NCBI RefSeq assembly: GCF_002128425.1
Contig: NZ_NESS01000010.1
Span: 1-64,000, forward strand
Direction: 5' to 3'
Source of the DNA: Gottfriedia acidiceleris
Lineage (GTDB): Bacteria; Bacillota; Bacilli; Bacillales; Bacillaceae_G
Length of the DNA stretch: 64,000 nucleotides
The notes beneath the pieces were generated by a model. The model was not told the origin of the DNA and did not search any database. It worked only from the letters and a program-made list of their open reading frames with translations. This document shows positions 1 to 64,000 of the stretch, piece by piece; position 1 is the stretch's first letter; each line of letters begins with the position of its first letter. The translations under genes were made by a program, and so were the position numbers.

Positions 1-928
1 AACTCCTTTATCTCCTTCTGGCATAGTAATTGTGTAGCCAGGATAAACATTCGTTTCTTTAGCAATTTTAATCACATTTTCAATCGGTAACATTCCTTTA
101 TTACTGTAAACTGATTCTGAAACTGGAATATTCTCAGCAGCCCATGGTGTCTTAGCAATCTCTTTATTCAATTTCTTCGATTGAATACTACCATCATATA
201 AGTGTATTGGTGCATTCGAAAGCTTTGCTTTTGCAACAAAAGAATTTAATCGTTCTCCAAAAGAACTAGCCCATGGTAAACCTGATAATACTAGAATTAA
301 TAAGATACTTGTCATCCAAAAACCCGTACTTGCATGTAGGTCTCGCCAAAAAACACGTGAACCTTTTCTCATACGAATGCGAAGAATACTTAAGAATGAT
401 TGCTTATTACGTGGAAAGTATAAATATAACCCTGTTGCCAATAGTATAATTGCCCATGAAGCTGATAGTTCAACAAGGTTGTCACCGATCTTCCCAACCA
501 TTATTTCACCATGTAATTTAACAATAATCTCCATTAACCGTTTATCGTTTAGTAATTCACCTAATACTTTCCCTGTGTATGGGTTTACAAAAACTGTGTA
601 GCTAACATCAGCTTTTGAAACTCCAATTTCTGTTGCGCGTTTCGGATCTTTAACATCTGTAAAAGAAGTAATCGCATCGTTTGGATACTTATCCTTTACA
701 GCTTTTAACTGTAAGCTTGGCGTAATCTCTTTACTACCTTTTTCCACATAATATAGATTTTTATCTAGCATCGGTTCTACATATGGTCTAAATAAATAGA
801 TTGCTCCAGTAACTGCTAATAAAATTTCCTCCATAAAAATGCCATCTCCAAATTGCTTTATAAAGAGATGTCTTTTTTGAAGAAACTTGTTCAGTTTGAA
901 CTGAATTTAGTTGTGTATTTATCTCCAT
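1..928 (-). pseudogene. PepSY-associated transmembrane protein, frameshifted near its N-terminus and cut by the window edge
   Basis: PepSY-TM family membrane protein, usually linked to iron or copper reductase or uptake functions. Two frames are needed. The first starts at ATG 928 behind a GAGAGG site and reads MEINTQLNS..., then the family-typical WRWHFYGG, but runs to a TAG at 788-790. The second frame, open from 834 to base 1, begins MEEILLAVTGAIYLF and continues through a PepSY-like region (residues ~40-110) and membrane segments (for example SWAIILLATGLYLYF). In relatives about nine residues separate the HFY-G motif from LAVTG. Here only about two remain and the frame changes, so roughly 20 bases appear to be lost. 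Reinitiation at ATG 834 is conceivable, but it would lack the first membrane helix. The C-terminus lies outside the window. Confidence 0.75.
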
Positions 929-1056
929 TTGGTTTTACCTCTCAATAATTTTTATCTACTTGTGAAAGTATAAAATCCAATTGTGATAAATTAATGAAGT
1001 TTTAATGATTTTTTTATGTTATTATTTTTTTTTTTGGTAAAAATTTATCATATTCT

Positions 1057-1097
1057 TTAAAAAAAAACAGAGTATCTTTTTTATAGATTCTCTGTTT
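1057..1097 (-). terminator. Rho-independent terminator of the znu operon
   Basis: Reading leftward, AACAGAGAATC pairs imperfectly with GATACTCTGTT around a short A-rich loop and is followed by about nine T. It lies 20 bases past the znuB stop. Confidence 0.85.
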
Positions 1098-1118
1098 CAG
1101 TTAAACCTTTTTGAACAA

Positions 1119-1940
1119 CTATTTTACCCTTCTAATTTGAACAACCATATTTTGAATAATAAAACCGACCATTAGTATAATTACTAATACCAAAGTGATT
1201 GTCGCACCTGGTGGTGTTCCCAACGTGTATGAAGATGCTAAACCTACAAACATACCACAAATTGCAGTTAATACTGCTAATAAGAGAACCCATTTAAATC
1301 CTTTCGCAATTCGAATTGCAAATGCAGCAGGAAGTACAAGTAGTGCGGAAACAAGCAATACTCCAATTGTTGGAATTATTGCTGAAACGACAACACCTGT
1401 CAATATACTAAACGATAAGGATAATACATTTGTATTTACCCCACTTGTATAAGCAGTGTCTTCATCAAAAGTCATTAAGAATAAAGGTCTTTTTAACAGA
1501 AAGAAATAAAGTAATACTCCAATCGTCACACCAATCATCAAATAGACTTGTTTTTGAGTAACAGTGACAATTGATCCAAATAAGTATTGTTCTACATTAG
1601 TTGTCATTCCTCCAGCACTAATACTCATTAAAAATAGAGCAAGTGACAATCCTGCTGCCATTAGGATTGCAATCGATACTTCTGAATACGAAAGATAGGC
1701 TCTTCTCATATATTCAATTGCAATTGCTCCTATGACCACAACTAACATACTGGATAGTGTTAAATCAGCATGAATGAAAAATCCAATTGCTACACCAGCA
1801 AGTGATATATGAGAAAGTGTATCTGCCATTAAAGCTTGTCTTCGTAACACTAAAAATACACCTAATATTGGTGCAATTACAGCGATTAATCCACCAACGC
1901 AAAATGCCCGTTGCATGAATTCAAGGTTAAGCATCTCCAT
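1119..1940 (-). CDS. znuB: Zinc ABC transporter, membrane permease
   Basis: Permease of the ABC-3 (ZnuB/AdcB/MntB) family that imports zinc with ZnuA and ZnuC. The 273 residues form about eight hydrophobic helices; the N-terminal region has the family-typical stretch [21 protein letters not shown], and [17 protein letters not shown] follows near residues 190-205. The ATG at 1940 lies 10 bases after an AAGGAG site that sits inside the 3' end of znuC, so the two genes overlap by 55 bases and are probably translationally coupled. Family sequence alone does not separate zinc from manganese; zinc is inferred from the Zur box and the zagA neighbour. Confidence 0.9.
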
Positions 1941-2590
1941 TCGCCATGTTCTCCTTTCTCTAGATGTATGATTTTATCAAGATATTGTTCAACTTCCCCT
2001 TTTTCATGAGTCACCATAACAACTGTTCGATTATGCTTTCTAACTTGATGATTCAAAAATTGATAAAAGCTTTCTCTACTTTCTTTATCCATTCCAGTAG
2101 TGGGTTCATCTAGAACTAATAAATTAGGTTCAGAAGCTAATACACGTGCAATACAAATTTTTTGTTTTTGTCCTCCAGATAATGAACCAATTTTATAATA
2201 TCGATAATCCCACATACCTACCATTACTAGTGCATTCTTAATTACGTCGTGATCTGTTTTATTCATTTTTTCGAACCATTTTTTTTGATTAAATCTACCT
2301 GATTTCACCAATTCAATTACAGTACTTGGAAACCCTACATTAAACGAAGCGATTTGTTGTGGCACGTATCCAATTTTTATCGGCTGATTACTTGCATTTT
2401 TATTAATTTGAACTTCACCACTCCATGGTTTTAATAAACCGAGCATTAGCTTTAAAAGTGTCGATTTAGATGCACCATTTTGACCTGTAATTCCAATAAA
2501 TTCTCCTTTATTTACTTCAAAACTTACATTATCTATTACGGAAGTATGATGATAACCAAATTTGACATTTTTTAAGTGGATTAAACTCAT
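1886..2590 (-). CDS. znuC: Zinc ABC transporter, ATP-binding protein
   Basis: ATPase that energises zinc uptake through ZnuB. Visible motifs are Walker A (GQNGASKST, an unusual form with A where P or G is common), the signature LSGGQKQ, and Walker [13 protein letters not shown] followed by the switch histidine in MVTH. The start used is the ATG at 2590 (MSLIHLKN), 8-10 bases after AAGGAA. An ATG-led extension upstream to 2629 has no ribosome site. The gene follows znuA after a 68-base gap that contains a hairpin, and overlaps znuB. At 234 residues it has normal length. Confidence 0.92.
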
Positions 2591-2616
2591 CTTTTCATTT
2601 CCTTTCTTAATTAAGT

Positions 2617-2648
2617 AAAAGCGTGACACTAAGTAGGAACACGCTTTT
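2617..2648 (-). terminator. Intercistronic hairpin between znuA and znuC
   Basis: AAAAGCGTG pairs with CACGCTTTT around a 14-base loop, with a short T run on the leftward strand. It sits between the znuA stop and the znuC ribosome site. It could be a partial terminator, or an mRNA-stabilising stem that gives more ZnuA than ZnuCB. Confidence 0.55.
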
Positions 2649-2658
2649 TACATAATTA

Positions 2659-3618
2659 TTATTTATTTTCTAATACTTTTTTTAATATTTGTAAGTTGTT
2701 CTCCATAACGCTTATATAATCAATTCCCTGTTTTTGTTCTTCTTCGCTTAAACCTTCAAGTGTATTTAAGACAGCTGTTTTTGCCCCAATTTCATTTGCT
2801 AGAGTATTCGCTACTTTAGGTGAAGCAACTTCCTCGAAGAAGATTGTATTAATATCGTGACTTTTTGCAAATTGTTTAAGTTCCGCCAGTCTTGATGGAC
2901 TTGGCTCATTCGATGGAGATAAGCCAGCAATTGGAACTTGAACTAAGCCATATTGCTTTGCTAAGTATCCAAAAGCTGCGTGCTGTGTAATAATCTCTTT
3001 ATTTTTCATATTCATTAGTGTTGTTCGATATTGAGCATCTAGTGCTTGTAACTTCTTAATATAGTCATCGCTATTTATTTTATATTCCTCTTTATGTGCT
3101 GGATCAATGTTAATTAGAGCTTTTGTTATATTTTGAACTTCTTTCTGAGCTAAAACTGGGCTTAACCATACATGTGGATCCATTTGTTCTGAATTTTTGT
3201 TTGTACTATCTTCTTCTTCATTTTCTGTTCCTTTAATCAGAGGTATTCCGCTACTTGCTTCAATAAAAGAAGATTTTTTGTTGTCTAAACTTTTTTCAAT
3301 GTTTGGAACCCATGTTTCCATATATGGACTATTGTAGATAAATAAATCAGCATTCTGAATAGATCCAACATCCCTTGGTGTTGGTTCCCATTCGTGAGGT
3401 TCAATTGATGATGGAATTAATAGTTTAATATCCGCATTTTCTTTTGCAACATTTTTTGTAAATTCATAAACAGGATAAAAAGTAGTAACTATTTTAATTT
3501 TTTTAGGTTCATTTTCTTTTGATTTATTAGAAGTAGAAATCGAATTAGATGAACATCCTGCTAATAAAAAGAGTGAAATACTAATTGTTAATAACGATTT
3601 TAATTTTATATTTTTTAT
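2659..3618 (-). CDS. znuA: Zinc-binding lipoprotein of the ABC transporter; start codon apparently lost
   Basis: Extracellular zinc-capture lipoprotein (cluster A-I solute-binding family). The frame is open from about 3669 and shows a lipoprotein signal, KNIKLKSLL...LFLLAGC with the lipid-acceptor Cys, then TTFYPVYEF, PHEWEPTPRD (metal His), MDPHVWLSP (metal His) and ITQHAAFGYLAKQYGL (metal His). A short acidic stretch ENEEEDSTNKN replaces the usual His-rich loop. No ATG, GTG or TTG exists in frame upstream of codon 3321, which lies inside the mature domain. The natural start would be the codon at 3616-3618, which is ATA (preceded by AGTGAT). Either ATG mutated to ATA, an ATT/CTG codon a few positions upstream is used, or the sequence has an error. 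With the ATA start the product is 319 residues. Confidence 0.8.
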   Translation of the reverse strand: MKNIKLKSLLTISISLFLLAGCSSNSISTSNKSKENEPKKIKIVTTFYPVYEFTKNVAKENADIKLLIPSSIEPHEWEPTPRDVGSIQNADLFIYNSPYMETWVPNIEKSLDNKKSSFIEASSGIPLIKGTENEEEDSTNKNSEQMDPHVWLSPVLAQKEVQNITKALINIDPAHKEEYKINSDDYIKKLQALDAQYRTTLMNMKNKEIITQHAAFGYLAKQYGLVQVPIAGLSPSNEPSPSRLAELKQFAKSHDINTIFFEEVASPKVANTLANEIGAKTAVLNTLEGLSEEEQKQGIDYISVMENNLQILKKVLENK

Positions 3619-3698
3619 ATCACTAAACAGTAAAATGTATATTTGACTGTTTGTGCACCGCCCTTCTAGCTATTTTAAAATTTATTCTTTTTTGTTAA

Positions 3699-3713
3699 AC
3701 GTAATAATTACGA
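3699..3713. promoter_or_regulatory. Zur box upstream of znuA
   Basis: ACGTAATAATTACGA contains the perfect 13-bp palindrome CGTAAT-A-ATTACG and matches the Bacillus Zur consensus TCGTAATNATTACGA at all but one position. It lies about 80 bases before the znuA coding frame. A weaker copy, CGAAACTATTACG, is at 3777-3789. Repression by zinc-loaded Zur is inferred from the consensus. Confidence 0.85.
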
Positions 3714-3828
3714 TTTATTAAGTAAAAATAGATACTCACCTAATACTAAGCAAGTATAGTACGCTTAATAATAAAACGAAACTATTACGTTTTCAATGTT
3801 TTTCTGATTAAAAATGAATTAAACTTTC

Positions 3829-4578
3829 CTAATCAAAATAAACATATGGATCTTTTAGTGGTTTTATTTCTGCTATTTTATCTAATTGAATAATCGGTTT
3901 ATAAAATTTTCCGTTCTTCACTTTTTGAATTGTACCAGTTACGTTTACCCACTGATCATTTTTAAATGCTGAAACCGATTCTCCTTTTACCATCAATCCA
4001 AACACTTGAGCATCAGCTACGCAACAAGTAATAGCGAAACGCGATACATAAATCTGATTTTTTCTTGTTTGCTTATCACGATATACAAAACCATTAAAAG
4101 ATATTTTTTTACCTACATATTGATCTACACTATCCTGTACATCTGAAATAATATGCCCATACATCGAATCATCAACTTTTATAAATTTCGAACCATCATT
4201 TTTTACCTTTATTTTTTTGGATTGTTGTTTTACTATATTTTCGCTATAAGAAATACTTCTCTTTGAAGCAATACTTGCTCCAAGAACATTTGTTGAAAAT
4301 AAGCTACTTGTTATGACAGGAATACTGATTAAAATAACTAAACTTAAAGTCCTATTTTTTTGATTTGAGCAACAATTACATGATGTATGATGTTCTTTTA
4401 GCAATTCAAAGAAGTGAATTAATCCAATAATGATACATGCAACTAAAGTTATGATTGTGAATTTCACCATCTTTGGTGCAATGAAATAGTGAATATCTCC
4501 TGAAACTAAAAGCTTCAAAAGCATTAGAACAATCCCGAAGAAAAACACAGAGCGTAATCGATTTTGAAAAGAAGACAT
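3829..4578 (-). CDS. ycgQ: TIGR03943-family membrane protein (YcgQ-like)
   Basis: Partner protein of the DUF318-type permease encoded just upstream; such pairs are common in Firmicutes and often under Zur or related metal control. Residues 1-60 form two membrane helices, followed by a short CNCC cluster (about residues 68-71) that could bind metal, another helix near 80-100, and an extracytoplasmic C-terminal domain (150-249) containing ITCCVADAQVFGLMV, the family hallmark. It starts at ATG 4578 with a GAGGTGA site, nine bases after the ycgR stop, so the two genes are co-transcribed. The exact biochemical role is not known. Confidence 0.8.
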   Translation of the reverse strand: MSSFQNRLRSVFFFGIVLMLLKLLVSGDIHYFIAPKMVKFTIITLVACIIIGLIHFFELLKEHHTSCNCCSNQKNRTLSLVILISIPVITSSLFSTNVLGASIASKRSISYSENIVKQQSKKIKVKNDGSKFIKVDDSMYGHIISDVQDSVDQYVGKKISFNGFVYRDKQTRKNQIYVSRFAITCCVADAQVFGLMVKGESVSAFKNDQWVNVTGTIQKVKNGKFYKPIIQLDKIAEIKPLKDPYVYFD

Positions 4579-4587
4579 TTATTCACC

Positions 4588-5583
4588 TCACCAATATAAA
4601 TTCCAAATAGACGTCACAATAAATACGACACTTGCAGTTAAGAAAATATAAAAAAACACAAACCTTTTCTTGAAATATGCAAACATCATAAATGTATTTT
4701 TCAAATCAATCATAGCTCCAAATATTAGGAACGCTAGAATAGATTTCACATGAAATGTGCTTGAAAAAGATGCAGCTATAAATGCATCAGACCCAGAACA
4801 TAAAGATAAGAAATATCCTAATCCCATCATAACCACGCTTGATAGATTCGTATGATTTGCTAGATGTATTAACACACTTCGGTCAAGAAAAGTCTGAAAA
4901 ACACTTGTGATTAATCCACCGATAATTAAAAATTTGCATGTTGAGAAAAATTCACTGCTAATGTGAGAAATGACTTCACTTAATCGACTTGTTTTTGAAT
5001 GAATATGTTTATGGTTCTCGTTCTTTTCCAATGTTTCTAATAGCACATTTTTATTTCGATAAAATAATAAAGTGAAAAAACCGATGAGTAGAACGACTAT
5101 AAATGCTAACCCTAGCCTTAAAAATGCCATTTGAGAATTCGATTGAAATGCATAGTAGGTTGACGTAAATACAATTGGATTTATAATTGGCACACTACTT
5201 AGAAAAACAATCCCAATATACGCAGGCATACCTTTTTTTAACAAAGATCTGACAATCGGTACAATACCACATTCACATATAGGCATGATCATTCCAATTA
5301 AAGCAACAGGAATAAATGCCAATAGTGCATTTTTAGGAAGAATCTTACTAATCGTCTCTGGTTTTACAAAAACATGAATAATTGAAGAAACAATGATTCC
5401 AATTAATACAAATGGAAGGGCTTCTAAAAATAAACTAATAAATATCGTGTTCATATTTAATAGTTCTTTAGGTACTTTATGAAATAAAGACGATAAATTC
5501 GTAAAATCAATAAATACATAACAAAATAAATAACAAAATAGAACCAACAAAATTATTACTTCTTGTCCAACTTTCCGTACCAT
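4588..5583 (-). CDS. ycgR: DUF318 (permease family) membrane protein, YcgR-like
   Basis: Polytopic permease-family protein of 331 residues with about eight hydrophobic segments in two halves. Each half carries a conserved core: PICECGIVPIVRSLLKKG near residue 120 and LSLCSGSDAFIAASF near residue 265. The cysteines in these motifs suggest metal handling, but the substrate is unproven. The ATG at 5583 follows a GAGGTGATG site. The gene is separated from zagA by a terminator, so it and ycgQ may have their own promoter; no perfect Zur box lies directly in front of it. Confidence 0.8.
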   Translation of the reverse strand: MVRKVGQEVIILLVLFCYLFCYVFIDFTNLSSLFHKVPKELLNMNTIFISLFLEALPFVLIGIIVSSIIHVFVKPETISKILPKNALLAFIPVALIGMIMPICECGIVPIVRSLLKKGMPAYIGIVFLSSVPIINPIVFTSTYYAFQSNSQMAFLRLGLAFIVVLLIGFFTLLFYRNKNVLLETLEKNENHKHIHSKTSRLSEVISHISSEFFSTCKFLIIGGLITSVFQTFLDRSVLIHLANHTNLSSVVMMGLGYFLSLCSGSDAFIAASFSSTFHVKSILAFLIFGAMIDLKNTFMMFAYFKKRFVFFYIFLTASVVFIVTSIWNLYW

Positions 5584-5651
5584 ACATCACCTCAAATAGT
5601 TTTTTATAGTGAAATATATTCTATACGAAACAGACATATGCTCGTCCAACC

Positions 5652-5692
5652 ATTAAAAATCAATAAGTTTTATCTAACGTAAACTTATTTTT
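5652..5692 (-). terminator. Terminator downstream of zagA
   Basis: Leftward, AATAAGTTT pairs with AAACTTATT around an 11-base loop and is followed by GATTTTTA. It lies within 55 bases of the zagA stop. Confidence 0.7.
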
Positions 5693-5715
5693 CTAGTTTA
5701 ATAGTAGGTTCATAT

Positions 5716-6894
5716 TTAAGCTTGGACAAAGGCTGGCATAGGATCATTAAATTCATTCCAATTTGATTCCATTTCTTCTTCTGTTAACAAACATTTATCA
5801 AGTGACCCCTCAATCTCTATTTGTTTCATGTCGATTCCAATTAGGACAAGTTCTGTCATTCGATCACCAAAATTATCATCCCATTTTTTGTCTAACAGTG
5901 GATCTTCTCTTCTCAATTCGTCTTGCTCCGATTTTGGTAATGTAGCAATCCATTCCCCAGCTCCTTGAATTGTAATGGTGGATCCAGCTTGTGATAGCAT
6001 TCCTACAAAATCATTTCTAGTTGCTAACCAAAAGAATCCTTTGGCTCTTACAATGTCCACTGACCAATTTTCTAACCATGAGAATAATCGTGCTGGATGA
6101 AATGGTATTTTACGGCGATAGACAAATGAACTAATACCATACTCTTCCGATTCGGGAATATGTTCTTCATTTAATTCCTTAATCCAACCTGCTGCTTGGC
6201 TAGCTCTATCGAAGTCAAAAAGATTTGTATTTAGTACAGAATTTAAATCGATCTTCGAAAATATTGCAGGTATAATTTTTGCTTGTGTATTAATTTTCTT
6301 AAGAAATGCTGTTAATTCTTTTACATCGCGTTTTTCTAAAAGGTCAATTTTATTTAATATAATAACATCAGCAAATTCAACTTGTTCAAGAAGCAAATCT
6401 GCAATTTCACGTATATCTGTTTCATCAGTTCCTTGTTTACGATCTAATAATGTTTCCCCTGAAGAATAGTCCTCCCAAAAACGATTTGCATCTACAACTG
6501 TCACCATAGTATCTAAGCGAGTTTTTTTAGTTAAATCAACTCCAAGCTCCTCATCCACATAAGTGAATGTTTGTGCGACTGGAATTGGTTCACTTATACC
6601 AGAAGACTCAATTACTATGTAGTCAATTCCTCCATCATCTACTAATCTTTCAACTTCTTTCATCAGGTCATCCCTTAACGTACAACAAATACACCCATTT
6701 TGCATCTCCACTAACTTTTCTTCTGTACGTGAAAAACCTCCATTTTTTACAAGTTGAGCATCTACATTTATTTCACTCATGTCATTTACAATAACAGCAA
6801 CTTTTAATCCTTGTCGATTTGTCAAAATATGATTTAATAAAGTTGTTTTACCTGATCCTAAAAATCCACTTAAAACTGTTATAGGCACTCTCAT
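5716..6894 (-). CDS. zagA: CobW-family GTPase, zinc metallochaperone (ZagA/YciC type)
   Basis: GTP-dependent metal chaperone of the COG0523 family; the Zur-controlled Bacillus member (YciC/ZagA) supports zinc-dependent enzymes during zinc limitation. Visible motifs are P-loop [13 protein letters not shown] (residues ~10-22), the metal-binding CXCC in [12 protein letters not shown] (~68-79), IESSGISEP, and the guanine-recognition ILNKIDLL near residue 180. The C-terminal CobW_C domain begins near 255 ([16 protein letters not shown]). At 392 residues the length is typical. The ATG at 6894 follows a strong AGGAGG site. A perfect Zur box overlaps the probable -10 region 32-46 bases upstream. Confidence 0.92.
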
Positions 6895-7218
6895 ATTTAT
6901 TCCTCCTAATTAAATTTAAGTTAAAACGTAATTATTACGAATTAAACTTTGTTAAACAATTATAAATCGGATTAATTACGTTTTGCAATATTTAATTATT
7001 AAATATTTAACAAAACTATCATTATTCAAATACGTTGAGGCATAATCGAGATTCCAATCGATCAGATTAGGATTACTAAATAATAATAAAATAAAGATTG
7101 ATATTCTTTTTTCTAATATTCATTTGATTAATTAGATAAGTAAAATTTTCTAATTAAGTAAAGGATATTTAATGAGTAGTTAAAATTAAAATACTAGCTA
7201 TTTAAGGAGGTATTGTGT
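6895..7218. other. Divergent intergenic region between zagA and the LysM/GH18 gene
   Basis: 324 AT-rich bases. They hold the zagA leader, its Zur box and a weaker half-site (ATTACGTTTT near 6976), and the AAGGAGG site at 7204-7210 of the next gene. I see no gene and no RNA-like structure. Confidence 0.7.
6926..6940. promoter_or_regulatory. Zur box upstream of zagA
   Basis: ACGTAATTATTACGA, a perfect 13-bp palindrome CGTAAT-T-ATTACG on the Bacillus Zur consensus. On the leftward strand it overlaps a plausible -10 that follows TTGTTT by about 16 bases, the geometry expected for repression. Confidence 0.88.
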
Positions 7219-8547
7219 TTGCCTAAGCGTTTAGTAATATTCCTTTTCACTTTATTATTTTTGTTATTATCTCCAGTTTTAAATGCTCATGCTTTGATTG
7301 TATATGAAGTAAAATCGGGGGATACCTTGAACAAAATATCTAAACAATACAAATTAAATACAAAAAGTTTTGCAAATATGAATGGATTAGATCGCAATGA
7401 TAAACTTGTAATTGGACAATCTTTAATAATTCCTGGGTCTACTTATTATGTGAAACAAGGAGAAACATTATGGGATATTGCATTTCGTCATTCAATAAAT
7501 ATTAATTATTTGAAAACTAAAAATCATATGACTAGCGATGTCGTAATTCCAGGCCAAAAATTATTTATTCCTTCTTCTCCTAAAATTACAATTTGGACAG
7601 GTTCTTACTTAATTCCTAAAAATCAAAAAACTAATAAATGGATGATTGATTATTATAAAAAGTCACTGACAAGTATTTTTATATTTGAATTTCACCCAAC
7701 TTCACAAGGGAAATTAATTAAAGTAAAAGAAAATCAGTCTACTCAGATAGCTTGGAAAAATCACATTCTTCCGTACGCTACATTAACGAATATTAGTAAA
7801 AAAGGTTTCGATCCAAAACTAGTGCATTCATTACTTAGTAATACAGCAATGCGAAAAAAGTTAGTAACTAACATCTATACTCTTTTAGACAAAAATGACT
7901 ACAAAGGAATAATGATAGATTTTGAATCACTAAACCCTGAAGATCGGAATAACCTTAATTTATTTATAAAAGCATTATCTGAGAAACTTCATCGTTCTAA
8001 AATGGAAGTTTTAATGGCGATGCCACCAAAGGAAGCGGATCATATTCCTCAATTTTATGATGCTTATGATTATCACACTCTTGGTAAATATGTTGATAAG
8101 ATGTTTTTAATGACATATAACTGGCATTGGCCGAACAGTCCCTCAGGTCCAATTGCTCCATTAAATGAAGTGAGAAAAACGTTAAATTATGTTGTAACCG
8201 TTGTACCCAAATCAAAATTATTATTAGGAATTCCTCAGTATGCCTACGATTGGCCCGTTACTGGTGAAAAACGAAAAGGTGTCGCATATTCCACTCAAAA
8301 TGCAATTAAAATGTATAAAAAATATGAAAGTGAAGTCTATTTTGATCGGGAAACATTATCACCAGCATTTCGTTACACTGATAAAGATGGAATTATCCAT
8401 GACGTTTGGTTTGAAGATGCTCGAAGTTTACTAGCAAAATTTCACCTTGTAAAAGAATATGCTTTAGGAGGATTGGGGTGTTGGCATCTAGGTATTACTG
8501 CGCCTCAGACTGAACAATTAGTAATAAATCAATTTAAAATTAAATAA
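7219..8547 (+). CDS. Secreted LysM-glycoside hydrolase family 18 protein (spore cortex/peptidoglycan glucosaminidase type)
   Basis: Probable N-acetylglucosaminidase acting on peptidoglycan; the architecture resembles SleL/YaaH-type spore cortex-lytic enzymes, but here a signal peptide precedes it (PKRLVIFLFTLLFLLLSPV, cleavage near AHA). Two LysM modules follow (VKSGDTLNKISKQY, residues ~30-72; VKQGETLWDIAFRH, ~75-120), then a GH18 barrel (~130-440) with the catalytic-type motif GIMIDFESL (D and E) and the barrel strands MFLMTYNWHW and LLGIPQYAYDW. I place the start at TTG 7219, 8 bases after AAGGAGG; the TTG at 7213 is too close to that site. Its neighbours are an amidase and a deacetylase, both on the opposite strand. 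Whether it acts in germination or vegetative wall turnover cannot be told from sequence. Confidence 0.85.
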   Translation: MPKRLVIFLFTLLFLLLSPVLNAHALIVYEVKSGDTLNKISKQYKLNTKSFANMNGLDRNDKLVIGQSLIIPGSTYYVKQGETLWDIAFRHSININYLKTKNHMTSDVVIPGQKLFIPSSPKITIWTGSYLIPKNQKTNKWMIDYYKKSLTSIFIFEFHPTSQGKLIKVKENQSTQIAWKNHILPYATLTNISKKGFDPKLVHSLLSNTAMRKKLVTNIYTLLDKNDYKGIMIDFESLNPEDRNNLNLFIKALSEKLHRSKMEVLMAMPPKEADHIPQFYDAYDYHTLGKYVDKMFLMTYNWHWPNSPSGPIAPLNEVRKTLNYVVTVVPKSKLLLGIPQYAYDWPVTGEKRKGVAYSTQNAIKMYKKYESEVYFDRETLSPAFRYTDKDGIIHDVWFEDARSLLAKFHLVKEYALGGLGCWHLGITAPQTEQLVINQFKIK

Positions 8548-8553
8548 AAAATT

Positions 8554-8587
8554 AACAGCCAATTTTTAAATGATTGGCTGTTTTTTC
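8554..8587 (+). terminator. Terminator after the GH18 gene
   Basis: AACAGCCAAT pairs with ATTGGCTGTT around an 8-9 base loop, followed by TTTTTT. Confidence 0.92.
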
Positions 8588-8624
8588 TCCTCTATTACCT
8601 TATATTCTTATCTATTGATTTTTA

Positions 8625-9338
8625 CTATTTTAAATAATCAATCATCCCATCAACTATTGAACTTGTTATATTTTTTTGAAATTCTCTTGAAGCCATTCGT
8701 GCTTCATCAATTGAATTTGAAATGTATCCAAGTTCCAATAAGATTGCAGGTCGAGAATTTTCTCTTAATACATAGTAATCACCTGAACTTACTCCACGAT
8801 CTCGTGCATCCAATCCATTTTTAAAAATAAAATCATGTATTAATGCTGCTAATGGCTCGTCCGATTTTTTATAATAATAACTTGTTATCCCTTCAACTTC
8901 ATTTGTAAAAAAGGCATCAAAATGAATACTAACAAATAAATCTGCATTGTTTTCTTCAGCAATTTTCACACGATCCGCAAGTGGTACTTTCACGTCATCG
9001 TTACGGGTTAATATTACCTTAGCCCCAGTTCGTTTACTTAATTCATTTTGTATATTTTTGACCATTACTAATGTTACATCTTTTTCATTCGTTCCATTTT
9101 GACCACTTGCACCTATGTCTTCTCCACCATGTCCTGCATCAATTACAATTGTTTTACCAGTTAATATCTTTTCAGAAGATGAATTTCCTTTATTTCTATT
9201 TTCAGTTGATGCGTGAGCTGAGTATTCTTTATTTATTGTTATTCCATTATCTTTAAGTTTGATAAAAAACATTACCGTTATAATTGATATGATTAAAAAT
9301 AAGAAGTTTCTTATCTTCCTATTTTTCTTTTGATTCAT
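8625..9338 (-). CDS. N-acetylmuramoyl-L-alanine amidase (Amidase_3), membrane-anchored
   Basis: Zinc amidase that cleaves the MurNAc-L-Ala bond of peptidoglycan. An N-terminal signal anchor (IRNFLFLIISIITVMFFI, residues 8-25) is followed by a linker and the Amidase_3 domain (~60-235). The zinc ligands are visible in IDAGHGGEDIGA (His), NEKDVTLVMV (Glu) and VSIHFDAF (His), and the catalytic Glu in ILLELGYISN. At 237 residues it is close in size to CwlD, but it is not clearly that orthologue. The start used is ATG 9338 after GGGGGG; the upstream ATG at 9359 lacks a ribosome site. Sequence resembling the 11-bp repeat of the nearby two-component regulon lies about 60 bases upstream, so it may be controlled with the sugar importer. 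Confidence 0.85.
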   Translation of the reverse strand: MNQKKNRKIRNFLFLIISIITVMFFIKLKDNGITINKEYSAHASTENRNKGNSSSEKILTGKTIVIDAGHGGEDIGASGQNGTNEKDVTLVMVKNIQNELSKRTGAKVILTRNDDVKVPLADRVKIAEENNADLFVSIHFDAFFTNEVEGITSYYYKKSDEPLAALIHDFIFKNGLDARDRGVSSGDYYVLRENSRPAILLELGYISNSIDEARMASREFQKNITSSIVDGMIDYLK

Positions 9339-9388
9339 AGAAATCCCCCCTAGTTTCAAACTATCTTTTAGATATTTAAGTCTAATAG

Positions 9389-9421
9389 TTGCTAGAAAGA
9401 TGAAATGAAGATTAAAATTTT
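9389..9421. promoter_or_regulatory. Weaker copy of the 11-bp tandem repeat, upstream of the amidase
   Basis: ATGAAATGAAG at 9400-9410 is identical to a unit found at 12015-12025. The flanking 11-mers TTGCTAGAAAG and ATTAAAATTTT are degenerate. It lies 51-62 bases before the amidase start, the same spacing as in the three better copies. Confidence 0.5.
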
Positions 9422-10340
9422 AAAGACGTCGATCATTCCAAAAATTTAGTGAAAAATGTTCGTTCGGGTTATATACCTTAAATGCATACCCTTTTGCTCT
9501 TAAAAAACTAATAATTTCTGGTAGTGCATCCAATGTTGCTTGTTTTTCGTGTAGTAAAATAACCTCCTTATTTTTAGTTGCTTGCTTCTTCACTTCATTA
9601 ACAACTGTCGAAGCGTTAGCATTGTTCTCCCAATCATGTGTATCTACATTCCAATCCCAAATTTTCAATCCTGCGTTAACCGAATCATTACGAAGTTTTA
9701 AACTCAAACCTGGTCTCGATCCATAAGGAGCACGAACTAGTCGAGTGTTTTCACCTGTCACATGATTAATAATTGATAATGTTTGTTCCATTTCTGAAAC
9801 AAAAAAACCTTGTTTATAAAGTCGATGATATTTATGGGTCATACTATGAGCGCCAATGTAATTCCCTTCATGAGCCACTCTTTTTACTTCTTTTTGATGG
9901 TTATTTACGTTTTTTCCAATCATAAAGAAAGTCGCATTTATTTTTTCCCTGTTAAGTACATCAAGTATTTGGTTAGTCAGCGTACTCGGACCATCATCAA
10001 ATGTCAGATAGACTACTTTTTTCTGATCTAGTTTAATTTGTTGCTCGTTATTTGATTGATTGATTTTATTTTGTTGCTCTTGAAAGTTGAGCTTTTGACT
10101 AGTTTCTTTTGGTTTATTTAGTTTCCCGACCTCTGATTTCTTAGCAGTTGATTGTTTGACACTGTTTGTAGAGGTCTTTATTTGTACCTGTTCGCTTTCA
10201 GCACTTTTTGCAACATTTTCAACAGCAAATCCTTTAAATTTACCTACTAAATGGTAAATGAAGAATAATAGTAATACTGCACATAAACTTAAAATTGCTT
10301 TTTTTAACATCCTTTTTCTCTTTCTTTTACGGGATTTCAT
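9420..10340 (-). CDS. Polysaccharide deacetylase (NodB domain), membrane-anchored
   Basis: Metal-dependent deacetylase of cell-wall or chitin-like polysaccharide. A basic N-terminus (KSRKRKRKRMLKK) precedes a single membrane helix (residues ~14-32), then a low-complexity linker to about residue 105 and a NodB domain (~108-290). Its motifs are TFDDGPS (catalytic Asp and metal Asp), HSMTHKYH (metal His pair), RAPYGSRPG, WDWNVDTHDW and ILLHEK. The polar, lysine-rich linker suggests the domain works at the outer face of the membrane. It starts at ATG 10340 with only a modest ribosome site. Three 11-bp repeats lie 56-88 bases upstream, matching those before the sugar-binding protein and importer genes. 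Confidence 0.88.
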   Translation of the reverse strand: MKSRKRKRKRMLKKAILSLCAVLLLFFIYHLVGKFKGFAVENVAKSAESEQVQIKTSTNSVKQSTAKKSEVGKLNKPKETSQKLNFQEQQNKINQSNNEQQIKLDQKKVVYLTFDDGPSTLTNQILDVLNREKINATFFMIGKNVNNHQKEVKRVAHEGNYIGAHSMTHKYHRLYKQGFFVSEMEQTLSIINHVTGENTRLVRAPYGSRPGLSLKLRNDSVNAGLKIWDWNVDTHDWENNANASTVVNEVKKQATKNKEVILLHEKQATLDALPEIISFLRAKGYAFKVYNPNEHFSLNFWNDRRL

Positions 10341-10395
10341 CTTTCTTTCACCGCACTCTCCACTCCTTGAATATCTTTACAATAAAAATAAAGGT

Positions 10396-10428
10396 TCCAA
10401 ATAAAGATGAGATTAAGTTGAGATTAAG
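10396..10428. promoter_or_regulatory. Tandem 11-bp direct repeats upstream of the deacetylase
   Basis: Units TCCAAATAAAG, ATGAGATTAAG and TTGAGATTAAG lie head to tail with exact 11-bp spacing, about one helical turn. OmpR-family regulators typically bind such direct repeats, so these are candidate sites for the response regulator encoded at 13977-14657. Confidence 0.65.
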
Positions 10429-10493
10429 TATTAATGAAGAATGATAAAAGTTGACAAAAAAGGATCAAAATTCTGCTTGTTACTATTTCTGGA

Positions 10494-10522
10494 TAAAAAA
10501 AGAGACCATTTTATTGGTCTCC
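10494..10522 (-). terminator. Terminator of the sugar-binding protein gene
   Basis: Leftward, GGAGACC pairs with GGTCTC around AATAAAAT and is followed by seven T. Confidence 0.92.
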
Positions 10523-10541
10523 TAGAATTCTCTTTATCCTT

Positions 10542-11957
10542 CTACTCGTTTAAATAGGTCATTACTTTGTTCTGTATAATTTCTGCCACACTTTCCGCAG
10601 ATTTTTGACCATCAAAAAAGCTTGGCGTTTCCTCTGAGAGAATTTTTTGAACCTTCTCATTCCATCTTACTTCTGTGTTCGCTTCAGCAATCATCTGTTT
10701 AAGTGGTTGAAGCGACTCTTCTGTTACCGTTATCGGTCCGCCTTTGCCACCATTACCTTTTGTATTTTCTGCCTTTCCATCTATTACATCGGCAAATACC
10801 TTCTCATTTGCTTCAATATTCACAGTGAACATATCCCTTACTGATTGACTTTGTATTTCATAAGAAAGTAAAAATTTCAAGTAATCCCATGCTTCCATTT
10901 TGACAGTGGAATTTACATTCATCGCATATCGATCATATCCACTGAAGGTAACACCTGATTCTTTTTCAGAAGAATGTGGAAATTCGTAAATGGACGTATT
11001 ATTATTGTTATAAATAGCTGAACGCATTGCATAGTCGCTTGGAGAATAGATTGCTGAGCTTGTAAAATACGTTTTTGTTGGTTCGGTCGGTTGAGTCGAT
11101 AAAACGCCATCATCATACATTTTTTTTACTTGCTTGAGTAAATCAATAAATAACGAAGAATCAAATTTGGCTTCTTTTTTCTCCAAATCAACAAGTCGGT
11201 CGTAGTTTTCATCTGAGAAAACCAAAGGATTTAGGATACCTAAAGGTGAAACGTTCATCACAGTCTCAAGTCTCCCTTTCGTTTTTAGCTGTTTGCTTAT
11301 TTCTGTAAATCTAGTCCAAGTCCAATTTTGGCTGTCATCTATTTGGACGCCTGATTTCGAAATTGCCTCCTTATTTCCAAATAAAGCACCTAATGAAAAA
11401 TGCGTTGGTAAAATGTAAAGTCCACCATTTATTTTAGAATGTTCAAGAATGTTCATGTAATATTGACTTTTGTCAAAAGACGTATCGATATCAATGTATT
11501 GATTAAGATCAACAAAGGCATTTTTATCAATGTATCGATCAATCGGCAAACTTTGGTCGTTCAAGATGAATAAATCCGCACCTTTTCCAGATAGCACTTC
11601 TGTTGTCGTCTGATTCACGTATTTCTCAAGTTCAAGAAGAGACATTCCGCCACCGCCCGAAGCAAAGCTTTTCAGTTTAATCGTGATATTTGGATGTTTT
11701 TTTTCATATTCCTTCGCAGCCAATTCAAAGTCCGGAAATTTACCCATGACTGAGATCGTAATTGTTTTTTTCTCATCCTTGCTTACCTTTGACGAAAGAT
11801 CTTCTCGATTCATGACATTCACGGTGTCTTTATCACTATTCTTATCGTTATTTTGTTGGGTGTTATTACTTTCCTTACTTTGTGTTTTTCCAATACTACA
11901 ACCAACTAAACTAAACATTACGATTAAACTCATCATTAAAGCTACTATTCTTTTCAT
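10542..11957 (-). CDS. Extracellular sugar-binding lipoprotein of an ABC importer (family 1)
   Basis: Solute-binding lipoprotein that should deliver a carbohydrate to the two permeases encoded at 14740-16542. The signal peptide and lipobox are MKRIVALMMSLIVMFSLVGC (Cys 20 lipidated), followed by a polar Asn/Lys/Asp linker to about residue 60 and an SBP_bac_1 fold starting ITISVMGKFPDFELAAKEY. The C-terminal half contains SGYDRYAMNVNSTVKMEAWDYLKF, typical of family 1 proteins, though here the motifs are loose. At 471 residues it is somewhat longer than usual. It has its own 11-bp repeat promoter 47 bases upstream and its own terminator, and is separated from the importer operon by the histidine kinase. 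The substrate cannot be read from sequence. Confidence 0.85.
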   Translation of the reverse strand: MKRIVALMMSLIVMFSLVGCSIGKTQSKESNNTQQNNDKNSDKDTVNVMNREDLSSKVSKDEKKTITISVMGKFPDFELAAKEYEKKHPNITIKLKSFASGGGGMSLLELEKYVNQTTTEVLSGKGADLFILNDQSLPIDRYIDKNAFVDLNQYIDIDTSFDKSQYYMNILEHSKINGGLYILPTHFSLGALFGNKEAISKSGVQIDDSQNWTWTRFTEISKQLKTKGRLETVMNVSPLGILNPLVFSDENYDRLVDLEKKEAKFDSSLFIDLLKQVKKMYDDGVLSTQPTEPTKTYFTSSAIYSPSDYAMRSAIYNNNNTSIYEFPHSSEKESGVTFSGYDRYAMNVNSTVKMEAWDYLKFLLSYEIQSQSVRDMFTVNIEANEKVFADVIDGKAENTKGNGGKGGPITVTEESLQPLKQMIAEANTEVRWNEKVQKILSEETPSFFDGQKSAESVAEIIQNKVMTYLNE

Positions 11958-12003
11958 TTTTTCATCTCCATTTCACTTATTAAGTTAAAGTAAGAATAAA
12001 CTC

Positions 12004-12036
12004 TTCAAATAAAGATGAAATGAAGATGAAATCAAG
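12004..12036. promoter_or_regulatory. Tandem 11-bp direct repeats upstream of the sugar-binding protein
   Basis: TTCAAATAAAG, ATGAAATGAAG and ATGAAATCAAG lie head to tail with exact 11-bp spacing, ending 47 bases before the start codon. Same motif as at 10396, 16608 and (weak) 9389. Confidence 0.7.
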
Positions 12037-12105
12037 TTTTTTAAAAGATTGATAAAAATTTTAACATAATAAAAGGTCGGTTAATTCTAGGAGCGTTGGC
12101 TTGAA

Positions 12106-12133
12106 ATAAAAAGTCGCCCTTTAACTAGGGCGA
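12106..12133 (-). terminator. Terminator after the histidine kinase
   Basis: Leftward, TCGCCCT pairs with AGGGCGA around a short loop and is followed by CTTTTTATT. Confidence 0.85.
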
Positions 12134-12159
12134 TCCAATTAAATATTCCAAACATATTT

Positions 12160-13980
12160 TTACTTATTTTTATTTAAGCAAAAGTAAAATAATACGCCAT
12201 CCGATGTATTCATGACCCCGTATTGCGCACCATGTAATTCTAATATATTTTTCGAAATGGCAAGTCCTAACCCAGTACTTCCTTCTGAACGATGTCGGGA
12301 CGTATCACCACGATAGAAACGTTCCCAAATCCTTTCTAATTGGTCCTTTGGAATATGTGAGCCCTTATTTTCCACGCATACTTTCACTTGTTCATCTTCA
12401 ATTGTCGTTGAGATATAAATATGTTCATGAACAGGGGTATAACGGATTGCGTTTGTAATATAGTTCGTAATGACTTGTTCAATTCGATGTTGATTAGCGA
12501 ATACTTCAATTGATGCTAAGTCTTTATGAACTGTTAGTTCCTTTTTCTCAATTTCTACAGATAATTGATTACAAACATAATCAATTACTATATCAATAAA
12601 AAAGGGTTCCATTTTCATTTTATACGTTCCAGACTCGTATTTTGCTAGTTCAAGCATATCAACGATTAATAGATCCATCTTGTCGACTTCTTTTTCCATC
12701 GCTTCAAAATAGTAATCCTTCTTATGACTCGCAACACCGTCTTTTAGTATCGATATACAGCTTTTCATAATACTGAGTGGTGTCTTCAATTCATGCGAAA
12801 CACCTGAAATGAACTCTTTTCTTGTATTTTCTAATTGTTTTTCTTTCTCAATATCTTGTTTTAATTGTGTAATATGAGAATGTAAAGTATTCGAAAGCAA
12901 ATTAATATTTTGTGATAAATCACCAATCTCGTCTTTCGAATGATATTCAATTCGTTCTGAAAAATCTAAATGTGCAATTTTGCTAGTTGTATCGTTTATT
13001 CTTAATAAAGGTCTTGCAATTTTGAGTGAATAGTAAATTGACGCCAAAATTGTAAGAAGTAAAACGAATGCTATGATATAAACAAAATAATCTTTTACCA
13101 TTTGAACAGCTTCATCTACTGGTTGTAAGGAAGCCATCGAAAAAATATAATTTGTTTCACCATTTTTATCTTTAATCGGATCGATAAACAATTTATATTT
13201 AATTCCATTTTGTTCATAATCAAGCGTTTTGAAAGTTGTGTATTGGTTTTTTTCATCAAACAAAAGACTTGTTTGGAATTCATTAATACGATCCATTAAT
13301 AAACTATTACTATATATGATGCTTGAGACATCATTACGATTAGGAACACGTACATCTTGTATGTTTCCCTTTGTTCGGTTGATTCGATAATTAGTGACAT
13401 ATTTTTGGGTTAATTCTACTTTCTCTTTTAAATTGAAATGTTGATTAGTAGGCTTTAATTCTTTTTCAATGTTTGTCCAAATATATTGATTTATCCAATA
13501 TGAATTATTCTGTACTGAATATAGATAGAATGGGATCATTCTATTGTTTTTTTCAACAGTATATATATCCACACTATCACCTTTTGAAATCGAAAGCGTA
13601 TCTTTTAAAAAATCTTCAGCTTTAAAAAAATGATATAAAGGAACTCTTAAAAAATGATATGAACTTTTATCTTCTACTATTTTAATTTCCGCATAATAAT
13701 CATTTGCTGTTTTTATATTTCCATTGTGATCTAATGTAGTAATCCATGTATTTTGAGCACGATAAAAGTCTTGCTCTAATTGCTGGATTGTTTGAACATT
13801 ACCTTCGCTTTTTAGGTATTGTTTCTCAAATGATTTGATACTTGATTTTAGATCATTTACTTTTCGATTTGCATAGTATTGTTTAAAAAAGATAGTTTGA
13901 CCAATATAAATAGATCCAGTGATAAGCAAACACAAAGTTGTTGTTAATAAAAATAGTTTTAAGACTATACCGAATTTCAT
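12160..13980 (-). CDS. Sensor histidine kinase with a large extracytoplasmic domain
   Basis: Membrane sensor paired with the response regulator just upstream. Helix 1 is at residues ~5-30, an extracytoplasmic sensor region spans ~32-297, helix 2 is ~298-320, a HAMP linker follows (~322-375), and the HisKA box is FISGVSHELKTPLS with the phospho-acceptor His near 396. The HATPase domain (~480-600) has ITNYITNAIRYTP (N box) and GLGLAISKN (G2 box). The extracytoplasmic region has no recognisable PAS/Cache motif that I can name. The ATG overlaps the response-regulator stop by four bases (ATGA), so translation is coupled. Location in a sugar-importer operon suggests that it senses the sugar or wall fragment, alone or through the binding protein. 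Confidence 0.9.
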   Translation of the reverse strand: MKFGIVLKLFLLTTTLCLLITGSIYIGQTIFFKQYYANRKVNDLKSSIKSFEKQYLKSEGNVQTIQQLEQDFYRAQNTWITTLDHNGNIKTANDYYAEIKIVEDKSSYHFLRVPLYHFFKAEDFLKDTLSISKGDSVDIYTVEKNNRMIPFYLYSVQNNSYWINQYIWTNIEKELKPTNQHFNLKEKVELTQKYVTNYRINRTKGNIQDVRVPNRNDVSSIIYSNSLLMDRINEFQTSLLFDEKNQYTTFKTLDYEQNGIKYKLFIDPIKDKNGETNYIFSMASLQPVDEAVQMVKDYFVYIIAFVLLLTILASIYYSLKIARPLLRINDTTSKIAHLDFSERIEYHSKDEIGDLSQNINLLSNTLHSHITQLKQDIEKEKQLENTRKEFISGVSHELKTPLSIMKSCISILKDGVASHKKDYYFEAMEKEVDKMDLLIVDMLELAKYESGTYKMKMEPFFIDIVIDYVCNQLSVEIEKKELTVHKDLASIEVFANQHRIEQVITNYITNAIRYTPVHEHIYISTTIEDEQVKVCVENKGSHIPKDQLERIWERFYRGDTSRHRSEGSTGLGLAISKNILELHGAQYGVMNTSDGVLFYFCLNKNK

Positions 13981-14657
13981 AGGGTTTCCTCAAATTTATA
14001 TCCGGTTCGAATGATCGTTGAAATCAGTTTTGATTTACTGCCTAATTTTGCACGTAAATTACGTATATGTGTATTAATTGTTCGATCATCCCCATTGTAG
14101 TCATAACCCCAAACCTTTTGCACTAGTTGTTCCCTGGTAATCACAATCCCATGATTTTGCATTAAATAAGTTAATATTTCAAATTCAGTATGGGTTAAAT
14201 TGATAAAGACTCCATCTACTTTGACTTTCCTAGAAGAAAAATCGACTGAGATACCATTTTTGGTTAATGTTTCGTTTGAAGGCTCATTTATTTTATATCG
14301 ACTTTCAAGCAAACGTTTAACTCTGGCAAGCAAAATTGGTGGACTATAAGGCTTTGTAACGTAGTCATCGGCTCCTAACTCAAACCCAAGCAGTGTATCA
14401 TCTTCATCAACCCGTGCTGTTAACATGATGATAGGAACATTGGAAGTCTTTCGAATTCTTCTACAAACTGCCCACCCATCAACCTTTGGTAACATGATAT
14501 CAAGAATAATGAGATGAAAATCTTGTACTTGAAATAACTCTAATGCTTGTTCACCATCAATCGCTTCAATTACTTCATGACCTTCATTTACTAAATAATC
14601 TTTTACGATTTCACGTAAAATTGTTTCATCTTCTACTATTAATATTTTATATGGCAT
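13977..14657 (-). CDS. OmpR-family response regulator
   Basis: Two-domain regulator of 226 residues. The receiver (1-115) has the acidic pair in VEDE, the phospho-acceptor Asp in LIILDIMLPKVDGW (about residue 53), the conserved Thr in LTARV and Lys in VTKPYSP. The winged-helix effector (~130-222) has EILTYLMQNHG, TREQLVQKVWGYDYNGDDR and RNLRAKLG...RTGYKF. It is the likely ligand of the 11-bp direct repeats in front of the importer operon, the binding-protein gene, the deacetylase gene and perhaps the amidase gene. It follows the MalG-type permease gene by 82 bases with no terminator seen, so it is probably in that operon. Confidence 0.92.
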   Translation of the reverse strand: MPYKILIVEDETILREIVKDYLVNEGHEVIEAIDGEQALELFQVQDFHLIILDIMLPKVDGWAVCRRIRKTSNVPIIMLTARVDEDDTLLGFELGADDYVTKPYSPPILLARVKRLLESRYKINEPSNETLTKNGISVDFSSRKVKVDGVFINLTHTEFEILTYLMQNHGIVITREQLVQKVWGYDYNGDDRTINTHIRNLRAKLGSKSKLISTIIRTGYKFEETL

Positions 14658-14739
14658 GATCTATCCACGCTCACTTTCTATGCTCTCCCATACTACTATT
14701 TTATCCAACAAGGAATTTTCTTAAATAGTCATGGATCCA

Positions 14740-15642
14740 TTAATCTTTTGCTCCTGATAATTGAATTCCTTTGATTAAATATTTTTTTGCGAATCCAAAA
14801 ATCAATAACATTGGTGCCATATAAAGAATTGATGCTGCGAAACCAACCCCTCTTGTATCTTGGATGATTTGAGATAAATAAAGTGATAATGGATATTTTG
14901 ATGGATTATCTAGAAAAATAAGTGGTTGTTCGACCATGTTCCAATAATCGGCGAATAATAACACAACTAGCGCTGCAAGTCCTGGTCGAATAAGTGGTAA
15001 AATGATCTTAATAAAAATTGCAAAATGACCAGCCCCATCTATTTTTGCAGCTTCGATATATGAATAAGGTATCGTCATGACGAATTGTCTGAGCATAAAC
15101 ACACCAAACGCACCAAATATTCCAGGGAAAATGATGGCTCCAAAACTATTTAAGATCCCTAATTGATCCGCAATAAGATAATTCGGTACAAGTGTTACTT
15201 GAAAAGGCATCAACATAGTAATCATATACACTAAAAATAATGCGTCTCTTCCTTTGAACTTTAGTTTTCCAAAGACATATGCAGCAAGCGATGCAACGAT
15301 CAGCTGACCTAATATGATTGGGAAGACCATTAGGACGGAATTCCCATAAAATTTCATATTTGATTGTTCTTTATCAATGAATGATTGTTTCTTGTCAAAG
15401 AAGACCTTATATTGTTCAAACGAAAATTGTTTAGGAATCAACTTCAAATGCACGAACGAATCTTTGTGTCCTGTATTATTATCTTGTTGAACTCCATTTT
15501 CTGAAGGATAATGACCGAGCATTTCATTTTCTGTCATAAAAGAATTTGAAAACGTAAAAACGACTGGAAAAATCATCATTATTGACATAATTAATAAAAA
15601 AAAGGTTAAAATCCATTTGCGAATTAAACTATTGAATTTCAT
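14740..15642 (-). CDS. Carbohydrate ABC transporter permease (MalG type)
   Basis: Inner-membrane permease of a CUT1 sugar importer. There are about six helices (first at residues ~10-30), an unusually polar extracytoplasmic loop after helix 1 (residues ~40-85, ENGVQQDNNTGHKDS), and the EAA loop EAAKIDGAGHFAIFIKIILPL near residues 200-220. The start chosen is ATG 15642, 8 bases after GAGAGG; a GTG at 15651 lies inside that site. The product is 300 residues. It follows the MalF-type gene by 18 bases. No ATPase gene is present; such importers often share an MsmX-type ATPase encoded elsewhere. Confidence 0.9.
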   Translation of the reverse strand: MKFNSLIRKWILTFFLLIMSIMMIFPVVFTFSNSFMTENEMLGHYPSENGVQQDNNTGHKDSFVHLKLIPKQFSFEQYKVFFDKKQSFIDKEQSNMKFYGNSVLMVFPIILGQLIVASLAAYVFGKLKFKGRDALFLVYMITMLMPFQVTLVPNYLIADQLGILNSFGAIIFPGIFGAFGVFMLRQFVMTIPYSYIEAAKIDGAGHFAIFIKIILPLIRPGLAALVVLLFADYWNMVEQPLIFLDNPSKYPLSLYLSQIIQDTRGVGFAASILYMAPMLLIFGFAKKYLIKGIQLSGAKD

Positions 15643-15660
15643 CCTGTTCACCTCTCATTC

Positions 15661-16542
15661 TTAATTCATAAACTTACGATATCGACTTTCAATTGCGAAG
15701 AATACCAACACTAGAATTAAAATACATAAGACCATTAAAGACGCAGCAGCGGTTAGTTTTTGAACGTTTAATGAAGTAAACATATTGTTCATATAGTGCT
15801 GGATCGTATAAATACGATCATATGGATAATCACCTGCGATTAGATAGGTTTCACGGAATACTTTGAAGGAGTTAATAGTACTCATTAAAAAAACAAAAAA
15901 CATCGTTGGCGTTAAGTAAACGAGAGTGACCTGTCTAAATTTAAATAAACGACCTGCACCTTCGAGATCGGCTATCTCATAATAATCTTTTGGAATATTT
16001 TGAAGTCCAGCTAAGAATAGGATTAAGTTGTAGCCAATGTTTTTCCATAAATATACGATGGATACAACTGCGATCGACCAATCTGAATTCATCCAATCGA
16101 CTTGTGTAAAGCCTAAATTCACCAACCAGGAATTAAAAATACCGTTCCAATCAAATAAAATTTGCCATAGCATAACGATCGAAGCGACTGGTACAACAAT
16201 TGGTAAGATAAATGAACTGATTATGACATTTTTAAATAATACTTTTTGATGCAAGCAAAGTGCCAGTAGTAAAGAAATCCCAATTACAAGTGGGACGTTG
16301 ATTGCTGTAAACCAAAATGTATTTGACGCAGCCCTTAAAAATGAAGAACTTGCTAATAGCTCTTTATAATTGAAAAGACCAACGAAAGAACCCCCAACCG
16401 CTCCATCTTTAAATGAATAAATTGTTCCCATAACAAATGGGATTAAATAGAATAGGGAAAAACCAAATAAACTAGGTAATAAGAAAAATGCTGCAACTTT
16501 ACCATCGTTATTTAATCTTTTACGAATGTTCATTGTACTCAC
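15661..16542 (-). CDS. Carbohydrate ABC transporter permease (MalF type)
   Basis: First gene of the importer operon, a CUT1 permease of 293 residues with six helices. Seen are FFLLPSLFGFSLFYLIPF near the N-terminus, the EAA loop EIADLEGAGRLFKFRQVTLVYLTP near residue 205, and a final helix near residue 275. GTG at 16542 or ATG at 16533 may be the start; an AAAGAAG-type site precedes both. Three near-perfect 11-bp repeats lie 66 bases upstream. Together with the MalG protein and the lipoprotein encoded at 10542 it should form the importer, but the genes are split by the two-component system. Confidence 0.9.
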   Translation of the reverse strand: MSTMNIRKRLNNDGKVAAFFLLPSLFGFSLFYLIPFVMGTIYSFKDGAVGGSFVGLFNYKELLASSSFLRAASNTFWFTAINVPLVIGISLLLALCLHQKVLFKNVIISSFILPIVVPVASIVMLWQILFDWNGIFNSWLVNLGFTQVDWMNSDWSIAVVSIVYLWKNIGYNLILFLAGLQNIPKDYYEIADLEGAGRLFKFRQVTLVYLTPTMFFVFLMSTINSFKVFRETYLIAGDYPYDRIYTIQHYMNNMFTSLNVQKLTAAASLMVLCILILVLVFFAIESRYRKFMN

Positions 16543-16607
16543 TTCTTTCTTTAATTGAGTAATTATTATTTGTTTAATAATTCTCCTTGAGAAAGAAGTT
16601 TATCTTA

Positions 16608-16640
16608 ATGAGATAAAGATGAGATAAAGATGAAATAAAG
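16608..16640. promoter_or_regulatory. Three near-perfect 11-bp tandem repeats upstream of the importer operon
   Basis: ATGAGATAAAG, ATGAGATAAAG and ATGAAATAAAG lie head to tail; the first two are identical and the third differs at one base. This is the best copy of the motif. The near end is 66 bases before the first start codon, where an activator of the OmpR family would be expected. Confidence 0.75.
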
Positions 16641-16669
16641 ATTTGGCGAAAAAGTGAATTATTAAACAA

Positions 16670-16714
16670 TAAAAACTGAGAAAGTAGACTTGCAAACTCT
16701 CTCAGTTTTTATTT
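16670..16714 (-). terminator. Terminator downstream of the propeller lipoprotein gene
   Basis: AAAAACTGAGA pairs with TCTCAGTTTTT around a loop of about 18 bases, with A/T runs on both sides. It could work in both directions but serves the leftward gene ending at 16793. Confidence 0.75.
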
Positions 16715-16792
16715 ATTTTTCATGTGTTTTAATATTGATTTGCCACTTGAATCATCAGTAAAAATAGACAGTCAGCATATATAAATTTGACT

Positions 16793-17815
16793 TTATTCCA
16801 CAATTTTAACTACAGGTTTCAAATCAGAATAATAACTTACTAGTAATTTCCCGCTCGAAGAAAAACTAATCAGATTAGGTTGAGTTTTTATTTTAACTTC
16901 CAAGCTCCTTATGCCCTTATTCGAAAGTTGATACATACCGAATTCCTTATCATCGATGATTGCTAGAGAATTACCATGTACATCGAATGAATTTATATAT
17001 AGTGAATGTGTATCAACATCTACAAATTCTTTTTCATTTATATCGTAATACCCAAAGTGTTGATTATTCCAAAATTTAAAATCGTCAAAGTGAATCGCAA
17101 AGATTTTATTATTTGTTAGCTTTGCATAACCTGGGTATTTGAAAGGTGATTCATATGATTTTATCTGACCAGTTTTTAGATCATATACATAGTAATACCC
17201 TTTATCGCTTATAGAGTCTGTCCATACTAGTTTTCCCTCTGCCATATGAACAAAGTTATTATATAATTGTAAATTATTTATTTTTGCTACATCTTTATAT
17301 GTATTGTGCTTTAAATCATATATTCGTATAACGCTTTCTCTTTTTTCTTTTACATAAACAAATGCAACGTAATCTTTATATAAAAATGGTGCATCAGCTG
17401 TGTATAGACCAGGAACAGATGCGGAAATCTTAGTTATTTTCTTCGTTTTTTTATTCATCACATACGTTTTATTTCTTTCCCCATCAGCAACTGCATCTAC
17501 CCAGATTAGCCAATCCTTATTTACCATACTACCTTGGATCATCGGATCAGAAAATTTCGATTTGAAAATTGAAGTTATTTTTTTTGTTTTCATATTCATT
17601 TGAATTAACTTATTTGTTCCGGTACTTTTATCATTTACAGTTGCATAAAGTTCGTCCTTATATAGCGAAGGATTCGAAAAATCTTGATACGGTATCTCAA
17701 TACTTTTGACTTGATACTGTTGGTCATGGTCAATTCGTTTAATTACTTCTTCTTTTGAAAGCCCGCATCCACTTAAAAGTAATAACGAGCTAAGTAATGC
17801 AATTGACTTTCTCAT
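16793..17815 (-). CDS. Lipoprotein with a predicted beta-propeller-like domain, function unknown
   Basis: Lipoprotein signal MRKSIALLSSLLLLSGC with Cys 17, then about 320 residues built of repeating strands such as LIQMNMKTKKITSIFKS, YVMNKKTKKITKIS, IRIYDLKHNTYKDV and YYVYDLKTGQIKSY. These look like propeller blades (TolB/DUF5050-like). I do not recognise a specific family. The product is probably attached to the outer face of the membrane. The ATG at 17815 follows TAGGAGC. The gene sits between two terminators, so it is monocistronic. No catalytic motif is visible. Confidence 0.7.
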   Translation of the reverse strand: MRKSIALLSSLLLLSGCGLSKEEVIKRIDHDQQYQVKSIEIPYQDFSNPSLYKDELYATVNDKSTGTNKLIQMNMKTKKITSIFKSKFSDPMIQGSMVNKDWLIWVDAVADGERNKTYVMNKKTKKITKISASVPGLYTADAPFLYKDYVAFVYVKEKRESVIRIYDLKHNTYKDVAKINNLQLYNNFVHMAEGKLVWTDSISDKGYYYVYDLKTGQIKSYESPFKYPGYAKLTNNKIFAIHFDDFKFWNNQHFGYYDINEKEFVDVDTHSLYINSFDVHGNSLAIIDDKEFGMYQLSNKGIRSLEVKIKTQPNLISFSSSGKLLVSYYSDLKPVVKIVE

Positions 17816-17840
17816 AAGTTGCTCCTAAAAAAATTAATAT

Positions 17841-17875
17841 TAAAAAGACAAGCCAAGCTCAATTGCTGGCTTGTA
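17841..17875 (-). terminator. Terminator after the Vpr-like subtilase gene
   Basis: Leftward, ACAAGCCA pairs with TGGCTTGT around an 11-base loop, followed by CTTTTT. Confidence 0.92.
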
Positions 17876-17883
17876 CCAAAAAA

Positions 17884-20800
17884 TTAACGTTTTACTGTAA
17901 CTTTTTCTGATTTTGTTGTAACTTTAAATCCATCCTTTGTTGTAACATCCATAGAAATATAATACGTACCATCTGGGACATTTGATTCAGGTGTCCATTT
18001 CATACGTAAAGTATGCTCATTTAATACATCTTTTGTTTCAATTATGTTGCCAGTTTCATCTTTAATATAAATTTTCCAATCTACACGATTGTTTGCATAA
18101 CCAGTTATTTGAGCAGGATTATTTTCGTTTACATCTGTTCCAGAAACGTAGAACCAACTAAGTACCATATTGTAATCAATATATGATCTGTCACCCCAAA
18201 CAGTATAGCTTTGATTGTATGCATAATCATAAGCCATTATTACAATTCCCTTTGGTTCAGTTGGTACAATTAGTGATGTTTCTCCTTGGTTCGTTTCATA
18301 ATACTCGCCATTTACATATACAATGGCACCATTGTATCCGCTGCCACCGGCACTATCTGCAGCATTAAATGATATTTCATATTTCCCATCTTTTGGTTGC
18401 ACTTGAATATTTGAAACTTTTACAGTCTTTGAATCTATCTTTACAGGCAGTTTTACATATTGTGGTTTCGCATTCTTATAATCTAAGGTTGATTTGATGA
18501 CATAATTGTAAGTACCATCTGAAACAAACTCACCCTTTTCGTTCGTCTCATTCCATGTATAATTAGGTGCAGAATATTGATCAAACATATAGTAGAAGTC
18601 GCCATTAGCCATATTATTTTTTGTGAATTTATATGGTGAACCATCCGCTGTGAATTCACTAAAGTTTCCTAACCATTTAACTTTTTTTCCTTTTTGGTCT
18701 TCAATATACATTTCGGTTTCTTTTAAATTTCGTAGTACTTGAAACGACGGATAGACACCTGGTGCAAACGTGTTTGGTGAAATCGTCATATGATCTAAAT
18801 TAAAGTTATTTGTCATTCGGTCATATCCCAATGGAGTTTCAGATACGTCATCCCAAAGGACAGTATATCCTACAAATACACCATCACTCCAAGGAGCAGG
18901 ATCTATATTTTTCGGCTCGGTCCATTCACCTAAAAAGCCCATATATGGTATTGTTAAAGGAACCGCTTTTTCTTGATCTTTTCCTACTGGAGTAAGGCGG
19001 ACAAATCCTTCCACAAATGAATTTTTCCTTAATGTTCTAGGAAAACGAATCTCGACGTTTAAGTCTTTCTCTTCTCCTACTTTAATTTTTAAATTCGTCC
19101 CATTTGTACCAGTTAATTTTTTCCCATTTACATAGATAGAAGCTCCTTCAATACGCTTACTTGATAAAGTTAAATATTCTTTTGAATCTAGTTTTCCATC
19201 ACCATTTAGGTCAAACTGTTTCATAACTATATTATCTGTTAAAAGGTCTACATTAACAGTGTACTCATATTCTTCTTTTGATTTCTTTGTTTCAAGGGAT
19301 TCCACATTTAAATGGAAGATTGCTCTATCGTTCTTAATTTCTTTTAATGCAACTGACCCAGCTTGTTCAAGCGGTGTATTTTTTCGTGTTACAATAACAG
19401 GAGTATTAATTGCATTTTGTATTTGCATTAAACCCGATCCTTGTATACGTGGAGAATACGGAACTTCACTATTTGTTCTTGGATCCATCACAACTTTTGC
19501 TGTATTCATTAATGCAATTTTTGATTTTAAAACCGTATCTTCTGAATGAGCTAATTCTTTTTGATAAAGTGCTTGTAAAAGTAATGCTGCTCCTCCTGCA
19601 ACATGTGGTGTTGCCATTGATGTTCCGCTATAAACATCATAATTGTTACCAGGTACTGTCGAATATATATTTCCGCCAGGTGCAGCCATTTCAGGTTTAA
19701 AATCTAAAGTATAAGGCGCACCATATGCTGAGAATGAAGACATTTGATTCTTGTTTTCGTTATCAACATATACTCCACTAGCGAGTTGCATACTTATTTT
19801 TTGACCTTTAGATAGTTTAGATATTAATTCATTACCTACTACTTTTGATGTTGTAACAGAATTTAAGAAATACGGAGAAAAATCCATATCAGGATAGTCA
19901 GGTACATCTGAGGCTGGTACTTGGATAAGTGCAACTGCTCCTCTTTTTGCGGCTTCTTGTTGGAAAGTAACATTACCTATATAACCTGTTGATGGAATTG
20001 GTTTTGTTACAACGATTTTACCATTTACATCTTTTCCGGCGTAATCAGCAGATCTACCTTCACCAACATAAACAAACTCATAATTTTTTCCTTTTTCTAA
20101 AACGTCACTAAGTTTCTTACTAGCTTGATTTTTATATGGAAAGATTACACCAGTAGTTGATTGCATAGAATCCATATGTATTTTTGTATTTTCATAAGAA
20201 GCCACAGATAAAGCAAAAGGACTCACACTAGGTGACCCTACTGTACCGATATCTGGGTTTTCTGCAAATGGTAATGATGTTCTTTCTAATAAATTATTTT
20301 TCGTACTATAAGCTGCATTTCCTCCTGCAACTACAACCAATGTGCCCTGTTCCGTTGCTTGTCGAATCGCTTTTTGGACTGGATCATCTTCTTCACCAAC
20401 CCACCCTGAATCACTACCTAAGCTCATATTAATAACATCTGCACCCATCGTTACTGCGTGCTGGATTCCTGCAATAAGGTCATCCTCATATGCTCCGCCA
20501 CCATAATCCGAAAATACTTTTTCGGCTAATAATTGAACGCCGGGTGCAATCCCTTTTACTCCATCTTTCGTTTCATCACCATTTGCACCGATAGTTCCTG
20601 AAACGTGTGTACCATGTGGACTTCCATATTCGCCAGGAATAACATCTGTGTCATCATCGGCCCAGTCATATCCTGTTGGAACTTTGTCACTATACCAAAC
20701 TTCATTCACATTCGTTTCTGAAAATTTTCCTTGAATCTTTTCTTTTGTCCACTTTTCTTGTTGTTTTCCTTTGTCAGTCAGAGTCAAATCCTTATGTGTC

Positions 20801-21426
20801 CAATCAATACCTGAGTCGATTACTCCAACTACTAATCCTTCTCCTTGGTATCCATATGATTCCCAAACTTTTTGAGCTTGTACTAATTCTTTACTTGCAG
20901 CCATAGAAGGTTGGAACACTTTAGCAATATGTATATTTTTTACACCTTCAATTGATTTGATTTCATTCACATTCTTGTATTCTGTTTCAGTACTAAATCC
21001 GTTAAATCCTGTAAAGAAACGATGTTTTACATGAATAGTTTTTTTCGTTTTATTAAGATTATTAATGACTTTATCTTGTTTTATCTTAAACTCTTTCTCT
21101 TTCGTTTTTTCAGACATGGTTGAGGCATCTACTGGACTATCAACCTCTACTATTATTCTTACTTTTTCGTCTGGTTTAAACTTTTTAATTTGTTGTTTGT
21201 CTACATCATATAAGTTTTTATCTCCAGGATGAATCTTGTCACTTGTTCGAATTTGACTTTGTTCAGATAATAAACCTTTTTTTATGTAATCGCTTATGTT
21301 ACGAGTTGTTTTTTCATTTGATGAATTATTACTAACTCCTTCAGCAAATGCTGTTGTTGAAAATAGTAAAACTGAAAGACCAACCGAAGAAATTACCTTG
21401 TAAGGAAATCCGTTTCTTTTTTTCAA
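17884..21426 (-). CDS. Secreted subtilisin-family (S8) serine protease, Vpr/C5a-peptidase-like
   Basis: Extracellular protease of 1180 residues. Order of parts: signal peptide (~1-28, ending STTAFA), inhibitor/pro-domain (~85-165), catalytic domain with Asp (VVGVIDSGIDW, ~204), His (SPHGTHVSGTIG, ~271) and Ser (SGTSMATPHVAG, ~603), and a protease-associated (PA) domain inserted at ~405-535. An Fn3-like/C-terminal region follows and contains the EF-hand-like loop DLNGDGKLDSKE, which should bind calcium. The last 350 residues are beta-rich repeats. The start is TTG 21426, 8 bases after AAAGGG; the GTG at 21435 lies within that site. There is no sortase motif or S-layer domain at the C-terminus, so it is probably released. 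It has its own terminator. Confidence 0.9.
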   Translation of the reverse strand: MKKRNGFPYKVISSVGLSVLLFSTTAFAEGVSNNSSNEKTTRNISDYIKKGLLSEQSQIRTSDKIHPGDKNLYDVDKQQIKKFKPDEKVRIIVEVDSPVDASTMSEKTKEKEFKIKQDKVINNLNKTKKTIHVKHRFFTGFNGFSTETEYKNVNEIKSIEGVKNIHIAKVFQPSMAASKELVQAQKVWESYGYQGEGLVVGVIDSGIDWTHKDLTLTDKGKQQEKWTKEKIQGKFSETNVNEVWYSDKVPTGYDWADDDTDVIPGEYGSPHGTHVSGTIGANGDETKDGVKGIAPGVQLLAEKVFSDYGGGAYEDDLIAGIQHAVTMGADVINMSLGSDSGWVGEEDDPVQKAIRQATEQGTLVVVAGGNAAYSTKNNLLERTSLPFAENPDIGTVGSPSVSPFALSVASYENTKIHMDSMQSTTGVIFPYKNQASKKLSDVLEKGKNYEFVYVGEGRSADYAGKDVNGKIVVTKPIPSTGYIGNVTFQQEAAKRGAVALIQVPASDVPDYPDMDFSPYFLNSVTTSKVVGNELISKLSKGQKISMQLASGVYVDNENKNQMSSFSAYGAPYTLDFKPEMAAPGGNIYSTVPGNNYDVYSGTSMATPHVAGGAALLLQALYQKELAHSEDTVLKSKIALMNTAKVVMDPRTNSEVPYSPRIQGSGLMQIQNAINTPVIVTRKNTPLEQAGSVALKEIKNDRAIFHLNVESLETKKSKEEYEYTVNVDLLTDNIVMKQFDLNGDGKLDSKEYLTLSSKRIEGASIYVNGKKLTGTNGTNLKIKVGEEKDLNVEIRFPRTLRKNSFVEGFVRLTPVGKDQEKAVPLTIPYMGFLGEWTEPKNIDPAPWSDGVFVGYTVLWDDVSETPLGYDRMTNNFNLDHMTISPNTFAPGVYPSFQVLRNLKETEMYIEDQKGKKVKWLGNFSEFTADGSPYKFTKNNMANGDFYYMFDQYSAPNYTWNETNEKGEFVSDGTYNYVIKSTLDYKNAKPQYVKLPVKIDSKTVKVSNIQVQPKDGKYEISFNAADSAGGSGYNGAIVYVNGEYYETNQGETSLIVPTEPKGIVIMAYDYAYNQSYTVWGDRSYIDYNMVLSWFYVSGTDVNENNPAQITGYANNRVDWKIYIKDETGNIIETKDVLNEHTLRMKWTPESNVPDGTYYISMDVTTKDGFKVTTKSEKVTVKR

Positions 21427-21939
21427 ACTTTCCACCCTTTCAAACTATTAAATGAATAGCGGGTAGCCTTTACAAGAAAATTAGAGGATTAATTAAATGG
21501 ACTACTTATAGATTTAATTGAAGTATACAGCGAGAGAGACAGACCCATTTAACGACTTAAAACAAAATAAAACCTTTAAATTTGTAAACGTTCTTAAAAG
21601 ACAATGATCTTTAAAAAATCACTCCTTTCGAATTTCCTATTCCTAATTCCATAAAAGAACTTTACCGATTTTTAAATCCGTTAAAAAATTTCAACTATAT
21701 AAATCTAATAATCTATCGATTTGAATTAGGAACTTTAGTAATATTGTAGTTGTGCTTGAATTCACTGTAAATTGGGGGAATTATTTATTACTAAATTACA
21801 AAATTAGACCTTTTTTCCTTTGATATATAGCAAAATTTGTTGAATAAAACAGATTTATGCGAAGTATTCTGTAAGAATTTTATTAAGATAAGTAAATTAG
21901 GTTATTAGAGATTGGGGTTATCAGTCATTAAGACCTATA
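21427..21939. other. Long AT-rich leader of the subtilase gene; no gene seen
   Basis: About 510 bases between the subtilase start and the arsC terminator. I find no open frame with a ribosome site and no convincing RNA fold. It probably holds the subtilase promoter; no specific site can be assigned. Confidence 0.6.
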
Positions 21940-21975
21940 AAAAATAGCCGAGTAAATTCCTCGGCTATTTTTTTC
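21940..21975 (-). terminator. Terminator of the arsenic operon
   Basis: AAAATAGCCGAG pairs with CTCGGCTATTTT around TAAATTC, with A/T runs on both sides. Located just after arsC. Confidence 0.93.
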
Positions 21976-21983
21976 GATTATTA

Positions 21984-22391
21984 TTACTCACCAGATTCGG
22001 CGAATTTTTTAATACGTTCTCCTATCTGGTTTCGAACTTTTTGGAAAACAGCCCATTCTTGACCAGCTGGATCATCAAATCCCCAGTGTTCCCGTTTTAC
22101 ATGTGGTGGTGTTACTGGACATACATCGTTTGCATGACCACATAAAGTAACCACTAAATCTGCATTATTTAAGATTTCATTATTAATAACATCTGAAGTT
22201 TGGTTTCTAATATCGATTTCTACTTCATCCATTGCTTTAATTGCATTTGGGTTTACACCATGTGCTTCAATCCCAGCAGATAAAACATTCCATTCGGTAC
22301 CTAAATACTTCTTTCCCCACGCTTCAGCCATTTGACTTCGGCAAGAGTTACCAGTACATAAGAAGTAGATTGTTTTTTTGTTGTTTGACAT
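21984..22391 (-). CDS. arsC: Arsenate reductase, thioredoxin-coupled
   Basis: Reduces arsenate to arsenite in the cytosol so that Acr3 can export it. It has the low-molecular-weight phosphatase fold of the Bacillus/Staphylococcus type: P-loop [15 protein letters not shown] (Cys near residue 12), and the redox Cys pair in [13 protein letters not shown] near residues 81-89. At 135 residues the length is normal. The ATG at 22391 has an AAGGTGG site. It is the last gene of arsR-acr3-arsC, 24 bases after acr3. Confidence 0.95.
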
Positions 22392-22415
22392 GATTTATTC
22401 CACCTTTATTGAAAG

Positions 22416-23474
22416 TTAGATTGACGTTTGTTTTGTAAAATATTTTCTTCTCATCCATAATGCTACATTAACTAATGCAATCATTACTGGCACTTCAACT
22501 AAAGGACCTATTACTGCTGCAAATGCTGCTCTTGAATTAATTCCGAAAACACCAACTGCTACTGCAATTGCTAATTCAAAATTATTACTACCAGCAGTAA
22601 AAGCTAAAGTTGTCGATACTCCATAACTTGCTCCAGATTTCTTTCCTAAGAAAAATGAAATGAAGAACATAATTAAGAAGTAAATTAATAATGGAATGGC
22701 AATACGAACTACATCTAGAGGAAGCTCTACAATAACTTCTCCTTTTAATGAGAACATCACAATAATTGTAAATAGTAATGCAATTAACGTAATCGGGCTT
22801 ATTTTAGGGATAAATTCTTTTTCATACCATTCTCTACCTTTTGCTTTTACAAGTATTAACCTTGTAAGTAGTCCAGCTAAAAATGGAATCCCTAAATAGA
22901 TGAAAACTGATTTCGCAACTTTTGGCATTGTTATATCGATTGACATACCCTCTAACCCAAAAATTCTTGGTAAAACTGTTACAAAGATATACGCGTAAAC
23001 AGAGAAGAAGATCATTTGGAAAATCGAGTTAAAGGCTACTAATCCAGCCGCATATTCACGATCACCATCGGCTAAATCATTCCATACACTCACCATTGCG
23101 ATACATCTTGCTAAACCAATCATGATTAAACCAACCATGTATTCCGGATAATCTCTTAAAAAGATAATTGCTAATAAAAACATTAAAACTGGACCGATTA
23201 ACCAGTTTTGAATTAGTGATAAAAATAATACTTTTACATCATTAAAAACTCTACCAATTTCCTCATAACGAACCTTTGCTAGTGGTGGGTACATCATAAG
23301 AATTAACCCAATTGCTAAAGGTATTGAAGTAGTTCCAACTTGCAATTTATTTAGGCTATCCACTACACCTGGAGTGGATACGCCTAAAATGATCCCAATC
23401 CCCATTGCAAGAAATATCCATAAAGTTAAATATCGATCTAAGAAGCCTAAACGTTTCTTTAATGCTTTTGTCAT
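22416..23474 (-). CDS. acr3: Arsenite efflux transporter of the ACR3 family
   Basis: Ten-helix arsenite exporter (352 residues). Typical motifs are [20 protein letters not shown] at the N-terminus, a conserved Cys in [22 protein letters not shown] (about residue 122), and the late-helix motif [19 protein letters not shown]. The sequence is ACR3-like, not the unrelated ArsB (Ion_trans) type, although many databases call both arsB. It starts at ATG 23474, 12 bases after the arsR stop. Confidence 0.94.
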
Positions 23475-23486
23475 CTAATTTCTCCC

Positions 23487-23837
23487 TTACTCACAACATT
23501 TTTGTCTAACAGGACTGTTTTTGATTAATTTTTCAACTAAATCAGTTTGTGCAGATGTTTGATCCAAAATATTATGTATCATTGGATAAAAATCTGATTC
23601 TTTGTTTAATGAATAATAAACCCATTGTCCTTTTTTTGTTTCATTTAGAATGCCACCAACTTTTAGTTTGCGTAAATGCTGACTTATCGCTGGTTGACTC
23701 ATATCAAATGTTTCAGTAAATTCACACACACAGCATTCTTGTTGATCTAAAATAGCAACCATTGTTAAACGTGTTTTATCACTTAGTAATTTAAGTAAAT
23801 CTGATACATCTTCAATCGAAATTGTTTTCGTTGCCAA
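23487..23837 (-). CDS. arsR: Arsenic-responsive repressor, ArsR family
   Basis: Winged-helix repressor that leaves DNA when arsenite binds. The metalloid site is in the recognition region: QECCVCEF (CCxC arrangement), followed by MSQPAISQHLRKLKVGGI and the beta wing KKGQWVYYSL. A C-terminal CC pair (RQKCCE) may add ligands. The start is TTG 23837, 7 bases after GGGAGGAGG; the ATG at 23861 begins before that site. It heads the operon and binds, by inference, the palindrome inside its own promoter. Confidence 0.93.
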   Translation of the reverse strand: MATKTISIEDVSDLLKLLSDKTRLTMVAILDQQECCVCEFTETFDMSQPAISQHLRKLKVGGILNETKKGQWVYYSLNKESDFYPMIHNILDQTSAQTDLVEKLIKNSPVRQKCCE

Positions 23838-23870
23838 ACTACATCCTCCTCCCAATCTCATCAGTAAATA

Positions 23871-23899
23871 ATTATATAAGCATATACTTATATTATCAA
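23871..23899 (-). promoter_or_regulatory. ars promoter with overlapping ArsR operator
   Basis: Leftward, TTGATA (23894-23899) and TATAAT (23871-23876) are separated by exactly 17 bases. The spacer and -10 carry the perfect inverted repeat ATATAAG-CATATA-CTTATAT (23874-23893), so a bound dimer would block RNA polymerase. Confidence 0.88.
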
Positions 23900-24065
23900 T
23901 ATAAAAAATGAATCACAACTATTTCGTATATAATTTACACAAAATTTACGTAAGGATTCCTTTAACTAATGAAACGAATAAAGACATTAATATTTTATAT
24001 AAGGAATTAAACTTTAAACTTTGCAAATTTATCGAAAAACCACATTTAACATATGAAACGACGAA

Positions 24066-24097
24066 TGTAAAAAACTCCTCAACAAGGCAAGGAGTTC
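24066..24097 (-). terminator. Terminator of the gene at 24100
   Basis: Leftward, AACTCCT pairs with AGGAGTT around a ~13-base loop, followed by TTTTT. Confidence 0.85.
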
Positions 24098-24099
24098 TT

Positions 24100-24570
24100 T
24101 CACTGATTTCGTTCTAGAAAGTCTTTTACTCCTTCGAAATGATTCTTCATTTTTCCATCAATTTTTTCGAGGATATAATGACCGTCTTTTCCAAGCGAAC
24201 TACTTGGTGTTTGATGTGGATCAATCGAAGCAATCAAGTGATCCGAACGGATATTCATTGATGATAAGTTGTGAATGTGTTGCGCAACTTCATAATGTAT
24301 CCAATCAATTGCATGGTAGTAAGATTTCCCTATTATGATGGCTACTGGGTACAGGAATAGTTTACTCGTTGGAATCAGTAATCCTATTACACCTACTCCG
24401 AATCCGACAAGGACCACTTTCTTTCCTATTTCTTTGGCCAAATGAGCGAACATCAACTTTGAATCAGCAAACGATCGTCTATTTTCCGATGCCTCTTGAG
24501 TCGGTTTGTGATGACCCTCGATCAATAATTTTTGTTCATATGGATAATACGTTGCAAATCGTTTCATCAT
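24100..24570 (-). CDS. Hypothetical membrane-associated protein, 156 residues
   Basis: I do not recognise a family. Residues ~52-86 form one or two hydrophobic stretches (VVLVGFGVGVIGLLI and LFLYPVAIIIG) flanked by polar, His-rich termini. The C-terminal 60 residues are hydrophilic (SSLGKDGHYILEKIDGKMKNHFEGVKDFLERNQ). A weak site (GGGAGAG) precedes two tandem ATG codons, so the start is 24570 or 24567. It stands alone, upstream of arsR and with its own terminator. Confidence 0.65.
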   Translation of the reverse strand: MMKRFATYYPYEQKLLIEGHHKPTQEASENRRSFADSKLMFAHLAKEIGKKVVLVGFGVGVIGLLIPTSKLFLYPVAIIIGKSYYHAIDWIHYEVAQHIHNLSSMNIRSDHLIASIDPHQTPSSSLGKDGHYILEKIDGKMKNHFEGVKDFLERNQ

Positions 24571-24827
24571 CCTGCATTCTCTCTCCCCATATACTATTCA
24601 TTCATCACGTGTCTGTATATTAAACGATATGAGACAACTGGTAAAGTATTCTAACAAATACTTCTAACCAACGCATTCACCTCATTACATTTAATAAATT
24701 ATTATCATTATATTAACATAATACTAGTTTTAATATGTTGTAAACCCTCATTTCTCTGGCAATCTTAATTACATATATTGTTATTAGCAATTTTGGGATT
24801 ATATATTGAATAAATATATAAATTAAT

Positions 24828-25604
24828 TTAGTGGACTTTGATGTTTAATAATCTAGTTCTAGAAACCATACCAGCACTTTCTAAAGTGTGTTTCGACTGA
24901 ATATTATAATACCAGCACCCACAAATAGGTTTTAGATTATTGTCATAACACCAATTCTTTAAATGGTAAATTATCGTTCTTCCTATTCCTTGTTTTCTGA
25001 ACTGTTCATTTGTAAACATGCCGATACTTGCAATTTTGTCGAGTAGCATACTTCGTTCTACAATTCCAATTCCGAGTAGAGTATTTCCTTCAACAAAAAT
25101 GAATATTTCTCCATTTTCAATACGTTCCTCCAATTTATCAATGAAGTCCTGACACACTTCTTTTATTTTTATAGCATCGTTAAGGACAGCTGCTCGGAAT
25201 TCCCCACTTATATATAATTTTTCTATTGGGATGTCTAATTTATTATCTTGGAAAAAATAAGCTTGTTTTTCAATCTTATAATCATGATCTAATACCAAGC
25301 TTAAAAAAAGTTCGTCGCATGTTGGAACTAGTATAGATTGTATAGAATGCTTCCTAAGGACATATTTAAATGTATTTTGAGATTCATTATAAAATCGTAA
25401 GTCTATATAAAATTGTGTAAGACACTGTTTATTATGAATGGCATAATAACCTACTACTACAGAGTTGTAACTTATACTATAAAATATCGAATTTAAAATG
25501 TGATCCTCTAAGAATGAATCTATAGGAGAACTCAAGTTACTTACATATTCTCGGATTAAATTTTCAATATCTCCTTGTTTACATTCTTTAACATCAAGCC
25601 CCAT
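24828..25604 (-). CDS. GNAT-family N-acetyltransferase
   Basis: 258 residues. The C-terminal half (~150-255) is a recognisable GNAT fold with the acetyl-CoA loop TNEQFRKQGIGRTIIYHL, and ends with CGCWYYNIQSKHTLESAGMVSRTRLL, the usual beta-strand region. The N-terminal 130 residues are a degenerate GNAT-like half without the acetyl-CoA motif. The substrate is unknown. The ATG follows AGGAGATG. It is next to, but not in, the germination operon. Confidence 0.75.
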   Translation of the reverse strand: MGLDVKECKQGDIENLIREYVSNLSSPIDSFLEDHILNSIFYSISYNSVVVGYYAIHNKQCLTQFYIDLRFYNESQNTFKYVLRKHSIQSILVPTCDELFLSLVLDHDYKIEKQAYFFQDNKLDIPIEKLYISGEFRAAVLNDAIKIKEVCQDFIDKLEERIENGEIFIFVEGNTLLGIGIVERSMLLDKIASIGMFTNEQFRKQGIGRTIIYHLKNWCYDNNLKPICGCWYYNIQSKHTLESAGMVSRTRLLNIKVH

Positions 25605-25730
25605 TTCTTTTCATCTCCTATTTATAAATAACATTCTTTACTCATTGATAATTATATCTATTAAAAAAACTACCAAAAATTTAATAAATTCTGTTTCCAA
25701 CATAAAACCACTCTTTGTATTTACCTAAAC

Positions 25731-25937
25731 CTATTCTAATAATACCATTTTATGGAAGAATAAATCTGCTATTCCAACTGAAAAGTAAATCCTAATCATC
25801 ACAGTTGAAACGATTGGTATAAAAATTGGCATTAAAAATAGCTCAAAATTACTATTCATTTGGTTGTTGTAAGCATTAAATTTATAACTAGATAGCTTAG
25901 ATACATTTGATAAATAACATTTCAGTTTATTTTTCAA
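25731..25937 (-). CDS. Possible fourth small gene of the germination operon (membrane protein, 68 residues)
   Basis: Starts at TTG 25937, 8 bases after an AGGAAG site that lies inside the end of gerB, immediately after the gerB stop. The product has a polar N-terminus and one long hydrophobic stretch (FLMPIFIPIVSTVMIRIYF). Some gerA-type operons carry a short D-subunit gene of 60-75 residues with membrane helices. This ORF fits by size and position, but I see no shared sequence motif. It could be a chance frame. Confidence 0.4.
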   Translation of the reverse strand: MKNKLKCYLSNVSKLSSYKFNAYNNQMNSNFELFLMPIFIPIVSTVMIRIYFSVGIADLFFHKMVLLE

Positions 25938-25938
25938 A

Positions 25939-27054
25939 CTAATTTCTTCCTAAACGATCGGCTATTTTAAAAGCTTGAAAGACCATTAAAATCATAAATA
26001 AAATTGGTATATAAACATATAGAATGCTAGTAGTGACGTATGTCATCAATGTCCCAATTTTCTCCACATCCAATTTACCTTTTACACTGATGACCATTAA
26101 ATGCACAATAATGATTGAGAACCATAAAGACTTTCTAGATTTAAATTTAAACGATTCTTTTAAAATTCGAAACGCTCCCCACAACGCCATACAGCAAGGA
26201 GGAAGAATGACTAAGAGCCATAAAAATATGTATACATATTCAAATCTCTCAATAAAAGGATAGCGAATAATTTTTGACATCATAAGTGTTGGCCAAGTTA
26301 TATGTTTTAGTTGCCCATGACTAAAATAAGCTAATGAAACGAATGTAATAAATAAGTATAAAATGGTTGTATACGCTTGTGAAATGTGTGCCCACTTTTG
26401 AGATTTTTGATTATTTTTAATAAACGGAAAGTAAATCAGCAAAAATTCAGGTCCAGAGTACATTAGGATACAATTCTTTGCTGACACATAATAGTCACTT
26501 ATACTATGATTAAAAACTGGTAATAAATTCGTCCAATAAGCGTATTTCAATGGAAAATAAAATGTTAACAATAAGATAGAAGGGATTATTACTCCCCAAA
26601 AACAAATTCCGGTAATGACTCTAAATCCTCCAATGACCAAATAAGTGATAACAAAAAGCATAATAAGTGATAAAAGCCAAATTGGAAAATACGGAAAAAC
26701 CCAAGTAATAAGAACAGCTATATAGGACCTAATTATGGTTGTAGTTTCTAAAAGCAAGTAAACATAAAGAAATATATTTAATGCATTACCGATCCATTTC
26801 CCAAATAATTGTTGATGTAAAGACATTATATCTCCATTATTTGATTTCTTTAACAAGTAATACATTAACCAAATAATGATATGTAAAGAGATACCAACTA
26901 CTAAAACCGAAACCCATGCATCTTGTTCGGCTCCTTTTACTATTTTACTTTGAAAATTCAACATGCCAACACCTGTTTGAGTACTGTGAATCAGAAATAA
27001 TAAAAAAAATGGAGATACTGTCAGACTTTCTTTTAATTGTTTACTCATAGACAA
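25939..27054 (-). CDS. gerB: Spore germination receptor, B subunit (integral membrane)
   Basis: GerAB/GerKB family of the APC superfamily, the likely germinant-binding subunit in the spore inner membrane. 371 residues with about ten helices; family-typical are SPFFLLFLIHSTQTGVGML at the N-terminus, GPEFLLIYFPFI near residue 200, and LWLLVILPPCCMALWGAFRI near residue 285. It begins at 27054 after an AAGGAGA-type site, 13 bases past the gerC stop. Order here is A-C-B. Confidence 0.93.
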   Translation of the reverse strand: MSMSKQLKESLTVSPFFLLFLIHSTQTGVGMLNFQSKIVKGAEQDAWVSVLVVGISLHIIIWLMYYLLKKSNNGDIMSLHQQLFGKWIGNALNIFLYVYLLLETTTIIRSYIAVLITWVFPYFPIWLLSLIMLFVITYLVIGGFRVITGICFWGVIIPSILLLTFYFPLKYAYWTNLLPVFNHSISDYYVSAKNCILMYSGPEFLLIYFPFIKNNQKSQKWAHISQAYTTILYLFITFVSLAYFSHGQLKHITWPTLMMSKIIRYPFIERFEYVYIFLWLLVILPPCCMALWGAFRILKESFKFKSRKSLWFSIIIVHLMVISVKGKLDVEKIGTLMTYVTTSILYVYIPILFMILMVFQAFKIADRLGRN

Positions 27055-27067
27055 TCTCCTTCACTTT

Positions 27068-28180
27068 TTACTCGCCAATCCCAGATTGAAATAATACTAC
27101 TTTTACATTCACATCGAAGTCAAGAGCTGGATAAACCTTTTCATAAAACTCTTTTTCGTTCCATTTTTTTGAATGTGCTCTTGCTAAATCACCTATACCT
27201 ATAGGATCGACTTGATGCTTTTGAAAAGTTAATAATAGTTTTTCAAAATCTTCTTTCATCTGTTTTTCCAATTGATTGTTTAAAAATAGATTATTTTTTC
27301 TTTTCATTAAATCTAGCCATTCTGGATAATCTTTAACCATCCCATTTAGAGTAAGATTAAATTTTACTTTTGTTTTACCATTATTGGTTTTAATTAATTT
27401 TTTTTCGTTCCCGTTTAAAATGGTTAATATTGCAGAATCAGTGTTCTGTCCCTTCTGTATATTAAATTCTGTTTGTCCTCTAATTACTCTCCCTCTTAAT
27501 AATTTATACAGTAAGCTTTCTTTTTGATTTAAAATAAGTGCAAGTTTGTCCTTCTTAAATACAACGAGTCCATTTACCTCAATATTCTCTTTTTGATTTA
27601 TCTTAATATACGGTATTGAAGCATCTCGACCTTCTCCATAGTAATCAAATAAAAAACTATGAAATGTTGGAAGTGGTACAAATTGATTCCTAAAATTTTG
27701 TTCAATCAATTTATAAATATAGTTGCTGTCTTTCGCTTTGTTTTTCATTAATAATTCTCCTGCTGGTTCTTCTGAAACAGCCAAAATTGCATTACTTCCA
27801 ATCAATGGATCTCTACAAACCGCTTTAACAAAATACGACACCCCATTTTCAGCTAGTTCTTTTCCAAAGATTAGAAGATTTAACTTTCCAACTTCGATCG
27901 GTTTTGGAGACTGTTCATTTAAAGCTTGTTTAATTAATAGGGATTTCTTCCCACTACCTTGTAAGATAGTGCTCCCTTTGTTTCCTACTTCGGTATAATC
28001 AGAATAAAGTGCTGTTCCAACAAAATGATTATCAACCTTGTCAAAACCGTATACTGATAGAATTTGTATTTCATCAATAATTTTTTGCCGTGGAAAAGAG
28101 CAGCCTGATATAAAAAACAATAGTAGTAAAGAAGCACAAAAAGAGCAAATAATTTTTCTATTTATTTTATTCATTATCAT
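27068..28180 (-). CDS. gerC: Spore germination receptor, C subunit (lipoprotein)
   Basis: Ger(x)C family lipoprotein attached to the outer face of the spore inner membrane. The lipobox is FFISGC (Cys near residue 27), followed by an N-terminal domain (EIQILSVYGFDKVDNHFVGTALYSDY) and the Ger(x)C C-terminal domain including DFEKLLLTFQKHQVDPIGIGDLARAHSKKW. The upstream ATG at 28192 lies inside the AAGGATG ribosome site, so I choose ATG 28180 (28174 is also possible). The coding start overlaps the end of gerA by about 14 bases, implying coupling. Confidence 0.92.
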   Translation of the reverse strand: MIMNKINRKIICSFCASLLLLFFISGCSFPRQKIIDEIQILSVYGFDKVDNHFVGTALYSDYTEVGNKGSTILQGSGKKSLLIKQALNEQSPKPIEVGKLNLLIFGKELAENGVSYFVKAVCRDPLIGSNAILAVSEEPAGELLMKNKAKDSNYIYKLIEQNFRNQFVPLPTFHSFLFDYYGEGRDASIPYIKINQKENIEVNGLVVFKKDKLALILNQKESLLYKLLRGRVIRGQTEFNIQKGQNTDSAILTILNGNEKKLIKTNNGKTKVKFNLTLNGMVKDYPEWLDLMKRKNNLFLNNQLEKQMKEDFEKLLLTFQKHQVDPIGIGDLARAHSKKWNEKEFYEKVYPALDFDVNVKVVLFQSGIGE

Positions 28181-29681
28181 TATTACGATCATCCTTAACT
28201 TGATTAGGATTATATCTTTTTAGTGAAAGAGGTCTTAAAAATCTACTACGAGTCGTTGTATACTGATATGATGACCGAATAAAACTATCGCTAAAATTTT
28301 TTATTCGAAAAGGATACAAAGGAACCATATATGGATTTCCTAAGGATTTAAGCTTTAATAAATGCCCTAACAGAAGTACAAATCCTATTATTATTCCAAA
28401 ACCGCCCATAAATGCTGCCAATAAAATAAATGGAAACCGCAAAAGTCTTATTGCATTTGACATTTTAAATATAGGAGTTGTAAAAGATGCAAGTGCAGAC
28501 AGTGATACAATAATAAGTAAAATATTACTTGTTAGTGCAGCTTGGACAGATGCCTGACCGATTACAATACCACCTACAATACCAAGTGTTTGGCCAATTT
28601 TTGTAGGTAATCTCGCTCCTGCTTCTCTCAACAATTCAATAGTTGTTTCCAAAAAAATAGCTTCCCATATCGGTGGAAATGGAACATGAGCCCTTGAACT
28701 AATTAGGGGTTGCAATAAATCATCAGGTAAAACCTCATAATGAAAAGATAGTATTGCTACATATATTGGAGTAGCAAACAATGAGAAAATAACACTCATA
28801 ATACGAATGATTCGAAAAAACGATCCTAGTACCCAATTTAGATAATAATCTTCAGGAGAAATGAAAAAATCCAGTATTGTAGTTGGTCCTGTAATAATGT
28901 ATGGTGATCCATTCGATAGGATCGCTACTTGCCCATTAACCATTGCATATACAACCCGATCCGTCCGTTCAGTAGATAAAAAAATAGGAAAAGGTGAATT
29001 TGAGTTATCTGAAATAATTTGATCTATTAGGGAATTATCAAAAACAACGTCGAAGTCGATGTCTTTCAATCGTTGACGTACAGTTTGAACATATTCAGGA
29101 TTTGTAATGCCATCTAAATATGCAATAACAACTTCTGTTTTAGACATTGAACCTATTTTGATTTCCTCAAAAATTAACTCAGGTACAGCTAAATGTTTTC
29201 GAAGTAGATGTAGATTAGTACTTAGGTTTTCAACAAATCCAACCTTTGGACCAATAACACTAAATTCATTTTCTGTATCATTATTCTCGCGATAACCAAG
29301 TTTTGAATTTTCTACGTTTATCGTCAAAAAGCGCTTAAAATACTTGAATTCTAGAATAACATATCCTTTTATTAATCTTTTTTCGATATCAAGTGGGTTA
29401 TTTGTAAATTGAACTTCCTCAAAAGGAATCAACTTCTTCACATCATTAATCGTACTAATTTTATTAATATTTTCTTGTAATGACGGAAGTAAAAGATTAT
29501 TTATTTTATCTGCATCTACCATACTTTTATAATAACTAATCGTTATATCCTGTTCTTCAGATAAAGAAAATTGGTGGAAATCACTCGATTTAGCAGCCTG
29601 TTGAAATATAGATGATATTGACTTCGTTTCTTCTTCAGACTTTTGACTATTTAAAATTCGTTCAATAGATTTTAAACGCAT
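28167..29681 (-). CDS. gerA: Spore germination receptor, A subunit
   Basis: GerA family subunit of 504 residues. It has a large cytosolic N-terminal domain (1-~255) with DINNLL/VQFTNNPL-type features and VEVVIAYLDGITNPEYVQ, then the conserved transition AILSNGSPYIITGPTTILDFFISPEDYYLNW, and four or five helices with FPPIWEAIFLETTIELLREAGARLPTKIGQTLGIVGGIVIGQA, the strongest family signature. The C-terminal tail is basic. The ATG follows GGGTGGTG. With gerC and gerB it forms one receptor; the germinant specificity cannot be predicted. Confidence 0.95.
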   Translation of the reverse strand: MRLKSIERILNSQKSEEETKSISSIFQQAAKSSDFHQFSLSEEQDITISYYKSMVDADKINNLLLPSLQENINKISTINDVKKLIPFEEVQFTNNPLDIEKRLIKGYVILEFKYFKRFLTINVENSKLGYRENNDTENEFSVIGPKVGFVENLSTNLHLLRKHLAVPELIFEEIKIGSMSKTEVVIAYLDGITNPEYVQTVRQRLKDIDFDVVFDNSLIDQIISDNSNSPFPIFLSTERTDRVVYAMVNGQVAILSNGSPYIITGPTTILDFFISPEDYYLNWVLGSFFRIIRIMSVIFSLFATPIYVAILSFHYEVLPDDLLQPLISSRAHVPFPPIWEAIFLETTIELLREAGARLPTKIGQTLGIVGGIVIGQASVQAALTSNILLIIVSLSALASFTTPIFKMSNAIRLLRFPFILLAAFMGGFGIIIGFVLLLGHLLKLKSLGNPYMVPLYPFRIKNFSDSFIRSSYQYTTTRSRFLRPLSLKRYNPNQVKDDRNNDNE

Positions 29682-30098
29682 TTACACCACCCAATAGATT
29701 GTATTATTTTGATTTACTTTGAGTTCTCTATATAAGTGAGATATTTCCAAATATATTTGAGAATAAAGAGAAAATATTTCCTTTTGTTACGTTTAAAGTA
29801 AGTGCCCTCGATCGGTCTATTGTCTACTAATAAATTTTTGTCACCAAAAAAAGTGACATTATATCGTTTACTTATTTCCAAGTATTAAATATAGTCTGCC
29901 TATAATCCCCATTTTATTTCCTACTTTATTTTTTCGTTCTTACCAATTTATATACAATAAAACTATTCAATTTTAATTTTATTTAACTCTCTAATAAATC
30001 CCTCCAATGTTCTAATTCTTATTGCATACTCATTTCTTTGCATAATTCTAAATAAATACTTGAACAACTTCTAATACTAATCTTAAGAGGTGATCATA
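29682..30098. other. Divergent intergenic region, gerA to the small sporulation gene
   Basis: 417 AT-rich bases. A small inverted repeat TGTCAC/GTGACA is at about 29858-29877. I could not place a SigG promoter with acceptable spacing. No further gene seen. Confidence 0.55.
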
Positions 30099-30275
30099 AT
30101 GGGTAAATGGAATAAACAAGCTGCAGCGAATAATAATTTGCCATCTAGTACAATCCGTACATCTGAGCTACTATTAGGCAAGAAAGCAGACCATGAATTT
30201 TCAGAAGACCTTTCAGATGGCGGAGAAAGAAATCAAAATATTGAGATGCTAAATAAAAATCCTAAGCTGAAATAA
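30099..30275 (+). CDS. Small hydrophilic protein, YfhD-like (sporulation-associated)
   Basis: 58 residues, MGKWNKQAAANNN..., very polar, with a conserved-looking core DHEFSEDLSDGGERNQ that recalls the YfhD family (short sporulation-associated proteins). The match is loose. The start is ATG 30099 after AAGAGGTGATC; a GTG three codons earlier is inside the ribosome site. It stands alone between the gerA and nagZ genes and is followed by a hairpin. Confidence 0.6.
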   Translation: MGKWNKQAAANNNLPSSTIRTSELLLGKKADHEFSEDLSDGGERNQNIEMLNKNPKLK

Positions 30276-30302
30276 TTGTAATTATGTCTCAATTAACAGA
30301 AA

Positions 30303-30340
30303 AAAGAGCTAATCGAATACTTACTGATTAGCTCTTTACA
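30303..30340 (-). terminator. Hairpin between convergent genes, stronger as the nagZ terminator
   Basis: AAAGAGCTAATC pairs with GATTAGCTCTTT. The leftward strand has TTTTTT after the stem; the rightward strand has only a short T run. Confidence 0.85.
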
Positions 30341-30381
30341 ATTTACATGTTTAATTATTTTCTATATGACAAATTATCGCT

Positions 30382-32079
30382 TTAATTAATTTTTACATTT
30401 TCAGGATTATAAATTGAATAGTGGTCTAATATTAACTTTTTATTCTTTAAAGGAATTACAAATTTAAGCTTTTTGGCTCCAATTGAATAAGTTAATATTT
30501 TTTCATTATTTGAGGTAGTAACTTCTGAACTAGGTGAACCAAAGTAATTTTTTATATTATTGATAGTTAAAGATTTTAACTGTGGATCAAAAGAGCGTAA
30601 TTCAAAGATTAAATGGCTTTTTTGGTATCCAATTACTACATTTCTCTTTGAGTATGTGTTATATGTTCCTTTAGCAGCGGCCACATATACACTACTGTTT
30701 TCTTTTCCCCATTTTTTCCTTACCCCGTCAATTTTCGTATTTAATACATTAAATTCTGCATTAATTATTTTTCCTTCATTAGCCTTTGTTGAAATATTTT
30801 TTAAAAGTGAGTATTGTATATTACTAGTTTCATTGTTAAATGAAACGGCTTTTTTAATTTGTTTATTTAGATTTGTAACACTTACAGGTTGAACTTTATT
30901 ATTGTTAAGTTTATATTTTTGTTTTAATGATAGAATCTTATAGACACTTTTATTTATTGTGTCTTCTGATATTTTGTGATTTTTAACTGCTGTATATATG
31001 CTATTGTAAATGGTTTTAATATTATCATTACCATGTCCTATCAAAATAATATTACTTCCGGCATTAATAGATGTTACTGCTGCATTACTTAAGTTATAGT
31101 GTTTAGCTATAGCTCCCATTGACATATCATCAGTTATGACAACTCCATTATACCCATATTGTTTTCGTAAAAGATCAGTTATCACCGATTTTGACATAGA
31201 AGCTGGATACTTAGAATCTACTTTCTTTACTAAAATATGAGCTACCATCACCATATCTGCATGATTTTTAATTGCATTATTGAATGGAACTAATTCAAAT
31301 TTCTTTAAACTTGTTAAGTCTTTATTCACTATAGGAAGTTCTAAATGAGAATCTACTGAAGTATCTCCATGCCCAGGGAAATGTTTAATAACAGGAATTG
31401 TTTTCCCTTTATGAATTCCATCCATCATTCCTTCACCAATTTTTGAAACGATACTTGAATTTGTACCAAAAGAACGATCTCCAATTACTGTATTTTTCGG
31501 ATTACTTTGTATATCTAATACTGGTGAAAAATCAGTATTGAATCCAAAGGAAGAAAGCTCTTTTGAAATCATGGTACCTATATTATTTGCGTATTGCATA
31601 TTATTTTTATTTCCAATTGTTCTAGCAGAAGGTGTATTTAAAACCGCTGAGGGCATTCGATTTACTCTACCGCCTTCTTGATCGACGGAGATAAACAAAG
31701 GTACCCTGTTATTTTTATTGTATGTTTTTATGTCATTTGTTAAATTTACTAATTGACTTGGACTTTTTATATTTGATCCAAAGAGTATTACGCCGCCTAA
31801 TTTATAATTTTTTAAAAGAATATCTGCATTACTTGATGTAGTTCCATCAAAACCTGCGATAATCATTTGTCCAATTTTTTCTTTAAGAGTTAGTTTATTT
31901 AATTCAACTAGTATTGGGTCAGTCTTTGAAACAATTACATTTTTCTTTACCTCAGATACTGTATTATGACTTTCACTTACCGTTCTTTCATTTTTTTTAG
32001 CTTTAACTTCTATACAACCAGATAATAATATGAAACTACTAATCGCAATCATTGATAATTTTTTAATATTGTTTTTCAT
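30382..32079 (-). CDS. nagZ: Lipoprotein beta-N-acetylhexosaminidase (GH3, NagZ-like) with a C-terminal DUF4309-like domain
   Basis: Removes GlcNAc from peptidoglycan fragments outside the cell. The lipobox is ISSFILLSGC (Cys ~22). The GH3 domain (~60-390) shows AGFDGTT, SVDQEGGRVNRMP, the family motif KHFPGHGDTSVDSHLELP (with the catalytic Asp/His loop), MVAHI and the nucleophile region GVVITDDMSMGAI. The last ~100 residues (AAKGTYNTYSKRNVV...RSFDPQLKSL...YSIGAKKLKFVIP) resemble DUF4309, otherwise seen as a separate module in Bacillus. The start is ATG 32079 after AGAGGTG; a 33-residue extension has no site. 565 residues. Confidence 0.88.
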   Translation of the reverse strand: MKNNIKKLSMIAISSFILLSGCIEVKAKKNERTVSESHNTVSEVKKNVIVSKTDPILVELNKLTLKEKIGQMIIAGFDGTTSSNADILLKNYKLGGVILFGSNIKSPSQLVNLTNDIKTYNKNNRVPLFISVDQEGGRVNRMPSAVLNTPSARTIGNKNNMQYANNIGTMISKELSSFGFNTDFSPVLDIQSNPKNTVIGDRSFGTNSSIVSKIGEGMMDGIHKGKTIPVIKHFPGHGDTSVDSHLELPIVNKDLTSLKKFELVPFNNAIKNHADMVMVAHILVKKVDSKYPASMSKSVITDLLRKQYGYNGVVITDDMSMGAIAKHYNLSNAAVTSINAGSNIILIGHGNDNIKTIYNSIYTAVKNHKISEDTINKSVYKILSLKQKYKLNNNKVQPVSVTNLNKQIKKAVSFNNETSNIQYSLLKNISTKANEGKIINAEFNVLNTKIDGVRKKWGKENSSVYVAAAKGTYNTYSKRNVVIGYQKSHLIFELRSFDPQLKSLTINNIKNYFGSPSSEVTTSNNEKILTYSIGAKKLKFVIPLKNKKLILDHYSIYNPENVKIN

Positions 32080-32435
32080 ATTTTCACCTCTAAATTTCAA
32101 TATGGTGTACATGTTAATATTGACTTTTATCAAATCATAGCAAATAAATGTTTCTAAATTATAAACATTTTGTATCAAATATATAATTTAATACAAAGCT
32201 TTGATTCAGCAATGGTGTGGGGTAATAAGAGTTGCACCACATCATCTTAATCATTTTTATAAAAAACATTAGTTTAATTGGATAGTTACTTATTGTCTTT
32301 TCAATGGGAGAGCAGCAATAGACACTTTTTATTAGGTTAATAAAGCCTTATTAAATGTTTATGCTTCATTAATTATGAGCAGTGCATTAATATCTCTTTT
32401 TTCTACATTTAAAATGACTCATATAATTTTGTCTG
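32080..32435. other. Intergenic region between nagZ and the PBP1-type gene
   Basis: 356 bases. It contains the nagZ ribosome site and an imperfect GTGTGG/CCACA inverted repeat near 32213-32241. I see no gene and no clear terminator for the upstream PBP gene. Confidence 0.5.
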
Positions 32436-34844
32436 CTAGTTTGGATTCGTTGGATCCGGAATTACTGAATTTTTATTATTATTTACTTTATCACTAATAT
32501 CAGTACGATCTACTATTCTATTACCATTCTCATTTAATGAAGGAATATTCTGTTTTTCAGTAGTTGTTAAGTCGACAGTAACTGTCACTGTGTTACTCTT
32601 TTTGGCTCCGCTTGTTGCGATAATCTTAATCTTTATGATATTTCCAGGAAAAATCCCACTAATTCTTGTGGATGTTCCTTGTATCTTTTGGGTTCGTGCA
32701 ATACCACCATTCACACTATAGTTAACTTCAAAAACAGTTGAAGGTATTAATTCATTTGGATATTTCCAATTCAATGATATATTGCTAGTAACAGAATCAA
32801 AATGTGCGATCACACTTTTAGCTGGTTCCATTAGTTTGTCTTTAGGAATATCATCCTTCTTTTCACCTTTAATATATAATTCATTTCGAACTTCAGTGAC
32901 AGAAGTAGGTTTATGGAAAGTAGAGTTTCGATCTCCAGTAGCTTCTAGCATATCTCTTGCGATGTACTTTGCGATATTTGTAGATGATTTGCTTAAATAA
33001 TGATCTTTTTTATTTTTTTCATATCCAGTCCAAACTGACACAGTGACATCAGAAGTATAGCCTATAAACCAACTATCACGAGTAGCATTAGAAGGAAAAC
33101 CATATTTCTGTTTTACATCTTCAGGGTAATTCGTTGTTCCTGTTTTACCAGCCATATCAAGTCCGGGTATTTTCGCTCTTTTACCTGAACCCATTGGTGA
33201 GTTAACTACATCACGAAGCATATCAGTGATCATATAAGCAGTATAATCACTCATTGCTTGTACTGGTTTTGGCGTTAATACCTTTTCAGTTTTATCTTGA
33301 TAAATGATTTTTGTAACAGCATGCGGTTTAATATACACTCCACCATTTCCAAATGTGGCATAAGCACCAGCCATTTCTAAAGCTGATACACCTGTAAACC
33401 CACCAATTGCATAAGATTCATAAAAAGTGTCTTTTGAAAAGTTAAATCCTAGTCCATTTGCAAATTCACGCGACTTATCTAATCCAACTTCTTGGAAGGT
33501 CTTTAATGCAGGGATGTTTCTTGAATCCTCTAATGCCTGACGAATTGACACATTACCTTTATACTTTCTATCCCAATTCCTAATTGGTGTACCATTTGAA
33601 TAGGTATAAGGCTCGTCAAGTATTTGATGGAATGTAGACCATTTTAGATACTCAATCGCTGGAGCATAGTCTAGAATAGACTTAAATGTAGAACCTGGTT
33701 GTCTCTTAATATCAGTAGCGAAATTAATTCCACCTGTCGTAGTATTTCTACCAGCTCCAACTGCTCGAATTTCACCTGTTTTTGTATCTGTTAAAACAAA
33801 TCCAGTTTGAAATTCATCACTTGGGTAAAACTCTTTACCGCGATTGATTATTTCATCCGCTTTTTGTTGAGCTTTTGGATCGATTGTTGTTTCAATAGTT
33901 AAACCATCAGTATAAACGTTTGCATCGCTATTTTTTTCAACTTCATCAATTACTATATCTAAAAATGATTGATATTTAGTACGGTTAGGTTGAGAAAACT
34001 TTACAATTTTTTTCATTGGTGTTGCTTTTGCCTTCATATATTCCTCTTCTGAAATATATTTATACTTTTTCATTTGGTTAAGAACGATATTTCTTCTTTT
34101 TTCAGAAGCAGCTTGATGTTTCGCTGGGTTAAAATTATTGGGACTTTGAACCATACCAGCTAATATTGCAGCTTCAGGTAAAGTAATTTTGGTCAAGTCT
34201 GTACTAAAATAAGTTTCACTAGCTTTCGCAATACCATAAACCCCACGGCCGTTTAAACCATTTGAAAAATAAATTTTATTTAAATACATTTCTAAAATCT
34301 GTTGTTTAGAATATTTTTGCTCTAACTGAAATGCTAAATACCACTCCTGCACCTTACGTTTAATCGTTTTTTGTGGTGTTAAAAATGAATTTTTAACTAC
34401 TTGTTGAGTGATCGTACTACCACCCTGTGTACCAAATCCACCTGATAAATTTGCTAATACTGCTCCGAAAACACGGCGAATATCGACACCTTTATGTTTA
34501 TAGAAACGAACATCTTCTGTTGCAATAAAAGCATCTTCTACTACCTTAGGGATTTCATTATAAGAAACCTTTGTTCGTTGTTCTCTTCCTAATTCAGCAA
34601 TGATATGACCATCTTTATCTAATATTATTGATGATAATGGGACTTTAAGTTTTGATTCATCTAGTTCAGGAGCATCATTTATTAAATAATAAAACACACT
34701 AACTCCACCTAGAATAAAAAGAACGATTATTGTCACGATTGTTAAGATGATTTTTTCCCATAATCTTTTATCTTTTTTGGTAGATTCTTTTGAAGACTTT
34801 TCTAGTCGCTTTCGTTCTCCTCGTGAAAGGTATTCTTTTGCCAT
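32436..34844 (-). CDS. Class A penicillin-binding protein (GT51 + transpeptidase)
   Basis: Bifunctional peptidoglycan synthase. One membrane helix lies at residues ~33-55. The GT51 domain (~65-240) has ATEDVRFYKHKGVD (catalytic Glu), GGSTITQQVVKN and the second Glu region. The transpeptidase domain (~310-590) has SxxK in RQPGSTFKS (Ser ~385) and KTG in AGKTGTTNYPE. The tail (~640-800) contains an Fn3-like beta region and ends in a Pro/Asn/Asp-rich stretch, as in PBP1A/PbpF-type proteins. The start is ATG 34844 after AGGGGA; the TTG at 34865 has no separate site. The gene follows the class B PBP on the same strand. Confidence 0.92.
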   Translation of the reverse strand: MAKEYLSRGERKRLEKSSKESTKKDKRLWEKIILTIVTIIVLFILGGVSVFYYLINDAPELDESKLKVPLSSIILDKDGHIIAELGREQRTKVSYNEIPKVVEDAFIATEDVRFYKHKGVDIRRVFGAVLANLSGGFGTQGGSTITQQVVKNSFLTPQKTIKRKVQEWYLAFQLEQKYSKQQILEMYLNKIYFSNGLNGRGVYGIAKASETYFSTDLTKITLPEAAILAGMVQSPNNFNPAKHQAASEKRRNIVLNQMKKYKYISEEEYMKAKATPMKKIVKFSQPNRTKYQSFLDIVIDEVEKNSDANVYTDGLTIETTIDPKAQQKADEIINRGKEFYPSDEFQTGFVLTDTKTGEIRAVGAGRNTTTGGINFATDIKRQPGSTFKSILDYAPAIEYLKWSTFHQILDEPYTYSNGTPIRNWDRKYKGNVSIRQALEDSRNIPALKTFQEVGLDKSREFANGLGFNFSKDTFYESYAIGGFTGVSALEMAGAYATFGNGGVYIKPHAVTKIIYQDKTEKVLTPKPVQAMSDYTAYMITDMLRDVVNSPMGSGKRAKIPGLDMAGKTGTTNYPEDVKQKYGFPSNATRDSWFIGYTSDVTVSVWTGYEKNKKDHYLSKSSTNIAKYIARDMLEATGDRNSTFHKPTSVTEVRNELYIKGEKKDDIPKDKLMEPAKSVIAHFDSVTSNISLNWKYPNELIPSTVFEVNYSVNGGIARTQKIQGTSTRISGIFPGNIIKIKIIATSGAKKSNTVTVTVDLTTTEKQNIPSLNENGNRIVDRTDISDKVNNNKNSVIPDPTNPN

Positions 34845-34863
34845 CTTATTTCCCCTGACTTTC

Positions 34864-34892
34864 AATAAAATAGAGCTGCCAAAGCAACTCTC
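34864..34892 (-). terminator. Weak terminator between the two PBP genes
   Basis: Leftward, AGAGTTGC pairs with GCAGCTCT around TTTG, followed by ATTTTATT. The T run is imperfect, so some read-through is likely. Confidence 0.6.
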
Positions 34893-34943
34893 GATCTAAC
34901 TAATACATTTATCATCGAAATCCATTTTGTAATATCATTTAAA

Positions 34944-37052
34944 TTATTTAGTAAATTCACTTTGAGCCGTTCTATCTTTTTTCAATTTAAAATATTCGTC
35001 TAAGATACCTCGACCTATATATTTAGCAACCGGTGCCTGATCACTTTCCATCCATGGAACGACTACTGAAAAAGCAATTTCAGGATTATCAAAAGGTGCA
35101 TAACCTACTAATGTTAAATTAATAGTTTCTGGAAGTACTTTGTATTTTTTATAATCTGGACCACCATAAAAAGATTGGGCAGTTCCAGTTTTTCCAGCTG
35201 GTTTATAATCAGTACCTCTAAAATATTTATAAGCCGTACCACCTTGTTCATTGTATACCTTATAAAAACCTTGCTTTACTCGATCAATATAATCGTCCTT
35301 CATCTCAATTCTATTTAATATAATGGTATTAATTTCTTGTCTAATTACACCTTGGTCTTCTCCAATGGTTGGTTGTTTAATAGCTTTTGCAATATGTGGT
35401 TTTACGCGATAGCCACCATTTGCAATTGTTGAAATATATTGAGCTAATTGAAGAGGCGTGTAAGTATCATACTGTCCAATTGATAAATCTAGTAAATATC
35501 CAGGTTTTTTTTCAATTCCTTTAAAACCAATCGATTCGATTGGTAAATCAATTCCCGTTTTTACACCAAGTCCAAATTGACTAAAACTATTTCGAAAGAT
35601 GTCAAAAGCTCCAACATCTAGGTCAAGTGGAGCATTAGGAACATAATGACCCTTTCCAATATTAATAGCAGTTTGGAACATATAAATATTTGAAGATTTT
35701 TTTAACGCATCTAAATCATTCACCAATCCAAGAGAACGGTTCCCAGCTGATGATTTTTCTTTAGTACCTTTGATTTTCATTGGTGTATCTAGTATTCTAG
35801 TAGATGCATTAATTGCGTTTGTTTGATATCCTGTCAATACAGTTGCGCCTTTTACTGCTGAGCCCATTTCATAAGAAGTATTGATGTTTCCAGTCGCAAA
35901 ATCTTGAATTTCAGTTTTTCCTGTTTTTTTATTTCTAACTATTTGTTTACCTGACATCGCTAATAATTCACCAGTTTTGGGATTCATCATTGTAACAAAA
36001 GCACGATCAACGTATTTACCATTTAAAGTTCTTTTAGCTGTTAACAGTTCTTTTTGAACAATTTCATCTACTTTTTGTTGTAATTCAATATCAAGTGATA
36101 GTACTAAATCACTACCTGATTCACCTTCTTTGATTACTTTTCTATTTTCAACATCACCATTATTATTTAATGAAATTTGAGCTTTTCCTTTTGTTCCTTT
36201 TAATACGTCCTCATATTGCTTTTCAATGTAACTTTTTCCAACTCGATCATTGCGACTATACCCACGTGCTAAGTAATAATCTACGTTTTCTGCAGGTAGA
36301 CCTTCTTTCTCAGTTGTAATATTTCCAAGAATCGTTCTAAACGTATCTTTATAAACGTACTCTCGTTCCCAATCTGTTGTAACATCTACACCTGGTAACT
36401 GGTCTAGATTCTCACTAATTTGTGCAAATTCTATTTCTGTTACACCCTTACTTTTGATTGACTGAGCAGTTAACGCATAACCAGCACTCATTTGCTTATA
36501 AATTGCAAGAATTTGTAAATCTTTATTACTTAGTGTATTTATATCTGATTCTGTTATCGATTTAAGTTGAAGTGCATAGTATTCTTTGTTGTACTGTGCA
36601 TCGTCATCTTTATATTTTACTTTTAATTTTTCATTTTCAACTTCAGAAACAAGGTTTTTAGCCTCTACTTCATGTGTAAGCAGCCAGTAATCCTTTCGAT
36701 CACGTTCCATTATTTTATCAACAGGCATTTTAAGATAGTTTGTTAATGTAGTTGCTAACTCAAGCATCTCAGCTCGATTTGTTCCTTTCTTTCTTGTATA
36801 AGTTATTTTACGTAGAGCACGATTATCAACTATAACCTTTCCATTTCGATCAAATATCTTTCCTCTAGGAACAGGTATTTCTTCCGTCAAATTTTCTGTT
36901 CTTTCTACTTCTGCTTGATAATCCTCACCTTTAACGATTTGTAAAACGCCCAGCCTTAAAATTAACAAGGAGAATAGTACAAATACGATAAAAAAGATAA
37001 CATTTAGTCTGGTAGGTAATATAAGTTTCTTTTGCCTGGGTTTATTTTTCAA
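34944..37052 (-). CDS. Class B penicillin-binding protein, PbpA/PbpH-like
   Basis: Monofunctional transpeptidase of the elongation type (702 residues). It has a cytosolic basic start, a helix at ~17-37, the dimerisation domain opening [18 protein letters not shown] typical of PbpA/PbpH, and a transpeptidase domain (~320-690) with active-site SxxK in YEMGSAVKG (Ser ~398), SSN in KKSSNIYM and KTG in [15 protein letters not shown]. The ATG is at 37052, preceded by a GGAGG-type site. It lies divergent from the FHA/winged-helix gene. A role in rod shape is inferred from the subfamily. Confidence 0.92.
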
Positions 37053-37451
37053 TATTTTCTCCTCCGAATGATAGCGAAGTTTGATGGATATACATATACA
37101 AAAAGTGTGCCCTTTGAGACAGCTCTAACTTTTCCTTTAACGATTGTTTATCCATTGTTCCATATAAAGATGAACTTCATATAAATTCACTCTCGCAATA
37201 GTATAATTTCATCATTTTTGACACAATAACAAATTGATAACAAATCTCTAACATAAAAATTTAAAGTTTATTTTGTTATGAATTAGAGGTTCCTTTTTTT
37301 CTAAAATTTACTTAAGAAGTTTAACTTTTAACTTATTTACCTTTGCTCCTGTTTACTTCAAGACGACAAATAATAAATTATCTTTACAAATTAGATGCAT
37401 ATGATATACTCTTTTTGGTTTAACTAGATTAGTTTTCAAAGGAGTAACTAC
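37053..37451. other. Divergent intergenic region between the class B PBP and the FHA regulator
   Basis: 399 bases holding both promoters. An unassigned short stretch, GAGCTGTCTCAAAGGGCA (leftward, near 37103-37120), sits between small A/T runs and could be part of an untranslated structure. I see no gene. Confidence 0.5.
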
Positions 37452-38147
37452 ATGAGTATTCAAAATGTGTATCTTTCTATAAAACAAGGGGAAACAGCCA
37501 CAAAACAGAATAGAATTCCTATTACCTTTAATGAAACGTTGATAGGACGTATGTGGGGAAATGATTGCCCAGATATTCCTTTTACAAGTCAATATATTTC
37601 AAGAAAACATGCTTTAATTAGTTTCGATACAGAAGAAAATTACACCATTGTTGATCTCAGTAGTAAACATGGAACACAAGTAAATCATATTTTTATAGAA
37701 AAAAATAAACCATTTTTCCTTCGTGATGGCGATAGTATAACTCTTGCAAGTGGTGCAGCTGTACTTATTTTTCATAATCTATCAGAGAACTTTGGAGACA
37801 CACTTGATATGCCATTAGTTTTAGATAAACAAGTTAACGATTTCAATGGTATAACTGTAAATGTAGTAAAAAGAGAAATTTTAATTGATGGCGTACGAAT
37901 ACATCTAACTAGTAAAGATACAGAATTATTTTTGTTGTTATATCAAAAAGCCAATAGTGCTGTTAGCTATAACGAAATTAAAGTAAATGTTTGGCCGGAA
38001 CGAATGACGAATGATATTGAGCAGCCAGATGTAGGACGTGAAGAAATTAATACCCTTATATATAGATTACGTAAGAAATTAGGTAAATACGGTCAAAAGA
38101 TTGTTTCTGTCCCTCGATATGGCTATATGTTTGAATTAGAAGATTAA
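37452..38147 (+). CDS. FHA domain / winged-helix transcription regulator
   Basis: 231 residues with an unusual domain pair. An FHA domain (~5-115) shows the phosphothreonine-binding features: TLIGRMWGNDC, SQYISRKHALI (the Arg/Ser/His core) and LSSKHGTQVN. A C-terminal winged helix of the Trans_reg_C/OmpR type (~130-230) shows RIHLTSKDTELFLLLYQ, IKVNVWPER and NTLIYRLRKKL...VPRYGYMFEL. The receiver domain typical of OmpR proteins is absent, so phosphothreonine peptides, perhaps from a PrkC-type kinase, may replace Asp phosphorylation as the signal. It starts at ATG 37452 after AAAGGAG. It is divergent from a class B PBP gene, which it may control; this is inference. Confidence 0.85.
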   Translation: MSIQNVYLSIKQGETATKQNRIPITFNETLIGRMWGNDCPDIPFTSQYISRKHALISFDTEENYTIVDLSSKHGTQVNHIFIEKNKPFFLRDGDSITLASGAAVLIFHNLSENFGDTLDMPLVLDKQVNDFNGITVNVVKREILIDGVRIHLTSKDTELFLLLYQKANSAVSYNEIKVNVWPERMTNDIEQPDVGREEINTLIYRLRKKLGKYGQKIVSVPRYGYMFELED

Positions 38148-38163
38148 AGATATAAAACTAATG

Positions 38164-38206
38164 AAAAAGAGTGTAGAATTTTTTAATGATTCTACACTCT
38201 TTTTCA
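38164..38206 (+). terminator. Terminator after the FHA regulator gene
   Basis: AAAAGAGTGTAGAA pairs with TTCTACACTCTTTT around ttttttaatga-type loop sequence, with T/A runs on both sides; probably bidirectional and shared with the small gene at 38245. Confidence 0.93.
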
Positions 38207-38244
38207 CAAATAATTGTATATGTATGTATTTAGATTTATATAGT

Positions 38245-38409
38245 TTATATTAGATTTGCTCTTACTTTTTTCTCTATAATAGTTAATTCAATATAAATTC
38301 CAATAAAAGAAAACAATGAACCCACTACAAGAATTATTGCCCATACATATACTGGTAAAATTAACAGAATGTACCCTAATATAGTTCCAACAACTAATAA
38401 ATAAAACAT
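38245..38409 (-). CDS. Small two-helix membrane protein, 54 residues
   Basis: Not recognised. Starts at ATG 38409 with a good AAAGGGTGAG site. The product MFYLLVVGTILGYILLI... is almost wholly hydrophobic through residue 44, with two likely helices (~3-20 and ~22-44) and a basic C-terminal tail IEKKVRANLI inside the cell. Convergent with the FHA gene, sharing its terminator. Confidence 0.6.
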   Translation of the reverse strand: MFYLLVVGTILGYILLILPVYVWAIILVVGSLFSFIGIYIELTIIEKKVRANLI

Positions 38410-38757
38410 TAAAACTCACCCTTTTTCACATTAATCAAATAAAATCAAAATTGTTTTATAAAATTATTTACTATTGTAAAGGTATTACTTCGCGCTTTTT
38501 TACTCAATATCACATTGGTAACAAAACACTGACATTGAAAAATTACTTTTATGGAATTTTCTCATTAGGGAAAGATTTTTAGTATATATTGCACTAATTA
38601 ATTAGGCTAGATCAAAATAGAAACAGATGATTGAATTTCTCCAACTGAATATAAAGGAGTAGAAGCAGAAGCCAAATAGGATCACTTTAAGGTGATTAAA
38701 CAAAATAAAGGGGTGTCTTTTAGTCTAAAAATCGACTATGAGACCCCCCTTTTTTAT
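38410..38757. other. Intergenic region with the L,D-transpeptidase terminator
   Basis: 348 bases. A leftward hairpin at 38709-38756 (GGGGGTCT... AGACACCCC) follows the L,D-transpeptidase gene, with a weak T run after it. The rest is the leader of the small membrane gene. Confidence 0.55.
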
Positions 38758-40113
38758 TTATGCGATTGAAATACCATAAGAACGAGCAATTTTGCCATTC
38801 GAATTTGAAGAACTAGCAATAATGACAGTTGTTCCTATATTAACTTGTTCAAAAAGCCACCTGATTTCACTATTATGCATTCGAACACAGCCTGAACTTA
38901 CTGATTGTCCAATGGAACTTTCTTTATTGTTTCCGTGGATACCATATGCAGCACCAACACTTAATCCGAGCCAGCGGTTACCAAGTGGATTCCTAGGATC
39001 GCCTCCAGGAATATTTCCCTTGTACCATGGGCGGTTCTTAACTTTGTTTGAGATTACAAATTTCCCAGTAGGTGTAGGTGTTGATGACTTACCTGTTGCA
39101 ACAGTAAAGGTTTTTACAAAATTACCTTTACTATACAAAGTTAGTTTATTCGTTTTTGTATTTATAATAATCAATTGACCAGTTGATAACGATGAACTAT
39201 TTTTAACAGTACTTACCACTGGTTGAGAATAATGTGAAACGCGTATTGTAAGTGGTTTACTTTGATTATTACTTTGATCCTGAGCAATTACTTTAAGAAT
39301 TGAATTCGCTTTTTGTTTACCAATTTTAATATTGAACTTTCCTGCTGAACTAACTGTACTATCACCGATTAGATTTTCATTCATATATACTTTTACAGTT
39401 GCAAAAGGTTCAGATTTTCCTGTTATATTCTGTGATTGATCTGTTATAGTAGAATGAGAAGTAATGGATGGTACAGTCGAATCTTTTACAATTAATAAAA
39501 TGGGTTTACTTCTTACTCCTTCACTAACCCCAACGATGCTTAATTTGGTAAATTCTTTGAATGGTTTTATAGCATCATTAAATTCACCTTTTTCATTCGT
39601 TTTCACGGTATGAATTAATGTAGAATCTTTATATACTTCTACCTGACTATTTGATAGAAATAATCCTTTAATAGACGTTGATTGATTTGAAACTTGATCA
39701 ATTGTTGGTACCGGTAAATCTAAAATCGTGAAATTGATTTTTTTATCAGAGATTACTAGATTTTGGTGATCAAATCTAATTGAATCAAGCTTATATTCTC
39801 CTTTTGTAAATGAATTTGTAATCTTCATTTTTCCTGAAAAAGAGTTCTCTGATGTTTTAATTAAAGTAATATTTTTTTGATCCGTCCCATTTGAAAATGT
39901 TAACGAAACTTTTTTACCGCTTTTTTTCGATTTTAAACTGATCTCAATTGTCTGACCATAAGTAGACTTTGTCGTGTTTAAGTTCATATGATCTATAAAA
40001 TGAGAGAACTCATTATTGTTAAAATTAAACTTAAAAGTAGTTGCATCCGCTTTCGGTATTAGGAAAAGGATTAATAACATTCCCAGTAGTATCCATATTA
40101 TCTTATTAGACAT
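38758..40113 (-). CDS. Secreted L,D-transpeptidase (YkuD domain) with N-terminal Ig-like repeats
   Basis: Cross-links or trims peptidoglycan stem peptides. Signal peptide 1-25 (IIWILLGMLLILFLIPKADA), then about 300 residues of Ig-like/Big-type beta modules (repeats such as VKVYMNENLIGDSTVSSAGKF and VEVYKDSTLIHTVKTNEKGEF), then the YkuD domain (~315-435) with the catalytic motif HGNNKES...SSGCVRMHNSEI (His and Cys). The C-terminus lacks LysM. Starts at ATG 40113 after AAGGAGAG. 451 residues. The Ig modules probably bridge the protein across or along the wall. Confidence 0.9.
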   Translation of the reverse strand: MSNKIIWILLGMLLILFLIPKADATTFKFNFNNNEFSHFIDHMNLNTTKSTYGQTIEISLKSKKSGKKVSLTFSNGTDQKNITLIKTSENSFSGKMKITNSFTKGEYKLDSIRFDHQNLVISDKKINFTILDLPVPTIDQVSNQSTSIKGLFLSNSQVEVYKDSTLIHTVKTNEKGEFNDAIKPFKEFTKLSIVGVSEGVRSKPILLIVKDSTVPSITSHSTITDQSQNITGKSEPFATVKVYMNENLIGDSTVSSAGKFNIKIGKQKANSILKVIAQDQSNNQSKPLTIRVSHYSQPVVSTVKNSSSLSTGQLIIINTKTNKLTLYSKGNFVKTFTVATGKSSTPTPTGKFVISNKVKNRPWYKGNIPGGDPRNPLGNRWLGLSVGAAYGIHGNNKESSIGQSVSSGCVRMHNSEIRWLFEQVNIGTTVIIASSSNSNGKIARSYGISIA

Positions 40114-40351
40114 TGGCTCTCTCCTTATTTATATTAAATTACTTAACTTAAAGCCTAGGAGATTCTAAAGTTCATTTTTGTTAAGTATTAGTAACGTTAT
40201 ATTTCAGCAATTTCTATTTTCCATGTATCACACTCCTGAAAACTTATATTTGTATCATAGTTTTTAAATGTATCAATTTTTGTCATAGGATGTTTCAAAG
40301 TTGTAAACATTTCGTTTATTGGATTAAACAAGATAAATGGATAATAAAAAT

Positions 40352-40384
40352 AAAAAAGCCAAGAAAAAATTCTTGGCTTTTTTA
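40352..40384. terminator. Terminator-like hairpin
   Basis: AAAAAAGCCAAGAA pairs with TTCTTGGCTTTTTT with A and T runs on either side. No gene ends directly in front of it. The region 40114-40351 on its left is the leader of the L,D-transpeptidase gene and holds no gene that I can see. Confidence 0.7.
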
Positions 40385-40417
40385 TTGATATATTTCTTTG
40401 GTTTGAAATGGAATCAT

Positions 40418-40455
40418 AAAAAAAGAAAACAGTATTATTACTGTTTTCTTTTTTT
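40418..40455. terminator. Bidirectional terminator after the 41-residue gene
   Basis: AAAGAAAACAGTA pairs with TACTGTTTTCTTT around a four-base loop, with A and T runs on both sides. Confidence 0.85.
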
Positions 40456-40579
40456 ACAAGTTACTTACTATAAATGGTATAGTAATTACTGTTATTAACA
40501 TTAAAATCCAATTGTATTTTTTAAGTTTATCTTCAAAATTTTGCATCTCATCTGGTGAAATTGTTTTAATGGGCTTCAA
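40454..40579 (-). CDS. Small single-helix membrane protein, 41 residues
   Basis: Starts at TTG 40579 with an AAGGCGG site. A polar amphipathic start (MKPIKTISPDEMQNFEDKLKK) precedes one helix, WILMLITVITIPFIVSNL. It stands alone and its stop overlaps the stem of a strong terminator. Unknown function. Confidence 0.55.
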   Translation of the reverse strand: MKPIKTISPDEMQNFEDKLKKYNWILMLITVITIPFIVSNL

Positions 40580-40891
40580 TAAATCCGCCTTCTTTCTATT
40601 TAATAAATATTTAAGGATGATGTGATTATAATCTATTGATGTGAACTTAATGTGAATTTGTGATAATTTTTTAAAATTTAATATACTTTCTTGTAAAATA
40701 ACCTACATTGATCAAAACTCCAAAATCGAATAGTAAACTGACTTTATCCGCTTTTTAACTAAAATCGAAAGATCGATTTTTAAAAAAACTGATGCCTCCA
40801 ATGTGGCAATCAGTTTTTTTGAATTATTCTCCTTCAATTGCAGGTTCAAATGTTTTTACACCTTCACTTTTAATATAACTTATTAAACTAA
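40580..40891. other. Intergenic region with the fumC-side terminator and a fragment-like frame
   Basis: 312 bases. A strong terminator, ACTGATGCC/GGCAATCAGT with long A and T runs, is at 40781-40821. Between it and the fumC stop lies a 26-codon open frame without a start (40824-40904, leftward) reading [15 protein letters not shown]..., which looks like the last part of a protein; see findings. Confidence 0.5.
40781..40821 (-). terminator. Terminator downstream of fumC
   Basis: Leftward, AAACTGATTGCC pairs with GGCATCAGTTT around an 8-base loop, followed by TTTTTTA. T runs on both sides. Confidence 0.85.
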
Positions 40892-42268
40892 CTAAATCAT
40901 ATTTTTAGGTATAACAATCTGATCGAATTCTTCTTCTGATAAATAACCTGTTTTTAATGCAGCTTCTTTAAGCGTCAAGTTTTCGTTAAATGCTAACTTT
41001 GCTATTGTTGCTGCTTTTTCATAACCTATGTGTGGGTTTAATGCGGTTACGAGCATAAGTGAGCGATTTAGATTTTGTTCAATCACTTCTATATTTGCCT
41101 CTATGCCTTTTGCACAATGATCGTCAAATGAATTGATTGCGTCTGAAAGTAATCTAACTGACTGTAGAAAATTATAAATGATGACTGGTTTGAATACATT
41201 CAATTCGAAGTTTCCTTGACTAGCAGCGAAGCCTATTGTCATATCATTTCCCATAATTTGCGTTACAACCATTGTCAGCGCTTCAGATTGGGTTGGGTTT
41301 ACTTTCCCTGGCATGATCGAACTTCCTGGTTCGTTTGATGGAATCGTTATTTCACCTATACCACTTCTAGGACCACTTGCCATCCAACGTATATCATTCG
41401 CAATTTTCATTAAATCTGCCGCCAATGCTTTTAAAGCACCATGAGTATAGACGATCTCATCATGGCTTGTTAGTGCTTGGAATTTGTTTTCTGCAGAAAT
41501 AAAATGTAGTCCAGTAAAAGAACTAATTTCCTCAGCCATTTTATTTCCAAAACTCGGATGTGAATTAATTCCTGTTCCTACTGCAGTTCCCCCAATAGCA
41601 AGTTCTGCAATAAATTTCATACTATCTACAATCATTTTTTCACTTTTTTCAAGCATACGATGCCAACCACTTATTTCTTGACCTAGTGTAATCGGTGTTG
41701 CATCTTGCAAATGTGTTCGGCCAATTTTAATAATCTGTTTAAATTTATTCATCTTTTCGTTTAATGTATTTTTCAAACTTTTTAATGGTGGAAGTAATTG
41801 CTCATTAACAGCTAGAGCACTTGAAATATGCATTGCAGTTGGGAATGTATCATTCGAACTTTGAGACATATTAACATCATCATTTGGATGAATTTTTTTA
41901 TTCTTTCCTTTTTCTTCTAAAATCTGATTCCCGCGGTGAGCGATTACTTCATTAACATTCATATTTGTTTGTGTACCACTTCCTGTTTGCCAAACAACCA
42001 GTGGAAAGTGATCGTCATGCTTACCTTTTAATATTTCGTTTACGGCTTCAACGATTGCATCTGCTTTTTCGCTATCCAATTTATTTAGTTTTTTATTTGT
42101 AATCGCTGCGCTCTTTTTAATAAGTGCTAAAGCATAAATTAATTGAATAGGCATTTTTTCAGTACCGATTTTAAAATTTTCAAAACTTCGCTGCGTTTGT
42201 GCTCCCCATAGTTTATCTACAGGTACTTTAATCTCACCAATTGAATCTTTTTCAATTCGATAATCCAA
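40892..42268 (-). CDS. fumC: Fumarate hydratase, class II
   Basis: Iron-independent fumarase of the TCA cycle (fumarate to malate). Typical landmarks: ERDTMGEI-like start ([28 protein letters not shown]), [37 protein letters not shown] (catalytic His nearby), [16 protein letters not shown] and the family signature [13 protein letters not shown]. 458 residues, normal length. The start is TTG 42268 after TAGGAGG. Flanked by terminators, so monocistronic. Confidence 0.95.
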
Positions 42269-42578
42269 TTTTTTGCCTCCTAGTTTTTAATTACTAAATC
42301 ATATGTAAATAGAGGTATTCCAATTAATGATTTTGACATTGGTTAGCGTATAGTTGTGAAAGAATCACATGATGATTATCCTTAAAAGATTGAATTATGT
42401 AATAGTAAGTTTTAACTGTAAAATAAAAGTAAGCTAATCGAACAAATTTCGATTAGCTTATTTTTATATCTTTTATATTATTTCTTTTTTATATGATCTA
42501 AATTCATTTTTTAACAGCACATTTATCTAATTAGAATTATTTTATAAAATCAATTTCTAAAATGATATTTGAAATCAA
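42269..42578. other. Intergenic region between fumC and doxX
   Basis: 310 bases with the fumC promoter region and a terminator at 42429-42462 (AAGCTAATCG/CGATTAGCTT), which serves the leftward doxX transcript. No gene seen. Confidence 0.65.
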
Positions 42579-42977
42579 TTAGAATAAAATTGCATCTAAC
42601 GCATATTTACCAGGACCAATTAAAGCTATACCAATTGCAACTGAAAGCAAAGTTAAGTTGTATTCATATCCATTTGTTGTTGCCCATAAACCATTTGGGG
42701 CATGAACTTTAATAATTGCCATCACCATTGTTCCAGCAATCATAATTCCTGCAAGTGGCGTTAATAGTCCTAATGTAAATAAAATTCCCCCAATAAGTTC
42801 AGCTAACCCTGCGAAAAGTGCAATCATTACACCTGGTTTCATGCCAATTGAATCAAACCATCCACCTGTTCCTTTCAATCCATGACCACCGAACCAGCCA
42901 AATAATTTTTGAGCACCATGACCCACAAAAAGTAAACCGATTACTAAACGAATAATTAATAAACCAATATTTATCAT
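42579..42977 (-). CDS. DoxX-family membrane protein
   Basis: 132 residues with four helices; LLIIRLVIGLLFVGHGAQKLFGWFGG at the start and LAELIGGILFTLGLLTPLAG in the middle are the DoxX/MhqP/CatD signature. Family members are often linked to quinone or thiol stress; the exact role here is unknown. The ATG follows TAGGAGG. Monocistronic. Confidence 0.88.
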   Translation of the reverse strand: MINIGLLIIRLVIGLLFVGHGAQKLFGWFGGHGLKGTGGWFDSIGMKPGVMIALFAGLAELIGGILFTLGLLTPLAGIMIAGTMVMAIIKVHAPNGLWATTNGYEYNLTLLSVAIGIALIGPGKYALDAILF

Positions 42978-43355
42978 CTTAAAATCCTCCTAAATGTTTT
43001 TTATCTTTAATTTGAGATATATATTTTAAAAAAAATATTGCGCTGACTGATTTTTCATAGTATTTCTGAGACATATATTGCGTATAATATATTTCAATCC
43101 TTCTTTATTCATAACGATTTCCGTTGATTTAATAGTAATAATGATGTTTCAGCATTCATTCACCATAATTTTCACCTCCAAATTATTTTAAATTAAAATA
43201 TCTTGAATATGAGATAATAATAAAATGAATAATCTTGGATGTCAATACTAAATAATGTATTTTAGAGATTATCTTTTTGTACCGAAATTAAGTTTCAATT
43301 CTTTTTCCTAAATAATATTTTTTTAATAATGGAGATTTTAATTTAATTCATCAAT
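42978..43355. other. Intergenic region with a strongly ribosome-bound tiny frame
   Basis: Leftward, GGAGGTGAAAATT precedes ATG 43166 and a five-codon peptide MVNEC ending in TGA (43149-43151). The same frame continues for 40 more codons (NIIITIKSTEIVMNKEG...) to TAA at 43026-43028, with a second ATG inside. It may be a leader peptide, a decayed small gene or chance. Otherwise AT-rich and without a gene. Confidence 0.4.
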
Positions 43356-43390
43356 ATAAAAACCTTGCTTTATTCAAACAAGGTTTTTAT
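43356..43390. terminator. Terminator of the glycan operon
   Basis: AAAAACCTTG pairs with CAAGGTTTTT around an 11-base loop; T and A runs on both sides. It follows the last gene of the operon. Confidence 0.85.
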
Positions 43391-43399
43391 ACAGCAATA

Positions 43400-43750
43400 T
43401 TATGCTCCTGGAACTACTACTTGTGAGATTCTTCTACAATCGGCAATTACTAATCCTCCACTTACACTAGAAAAATAAGCTAGATTTGTGGAAGAATCTA
43501 ATGTAATAAAATAGTTTACACTTTCTGATACTCCATCTACAATTATTTCACTAATAGAATAATGTGGTGGTAGCGTAGATAAAAACTCACAAATACTTCT
43601 AGTTCTACCAATTTCGTCAGTTGATCCCAAATTAATCCATCTCCCTCCTTTATCAATTAATATATTATATTGAAATACTATTTTTTTGGTTAGATTAGTA
43701 TCTCTCAAGGAAATAAAATAGTTTTTAATTTTTTTTAATAGATTAATCAC
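43400..43750 (-). CDS. Unknown small protein at the end of the spore glycan operon
   Basis: 116 residues, not recognised. A basic N-terminal stretch (NLLKKIKNYFISLRDTNLTKK) is followed by a beta-rich domain (IVFQYNILIDKGGRWINLG...YFITLDSSTNLAYFSSVSGGLVIADCRRISQVVV). GTG at 43750 overlaps the neuB-like stop by four bases (GTGA) and follows a GGAGTGG site seven bases before; an upstream TTG at 43780 lies inside the neighbouring gene. The overlap and position make it an authentic operon member. It might be a spore-surface acceptor or accessory protein, but nothing proves this. Confidence 0.7.
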   Translation of the reverse strand: MINLLKKIKNYFISLRDTNLTKKIVFQYNILIDKGGRWINLGSTDEIGRTRSICEFLSTLPPHYSISEIIVDGVSESVNYFITLDSSTNLAYFSSVSGGLVIADCRRISQVVVPGA

Positions 43751-44814
43751 TGATCCACTCCGTCCATAAGCATGTCCCAATGTAGAGCAGTTCCTTTTTC
43801 TAAATTTCGATTAATTTTTTTTCCTAAGATTAAATCAATATATTTCGGAGCAAGACCATTACCTGGTCGAATTATTTTTATATTATCTTTTGTTAATATT
43901 TGACCGGCTTTTATATTTTCAGAAATATAAATTGATCTTCTAAATTGAATTGACTTTTTTTCTTCTTCTGTAGGACCAATAAATATTGTTCCTATTGATT
44001 TCCAAGCAGCTTCGGTTTCAGTAACTAGTTTTGCAAATTCATCTGGTTCCATCGAAAAAGCTGAATCGACTCCACCGTCTGAACGATTTAACGTAAAATG
44101 TTTCTCGATTACAGTACTTCCAAATGCTACGCTAGCTACTGCTACACCGATTCCTAGTGTATGATCTGACAATCCAATTTGGCATTGAAATAAGTCTTTT
44201 AAAAATGGTATCGTTCGAATGTTTGAATGTTCTGGAGATGCAGGATAACTACTAGTACATTTTAGTAAAATAAAATGTTTACAACCAGCTTCTCTAATCG
44301 TCTCTACCATTTCACTAATTTCTGAAACTGTAGCCATACCAGTGGATATGATCATAGGCTTTCCTTTAGAAGCGACCTTTTTTAAAAGAGGAAGATCATT
44401 ATTTTCAAAAGATGCTATTTTATAACAGGGAACTTCAAGTTCTTCTAAAAATTCAAGAGAGCTTTCATCAAAAGGTGTACTAAAAGGAATCATATCTAAT
44501 TCTTTGCATCGATTAAATATCGGTTCATGCCACTCCCAAGGAGTATAAGCTTCTTCATATAATTCGTATAAAGATTTTCCATTCCAAAGTTCATTAGCTG
44601 GATTTACCAAAAATTCATTTTTACGAATATTTAATGTCATCGTATTTGGCAAATACGTTTGAATTTTAAAAGCATGTGCACCTGCTTTCGCAGCAGCATC
44701 AACAATCTTTAATGCTCGATCAAGTGATTGATTATGATTTCCTGACATTTCTGCAATAATTAAAGGTGGATGATTTTCGCCAATTTTTTTATTACCTATT
44801 ACTATTTCATTCAC
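43747..44814 (-). CDS. pseI: NeuB-family sugar acid synthase, PseI/SpsE type
   Basis: Condenses a 2,4-diacetamido-hexose with phosphoenolpyruvate to give a nonulosonic acid (pseudaminic-type). The 355 residues comprise a NeuB barrel (~1-275) with IIAEMSGNHNQSLDRALKIVDAAAKAGAHAFKIQTY, IPFSTPFDESSLEFLEEL, PMIISTGMATVSEI and HFTLNRSDGGVDSAFSMEPDEF, and a C-terminal SAF antifreeze-like domain (~290-350). Several features favour PseI over NeuB (for example KKTIHRSIY-like FRRSIYISENIKAGQILTKDNI). The GTG at 44814 overlaps the acetyltransferase stop. Homologue of B. subtilis spsE. Confidence 0.88.
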   Translation of the reverse strand: MNEIVIGNKKIGENHPPLIIAEMSGNHNQSLDRALKIVDAAAKAGAHAFKIQTYLPNTMTLNIRKNEFLVNPANELWNGKSLYELYEEAYTPWEWHEPIFNRCKELDMIPFSTPFDESSLEFLEELEVPCYKIASFENNDLPLLKKVASKGKPMIISTGMATVSEISEMVETIREAGCKHFILLKCTSSYPASPEHSNIRTIPFLKDLFQCQIGLSDHTLGIGVAVASVAFGSTVIEKHFTLNRSDGGVDSAFSMEPDEFAKLVTETEAAWKSIGTIFIGPTEEEKKSIQFRRSIYISENIKAGQILTKDNIKIIRPGNGLAPKYIDLILGKKINRNLEKGTALHWDMLMDGVDQ

Positions 44815-45364
44815 TATTACATGTGACCCCCTTCTTTAAAACTTCACATTTGTTATTCCAACTTTCCTTAAACAGTCCAAATAATACTAAATCGGCATAC
44901 TGATTATTTTTTAAAATTTGTTTTTCAAGTCTACCTTCTTCAACAAAACCTAATTTCTTATGATAATTTAAACTTATAAAATTAATATCAAGTACATGGG
45001 CATTTAGTTTTCTCATTTTCAACACATTAAAAAGGTAGTCCAGTGTTAAAATGCCCATTACTGTCCCCGAACCACGTGGTGCTGTTTTTTCACCAATATA
45101 AAAGCCCCATTCACACGTTCCATGTTTTTTATTTATATTTGTGAATTGAATAAATCCTATAGGCTTATTTTTATATAAAAAAAGCTTTGCAATTTTTGTT
45201 TGGTCATTTTTAAATAATGCAAACCAACGATAATGCTGATCGATTGTAATGATTTCATCAGAATTCATAACAGACCTAACTCGATGACTATTTCTCCAAG
45301 TTAATACGATATTTAAATTTTCATGTTCTAAATCTATTAGTTTAAAATCTTCAATCTGTATCAT
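44807..45364 (-). CDS. pseH: Amino-sugar N-acetyltransferase (PseH-like, GNAT)
   Basis: Acetylates the C-4 amine of the UDP-amino-trideoxy sugar. The 185 residues are a RimJ/RimL-type GNAT with LTWRNSHRVRSVMNSDEI, KPIGFIQFTNINKKHGTCEWGFYIGEKTAPRGSGTVMGIL (acetyl-CoA loop) and LNYHKKLGFVEEGRLEKQI. PseH-type proteins share the opening DFKLIDLEHENLNIVLTWRN. It overlaps pseG by 14 bases and pseI by eight, so the genes are tightly coupled. Confidence 0.85.
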   Translation of the reverse strand: MIQIEDFKLIDLEHENLNIVLTWRNSHRVRSVMNSDEIITIDQHYRWFALFKNDQTKIAKLFLYKNKPIGFIQFTNINKKHGTCEWGFYIGEKTAPRGSGTVMGILTLDYLFNVLKMRKLNAHVLDINFISLNYHKKLGFVEEGRLEKQILKNNQYADLVLFGLFKESWNNKCEVLKKGVTCNSE

Positions 45365-46463
45365 TTATCCATTCAACAACTCTTTCTAGAAAACTATTTA
45401 ACATATTTTCATCCATTAAATCTAAAGCCGTTTGAGACATCTTAGCTACTTTTAATGGGTTTTTTATTAACATATTCAGTTCTTGTTCAATTTTTGCAGC
45501 GGTTACTTTAGAACTTTCACCTAAATGACAGATAGCGCCTTTTTCGTTTACTAAATTGATTATCTCGATTTGATTATCTGCTGTTGCAATTGTTAATGTA
45601 GGCAGCCCTAAGTAACACCTTTCCCATGTGGTTGTTCCACCTGCTCCAATGGATAAATCAGCAAGTCCCATTAATTCTGATATATTATTTATTTGACAAT
45701 GAAAATAAAAATTCGGCACTTCACTGCAAAAAGACCTAATCGTTTCATTATTTTTATTACTATCTCCTACAACAATATCAATGTGAATGTCTGAATACAC
45801 TCGATTTTTCAATACTTGTATTGTTTTAAGTGTTTCACTAGTAGGATCACTTCCTCCAAAAAAAACAAGGATTCTTCTTATGTTTCCGCTTCTTTTTCGT
45901 AAATTTATTTTTTCATTCATAAATTCTTCACGAAGGATCACATACGGTAAACCTAAAAATTTTACACAGCTTTTTGGAATTAAATCATCATACCGATCTT
46001 TACGGTTTGAAATGTTTTGATCAAGAATAATATGACAGAAATGACTTCGGTTTGCTAAGTCATCAATAACGATGATCTCTTTTCCTGTCATTCGATAAAA
46101 TAGATTTTCCCATTTAGAATCAATCGAATAATGGTCAATAATTAAACAGGATGATGAAGGATCCGACATCATAATCTTTACTGTTTGAAGTACATCAGTC
46201 TTCCAATCTACTTTTAACCAAGCTTCATACGAGTTTTTGAGTTTTTTGTGCTGCTGTTTAGTAGTTAGGTAAGGCAGTACACATAATTTATATCCTCTAT
46301 CTACAATTAAATGATTTATATTCCCGGGTAAATCTCGACAAATAAAAATAATATTGATCCCAAATTTAGTAAATAGATTAGCTAGAGTTAAGCAGCGCAT
46401 AACGTGACCAGTTCCAATTTCATAAGAAGCATCAACTCGAAAAAAAATACTTTTACTTTTCAT
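45351..46463 (-). CDS. pseG: UDP-sugar hydrolase of the PseG/SpsG family
   Basis: Removes UDP from UDP-2,4-diacetamido-2,4,6-trideoxy-hexose before the synthase step. 370 residues with a GT-B-like fold: FRVDASYEIGTGHVMRCLTLA at the N-terminus (the catalytic His in GTGHVMRC), IIDHYSIDSKWE, ILVFFGGSDPTSETLK and IGAGGTTTWERCYLGLPTL. The C-terminal extension past residue 330 is short. Followed by pseH with overlap; preceded by pseF with a four-base gap. Confidence 0.9.
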   Translation of the reverse strand: MKSKSIFFRVDASYEIGTGHVMRCLTLANLFTKFGINIIFICRDLPGNINHLIVDRGYKLCVLPYLTTKQQHKKLKNSYEAWLKVDWKTDVLQTVKIMMSDPSSSCLIIDHYSIDSKWENLFYRMTGKEIIVIDDLANRSHFCHIILDQNISNRKDRYDDLIPKSCVKFLGLPYVILREEFMNEKINLRKRSGNIRRILVFFGGSDPTSETLKTIQVLKNRVYSDIHIDIVVGDSNKNNETIRSFCSEVPNFYFHCQINNISELMGLADLSIGAGGTTTWERCYLGLPTLTIATADNQIEIINLVNEKGAICHLGESSKVTAAKIEQELNMLIKNPLKVAKMSQTALDLMDENMLNSFLERVVEWINDTD

Positions 46464-46467
46464 TAAA

Positions 46468-47199
46468 TCACTCTATTTTCTTTTGTTTAATATGTTGATT
46501 TATCATTAATAATTGAGGCTTCTTATCAAATAAATCGTATAAATCCTGTATTGTAAAAAATGGATTTTTTGGATAAAGTTCTTCCATAATCTTACTAATT
46601 AAAATAAAATCCTCTCGTGTATCAACTGTAAGTCGCAGATGACTTTTATCCGTTTCTTGAAGTACTTGTCTAATTTTAAAATTTCCTGAATTGTATACAT
46701 ATGGAGTTACATGTTCCCTGAAGGATTGAGAAAGGTTTAATCGATTGATTGACTCGATTAAAGAAAAAGACATTACTTCAATGTCCATTCCTATTGGGAA
46801 ACTTCGTTGAATTGTATTTGAGGCATAATCAATTTGATTCATATTGATCATATATTCATTGATAACAAGATCAATTATATTGGGGTCAATTAAGGGACAA
46901 TCGGAAGTAATTCGAACAACAATATCCGCTTTGTAAATGGATGCCGCTTCGTAATATCTAGACAAAACATCTTCTTCCGAGCCTCTATAGTATGACAAAG
47001 ACATTAATTCACAAAAATCTACTATTTCTTGATCAATATCATTTGTAGTAGTTGCTATCACGATTTCATTAATAAGTTTTGACCTTTTTACTCGTTCTAC
47101 TTGGTAGGCTAATAAAGGTTTATTCAAAACTTTTAGAAGAACTTTTCCAGGTAATCTTGTAGAACCCATTCGTGCTTGAATGATTGCTACTACTTTCAT
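46468..47199 (-). CDS. pseF: Nonulosonic acid cytidylyltransferase, PseF/SpsF type
   Basis: Activates the completed sugar acid with CMP. 243 residues; IIQARMGSTRLPGKVLLKVLNKPLL is the NTP-binding loop of the SpsF/PseF group, followed by IVIATTTNDIDQEI, YRGSEEDVLSRYYEAA and VVRITSDCPLIDPNIIDL. The start is ATG 47199, 7 bases after AAGGAGA; a GTG at 47205 is too near that site. Its product is the donor used by the glycosyltransferases of the operon. Confidence 0.9.
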   Translation of the reverse strand: MKVVAIIQARMGSTRLPGKVLLKVLNKPLLAYQVERVKRSKLINEIVIATTTNDIDQEIVDFCELMSLSYYRGSEEDVLSRYYEAASIYKADIVVRITSDCPLIDPNIIDLVINEYMINMNQIDYASNTIQRSFPIGMDIEVMSFSLIESINRLNLSQSFREHVTPYVYNSGNFKIRQVLQETDKSHLRLTVDTREDFILISKIMEELYPKNPFFTIQDLYDLFDKKPQLLMINQHIKQKKIE

Positions 47200-47227
47200 T
47201 TTCACTCTCCTTTTTAATTAATGCAAT

Positions 47228-48445
47228 TTAGTCTTTTAAAGACTGATTTTTCCTTGAAAAATAATTTATGACTTTTTTAACTGCATTTACGACGTCTATA
47301 GAGTCTTGATCACTCATTCCTGCATGTAATGGCAGTGTAATGAATTCTTCATAACATTTTTCGGCAATCGTACAAGTTCCAAGCTTATAGCCTAAATTTT
47401 GGTAATAAGGATGATAGTATACAGGAACATAATGAACGTTTACTCCTATATTCTCTTTTTGTAATGCCTCATATATTTCTTTACGACTTCCAGTTAATTC
47501 ATAACTTCGAAGTTTTATGATAAAGAGATGCCAACTTGAGTCATCTTGAAATTCTTGGTATGGCAAAGAAATTTCGTTCAATGTAGCTAATTCTTTGTTA
47601 TAAAATTTGGCAATTTGTTTACGTCTAGCAATATACGAATCTAACTTTTTTAATTGTGAAATTCCAAGAGAAGCTTGAATATCTGTCAATCTATAATTAA
47701 AACCTAATAATTGCATCTCATAATACCACGGACCATGGTTTTCAATTAACATTTCTTTCGCTCTAACAATTCCGTGAGATCTAAATTGCAATAATTTTTC
47801 ATAATAGTGTTGGTTATTTGTCGTTATAATACCACCTTCTCCTGTTGTGATATGTTTTACTGGATGGAAACTAAACATTGTCATATCACCTACAGACCCT
47901 ATTTTCTTATTTTTATATTTTGCTCCTAGGGCATGAGCGGCATCTTCTATTAAAATTAAATTGTTTTCTTTAGCAATTTTACAAATACTTTCAAGATCAG
48001 CTGGCTGACCTGTAAAATGTACAGGTATAATCGCTTTCGTATTTTTTGTAATTTTATCCTTTATTAGCGACGCATTTATATTATAAGTTTTTGGATCTAT
48101 ATCAACAAATACAGGTATTCCACCTTGATATAAAACACAATTTGAAGTTGCAGCAAATGTCATTGGAGTTGTGATAACCTCATCTCCCTTACTAATTCCT
48201 GCAGCGAAACATGCACCATGTAACGCAGCAGTACCACTTGAAAAGGCAACTGCATATTTAGCTCCTGTATAATCTGCTATTTCTCTTTCAAACTGTTCAA
48301 TAGTAGGCCCCGTCGTAAGAAAATCACTACGTAATATGCTTATGACTGAATGAATGTCGTCTTCATTTATTACTTGTCTTCCATAAGGCAAGTAATGATC
48401 ACGTATAGGTTGTCCACCATGAATTGCTAACTTTTCCTTATCCAT
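47228..48445 (-). CDS. pseC: PLP-dependent UDP-amino-sugar transaminase, PseC/SpsC type
   Basis: Transfers an amino group from glutamate to the 4-keto sugar made by PseB. DegT/DnrJ/EryC1 fold, 405 residues: GGQPIRDHYLPYGRQVINEDDI at the start, AKYAVAFSSGTAALHGACFAAGI, LIEDAAHALGAKYKNKKIGS, the lysine motif FSFHPVKHITTGEGGII (Schiff-base Lys near 185), RSHGI and YEMQLLGFNYRLTDIQASLG. The chosen start is ATG 48445, 8 bases after GAGAGTGA, overlapping the upstream epimerase gene by eight bases. Homologue of spsC. Confidence 0.9.
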   Translation of the reverse strand: MDKEKLAIHGGQPIRDHYLPYGRQVINEDDIHSVISILRSDFLTTGPTIEQFEREIADYTGAKYAVAFSSGTAALHGACFAAGISKGDEVITTPMTFAATSNCVLYQGGIPVFVDIDPKTYNINASLIKDKITKNTKAIIPVHFTGQPADLESICKIAKENNLILIEDAAHALGAKYKNKKIGSVGDMTMFSFHPVKHITTGEGGIITTNNQHYYEKLLQFRSHGIVRAKEMLIENHGPWYYEMQLLGFNYRLTDIQASLGISQLKKLDSYIARRKQIAKFYNKELATLNEISLPYQEFQDDSSWHLFIIKLRSYELTGSRKEIYEALQKENIGVNVHYVPVYYHPYYQNLGYKLGTCTIAEKCYEEFITLPLHAGMSDQDSIDVVNAVKKVINYFSRKNQSLKD

Positions 48446-49406
48446 TAGGTGAATCACTCTCATTGTATAAATTTTTTTTAATCCAATTTTCAGTTTTTAA
48501 TATCCCTTCTTCAATAGACACTTTAGGACTCCAAAGCATCATCTTTTCTGCCTTTTGAAAATTACATAATAGTTTTGGAATTTCGCTTTGAGGATGAATA
48601 TGAGGGATATGATTAATAGGAACTTGATTTTGGGCAATCTTTTTTGCTAAGTCATTTATTGATAGATCTTTTCCGCTTCCTGCATTAATGATCTCGCCAT
48701 TTAATAGGTCGTTATATCCAGCTTCTACTACAAAATCTGCACAATCTTCAACATAGAGTAAATCTCTTGTTTGAGTTCCGTCACCATAAATATTAATCGG
48801 TAATCCTTTTAATTTGTTATGAATAAAGATGGAAACTACGCCCCCTTCTCCACCTGTTCTTTGAAATGGTCCATAAGTGTTAAAAGGTCTTAAAACAACT
48901 GCTGGTAAACCATATGAAAAATAATAAGACAAAACCATATTTTCAGCTGCAATTTTGGATCCGGCATAAGGTGAAGCTGGCTTTGTTGGCGATTTCTCAC
49001 TGATTCCATCGTCACTGTATGCTTTCTCATAAACCATACATGTGCTCATGAAGACCATTTTTACTTGATATTTCCTGCATTCTTCCAACAAATAAAAAGT
49101 AGCAAGCGTATCATTTATAAAAGTTGTTTCAGGATCATCAATACTATCTTGTACATTAATACTGGCTGCTAAATGATAGCAAATATCAAATTTTATTGTT
49201 TTAAAAAGTTCTTGTATTGAAAATCGATCTTGCAAATCTATAATTCTTAATCCTTTGAGATTTTCATCACCAATCAATTCATTTACATTTTCAATGGATG
49301 AATTAGATAAATTATCTACGATCCACACTTTTTGACCATCTTTTAATAACCGTCGAACTACCCACCTACCAATAAATCCACTTCCTCCGGTAACTAAAAC
49401 ATTCAT
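48438..49406 (-). CDS. NAD-dependent sugar epimerase/dehydratase (extended SDR)
   Basis: 322 residues. Rossmann start VLVTGGSGFIGRWVVRRLL, the YxxxK pair in SPYAGSKIAAENMVL, and RPFNTYGPFQRTGGEGGVVSIF, as in UDP-glucose 4-epimerase-like enzymes. The specific substrate is unknown; it may form another sugar of the same glycan. It starts at ATG 49406 after a strong AAGGAGG site, 11 bases from the pseB stop. Confidence 0.85.
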   Translation of the reverse strand: MNVLVTGGSGFIGRWVVRRLLKDGQKVWIVDNLSNSSIENVNELIGDENLKGLRIIDLQDRFSIQELFKTIKFDICYHLAASINVQDSIDDPETTFINDTLATFYLLEECRKYQVKMVFMSTCMVYEKAYSDDGISEKSPTKPASPYAGSKIAAENMVLSYYFSYGLPAVVLRPFNTYGPFQRTGGEGGVVSIFIHNKLKGLPINIYGDGTQTRDLLYVEDCADFVVEAGYNDLLNGEIINAGSGKDLSINDLAKKIAQNQVPINHIPHIHPQSEIPKLLCNFQKAEKMMLWSPKVSIEEGILKTENWIKKNLYNESDSPNG

Positions 49407-49417
49407 TAAATTCCTCC

Positions 49418-50422
49418 TTAAATAAGATTTTCCTGTAAAATGATTTGTCTTACTTGTTCTTTATTTAGTTGGATTTGACCTTCAGAACTATAAGTTCCAG
49501 GTTTCGTTTTGTTTGCTCCTTTATAGATCTTTATTGTAGAAAAAAATGAAGGGATAATATATAAATCTGGTAATTCAAACGAGACAAGCGATTCTTCATA
49601 AGTCATTAATTCTTCGTACTTTTTTTCTCCGGGTTTTAAGCCGATCTCATTAATTTTTATATTCTTACGATCAATTCCAAATTTGTTAGATGTTTCTTCA
49701 ATGACGATTTCTGCTAAATCTTTTAAATTTATGACTGGCATTTTTAATATAAACGTTTCCCCACCTTGAGCAATTTTAAGTGATTCGATTGTTAGTTTAG
49801 TTGCTTGTTCTAATGTCATCATAAATCTTGTCATGGATAAATCGGTTACAGTTACGAAATTTTTCTCTTTTACTTGCTTTATAAATAAAGGAATGACTGA
49901 ACCTCTGGATCCAATTACATTTCCAAAACGGACACTTGAAAAAATCGTATTTTTCGAACCCTTTGAATATTCCGCTGAAGATATAAGCTTTTCTGCAGTA
50001 AGTTTAGTTGCTCCATAATTATTTGTCGGTGAAATAGCTTTATCTGTACTTGTAAAAACAACCTTTTTAACATTTTGATTTTTCGCCGCAGAAATCACAT
50101 TATATGTTCCAATTACATTTGTAAGTACTGCTTCAAATGGATTGTATTCACAAAATTCAACATGCTTCATTGCAGCCGTGTGAAAAACATAATCAATATC
50201 TTCCATTGCACTTAATACACGATCATAATTTCGTATATCACCAATTAAAAACCTAAGTCTAGAGTCATTATTAAATTCTATTTTCAAATTAAATTGCTTA
50301 TATTCATCTCTACTCAAAATTCGGATAACATCTGGTTCTTCACGTAAAAGATGTTTTACGATGTTTTTACCGATTGTGCCTGTCCCACCAATCACTAAAA
50401 TTTTTTTATTCTTAAAAAACAT
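49418..50422 (-). CDS. pseB: UDP-GlcNAc 4,6-dehydratase (inverting), PseB-like
   Basis: First committed step of the pseudaminic-type pathway: UDP-GlcNAc to a 4-keto-6-deoxy sugar with inversion at C-5. 334 residues; KILVIGGTGTIGKNIVKHLL, ILSRDEYKQF (the SRDE motif of PseB), AAMKHVEFCEYNPFEAVLTNVIG and TDKAISPTNNYGATKLTAEKL (the catalytic TDKA and YxxxK). It follows spsB by two bases and uses a GGGGTG site about 10 bases away. The presence of PseB, C, H, G, I and F means the whole pathway is encoded here. Confidence 0.88.
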   Translation of the reverse strand: MFFKNKKILVIGGTGTIGKNIVKHLLREEPDVIRILSRDEYKQFNLKIEFNNDSRLRFLIGDIRNYDRVLSAMEDIDYVFHTAAMKHVEFCEYNPFEAVLTNVIGTYNVISAAKNQNVKKVVFTSTDKAISPTNNYGATKLTAEKLISSAEYSKGSKNTIFSSVRFGNVIGSRGSVIPLFIKQVKEKNFVTVTDLSMTRFMMTLEQATKLTIESLKIAQGGETFILKMPVINLKDLAEIVIEETSNKFGIDRKNIKINEIGLKPGEKKYEELMTYEESLVSFELPDLYIIPSFFSTIKIYKGANKTKPGTYSSEGQIQLNKEQVRQIILQENLI

Positions 50423-50424
50423 AT

Positions 50425-51839
50425 CTACTTTTCACCCCGTGCTATTTTAGATACTAGATTAAATAGTTCTTTTCCTGAATTCGTTACATGATAGGAATCC
50501 ATTAGAAAATTATTTATCGCTTTATTATATTTATGTTTTTCCTCTGCAGATTGAAAGTAAGCTAATAAAGTATTTACTAATTCTGTTGGGTCACATTGAG
50601 CGTATTTACCTAATCGATCAAAGTAATCATAGTGACGATTACTCATAATAAAATAATAAACAAAAGTTGGCTTATTAAATAAGTAACTTTCTAACGCTAC
50701 AGTTGACAACGATGCTAGTACTAAATCTGTATTTGAAATTAACTCATGTGTATTGACAGTTCGATCTGTTATTACATGGACTGAATTATAATCTCTTTTT
50801 AAATCCAAATACAACTTCACTCGGTTCTTTGCTAGTTCCCACGGATGTGGCTTTATTAACAATTGGAAACGTTTATTACTCACTAGTAATTCAACCATTT
50901 TTTTAAAATTACATTCATTCATATTTGGGCCAGTAGCGATTAAAATCGTAATTTTTTTTTCATCTAAATTATACTTTTTTAAGAATTCATTATGAGCAGC
51001 CTTTGGATATACAAAAATGTCATCATATCTAGGATGACCGATCGTTGCAATTCTTCCGGCCTCAAGACCACGTTTCGTATACCATCTTTTTTCATATTCA
51101 CCATAAACAGCGACGTGACTAGTAAATACAGGAATGAAAGCTTCTTCACCCATAAGAATACCGTGTTGAAGACATATGCTTGGAATACCTTTCATTTGCC
51201 CAACTATTCCAAGTGCACGACTATTCATATCCTCTGATGTACCTACTAAAACTGTAGATATTGGAATCCGTTCGTATAGATTAAAAACAGTTTCGATCGC
51301 ATCAACAATTAATGGAATTCTTTTGATAAATGTATTGATAAAAAATGAATTACCAAATGCAGGATGCTCCTTTAAATTACGAAATATTTCACAAGCACGG
51401 TCAATTAAATTTTTAGAATTCTGGTTTGTATCAGATTTAAAATTTCCGATGAATAAATTGGGTATCTCTGAGTAATTCTCACTTTTTGAACGAGATAATA
51501 TGACTGTATTTTCTTTAGAGAATACTTGATTCAATTTTTTTCCAGTTATCCTAATATAATCTAAGTTAATAAGCACTTTACCTTTTTCAAGAGTTCTATT
51601 TGAATTTTTGAGAGGAATTAACAAATCATTAAAAAATGGTTGTATTTGAGTTGATTCAGTGAGGTTCGCATGTTTTAACTGCAAATGGAAATTTTTTTTC
51701 TCCATCGACATTTTAAGATCTTCGTCAATTTGTTGATAAAAATTTGTCATAATAGCGATTGGTACATCTCTATATTTTAGCTCTTTAAAAACATTTATAA
51801 ATTCGCTATATAACAACCAATAATTTGAGAGATAAATAC

Positions 51840-51843
<4 letters not shown>
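50425..51843 (-). CDS. spsB: Probable surface glycan transferase (SpsB-like, GT-B fold)
   Basis: 472 residues, about the length of B. subtilis SpsB. The N-terminal half is variable; the C-terminal half contains IPSICLQHGILMGEEAF, IGHPRYDDIFVYP, ILIATGPNMNECNFKK, LLIKPHPWELAKNR and SNTDLVLASLSTVALESYLFNKPTFVYYF, a pattern shared with CDP-glycerol transferases and capsule-export glycosyltransferases. The donor is unknown. It starts with TTG 51843 (GGAGGG site) and overlaps spsA by four bases. Confidence 0.75.
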
Positions 51844-52657
<814 letters not shown>

Positions 52658-52659
52658 CT

Positions 52660-52689
52660 ATACTGTATGCGTTGTTTACTATAAAGGTA
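52660..52689 (-). promoter_or_regulatory. SigK-like promoter candidate for the glycan operon
   Basis: Leftward, TACC (ends 52689) and CATACAGTAT (52660-52669) are separated by about 16 bases, fitting the mother-cell SigK pattern of AC and CATAnnnTA. It lies about 30 bases before spsA, consistent with spore-coat timing of the operon. Confidence 0.5.
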
Positions 52690-52733
52690 ATAGGAAATAA
52701 ATACTATATTAGTAATATTTAATAGAAAGAGGT

Positions 52734-52784
52734 AAAAAAAGAGTGATTCGTCTCACTTTTTAGGAAAAACAACTCACTCTTTTT
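52734..52784. terminator. Orphan terminator hairpin between divergent genes
   Basis: AAAAAAAGAGTGA pairs with TCACTCTTTTT around a 27-base loop, with runs on both sides. No gene ends at it. It separates the two divergent promoters. Confidence 0.55.
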
Positions 52785-52855
52785 ATCTATTTAATAGAAA
52801 ACTGTTTATATACTAGTTAAATCTATCAATTTAAGTCTACCATTAAATAGACAGT

Positions 52856-52882
52856 CACATTTTATATTCTATTCATATAATA
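52856..52882 (+). promoter_or_regulatory. SigK-like promoter candidate for the cgeB-like pair
   Basis: CACA (52856-52859) and CATATAATA (52874-52882) at about the SigK spacing. The ribosome site AAAGGGGTGGG follows after 24 bases. Confidence 0.45.
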
Positions 52883-52919
52883 GTTTTGAATTGAAAAATG
52901 ATAAAGGGGTGGGTAAAAA

Positions 52920-53135
52920 TTGAGTAGTTTCCGACACTTAATTGAAAATTTAATACCTGGACAAGTTATTGTAATCACTACCGATTCAGGTGACACGATT
53001 GGACCAGCACAATTCGTTACCTTTAATAATGAGACAGGAATTATTATCTTAAAAGAATTCAGTTCTTTGTCGCCAAGTGATGAAGTAGTTGTAACCTTAA
53101 TCGCATCTAAAATTGAATCGATTAGATTTCATTAG
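52920..53135 (+). CDS. Small beta-rich protein in front of cgeB, function unknown
   Basis: 71 residues, not recognised with certainty. The middle (LIPGQVIVITTDSGDTIGPAQFVTFNNETGIIILKEF) looks like a five-strand Sm-like barrel as seen in short coat-associated proteins (DUF2642-like). Starts at TTG 52920 with a strong AAAGGGGTGGG site. The stop is three bases before the next gene, so the two are an operon. A coat or crust role is inferred from neighbours. Confidence 0.7.
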   Translation: MSSFRHLIENLIPGQVIVITTDSGDTIGPAQFVTFNNETGIIILKEFSSLSPSDEVVVTLIASKIESIRFH

Positions 53136-53138
53136 CGT

Positions 53139-54107
53139 ATGAAAATCTTTTATATTCATTCTGGTTATGTAGGGATCTATTCTCATTTTGATAGATGGAT
53201 TAAAGAAGTAAGCTCTGAACAAATTGAAATGATTGATATTCCAAGTAATATAAATGAAAAGTTGTTAAAAAATACGCTACAAACGATTAATCCTAAACTT
53301 GTACTAATCATGATTGGAAATAAAAATCCAAAACATATACTAAAAATTATAAAAGAAACCAATATACCAATCATAGTATGGTTTACAGAGGATCCTTTTT
53401 ATACTGATGTTAGTTTGGACGTACTGCCTTATGCAGATTATATCCTTTCAATAGATCGATCATCGTGCGAATTCTATACCAAACTTGGCTATAAAAATAT
53501 TCATTACTTTCCTTTAGCGAGTAATGAACGTATTTTTAAACCTCTCGATATAGAAAAAGAAATAGATTTGTTATTAATAGGCTATCCCTATCCAAACAGA
53601 ATTAAATTAATCCAATCAATCATAAATTCTACAAATTATTCAATCTTGCTCATAGGAAAAAACTGGAATAAACAGTTGAAAATTCCAAATGAAAAAAAGA
53701 AAAAAATACAAATTATAAATAATTGGATACCACCTAGTGAAGTAAACCTTTGGTACAACAAAGCAAAAATCATTTTAAATCCTCATAGGCAATCTACTTT
53801 TATTTTCAATAAAAATAGTAAAAACATAATTAATCGTAGTATAAACAATCGATTTTTTGATATTGTTTTAAGTGGTGGGTTTCAATTAATCAATGAGGAG
53901 ATTGATTTTTTTGTTGATGAAGAAAATGAAAGATTAACAAGGTATTCAGATGACCATCATTGTATTCATTTAATTAATAAATATATAAACGAGTTTTCAT
54001 ATAAGGAGGAAAAAGTTCAAGAATTACGAACAAAAATTACAGGAAAAAATACATTTTCTAATAGATTAAATACATTATTGAATATACTAGAATATAGCTC
54101 AGAATAA
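53139..54107 (+). CDS. cgeB: CgeB-like spore glycosyltransferase
   Basis: 322 residues, the length of B. subtilis CgeB. N-terminal MKIFYIHSGYVGIYSHFDRW with a Rossmann-like half, then IIVWFTEDPFYTD, VLPYADYILSIDRSSCEFY, and the C-terminal GT-B half IDLLLIGYPYPNRIKLIQ, WIPPSEVNLWYNKAKIILNPHR and NNRFFDIVLSGGFQLINEE, all characteristic of the CgeB/glycosyl transferase group active on the outer spore crust. It has no own ribosome site; translation probably couples to the upstream gene. The opposite strand carries the nonulosonic-acid operon, whose products may be its donor. Confidence 0.85.
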   Translation: MKIFYIHSGYVGIYSHFDRWIKEVSSEQIEMIDIPSNINEKLLKNTLQTINPKLVLIMIGNKNPKHILKIIKETNIPIIVWFTEDPFYTDVSLDVLPYADYILSIDRSSCEFYTKLGYKNIHYFPLASNERIFKPLDIEKEIDLLLIGYPYPNRIKLIQSIINSTNYSILLIGKNWNKQLKIPNEKKKKIQIINNWIPPSEVNLWYNKAKIILNPHRQSTFIFNKNSKNIINRSINNRFFDIVLSGGFQLINEEIDFFVDEENERLTRYSDDHHCIHLINKYINEFSYKEEKVQELRTKITGKNTFSNRLNTLLNILEYSSE

Positions 54108-54464
54108 TGAATGGTAAGATAAGAATAATAGATTTTATATTTTTAGGGTGTTTCTATGCTTATTAATAATAATGAGCATAAAAACACCATTTAAATTTAA
54201 CCTTATCATGATTATTTTCCTTTGACATTACTTAAAACAATGCAGAATACGAAATATGCTTTTTCACTAAATAACCTGTCATTACACTAAATAAAATTTC
54301 TTTTTCCTGTACAAGTTTACAGTTAACATTCCAGGTTCTTTCTATTAATTTTTTGGATAAACCAGTAATAGGTGTTGATTACTTGATGTCTTTAGTTTGA
54401 TCACTTAATGATACGTTTTTTGCTCAAATCAAATTACAATAAAAAGTAATGGGGGTAAATCGCG
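54108..54464. other. Intergenic region with a hairpin and a possible relic frame
   Basis: 357 bases. GGGTGTTT...AAACACC at 54146-54188 forms a long hairpin at the end of cgeB, but the T run after it is weak. A start-less leftward frame at 54232-54378 reads TGLSKKLIERTW... and may be a gene relic; I do not recognise it. Confidence 0.4.
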
Positions 54465-55337
54465 TTGAAAACAAGTGTATTTTACTACATGAAGGAAAGT
54501 ATAAGTTCAATGACCTTTCAAATGTGGAGTCCATTCCATTTTTTATTTATGTCCAGTCCTTTTATATTTGTAACTTTGTTTCATTTTCTATTTAGGCGCT
54601 TTAACAATCAGACGTTACGATTGATTGGTATGGGTTTCTCGCTTATTGGGCTTGCTCTTTTAGTTGGTCGTAATATAGAAATTTATCACAAAGTGAATCA
54701 AATCTCACCTGAAGAAATCCCTTTACAAATTTGTCATTTTGCTAATTTTATTTTATTTTTTGCTTTTTTATATGAAAGTGAATTACTATTTTCAATTGCG
54801 TTTTGTTTCAACCTTCCTGCTGCTTTAGTAAGCATTATATTTGCTAACGGTCTTTCAAATTATCAATCTCTACTTACATGGCAAGGAATGGCGTATCTTT
54901 GGGGGCATATGCTAATCGTAGGAATTGTATTGTGGGCGAACTTTAATCATATGATTGTTATTAATTTAAAAATTTTGCGAAAAACAATGTCGCTCATTAT
55001 TGCATTGTACATTTTATCAATTTTTGTAAATAATTTGGTTATGAAATGGATGGAGCCTTATATATCCAATTACTTTTACACAATGGCACCAGAAAAAGGA
55101 ACACCATTAGAATATTTTTACAAACTGGGTAAAGAAACAACAACTTTAGGACTTCATTATAACCCAATGTATTTATAGATCCTACTTTTAGTTGGGCTCT
55201 TTGTTGTATTCTTCTTTTATTTAATTTATCTATTTTTGAATTTAATTAAAAACAGTCATGTGAAGGAACTTGATAAGCAAAATACTATGAGCTATGAATT
55301 GATTTACAAGACTTTTATCAAAAACAGTACTGTTTAA
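54465..55337 (+). pseudogene. ywaF: YwaF/TIGR02206-like membrane protein with an in-frame stop before the last helix
   Basis: Polytopic membrane protein of the TIGR02206 family. The first 237 codons give six or so helices (MWSPFHFLFMSSPFIFV, SLIGLALLVGRNIEIYHKV, QICHFANFILFFAFLY, WGHMLIVGIVLWANF). TAG at 55176-55178 follows NPMYL. The same frame continues with ILLLVGLFVVFFFYLIYLF, exactly where relatives have their last helix, then a hydrophilic tail to TAA at 55337 (290 codons in all). A nonsense mutation is the simplest reading. The start is TTG 54465 after GGGGGT. The family has no assigned function. Confidence 0.8.
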
Positions 55338-55349
55338 CGAAAACCATTA

Positions 55350-55398
55350 TAAAAACGAGGTTTCCCCAATTAATTCTCTTGGGGCTCCCTCGTTTTTG
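55350..55398. terminator. Shared terminator between ywaF and fabF
   Basis: AAAAACGAGG...CCCC pairs with GGGG...CCTCGTTTTT. T runs on both strands, so it serves both convergent genes. Confidence 0.85.
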
Positions 55399-55501
55399 TT
55401 ATGATTAAAACACCCTATTTACTTCAAATTGGACTCTAACACAATTTTCAGAGTTGAACATGTTGTCCTTAATATAAAAAACTAAAAACTACTAAATTTT
55501 C

Positions 55502-56734
55502 TTATACAAACTTTTTCAATACTATGGCAGAATTATGACCACCAAAACCGAATGAATTAGAAATGCCAATGTTTAATTCTTTTTTTCTTGCTCCTTCTGA
55601 AACATAGTCTAAATCACATTCAGGATCTGGCTGTGTTAAATTGATTGTTGGAGGAATAATTCCTTCTTGAAGACTTTTCACTAAAGCGATCGCCTCTACT
55701 CCTCCTGCTGCACCAAGCATATGTCCAAGCATTGATTTATTTGCTGTAACCGGAATTTTATAAGCATGTTCGCCAAATAGTTGTTTTATAGCTAGCGTTT
55801 CAGATCGATCGCCTAATGGAGTACTTGTTGCATGTGCACTAATGACATCCACGTCTTGTATTTGTATTTCTGCTCTATTTAAAGCATTTCTCATAGCTAA
55901 AAACGCTCCTCGTCCTTCTGGGTGAGTTGCAACCATATGATATGCATCAGAACTTGCTCCATAACCAATCACCTCACATAAGATTGGTGCATTTCTTTTT
56001 ACTGCGTGTTCCAATGATTCTAGCACTAGCACTCCCGCACCTTCACTCATTACAAATCCATCTCTGTTTGCATCAAAAGGTCGACTTGAAGAACTAGATT
56101 CCGTATTAACTGATAATGCTTTAGCGTTTCCGAAACTTGCTAAAGATAATTTAGATAGAGCAGCTTCTGTGCCTCCTGCAAAAATAATATCGGCTTCTCC
56201 ATTACGGATTGTATTGAATGCTTCTCCTATCGATGAATTACCAATAGAGCATGCAGTTACTGGTGATAAAGATGGACCAAGTGCACCTAATCTTATACTT
56301 ATTTGAGCTGCAGCTGCATTTGATATAATCATCGGCACTAAACTTGGACTGACTCTTCCAGGTCCTCTCTCGTTTAATAAATTTACATTTTCGATAAAGG
56401 TGTTAATCCCACCAATACCTGATCCTACATAAACGCCTAAACGTTCAAGGTCAATATTGTCTAATTGCAATTGTGAATTTTCCAAAGCTTGTTCTGCAGC
56501 TGCTAACGCAAATTGGCAAAAACGATCTAATTTTCTTGCTTCCTTTCTTCCCCATCTTTCTTCTGCATCAAAGTCACGGACAATACCTGCTACTTTCGTT
56601 TTTATATCTGATACATCAATTGTATCAATATCAGTGATACCTGATATTCCGTTTATTAAGTTATTCCAAACTGTATCCACATCATTTCCTAGAGGAGAGA
56701 TAACTCCCATTCCTGTAATAACAATTCTTCTCAT
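55502..56734 (-). CDS. Beta-ketoacyl-ACP synthase II paralogue (FabF-like)
   Basis: Condenses malonyl-ACP with an acyl chain. 410 residues. RRIVITGMGVISPLGNDVDTVWNNLI at the start; the nucleophile Cys in VTACSIGNSSIGEAF (canonical FabF has CATGTNAIGDAF); His in SAHATSTPLGD and in NKSMLGHMLGAAGGVEA. All three catalytic residues are kept, but the flank of the Cys differs, so it may be a specialised paralogue and not the housekeeping enzyme. The start is ATG 56734, 8 bases after AGGAG (ATG 56737 is also possible). Divergent from a MmyB-type regulator, a pairing that suggests local control by a lipid signal. Confidence 0.85.
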   Translation of the reverse strand: MRRIVITGMGVISPLGNDVDTVWNNLINGISGITDIDTIDVSDIKTKVAGIVRDFDAEERWGRKEARKLDRFCQFALAAAEQALENSQLQLDNIDLERLGVYVGSGIGGINTFIENVNLLNERGPGRVSPSLVPMIISNAAAAQISIRLGALGPSLSPVTACSIGNSSIGEAFNTIRNGEADIIFAGGTEAALSKLSLASFGNAKALSVNTESSSSSRPFDANRDGFVMSEGAGVLVLESLEHAVKRNAPILCEVIGYGASSDAYHMVATHPEGRGAFLAMRNALNRAEIQIQDVDVISAHATSTPLGDRSETLAIKQLFGEHAYKIPVTANKSMLGHMLGAAGGVEAIALVKSLQEGIIPPTINLTQPDPECDLDYVSEGARKKELNIGISNSFGFGGHNSAIVLKKFV

Positions 56735-56784
56735 CATAAGTTCTCCTATCGTTTTTTTCTTTATTTTAACGCTTATTTATCCTA

Positions 56785-56821
56785 TTACAAGTTGTAGTTT
56801 ATCCTAGTATAATTTATACTA
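56785..56821 (+). promoter_or_regulatory. Promoter and palindromic operator candidate in the fabF/regulator intergenic region
   Basis: TTACAA (56785-56790) and TATAAT (56808-56813) at 17-base spacing fit a SigA promoter for the regulator gene. A perfect inverted repeat TAGTATAA-T-TTATACTA (56805-56821) overlaps the -10, so autoregulation is likely. Confidence 0.6.
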
Positions 56822-56842
56822 CGTTCAGAAAGGAGTAATAAA

Positions 56843-57682
56843 ATGAATCCAGAAACACGACTTCAAGCACTCTCAGAATTTCTAAAAACGCAGCGGTCTA
56901 AACTAAATCCGCAAATGGTAGGTTTACCAGTTGGTACTCGTAGAAGAACCCCTGGTCTTCGTAGAGAAGAGGTTGCCGGGTTAGCAGGAGTAAGTACAAC
57001 GTGGTATACGTGGCTAGAACAAGGAAGAGATATAACAGTATCAAATTCCGTATTAGACGCGATTTCAGATGCATTACAATTAAATAAGGATGAGCGAAAT
57101 TATTTATATGCCCTTGCATTACCTGAAGTTGAAAAACGATCATTTTCAAATGAAGAAGAAACGGTTATTAGCCCAGCTTTGACTAAAATATTAAATGAAC
57201 TTCGGAACTGTCCGATCATTATTTCAGATCGAAGGTGCCATATTGTTGGATGGAATCAAGCAGCAGCTCACGTATTTTTAGATTTCGAACAAATTCCACC
57301 AGAGAAACGAAATCTTATTCAATTGCTTTTCTCCAGAAAAGAGTTTAAAAGTTTAGCCGTTAATTGGGTGCATTTTGTAAAAGGTTTTTTAGCAATTTTT
57401 CGCACTTATTACGGTCAATATGTTGGAGATCAATGGTACACTTCTTTCATTCATGAAATGGAACAAAATTTCCCGGAATTTCATGAACTCTGGAATGAGA
57501 GCGAAGTCAGTTCAGCCCCAGATGTATTAATTGAGTTTCGACACGCAAAAGCAGGAAAAATGCTTTTTAACTTAACATCCTTACAAGTTCAAGGAAACAT
57601 TGATTTAAGATGTAGTGTTTATACTCCTGTTGAAAATACAAATACAGAATCTAAGTTAAGAAAACTGATGGGTAATGAGTAG
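56843..57682 (+). CDS. Helix-turn-helix regulator with MmyB-like ligand-binding domain
   Basis: 279 residues. The N-terminal HTH_31/XRE domain (~5-80) has GTRRRTPGLRREEVAGLAGVSTTWYTWLEQGRDI, the hallmark of the MmyB-type family. The C-terminal MLTR_LBD domain (~105-260), a PAS-like fold reported to bind fatty acid or similar lipids in relatives, contains CPIIISDRRCHIVGWNQAAAHVF and NLIQLLFSRKEF. It starts at ATG 56843 after AAAGGAG. It probably controls its own gene and the divergent fabF paralogue. Terminated at 57696-57726. Confidence 0.88.
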   Translation: MNPETRLQALSEFLKTQRSKLNPQMVGLPVGTRRRTPGLRREEVAGLAGVSTTWYTWLEQGRDITVSNSVLDAISDALQLNKDERNYLYALALPEVEKRSFSNEEETVISPALTKILNELRNCPIIISDRRCHIVGWNQAAAHVFLDFEQIPPEKRNLIQLLFSRKEFKSLAVNWVHFVKGFLAIFRTYYGQYVGDQWYTSFIHEMEQNFPEFHELWNESEVSSAPDVLIEFRHAKAGKMLFNLTSLQVQGNIDLRCSVYTPVENTNTESKLRKLMGNE

Positions 57683-57695
57683 AGATAGTTCCAAA

Positions 57696-57726
57696 TAAAA
57701 AAGCTTGGTGGACCCAAGCTTTTTTG
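57696..57726 (+). terminator. Terminator of the MmyB-type regulator gene
   Basis: AAAAAAGCTTGG pairs with CCAAGCTTTTTT around a six-base loop. Confidence 0.92.
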
Positions 57727-57846
57727 CTTTACAACGAAGAACAACAATTCATCTTTCAGTTTTACCATTAAAATCTACAAATCCCTTTTGGTCTATAGCT
57801 TTTTCCTATATAAAAGGCAATTTTTATAAACTAGACTAATTCTAAA

Positions 57847-57885
57847 AAAAATCCCGATATACTCAAAAGAGCAATCAGGATTTTG
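57847..57885 (-). terminator. Terminator of the second subtilase gene
   Basis: Leftward, AATCCTGAT pairs with ATCGGGATT around a loop, then eight T. Confidence 0.82.
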
Positions 57886-57901
57886 AAAATGCTTAAGTTT
57901 A

Positions 57902-60900
57902 TTATTTAACTAAAGAAAACTGTGTTAATTTAAATGAATCAACATTTATTAACTTGTTTGTTGCAGCACTAGATTTTGTACCAGTGGCAACAATTTTAAT
58001 AGTATGTGCTTTATTTGGTAAATTTTGAGTATCAAAAACATTTACTTTATATTTGCGGCTTGAAGAGTAAAGGTCAATTTGCTTTATTTTTTTGCCATCA
58101 ATATAAACGTCAGCTCTACCCATATTCTTATCTTTTAAAGCATATACAGTTATACCCGTACCACTAAAATTGTATTGAAGTGATCCAGTAGATCCTTTTG
58201 TTTGATGAATCGTGCCGCCAGAAGCGCTCGTATAATTTAACTTATTCCAAGTTCCAGAGTATTTAACATTCGAATCACTGTTCTCTACAGATTTCGTTGT
58301 TTGAACTGAAAGAGATAAACTATATTGACCTGAGCCTTTTACAGCAGTAGGAACGATATAGTACATTCCAGATTTCGTTGGTTTAAATACAATTTTTTCA
58401 GTAGAAGTGGTATTAGCAGACTTTTTCAATTCTTTCTGACCATAAATAGTCGAAGTACCAATATCGAATAATTTAAGATCAAAGTTTGCACTTGAAGGGC
58501 CAGTTAATGAAATATCATATGTTTTGCCCGCTACTAAGTTTTTAGCCCAGACGTCATTTAAGTCTTTTGCGTCAGTATTAAGACTTCCTTTTGCAGTACC
58601 TGAAATATAAATTCTTGCTTTAGTATCATCATCGTTTACGTAATTAATAGATGTTGAATAAGGTGTCTCAGTTTTATCCAATGTATTAATTACTACTACA
58701 TAGTTGTACGTTTTTCCTGGCGACATTGCAGTCGTATCTGTATAAGACGTTGTAGTAATAGGTGTTTTATTTAATTGTACATAATCAGATTGTGACGACT
58801 CTTTGCGATAAATACTGTATGATTCAGCCCATTTCGGAGCAGTCCATGAAATAACTGGATATTTCTTTGCCGTGTCAAAAGATGTTTTCAATGAAATAGG
58901 ATTATCTTTTACAATAAATTTATCCAAATTGATTCCAGTAGCAGATTTTCTTGCCGCTGGATCATTTTTCCCAGTCCATACAATTCTTATCGAGTGATTG
59001 CCATAAGATGTAAAATCTTGTTTAAAGAGACTTTGCTTTGATTTCAACGTACTATTATAAAGCGATAGTGATGAAATCTTTTTGCCGTCTATATATACAT
59101 CGGCAATTCCTTGAGAAGGATCTTTAAACCCTTGCCATTCAATACTAGATCCAACAAATGAGAAGTTAACTTCACCTCTAGAATTAAGGACTCCTGCCAT
59201 TCCTTCAGAATATTGTGGATTAAATGCTGGCATCCAATCTCCATCTAAAGTAACCGAGTTTGAATCATCTTCATAAGATCCACCGAAATTACCAGAATAA
59301 AGTTTGTAGTTCCCTGAACCATTGTAGTCGTACACATTTACAAAATAGATTCCAGTTCTAGGAGCGATAAAATTTATCTTTTCTTTTGATGAATTTACAT
59401 TCTCTGAGTATGCAATCATTCCATTTTTATTATTTACACTAGTTGCTGATTCATTATACACATATAAATCAAAATCGCTTCCTGCTTGACCATTTAATGA
59501 GAATGTGATACCTTGGCCTTCTTTTAATGATATTGCATAAACATCATTTTTATCTTTTGTTGAATCTAGACTTCCATTTAATACACTTTTATCTAACGGA
59601 ATACCTGGTGCATCATTGTCATCAAAATTATCTAGAGTTGAAGATTTAACAATTTTCCCAGTGCCTACAAGACCATTTAGTGAATCTAATTTCGTTCCTT
59701 TTGCACCTGTATAAAGCTTAAGCATCTCAGGTGACATGTTCGGATGTAAACCTAGTAAAATAGCAGCAGCACCTGTAGTATGTGGAGTTGCCATAGATGT
59801 TCCACTATAATAATCATATGCTTGTGTATAATCAGAAACATATTCTGAATTTATAACTGATTTTGAATCATTAGATTGAATAAAATCAGCGAAATAGTAT
59901 GGAAAATCAAACCTATTTACATTTAAATTAGTATTTTCATAGATTCCACCAGATAAACCTTTTACATTCAAGCTTGGTCCCATATCAGAGAATACATTTA
60001 AATGTAAAGTATCCTTAACAAATGATGATTTCTCTTGTCCAGATAAGGCATTTACACCTGATAATAATAATTTACCACCATTTGAAAGGTATTTATTTAA
60101 CATGTCAGTATCAGTTTTAGTTAAAGTTGTACCTTCCTCAGAGAAAAATCCAAGGCCATTACCAGTATACCAAACTACAGCATCGTAGGAAGATAAATCG
60201 TTACTGCTCTTGTAATCTGATAGAGAGGATTCAGAACTTATTGTTACTTTATCCACATTAGGCAACAATTGATTATATATTGGTGAATAGTCTTTAAATA
60301 TCTTTGAAAGTTCTGGATCGTCACCGAATATTTGAGCAAGATCATGTTCATCATCTTGAACAAGTAAAATTTTCTTATTCGTATCCTTCAAATCTAAATA
60401 ATTTAATGCTTTATCAAAAGCATCCTGTCTTTGTTTTTCAGATATTTTTTCATATCCAATGCCATCAAAGATCGCTTTGTAATTGTCTCCATTAATTTGG
60501 GCTGATGCTCCAGCTTGATTAATCTTCAATAATTTTGTAATCTCATCGATTGGGTATTTAGGAACTGAACTTATAATGTCAACTCCAGGAGCAGCTACAT
60601 CAACTGAATCAGCGCCATAATTTGAGAAAGGTGCTAAGTTTCCTTTATTATCTACAGCCGCAACTGATAATATATTAGCACTTTCAAAGCTAGCAGGATA
60701 AGCCCCTTCTTCATCATTATCCATTCCATCATTTCCCGCAGCAGCTACAAATAAGCTATTAGAATTTTCTATTGCTTCTTCAAGCAATGGATCGTATTCT
60801 CCGCCACCCCAGCTATTATTTGTGATTTTAACGCCCATACTTTTAGCGTATTCAATCGCTTCGATCGCATCTGCAGATGTTCCTCCAAAAGGACCAATGA

Positions 60901-61852
60901 ACTTTAACGGTAAAATTTTAACGTTAGGAGCAACACCGACTACACCTTTATTATCTTTTAGATTTGTTCCTTCTATAGCTGCAGCAATTGTTCCAGATAC
61001 ATGAGTACCATGTTCATCTCCATCAAGTGCATCGTAAACAGTGTTATCATGGTTATAAAAATCCCAACCATTTACATCATCAACATAACCGTTGTGGTCG
61101 TCGTCAATTTTATTATTAGGAATTTCCTTTGGATTCTTCCAAATTTTTCCCGCTAAATCTGGATGGTTAATATCCACGCCTGTATCAATTACACCAACTA
61201 CTACTTGCGCTTCCGGTTTCGCTAGCTTTGAACTAAAATTAGTCCAGCTTTCAGGTGCGTCTACATCAATATCCTTTTTCCCTATACTATCATTGATCGT
61301 TTGTCCGTAATTATTAAGTCCCCATAATTGATCATAATAGTCATTAGCATTATTGAAATCAGAAGCATAATATTTGTAGTTCGGTTGAACAGATTCAACA
61401 TTTGGATCCTTTTTTAGTTTCGTTATGTACTCACTAGTACTTTCACCTGTTGGAATTTTTACTAACTCAGCGTTTAAATTCTTTAATTTCTTTGAAGACT
61501 TTAAAGAGTATTTTTTCTGAAGTGAAGTGATTTCCCCTGTAGTTACTTTCTTTTTATATTTAACAATTAATTCACCAGTTTGATAATCACGTTTCTTGAC
61601 TGCCTGTTTATTTTTTAATTTATCTCTTAATTTTTTCTCTAATTCAGTTTCTGCCTTCTTTGGTAGTACCTTACTGCTTGCTTTCGGTGCTTCCTTCATT
61701 TGGCTTTTTCTAAGGTTTTTACCAGAGTTTACTTGATTAGTAACTGTACGATTAGCTCCTGTTACTGAAGCTGCTTGAACTGTCCCAGAATAAATACTTG
61801 AAAATAACAAGATTGTGGATACAGGTAGAGCTAAATAATTTTTTTTCTTCAT
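57902..61852 (-). CDS. Secreted subtilase with a large domain inserted before the catalytic Ser
   Basis: 1316 residues. Signal peptide 1-27, a basic region (30-85), an inhibitor-type propeptide (~90-165) and the S8 domain: Asp in GVIDTGVDINH (~223), His in DEHGTHVSGT (~281), Ser in SGTSMATPHTTG (~686). Normally AAPGV and GTSMA lie about 10-20 residues apart; here ~430 to ~680 holds an extra ~250-residue domain with KKILLVQDDEHD and DAVVWYTGNG, like a ThuA/glutamine-amidotransferase fold, yet without an obvious catalytic Cys. C-terminal parts are PPC domains (RTGIYFVNVYDYNGSGNY and SGMYYIVPTAVKG), one Fn3 (YSIYRKESS) and two beta-sandwich repeats ending in DKFIV and VDSFKL. Start ATG 61852 after AAAGGGG. 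Confidence 0.88.
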   Translation of the reverse strand: MKKKNYLALPVSTILLFSSIYSGTVQAASVTGANRTVTNQVNSGKNLRKSQMKEAPKASSKVLPKKAETELEKKLRDKLKNKQAVKKRDYQTGELIVKYKKKVTTGEITSLQKKYSLKSSKKLKNLNAELVKIPTGESTSEYITKLKKDPNVESVQPNYKYYASDFNNANDYYDQLWGLNNYGQTINDSIGKKDIDVDAPESWTNFSSKLAKPEAQVVVGVIDTGVDINHPDLAGKIWKNPKEIPNNKIDDDHNGYVDDVNGWDFYNHDNTVYDALDGDEHGTHVSGTIAAAIEGTNLKDNKGVVGVAPNVKILPLKFIGPFGGTSADAIEAIEYAKSMGVKITNNSWGGGEYDPLLEEAIENSNSLFVAAAGNDGMDNDEEGAYPASFESANILSVAAVDNKGNLAPFSNYGADSVDVAAPGVDIISSVPKYPIDEITKLLKINQAGASAQINGDNYKAIFDGIGYEKISEKQRQDAFDKALNYLDLKDTNKKILLVQDDEHDLAQIFGDDPELSKIFKDYSPIYNQLLPNVDKVTISSESSLSDYKSSNDLSSYDAVVWYTGNGLGFFSEEGTTLTKTDTDMLNKYLSNGGKLLLSGVNALSGQEKSSFVKDTLHLNVFSDMGPSLNVKGLSGGIYENTNLNVNRFDFPYYFADFIQSNDSKSVINSEYVSDYTQAYDYYSGTSMATPHTTGAAAILLGLHPNMSPEMLKLYTGAKGTKLDSLNGLVGTGKIVKSSTLDNFDDNDAPGIPLDKSVLNGSLDSTKDKNDVYAISLKEGQGITFSLNGQAGSDFDLYVYNESATSVNNKNGMIAYSENVNSSKEKINFIAPRTGIYFVNVYDYNGSGNYKLYSGNFGGSYEDDSNSVTLDGDWMPAFNPQYSEGMAGVLNSRGEVNFSFVGSSIEWQGFKDPSQGIADVYIDGKKISSLSLYNSTLKSKQSLFKQDFTSYGNHSIRIVWTGKNDPAARKSATGINLDKFIVKDNPISLKTSFDTAKKYPVISWTAPKWAESYSIYRKESSQSDYVQLNKTPITTTSYTDTTAMSPGKTYNYVVVINTLDKTETPYSTSINYVNDDDTKARIYISGTAKGSLNTDAKDLNDVWAKNLVAGKTYDISLTGPSSANFDLKLFDIGTSTIYGQKELKKSANTTSTEKIVFKPTKSGMYYIVPTAVKGSGQYSLSLSVQTTKSVENSDSNVKYSGTWNKLNYTSASGGTIHQTKGSTGSLQYNFSGTGITVYALKDKNMGRADVYIDGKKIKQIDLYSSSRKYKVNVFDTQNLPNKAHTIKIVATGTKSSAATNKLINVDSFKLTQFSLVK

Positions 61853-62583
61853 TGTTGCGCCCCTTTAATTAATAGTTTAATAGAAATACTAGACACACAT
61901 ATGTAACAATTAATCAATAATCCATTCGATAAAATGATTGATATATTTTATTAAGAATGAAAACAAATAGATTAAATTTTAAATTAGTTACATCAGTTCC
62001 AAATCCAAAAGTCAAAACCCTCCTTTCTCTTGGAATTATTTTCTAGTAAACATTTAATAATACCTTTTATATTAATCCAAAATAGAACTTTTGGATTTAA
62101 TAATATCTGTTTTTGGTAATTTACAAGGTCTAATTACCTATAACGTGATTAACGAAACAAGCGATTACACTCTCTAAAAAATAAAGAAGAGATTTAATTG
62201 TAACAAACGCTTATTAAGCGTAATTTATTTAAAACAATATTAACATAAAATTAATTATTTTTTGAAATAAATGTAAAATTTTAACAAAATTTCCAAATTC
62301 TAATTTTTACTCGTAATCTTTTTGCTTTAATTGTTTCGACAAAAAAATAAGGTAAAAATAAGAATCCCCCTTTTTTTTACCCCGTATAATATTATTTCTA
62401 TTAATTAGTAAACTCAATTTAGGTGTCTGGTACAGTTTGTGAAAGTGTTTCTCCGTAATAGAGTCATAGTGGCGTTGGTTTAATATCGATATTCTTCCAT
62501 TGCTGCTTCATATTTAAAAATTGAACAAGATTAATAGGAAAAATAGTTTTTTATTTTTAAAATGAACAAAAACTGTTTATACA
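61853..62583. other. Long AT-rich region upstream of the second subtilase gene
   Basis: About 730 bases. It should contain the subtilase promoter. The stretch near 62421-62530 has slightly higher complexity (GGTGTCTGGTACAG) and a leftward 15-codon frame MKQQWKNIDIKPTPL without a ribosome site; it may be an old mobile-element scrap. Nothing firm can be called. Confidence 0.5.
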
Positions 62584-62617
62584 AATAAAAAGAGTCTCCT
62601 GAAATATGGAGACTCTC
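62584..62617 (-). terminator. Terminator of the DUF3055-like gene
   Basis: Leftward, GAGTCTCC pairs with GGAGACTC around ATATTTCA, followed by TTTTTATTT. Confidence 0.92.
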
Positions 62618-62622
62618 ACTTT

Positions 62623-62913
62623 TTAATATTGATCACTAAAAATTCGTTGGTCTAAGATGGAATGAAAAAACGATTCAATTTCTGAGATGTCTTCAGCTGC
62701 AATTCCAAGCTTTTGATCCCAGTGTTCAGGATGGTCAATATCTTCTCTGCAAAGTAATACCATTCTTCCACTTTGAATAGAGACAACCATTGCTTTCCCT
62801 AGAAATTTTTCCGAAAAGATAACAGCAAAGTCGTAGCGATGGCTACCTGCAGCGATACAGTAATAATGAATGTTTTGGTTCTCTTTCTCCTCCGATATAA
62901 TGTAGAAATTCAT
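62623..62913 (-). CDS. DUF3055-like small protein
   Basis: 96 residues, cytosolic. SHRYDFAVIFSEKFLGKAMVVSIQSGRMVLLC and ISEIESFFHSILDQ follow the pattern of DUF3055 (SAV0927-type) proteins, whose function is unknown. The match is by eye and moderately sure. The start is ATG 62913, preceded by AAGGAGTGG; a 14-codon extension to 62955 has no separate site. Confidence 0.65.
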   Translation of the reverse strand: MNFYIISEEKENQNIHYYCIAAGSHRYDFAVIFSEKFLGKAMVVSIQSGRMVLLCREDIDHPEHWDQKLGIAAEDISEIESFFHSILDQRIFSDQY

Positions 62914-63219
62914 CCCTACCACTCCTTTTTTCACCATAGTTTTTACTTGGAGCATCTTACCATTAAATCGATTTGCGCCATCGATTATTTAATGGAAAGG
63001 AGAATATAAATCCCCTTTCTTATTAATTAGATAAAATTTGCCATTTTTCCTTTATTTTTATTGTTAAAATTTTATGACAAAGTAAAATAATGTCGTAATT
63101 ACATCTAAATGATGTTCACACTAGTTAAAAATGAACTTTTTATATAAGATGTTCCAATTAAAAAAGATAAACAGTAATCTGTCTATCTTACATTTATCAA
63201 AATACTTATTTAACCAAAA
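62914..63219. other. Intergenic region with the acetyltransferase terminator
   Basis: 306 bases. A leftward hairpin at 63160-63190 (AAGATAGACAG/CTGTTTATCTT followed by TTTT) terminates the upstream acetyltransferase gene. No gene seen. Confidence 0.7.
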
Positions 63220-63780
63220 TTAACTTTGTGCAATCTTCTCCGCAAATTCCTCCTCTAAAATTGCTAAGCATACATGATCATACCACTGATCTCTAATTTT
63301 TAAATTTTTTCGATAATATCCTTCCTTCACAAATCCAACTTTTTCAAGGACACGTAAAGACCCTATATTTTCTGGATTAACTTCAGAAGTCACTCGGTGG
63401 AATTTCAAATCTTCAAATGCAATTTTCAGAGCGAGTTTCAAAGCTTTTGTCATATATCCTTGACCGTTAAATTTTTCACCAATTTGGTAACCAACCATAC
63501 AACTTTGTTTAGGTCCTCGTGTAACAAAAATGAACTGTACTTCTCCTATTAAAGTAAATTCATTGTCTTCTTTAACAAAGATCCCAAAATCATATCTACT
63601 ATCTTCTGCACTTTTTTCCATAAACTCTTTTATACTATTCAATTGTCCTTGAATGGTGTAAAAGTCCTCTTTCCTTGATGTAGGAGACCACTTTTCAAAA
63701 TGTTCTTTATTTTCTACATGTAATTGTAACTTTGCCTCTGCATCTTCAAGCGTATATGGGCGTACTATAATATCTTTCAA
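63220..63780 (-). CDS. GNAT acetyltransferase, RimJ/RimL-like
   Basis: 186 residues. IVRPYTLEDAEAKLQLHVENKEHFEKWSP at the N-terminus, VGYQIGEKFNGQGYMTKALKLALKIAFEDLKFHRV (acetyl-CoA loop) and PENIGSLRVLEKVGFVKEGYYRKNL are typical of protein or amino-acid N-acetyltransferases. Start TTG 63780 after GGAGGGG. The substrate is unknown. Apparently monocistronic. Confidence 0.85.
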   Translation of the reverse strand: MKDIIVRPYTLEDAEAKLQLHVENKEHFEKWSPTSRKEDFYTIQGQLNSIKEFMEKSAEDSRYDFGIFVKEDNEFTLIGEVQFIFVTRGPKQSCMVGYQIGEKFNGQGYMTKALKLALKIAFEDLKFHRVTSEVNPENIGSLRVLEKVGFVKEGYYRKNLKIRDQWYDHVCLAILEEEFAEKIAQS

Positions 63781-63950
63781 AAAAACCCCTCCAATAAACT
63801 TTTCTATATCTACTATTAGTTATCAATCTACTCATTTTAAAAGGAAGATTTAATTATGCGGAAAATTTTTAATAATTAAATTTTACCATAAAAATTTACA
63901 AAAATACTATTTCTTAAACAATAATGGACAAATTAAAAAGGGGTGATATG

Positions 63951-64000
63951 ATGGAAGTTAAACCACTGTTAGAAGTAGAAAAGTTAGCTTTAAAGAAATT
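63951..64000 (+). CDS. Start of a gene cut by the window edge
   Basis: ATG 63951 (or 63948, two ATG codons in tandem) after AAAGGGGTGAT, reading MEVKPLLEVEKLALKK and running off the end. Too short to identify. Confidence 0.6.
   Translation, partial: MEVKPLLEVEKLALKK

Follow-up and report, generated by a model that had tools for sequence, protein, structure and literature searches.

Tandem 11-bp repeats as predicted operators of an OmpR/PhoB-type regulator at transport and cell-wall genes of Gottfriedia acidiceleris

Tandem 11-bp repeats stand before transport and cell-wall genes in Gottfriedia acidiceleris, and very probably they are the operators of the OmpR/PhoB-family response regulator encoded among them at 13977-14657, which would activate its own operon and the wall genes and so bring about envelope remodelling. 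Because the arrays go together with one sensor–regulator pair in related genomes, they look like that pair's control circuit. The system is an OmpR/PhoB-type regulon, a known kind, and in the open-licence literature we found no description of this particular two-component system. The relevant features of the window — the whole stretch of 64,000 nucleotides that was analysed — are as follows.

16608-16640, minus strand: predicted operator array of the importer–regulator–kinase operon, three units
16597-16602, minus strand: −10 box TAAACT of the importer operon, at positions 17-22 counted from the third unit
15661-16542, minus strand: ABC permease, MalF/UgpA type (PF00528), with a conserved start ATG at 16533 by alignment
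14740-15651, minus strand: ABC permease, MalG/UgpE type (PF00528)
13977-14657, minus strand: OmpR/PhoB-family response regulator (PF00072, PF00486), recognition helix RTINTHIRNLR by alignment
12160-13980, minus strand: sensor histidine kinase, from HAMP, HisKA and HATPase_c domains, orthologues and a model of residues 1-320
12114-12133, minus strand: terminator-like hairpin 3′ of the kinase gene
12004-12036, minus strand: predicted operator array of the binding-protein gene, two full units and a partial third
11993-11998, minus strand: −10 box TATTCT of the binding-protein gene, register as at the importer
10542-11957, minus strand: oligosaccharide-type solute-binding lipoprotein (PF01547; PDB sequence and fold matches; lipoprotein signal by eye)
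10500-10523, minus strand: terminator-like hairpin 3′ of the binding-protein gene
10396-10428, minus strand: predicted operator array of the deacetylase gene, two units (the first with one deviation) and a partial third
10385-10390, minus strand: −10 box TATTTT of the deacetylase gene, register as at the importer
9420-10340, minus strand: peptidoglycan/polysaccharide deacetylase, NodB fold (PF01522)
9389-9421, minus strand: predicted operator remnant of the amidase gene, with one unit complete and another broken
9379-9384, minus strand: TAGACT, which alignment marks as the amidase-gene −10 box, shifted by one base from the register of the remnant
8625-9338, minus strand: N-acetylmuramoyl-L-alanine amidase (Amidase_3, PF01520)
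7213-8547, convergent to the cluster: adjoining LysM-GH18 gene, without an array

Read in the sense of the genes, which lie on the minus strand, the repeat unit is CTTnATyTCAT, and the arrays at 16608-16640, 12004-12036 and 10396-10428 are present as the first-pass annotation described them: head-to-tail repeats one helical turn (11 bp) apart at target promoters. When the window was matched against itself at a lag of 11 over 22 bases, 13 positions reached at least 18 matches, all in the importer and binding-protein arrays, and none did so in any of 100 dinucleotide shuffles; the deacetylase array stays below 18, and of the remaining lags between 8 and 15, lag 12 alone yielded any such self-match (3). 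A genome scan, proposed earlier as a check on how common the motif is elsewhere, confined the exact double unit CTTNATYTCANCTTNATYTCA to the cluster, with all four matches in the 4.77-Mb genome lying there and spanning all three arrays. Allowing up to two mismatches gave nine matches, six of them in the cluster, and a reversed control gave four. The spacing of 47-66 bases between array and start codon that had been reported for every gene holds for the other sites but not for the importer, whose array lies ~75 bases upstream because orthologues align to ATG 16533 rather than GTG 16542.

The arrays also hold a consistent position relative to the core promoter. The importer −10 reads TATACT in six of nine orthologous loci, and across close loci TAnnnT falls in one helical phase for 34/36 arrays (24 at one offset, the rest one unit away), with 20 in the next phase and at most 5 in the remaining phases, these arrays not being independent because they are orthologues. 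At more distant sites, found with a matrix that excluded the −10, the box sits at that same offset in 20 of 23 hand-listed cases; the exceptions are two regulator-gene sites with the −10 one unit closer and a C39-peptidase site with none. This hand list excludes overlapping registers of the same arrays, as well as L127:17945, L121:901, L062:11412, L068:11484 and L060:7247, which were weak or had no suitable gene after them as far as we looked; L119 was entered at register 1093 (20.0 bits) and not 1104 (20.2 bits), which would shift its −10 by one unit. Shuffles for the matrix scan were single-base, not dinucleotide.

The arrays overlap the −35 region, and in a sigma-70 consensus-pair scan none of their −10 boxes belongs to a pair. 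Repeats over −35 in fixed phase to −10 constitute PhoB-type activation geometry. An array covering the −35 region might instead allow the regulator to block it, but repression is distinctly unlikely given a −10 in one phase and no consensus −35/−10 pair, the layout of PhoB-type activation in the cited text of PMC3348028 and PMC10294691.

From these features we infer a mechanism of PhoB-like activation. Phosphorylated regulator would bind the repeats head to tail, each 11 bp long with TCATCTT as its 7-bp core and NATY as its AT-rich 4-bp spacer, in an array that would span about −50 to −18; since the array stands in place of a −35 element, at an unvarying helical phase with respect to the −10, activation in the manner of PhoB is most likely. 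The regulator would switch on its own operon, in which permeases, regulator and kinase would be co-transcribed, together with the genes for the binding protein and the wall deacetylase and, where relatives keep an intact site, the amidase gene; the terminator-like hairpins 3′ of the kinase and binding-protein genes support this scheme. The cue of the kinase would most likely be tied to envelope state, with wall and envelope remodelling as the output, and the sugar-type importer would have joined the circuit in one lineage.

Conservation differs among the four sites. The importer array is present in all 10 aligned loci having PermF (weakest in N. niacini), with a pairwise identity of 89% versus 65% and 72% in the flanks. 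The binding-protein array occurs in 8/8 aligned loci with a full-length gene and the deacetylase array in 7/7 with a deacetylase gene, the latter being no better conserved than its leader (87% versus 89%). These identity comparisons leave G009 out of the binding-protein set, and the two loci that have no deacetylase gene out of the deacetylase set. The amidase array, at 74%, is likewise no better conserved than its flanks (80% in the coding sequence upstream, 69% downstream). A fourth site had been proposed there; it is intact in relatives, but in this genome only a remnant is left, whose two-unit score of 16/20 is matched by four other places in the window and which is therefore not above background from this genome alone. 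Nine other aligned loci carry a longer array, the window being shorter by 23 bp (22 bp versus G007, which lacks one base), and the site is weak because of this loss of about 23 bp. At the amidase promoter, G012 lacks an in-phase TAnnnT and G007 has it displaced by a single base.

Comparison of sequences across genomes establishes the arrays, their register and their co-occurrence with the regulator family. Within the genus, the strict motif occurs in 7/7 genomes with a kinase orthologue and 0/6 without; in an order-wide sample it occurs in 7 of 397 genomes, exactly the seven whose kinase is at least 80% identical. A looser repeat-plus-−10 pattern, at up to one mismatch, gave 57 matches over all 24 genomes carrying the regulator family, which were picked once their loci had shown arrays, and none in 48 genomes selected for lacking it; these 48 gave 14 two-mismatch matches. 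The split does not follow kinase identity alone: G196, G306 and G364, among the 24, have kinases of 40-41%, and 11 of the 48 hold kinase relatives of 37-44%. Sorted by distance (81 pattern rows, approximate kinase positions), 53 of the 57 matches are no further than 12 kb from the kinase gene and four are unlinked, three before one orthologous small-secreted-protein gene and one before an amidase gene, the third such gene, about 0.95 Mb from the kinase. No Pfam family reaches its cut-off for the small secreted protein, a predicted fifth target in related genomes that is truncated in this one. Where relatives have annotated sites, the genes that follow encode the regulator itself, deacetylases, amidases, GDSL proteins and an LCP protein.

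Presence and absence over these 72 genomes, sites before the regulator gene, unlinked targets and a common recognition helix bear out the earlier proposal of a regulon of the local OmpR-family regulator, and the comparison also supports its link to peptidoglycan amidase and deacetylase. Counting against the assignment, most sites adjoin regulator genes and could be inherited along with them, and the genome encodes 23 other wHTH domains of the same Pfam family (24 in total).

Several candidates were discarded along the way. The near-match G000:C41:374864 turns up again in G005, G006 and G011, which lack the regulator. The kinase paralogue of this genome (C12:101720) and its relatives L065 and L066 have no locus matrix match of at least 8 bits, and G013 and G015-G018, with kinases of 41-44%, have no match at up to one mismatch. 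Separately, reading frames near G000:C41:374864 resemble, by eye, cytochrome-oxidase subunits.

The regulator belongs to the OmpR/PhoB family by its receiver domain and C-terminal wHTH, with PF00072 and PF00486 over cut-off. It had been called the only such regulator here, which is true among response regulators in the window; the one other wHTH protein found there (37452-38147) combines FHA with wHTH and has no match to a receiver domain. A recognition helix of the type N/S-T/S-H-x-R-N is found in 28 of 37 aligned regulators, whose loci carry sites, though at L062 just a weak one with no −10, and at L122 one exact match to the repeat-plus-−10 pattern but no matrix match over 8 bits; the seven testable loci with another helix have no site above 8.3 bits. 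Against the PhoB equivalog model the regulator scores 208.2 bits, below the cut-off of 296.2, and the WalRK equivalogs fall short as well (WalK 229.3 of 725 bits, YycF 204.5 of 340 bits). The kinase has a large, probably extracellular, N-terminal domain, whose model (mean pLDDT 82.6) shows two long helices flanking a domain of mixed helices and strands, about residues 60-285. This model has no PDB match at E ≤ 0.001; sensor domains of the Cache and PAS types, at E 0.01-0.1, make up most of its top matches, and the fold points to no ligand.

The deacetylase has a NodB domain and is predicted to act on peptidoglycan, its best solved relatives being named peptidoglycan GlcNAc deacetylases; the best solved relative of the amidase is CwlV, with LytH within the first four. 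A wall-fragment sensing and recycling system had been suggested; in such a system amidase and deacetylase would release or edit fragments, to be imported and then detected by the kinase. In 10/10 aligned loci an array precedes the importer gene and another precedes one or more wall-enzyme genes, the binding protein is of the oligosaccharide type, and the LysM-GH18 gene, possibly encoding a wall glycosidase, adjoins the cluster. Nevertheless, such sensing and recycling is quite improbable. No adjacent importer orthologue is found at 17 loci with kinases about 36-61% identical, where amidase and deacetylase both lie near the regulator in 11, the amidase only in one and neither in five; L123 and L124 have permease homologues of 25-34% identity farther from the regulator. 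Even within the genus, the importer is incomplete in three of the seven regulator-bearing genomes: the binding protein is intact in four of the seven and a 102-residue remnant in one, and two genomes (G009, G003) have truncated permeases or lack them at the locus. The cluster genes annotated include no ABC ATPase or wall-sugar catabolism gene, nor any catabolic gene with an array; the LysM-GH18 gene is convergent and carries no array, and in orthologous loci it was not seen next to the cluster. The model of the binding protein matches many sugar binders, best CbpC, which does not name its ligand; its best solved relatives bind glycans of the cellodextrin, rhamnogalacturonan, arabino or starch type, and chito-oligosaccharide binders rank lower. 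To judge from these gene contents, the sugar-type importer looks like a lineage-specific addition.

Among known systems, the closest likeness is to PhoB, whose PHO box consists of 11-bp direct repeats with 7 conserved and 4 looser bases (PMC4415409), overlaps −35 (PMC3348028) and is strictly spaced to the core promoter (PMC10294691), all features which, as far as these texts describe them, the arrays have in common with it; the core differs (TCATCTT here, CTGTCAT in the PHO box), and the targets here are wall and transport genes. ArcA sites also comprise two to five direct repeats, mostly 11 bp centre to centre, but by the cited account their location with respect to the promoter is not conserved, unlike that of the arrays (PMC3798270). 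BceRS likewise sets two-component genes alongside ABC transporter genes (PMC3023708, in the part cited); here the permeases are sugar-type (BPD_transp_1), the kinase has a large N-terminal sensor domain, and neither the intramembrane-sensing kinase nor the translocator with a large extracytoplasmic loop of BceRS-like modules was found.

Two further OmpR-type regulators with 11-bp direct repeats, WalR (TGTWAH-N5-TGTWAH, PMC9210968) and the CiaR-like BAS0540 of the BAS0540-BAS0541 pair of Bacillus anthracis (NTTAAG-N5-TTTAAG, with proposed autoregulation, PMC4938410), raise the question of another binder. According to the cited part of PMC9210968, pgdA and amidase genes of C. difficile go up when WalR is overexpressed, a likeness in peptidoglycan targets, and the reverse complement CTTAA of the CiaR-like half-site resembles the CTTnAT half of our unit. 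Binding by either is nonetheless very improbable. The WalR motif occurs in 0/39 promoter stretches checked; WalRK is present in all Firmicutes by the same account, versus a strict motif in 7/397 genomes of the order, and the looser motif is found at up to one mismatch in 0/48 genomes without this regulator family; the kinase here is far below the WalK cut-off. We rejected WalR, as motif and distribution both disagree. For BAS0540, the half-site TTTAAG differs from TCATCTT and the predicted targets differ, as given in the cited text. Chance repeats in AT-rich leaders (the window has 31% G+C) have practically no standing, being contradicted already for the first three arrays and at odds with the shuffles for the importer and binding-protein arrays, genome-wide uniqueness, cross-genus conservation and the presence/absence pattern.

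Collectively, PhoB-like control by the 13977-14657 regulator yields a predicted operator, its regulator and a short, consistent target list, with an operator specific enough to predict new targets blind, such as the unlinked amidase gene. A broader interpretation, unlikely as it stands, would be an envelope-editing system across several Bacillales families, parallel to WalRK, that captured a glycan importer in one lineage, where wall edits, glycan uptake and sensing would therefore form one circuit; if true, rigid PhoB-like 11-bp promoters would drive the system's own gene along with wall enzymes (deacetylase, amidase, GDSL, LCP) whose set varies. As a second route beside WalRK, the predicted regulon may tie wall deacetylation and amidase trimming to an outside signal, which would become searchable with a simple promoter reporter.

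The 11-bp direct repeats described in the first-pass annotation hold up as a feature of this cluster, whose genes all lie on the minus strand. Read in the sense of the genes, the unit is CTTnATyTCAT; in the OmpR/PhoB register, it becomes a TCATCTT core of 7 bp plus NATY. Three clear head-to-tail arrays are present:

16608-16640, minus strand, importer array
12004-12036, minus strand, binding-protein array
10396-10428, minus strand, deacetylase array

The lag-11 self-match of the importer and binding-protein arrays was unreached in 100 dinucleotide shuffles, and that of the deacetylase array fell under the mark set by these two. The double unit matches exactly at four places in the genome (4.77 Mb), all in the cluster and together spanning all three clear arrays; allowing up to two mismatches yields nine, six of them in the cluster (reversed pattern, four).

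Two permease genes come first, followed by the regulator, kinase, binding-protein, deacetylase and amidase genes, and terminator-like hairpins lie 3′ of the kinase and binding-protein genes. From this order and these hairpins, the importer array would most likely also drive transcription of the regulator-kinase pair. In one compared genome (G003), where the locus showed no permease gene, the regulator gene is immediately preceded by an array, which sits at the very beginning of a contig; in relatives from other families, it is the regulator gene itself that has arrays upstream. Next to the cluster, a LysM-GH18 gene (7213-8547) runs convergently; it has no array, and no counterpart next to the cluster was found at orthologous loci. 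In Peribacillus alkalitolerans, a PGA_cap (capsule synthesis type) gene lies between the permease and regulator genes (L040:5895-7112). At another relative's locus, L056 (G014:C1:926000-945900), the regulator-kinase pair occurs in two tandem copies with amidase and deacetylase genes, and there are six pattern matches at up to two mismatches. The FHA-wHTH protein encoded at 37452-38147 of the window (PF00498 and PF00486) is not a response regulator.

Orthologous clusters occur in P. alkalitolerans, Neobacillus rhizosphaerae, N. niacini, Mesobacillus zeae, three Bacillus sp. and further genomes of the genus; FJAT-25509, EAC, AFS041924 and P. alkalitolerans were counted once each in the comparison. 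Identity across array plus −10 was 89% for the importer (versus 65% in the upstream and 72% in the downstream flank), 89% for the binding protein (59% and 73%), 87% for the deacetylase (76% and 89%) and 74% for the amidase (80% and 69%), so sequence conservation alone favours the first two arrays, the third less and the fourth not. Of the 7 regulator-bearing genomes of the genus, 4 encode an intact binding protein and one a remnant; at G009:C10:39100-39408 the last 102 residues of the protein persist inside a 754-residue open frame. No deacetylase match was found at the clusters of N. rhizosphaerae (L044) and M. zeae (L045). At L044:11534, a unit pair like that of the deacetylase promoter is kept, followed by a stretch aligning with the gene's tail.

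Promoter geometry was assessed in 36 arrays from close loci with unit pairs of at least 18/20, many of them mutually orthologous. TAnnnT lies 16 bases past the first pair in 24 of the 36, and in one helical phase (5, 16 or 27 bases) in 34; the next-best phase holds 20 and the remaining phases at most 5. Neither the G012 amidase promoter nor the N. rhizosphaerae remnant has one in this phase. In far relatives, TAnnnT recurs at the 16-base offset in 20 of 23 sites listed by hand, even though the −10 was no part of the search matrix. At these offsets the repeats span roughly −50 to −18 and cover the −35 region; a consensus scan found no sigma-70 −35 paired with any of these −10 boxes. The layout resembles that of PhoB, for which 7+4 repeats (PMC4415409), sites overlapping the −35 (PMC3348028) and strict spacing (PMC10294691) are described; ArcA sites comprise 2-5 repeats at 11 bp (PMC3798270). 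The likeness to both may be one of mechanism.

The amidase promoter (9389-9421) had been listed as a fourth site. It does belong to the set: in nine other aligned loci the array is longer, with a pair of near-canonical units (17-19 of 20) ahead of two degenerate ones, and TAnnnT lies 27 bases after the unit pair in seven of these loci and 26 bases after it in G007; none was found in G012. In the window strain itself the array is 22-23 bp shorter, and its score of 16/20 is equalled at four other places in the window, so the site is probably weak or lost there.

Comparison gives good support to the earlier proposal that the arrays form the regulon of the regulator encoded at 13977-14657, an assignment we consider highly probable from presence/absence, unlinked matches and a shared recognition helix. 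Within the genus, the strict motif occurs in 7/7 genomes with a kinase orthologue and 0/6 without; in an even sample of the order (397 genomes) it occurs in seven, the same seven with a kinase at least 80% identical, and is absent from 25 others with a kinase match at E ≤ 1e-90. A looser pattern, repeat plus −10, is present in all 24 genomes of a set picked for the regulator family (kinases about 40-100% identical; 16 from those 25). At up to one mismatch it has 57 matches in this set, 53 within 12 kb of the kinase, and at exactly two mismatches 24 more, 8 of them far from the kinase; its reversed control has 14 in total at up to two. Among 48 genomes without the regulator family, none was found at up to one mismatch and 14 at two. 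Kinase relatives of 37-44% occur in 11 of these 48 (9 from the 25), so identity alone is no dividing line, and the recognition helix serves better.

Given the linkage, part of the co-occurrence of motif and regulator is inheritance of one locus. Four matches at up to one mismatch are unlinked: three precede one orthologous gene, for a small secreted protein, in three genomes, and the fourth, perfect, precedes a third amidase gene in G014, about 0.95 Mb off. These matches, together with a convergent arrangement in G103, argue for action in trans. The secreted protein (176 residues), the fifth target, has the same promoter type and is full length in four related genomes. In the window strain its gene (L137, G000:C12:212310-212651) lacks the first 62 codons and the promoter, the last 114 residues remaining, and an IS200-like transposase frame (PF01797) directly adjoins this remnant on the other strand.

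Regulators of array-bearing loci have in common the recognition helix N/S-T/S-H-x-R-N (28 of 37 aligned), and no match above 8.3 bits to the matrix (repeat without −10) was found at any of the seven testable loci with another helix. Two loci run counter to this pattern: L122 has the helix and no matrix match of 8 bits, yet an exact looser-pattern match, and L062 has it with a weak site lacking a −10. At L128:11287 and L129:8261 kinases are only about 40% identical, yet an array with in-register −10 is present, the former preceding an LCP (LytR-CpsA-Psr) gene.

By theme, the nearest known system is WalRK: according to PMC9210968, expression of pgdA and amidase genes goes up in C. difficile when the regulator is overexpressed, and the B. 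subtilis WalR consensus is TGTWAH-N5-TGTWAH. Model score and motif rule out identity with WalRK and with PhoB. The BAS0540 (CiaR-like) site is a different 11-bp repeat (PMC4938410), and no published description of this two-component system was found in the open-licence literature.

The suggested link to peptidoglycan amidase and deacetylase is supported by comparison: at 17 more distant loci (kinases about 36-61% identical), both genes lie near the regulator in 11, an amidase only in 1 and neither in 5; no adjacent importer orthologue was found at the same loci. Among solved structures, CbpC of Clostridium thermocellum is closest to the binding protein, followed by other oligosaccharide binders, and the kinase sensor domain has weak Cache/PAS-like matches only; these matches point to no particular cargo or signal. 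Wall-fragment recycling, also raised earlier, is a possible, unsupported and quite improbable role. In Paenibacillus/Cohnella, an HlyD/RND-adaptor-like gene sits between the permease and binding-protein genes of the homologous importer (L047:8404-9582, L048:8721-9881, L049:8702-9859); in L048 and L049 it adjoins a different OmpR-type pair. The pairing of an export-type adaptor with sugar-type permeases is odd. Site-bearing genes checked encode deacetylases, amidases, four GDSL-type proteins, an LCP protein and the regulator; in addition, a weak site that lacks the −10 precedes one C39-like peptidase gene. Together with the lack of an adjacent importer orthologue at the 17 loci, these targets suggest that envelope remodelling is the likely common theme and role, and that the importer would be an addition of one lineage.
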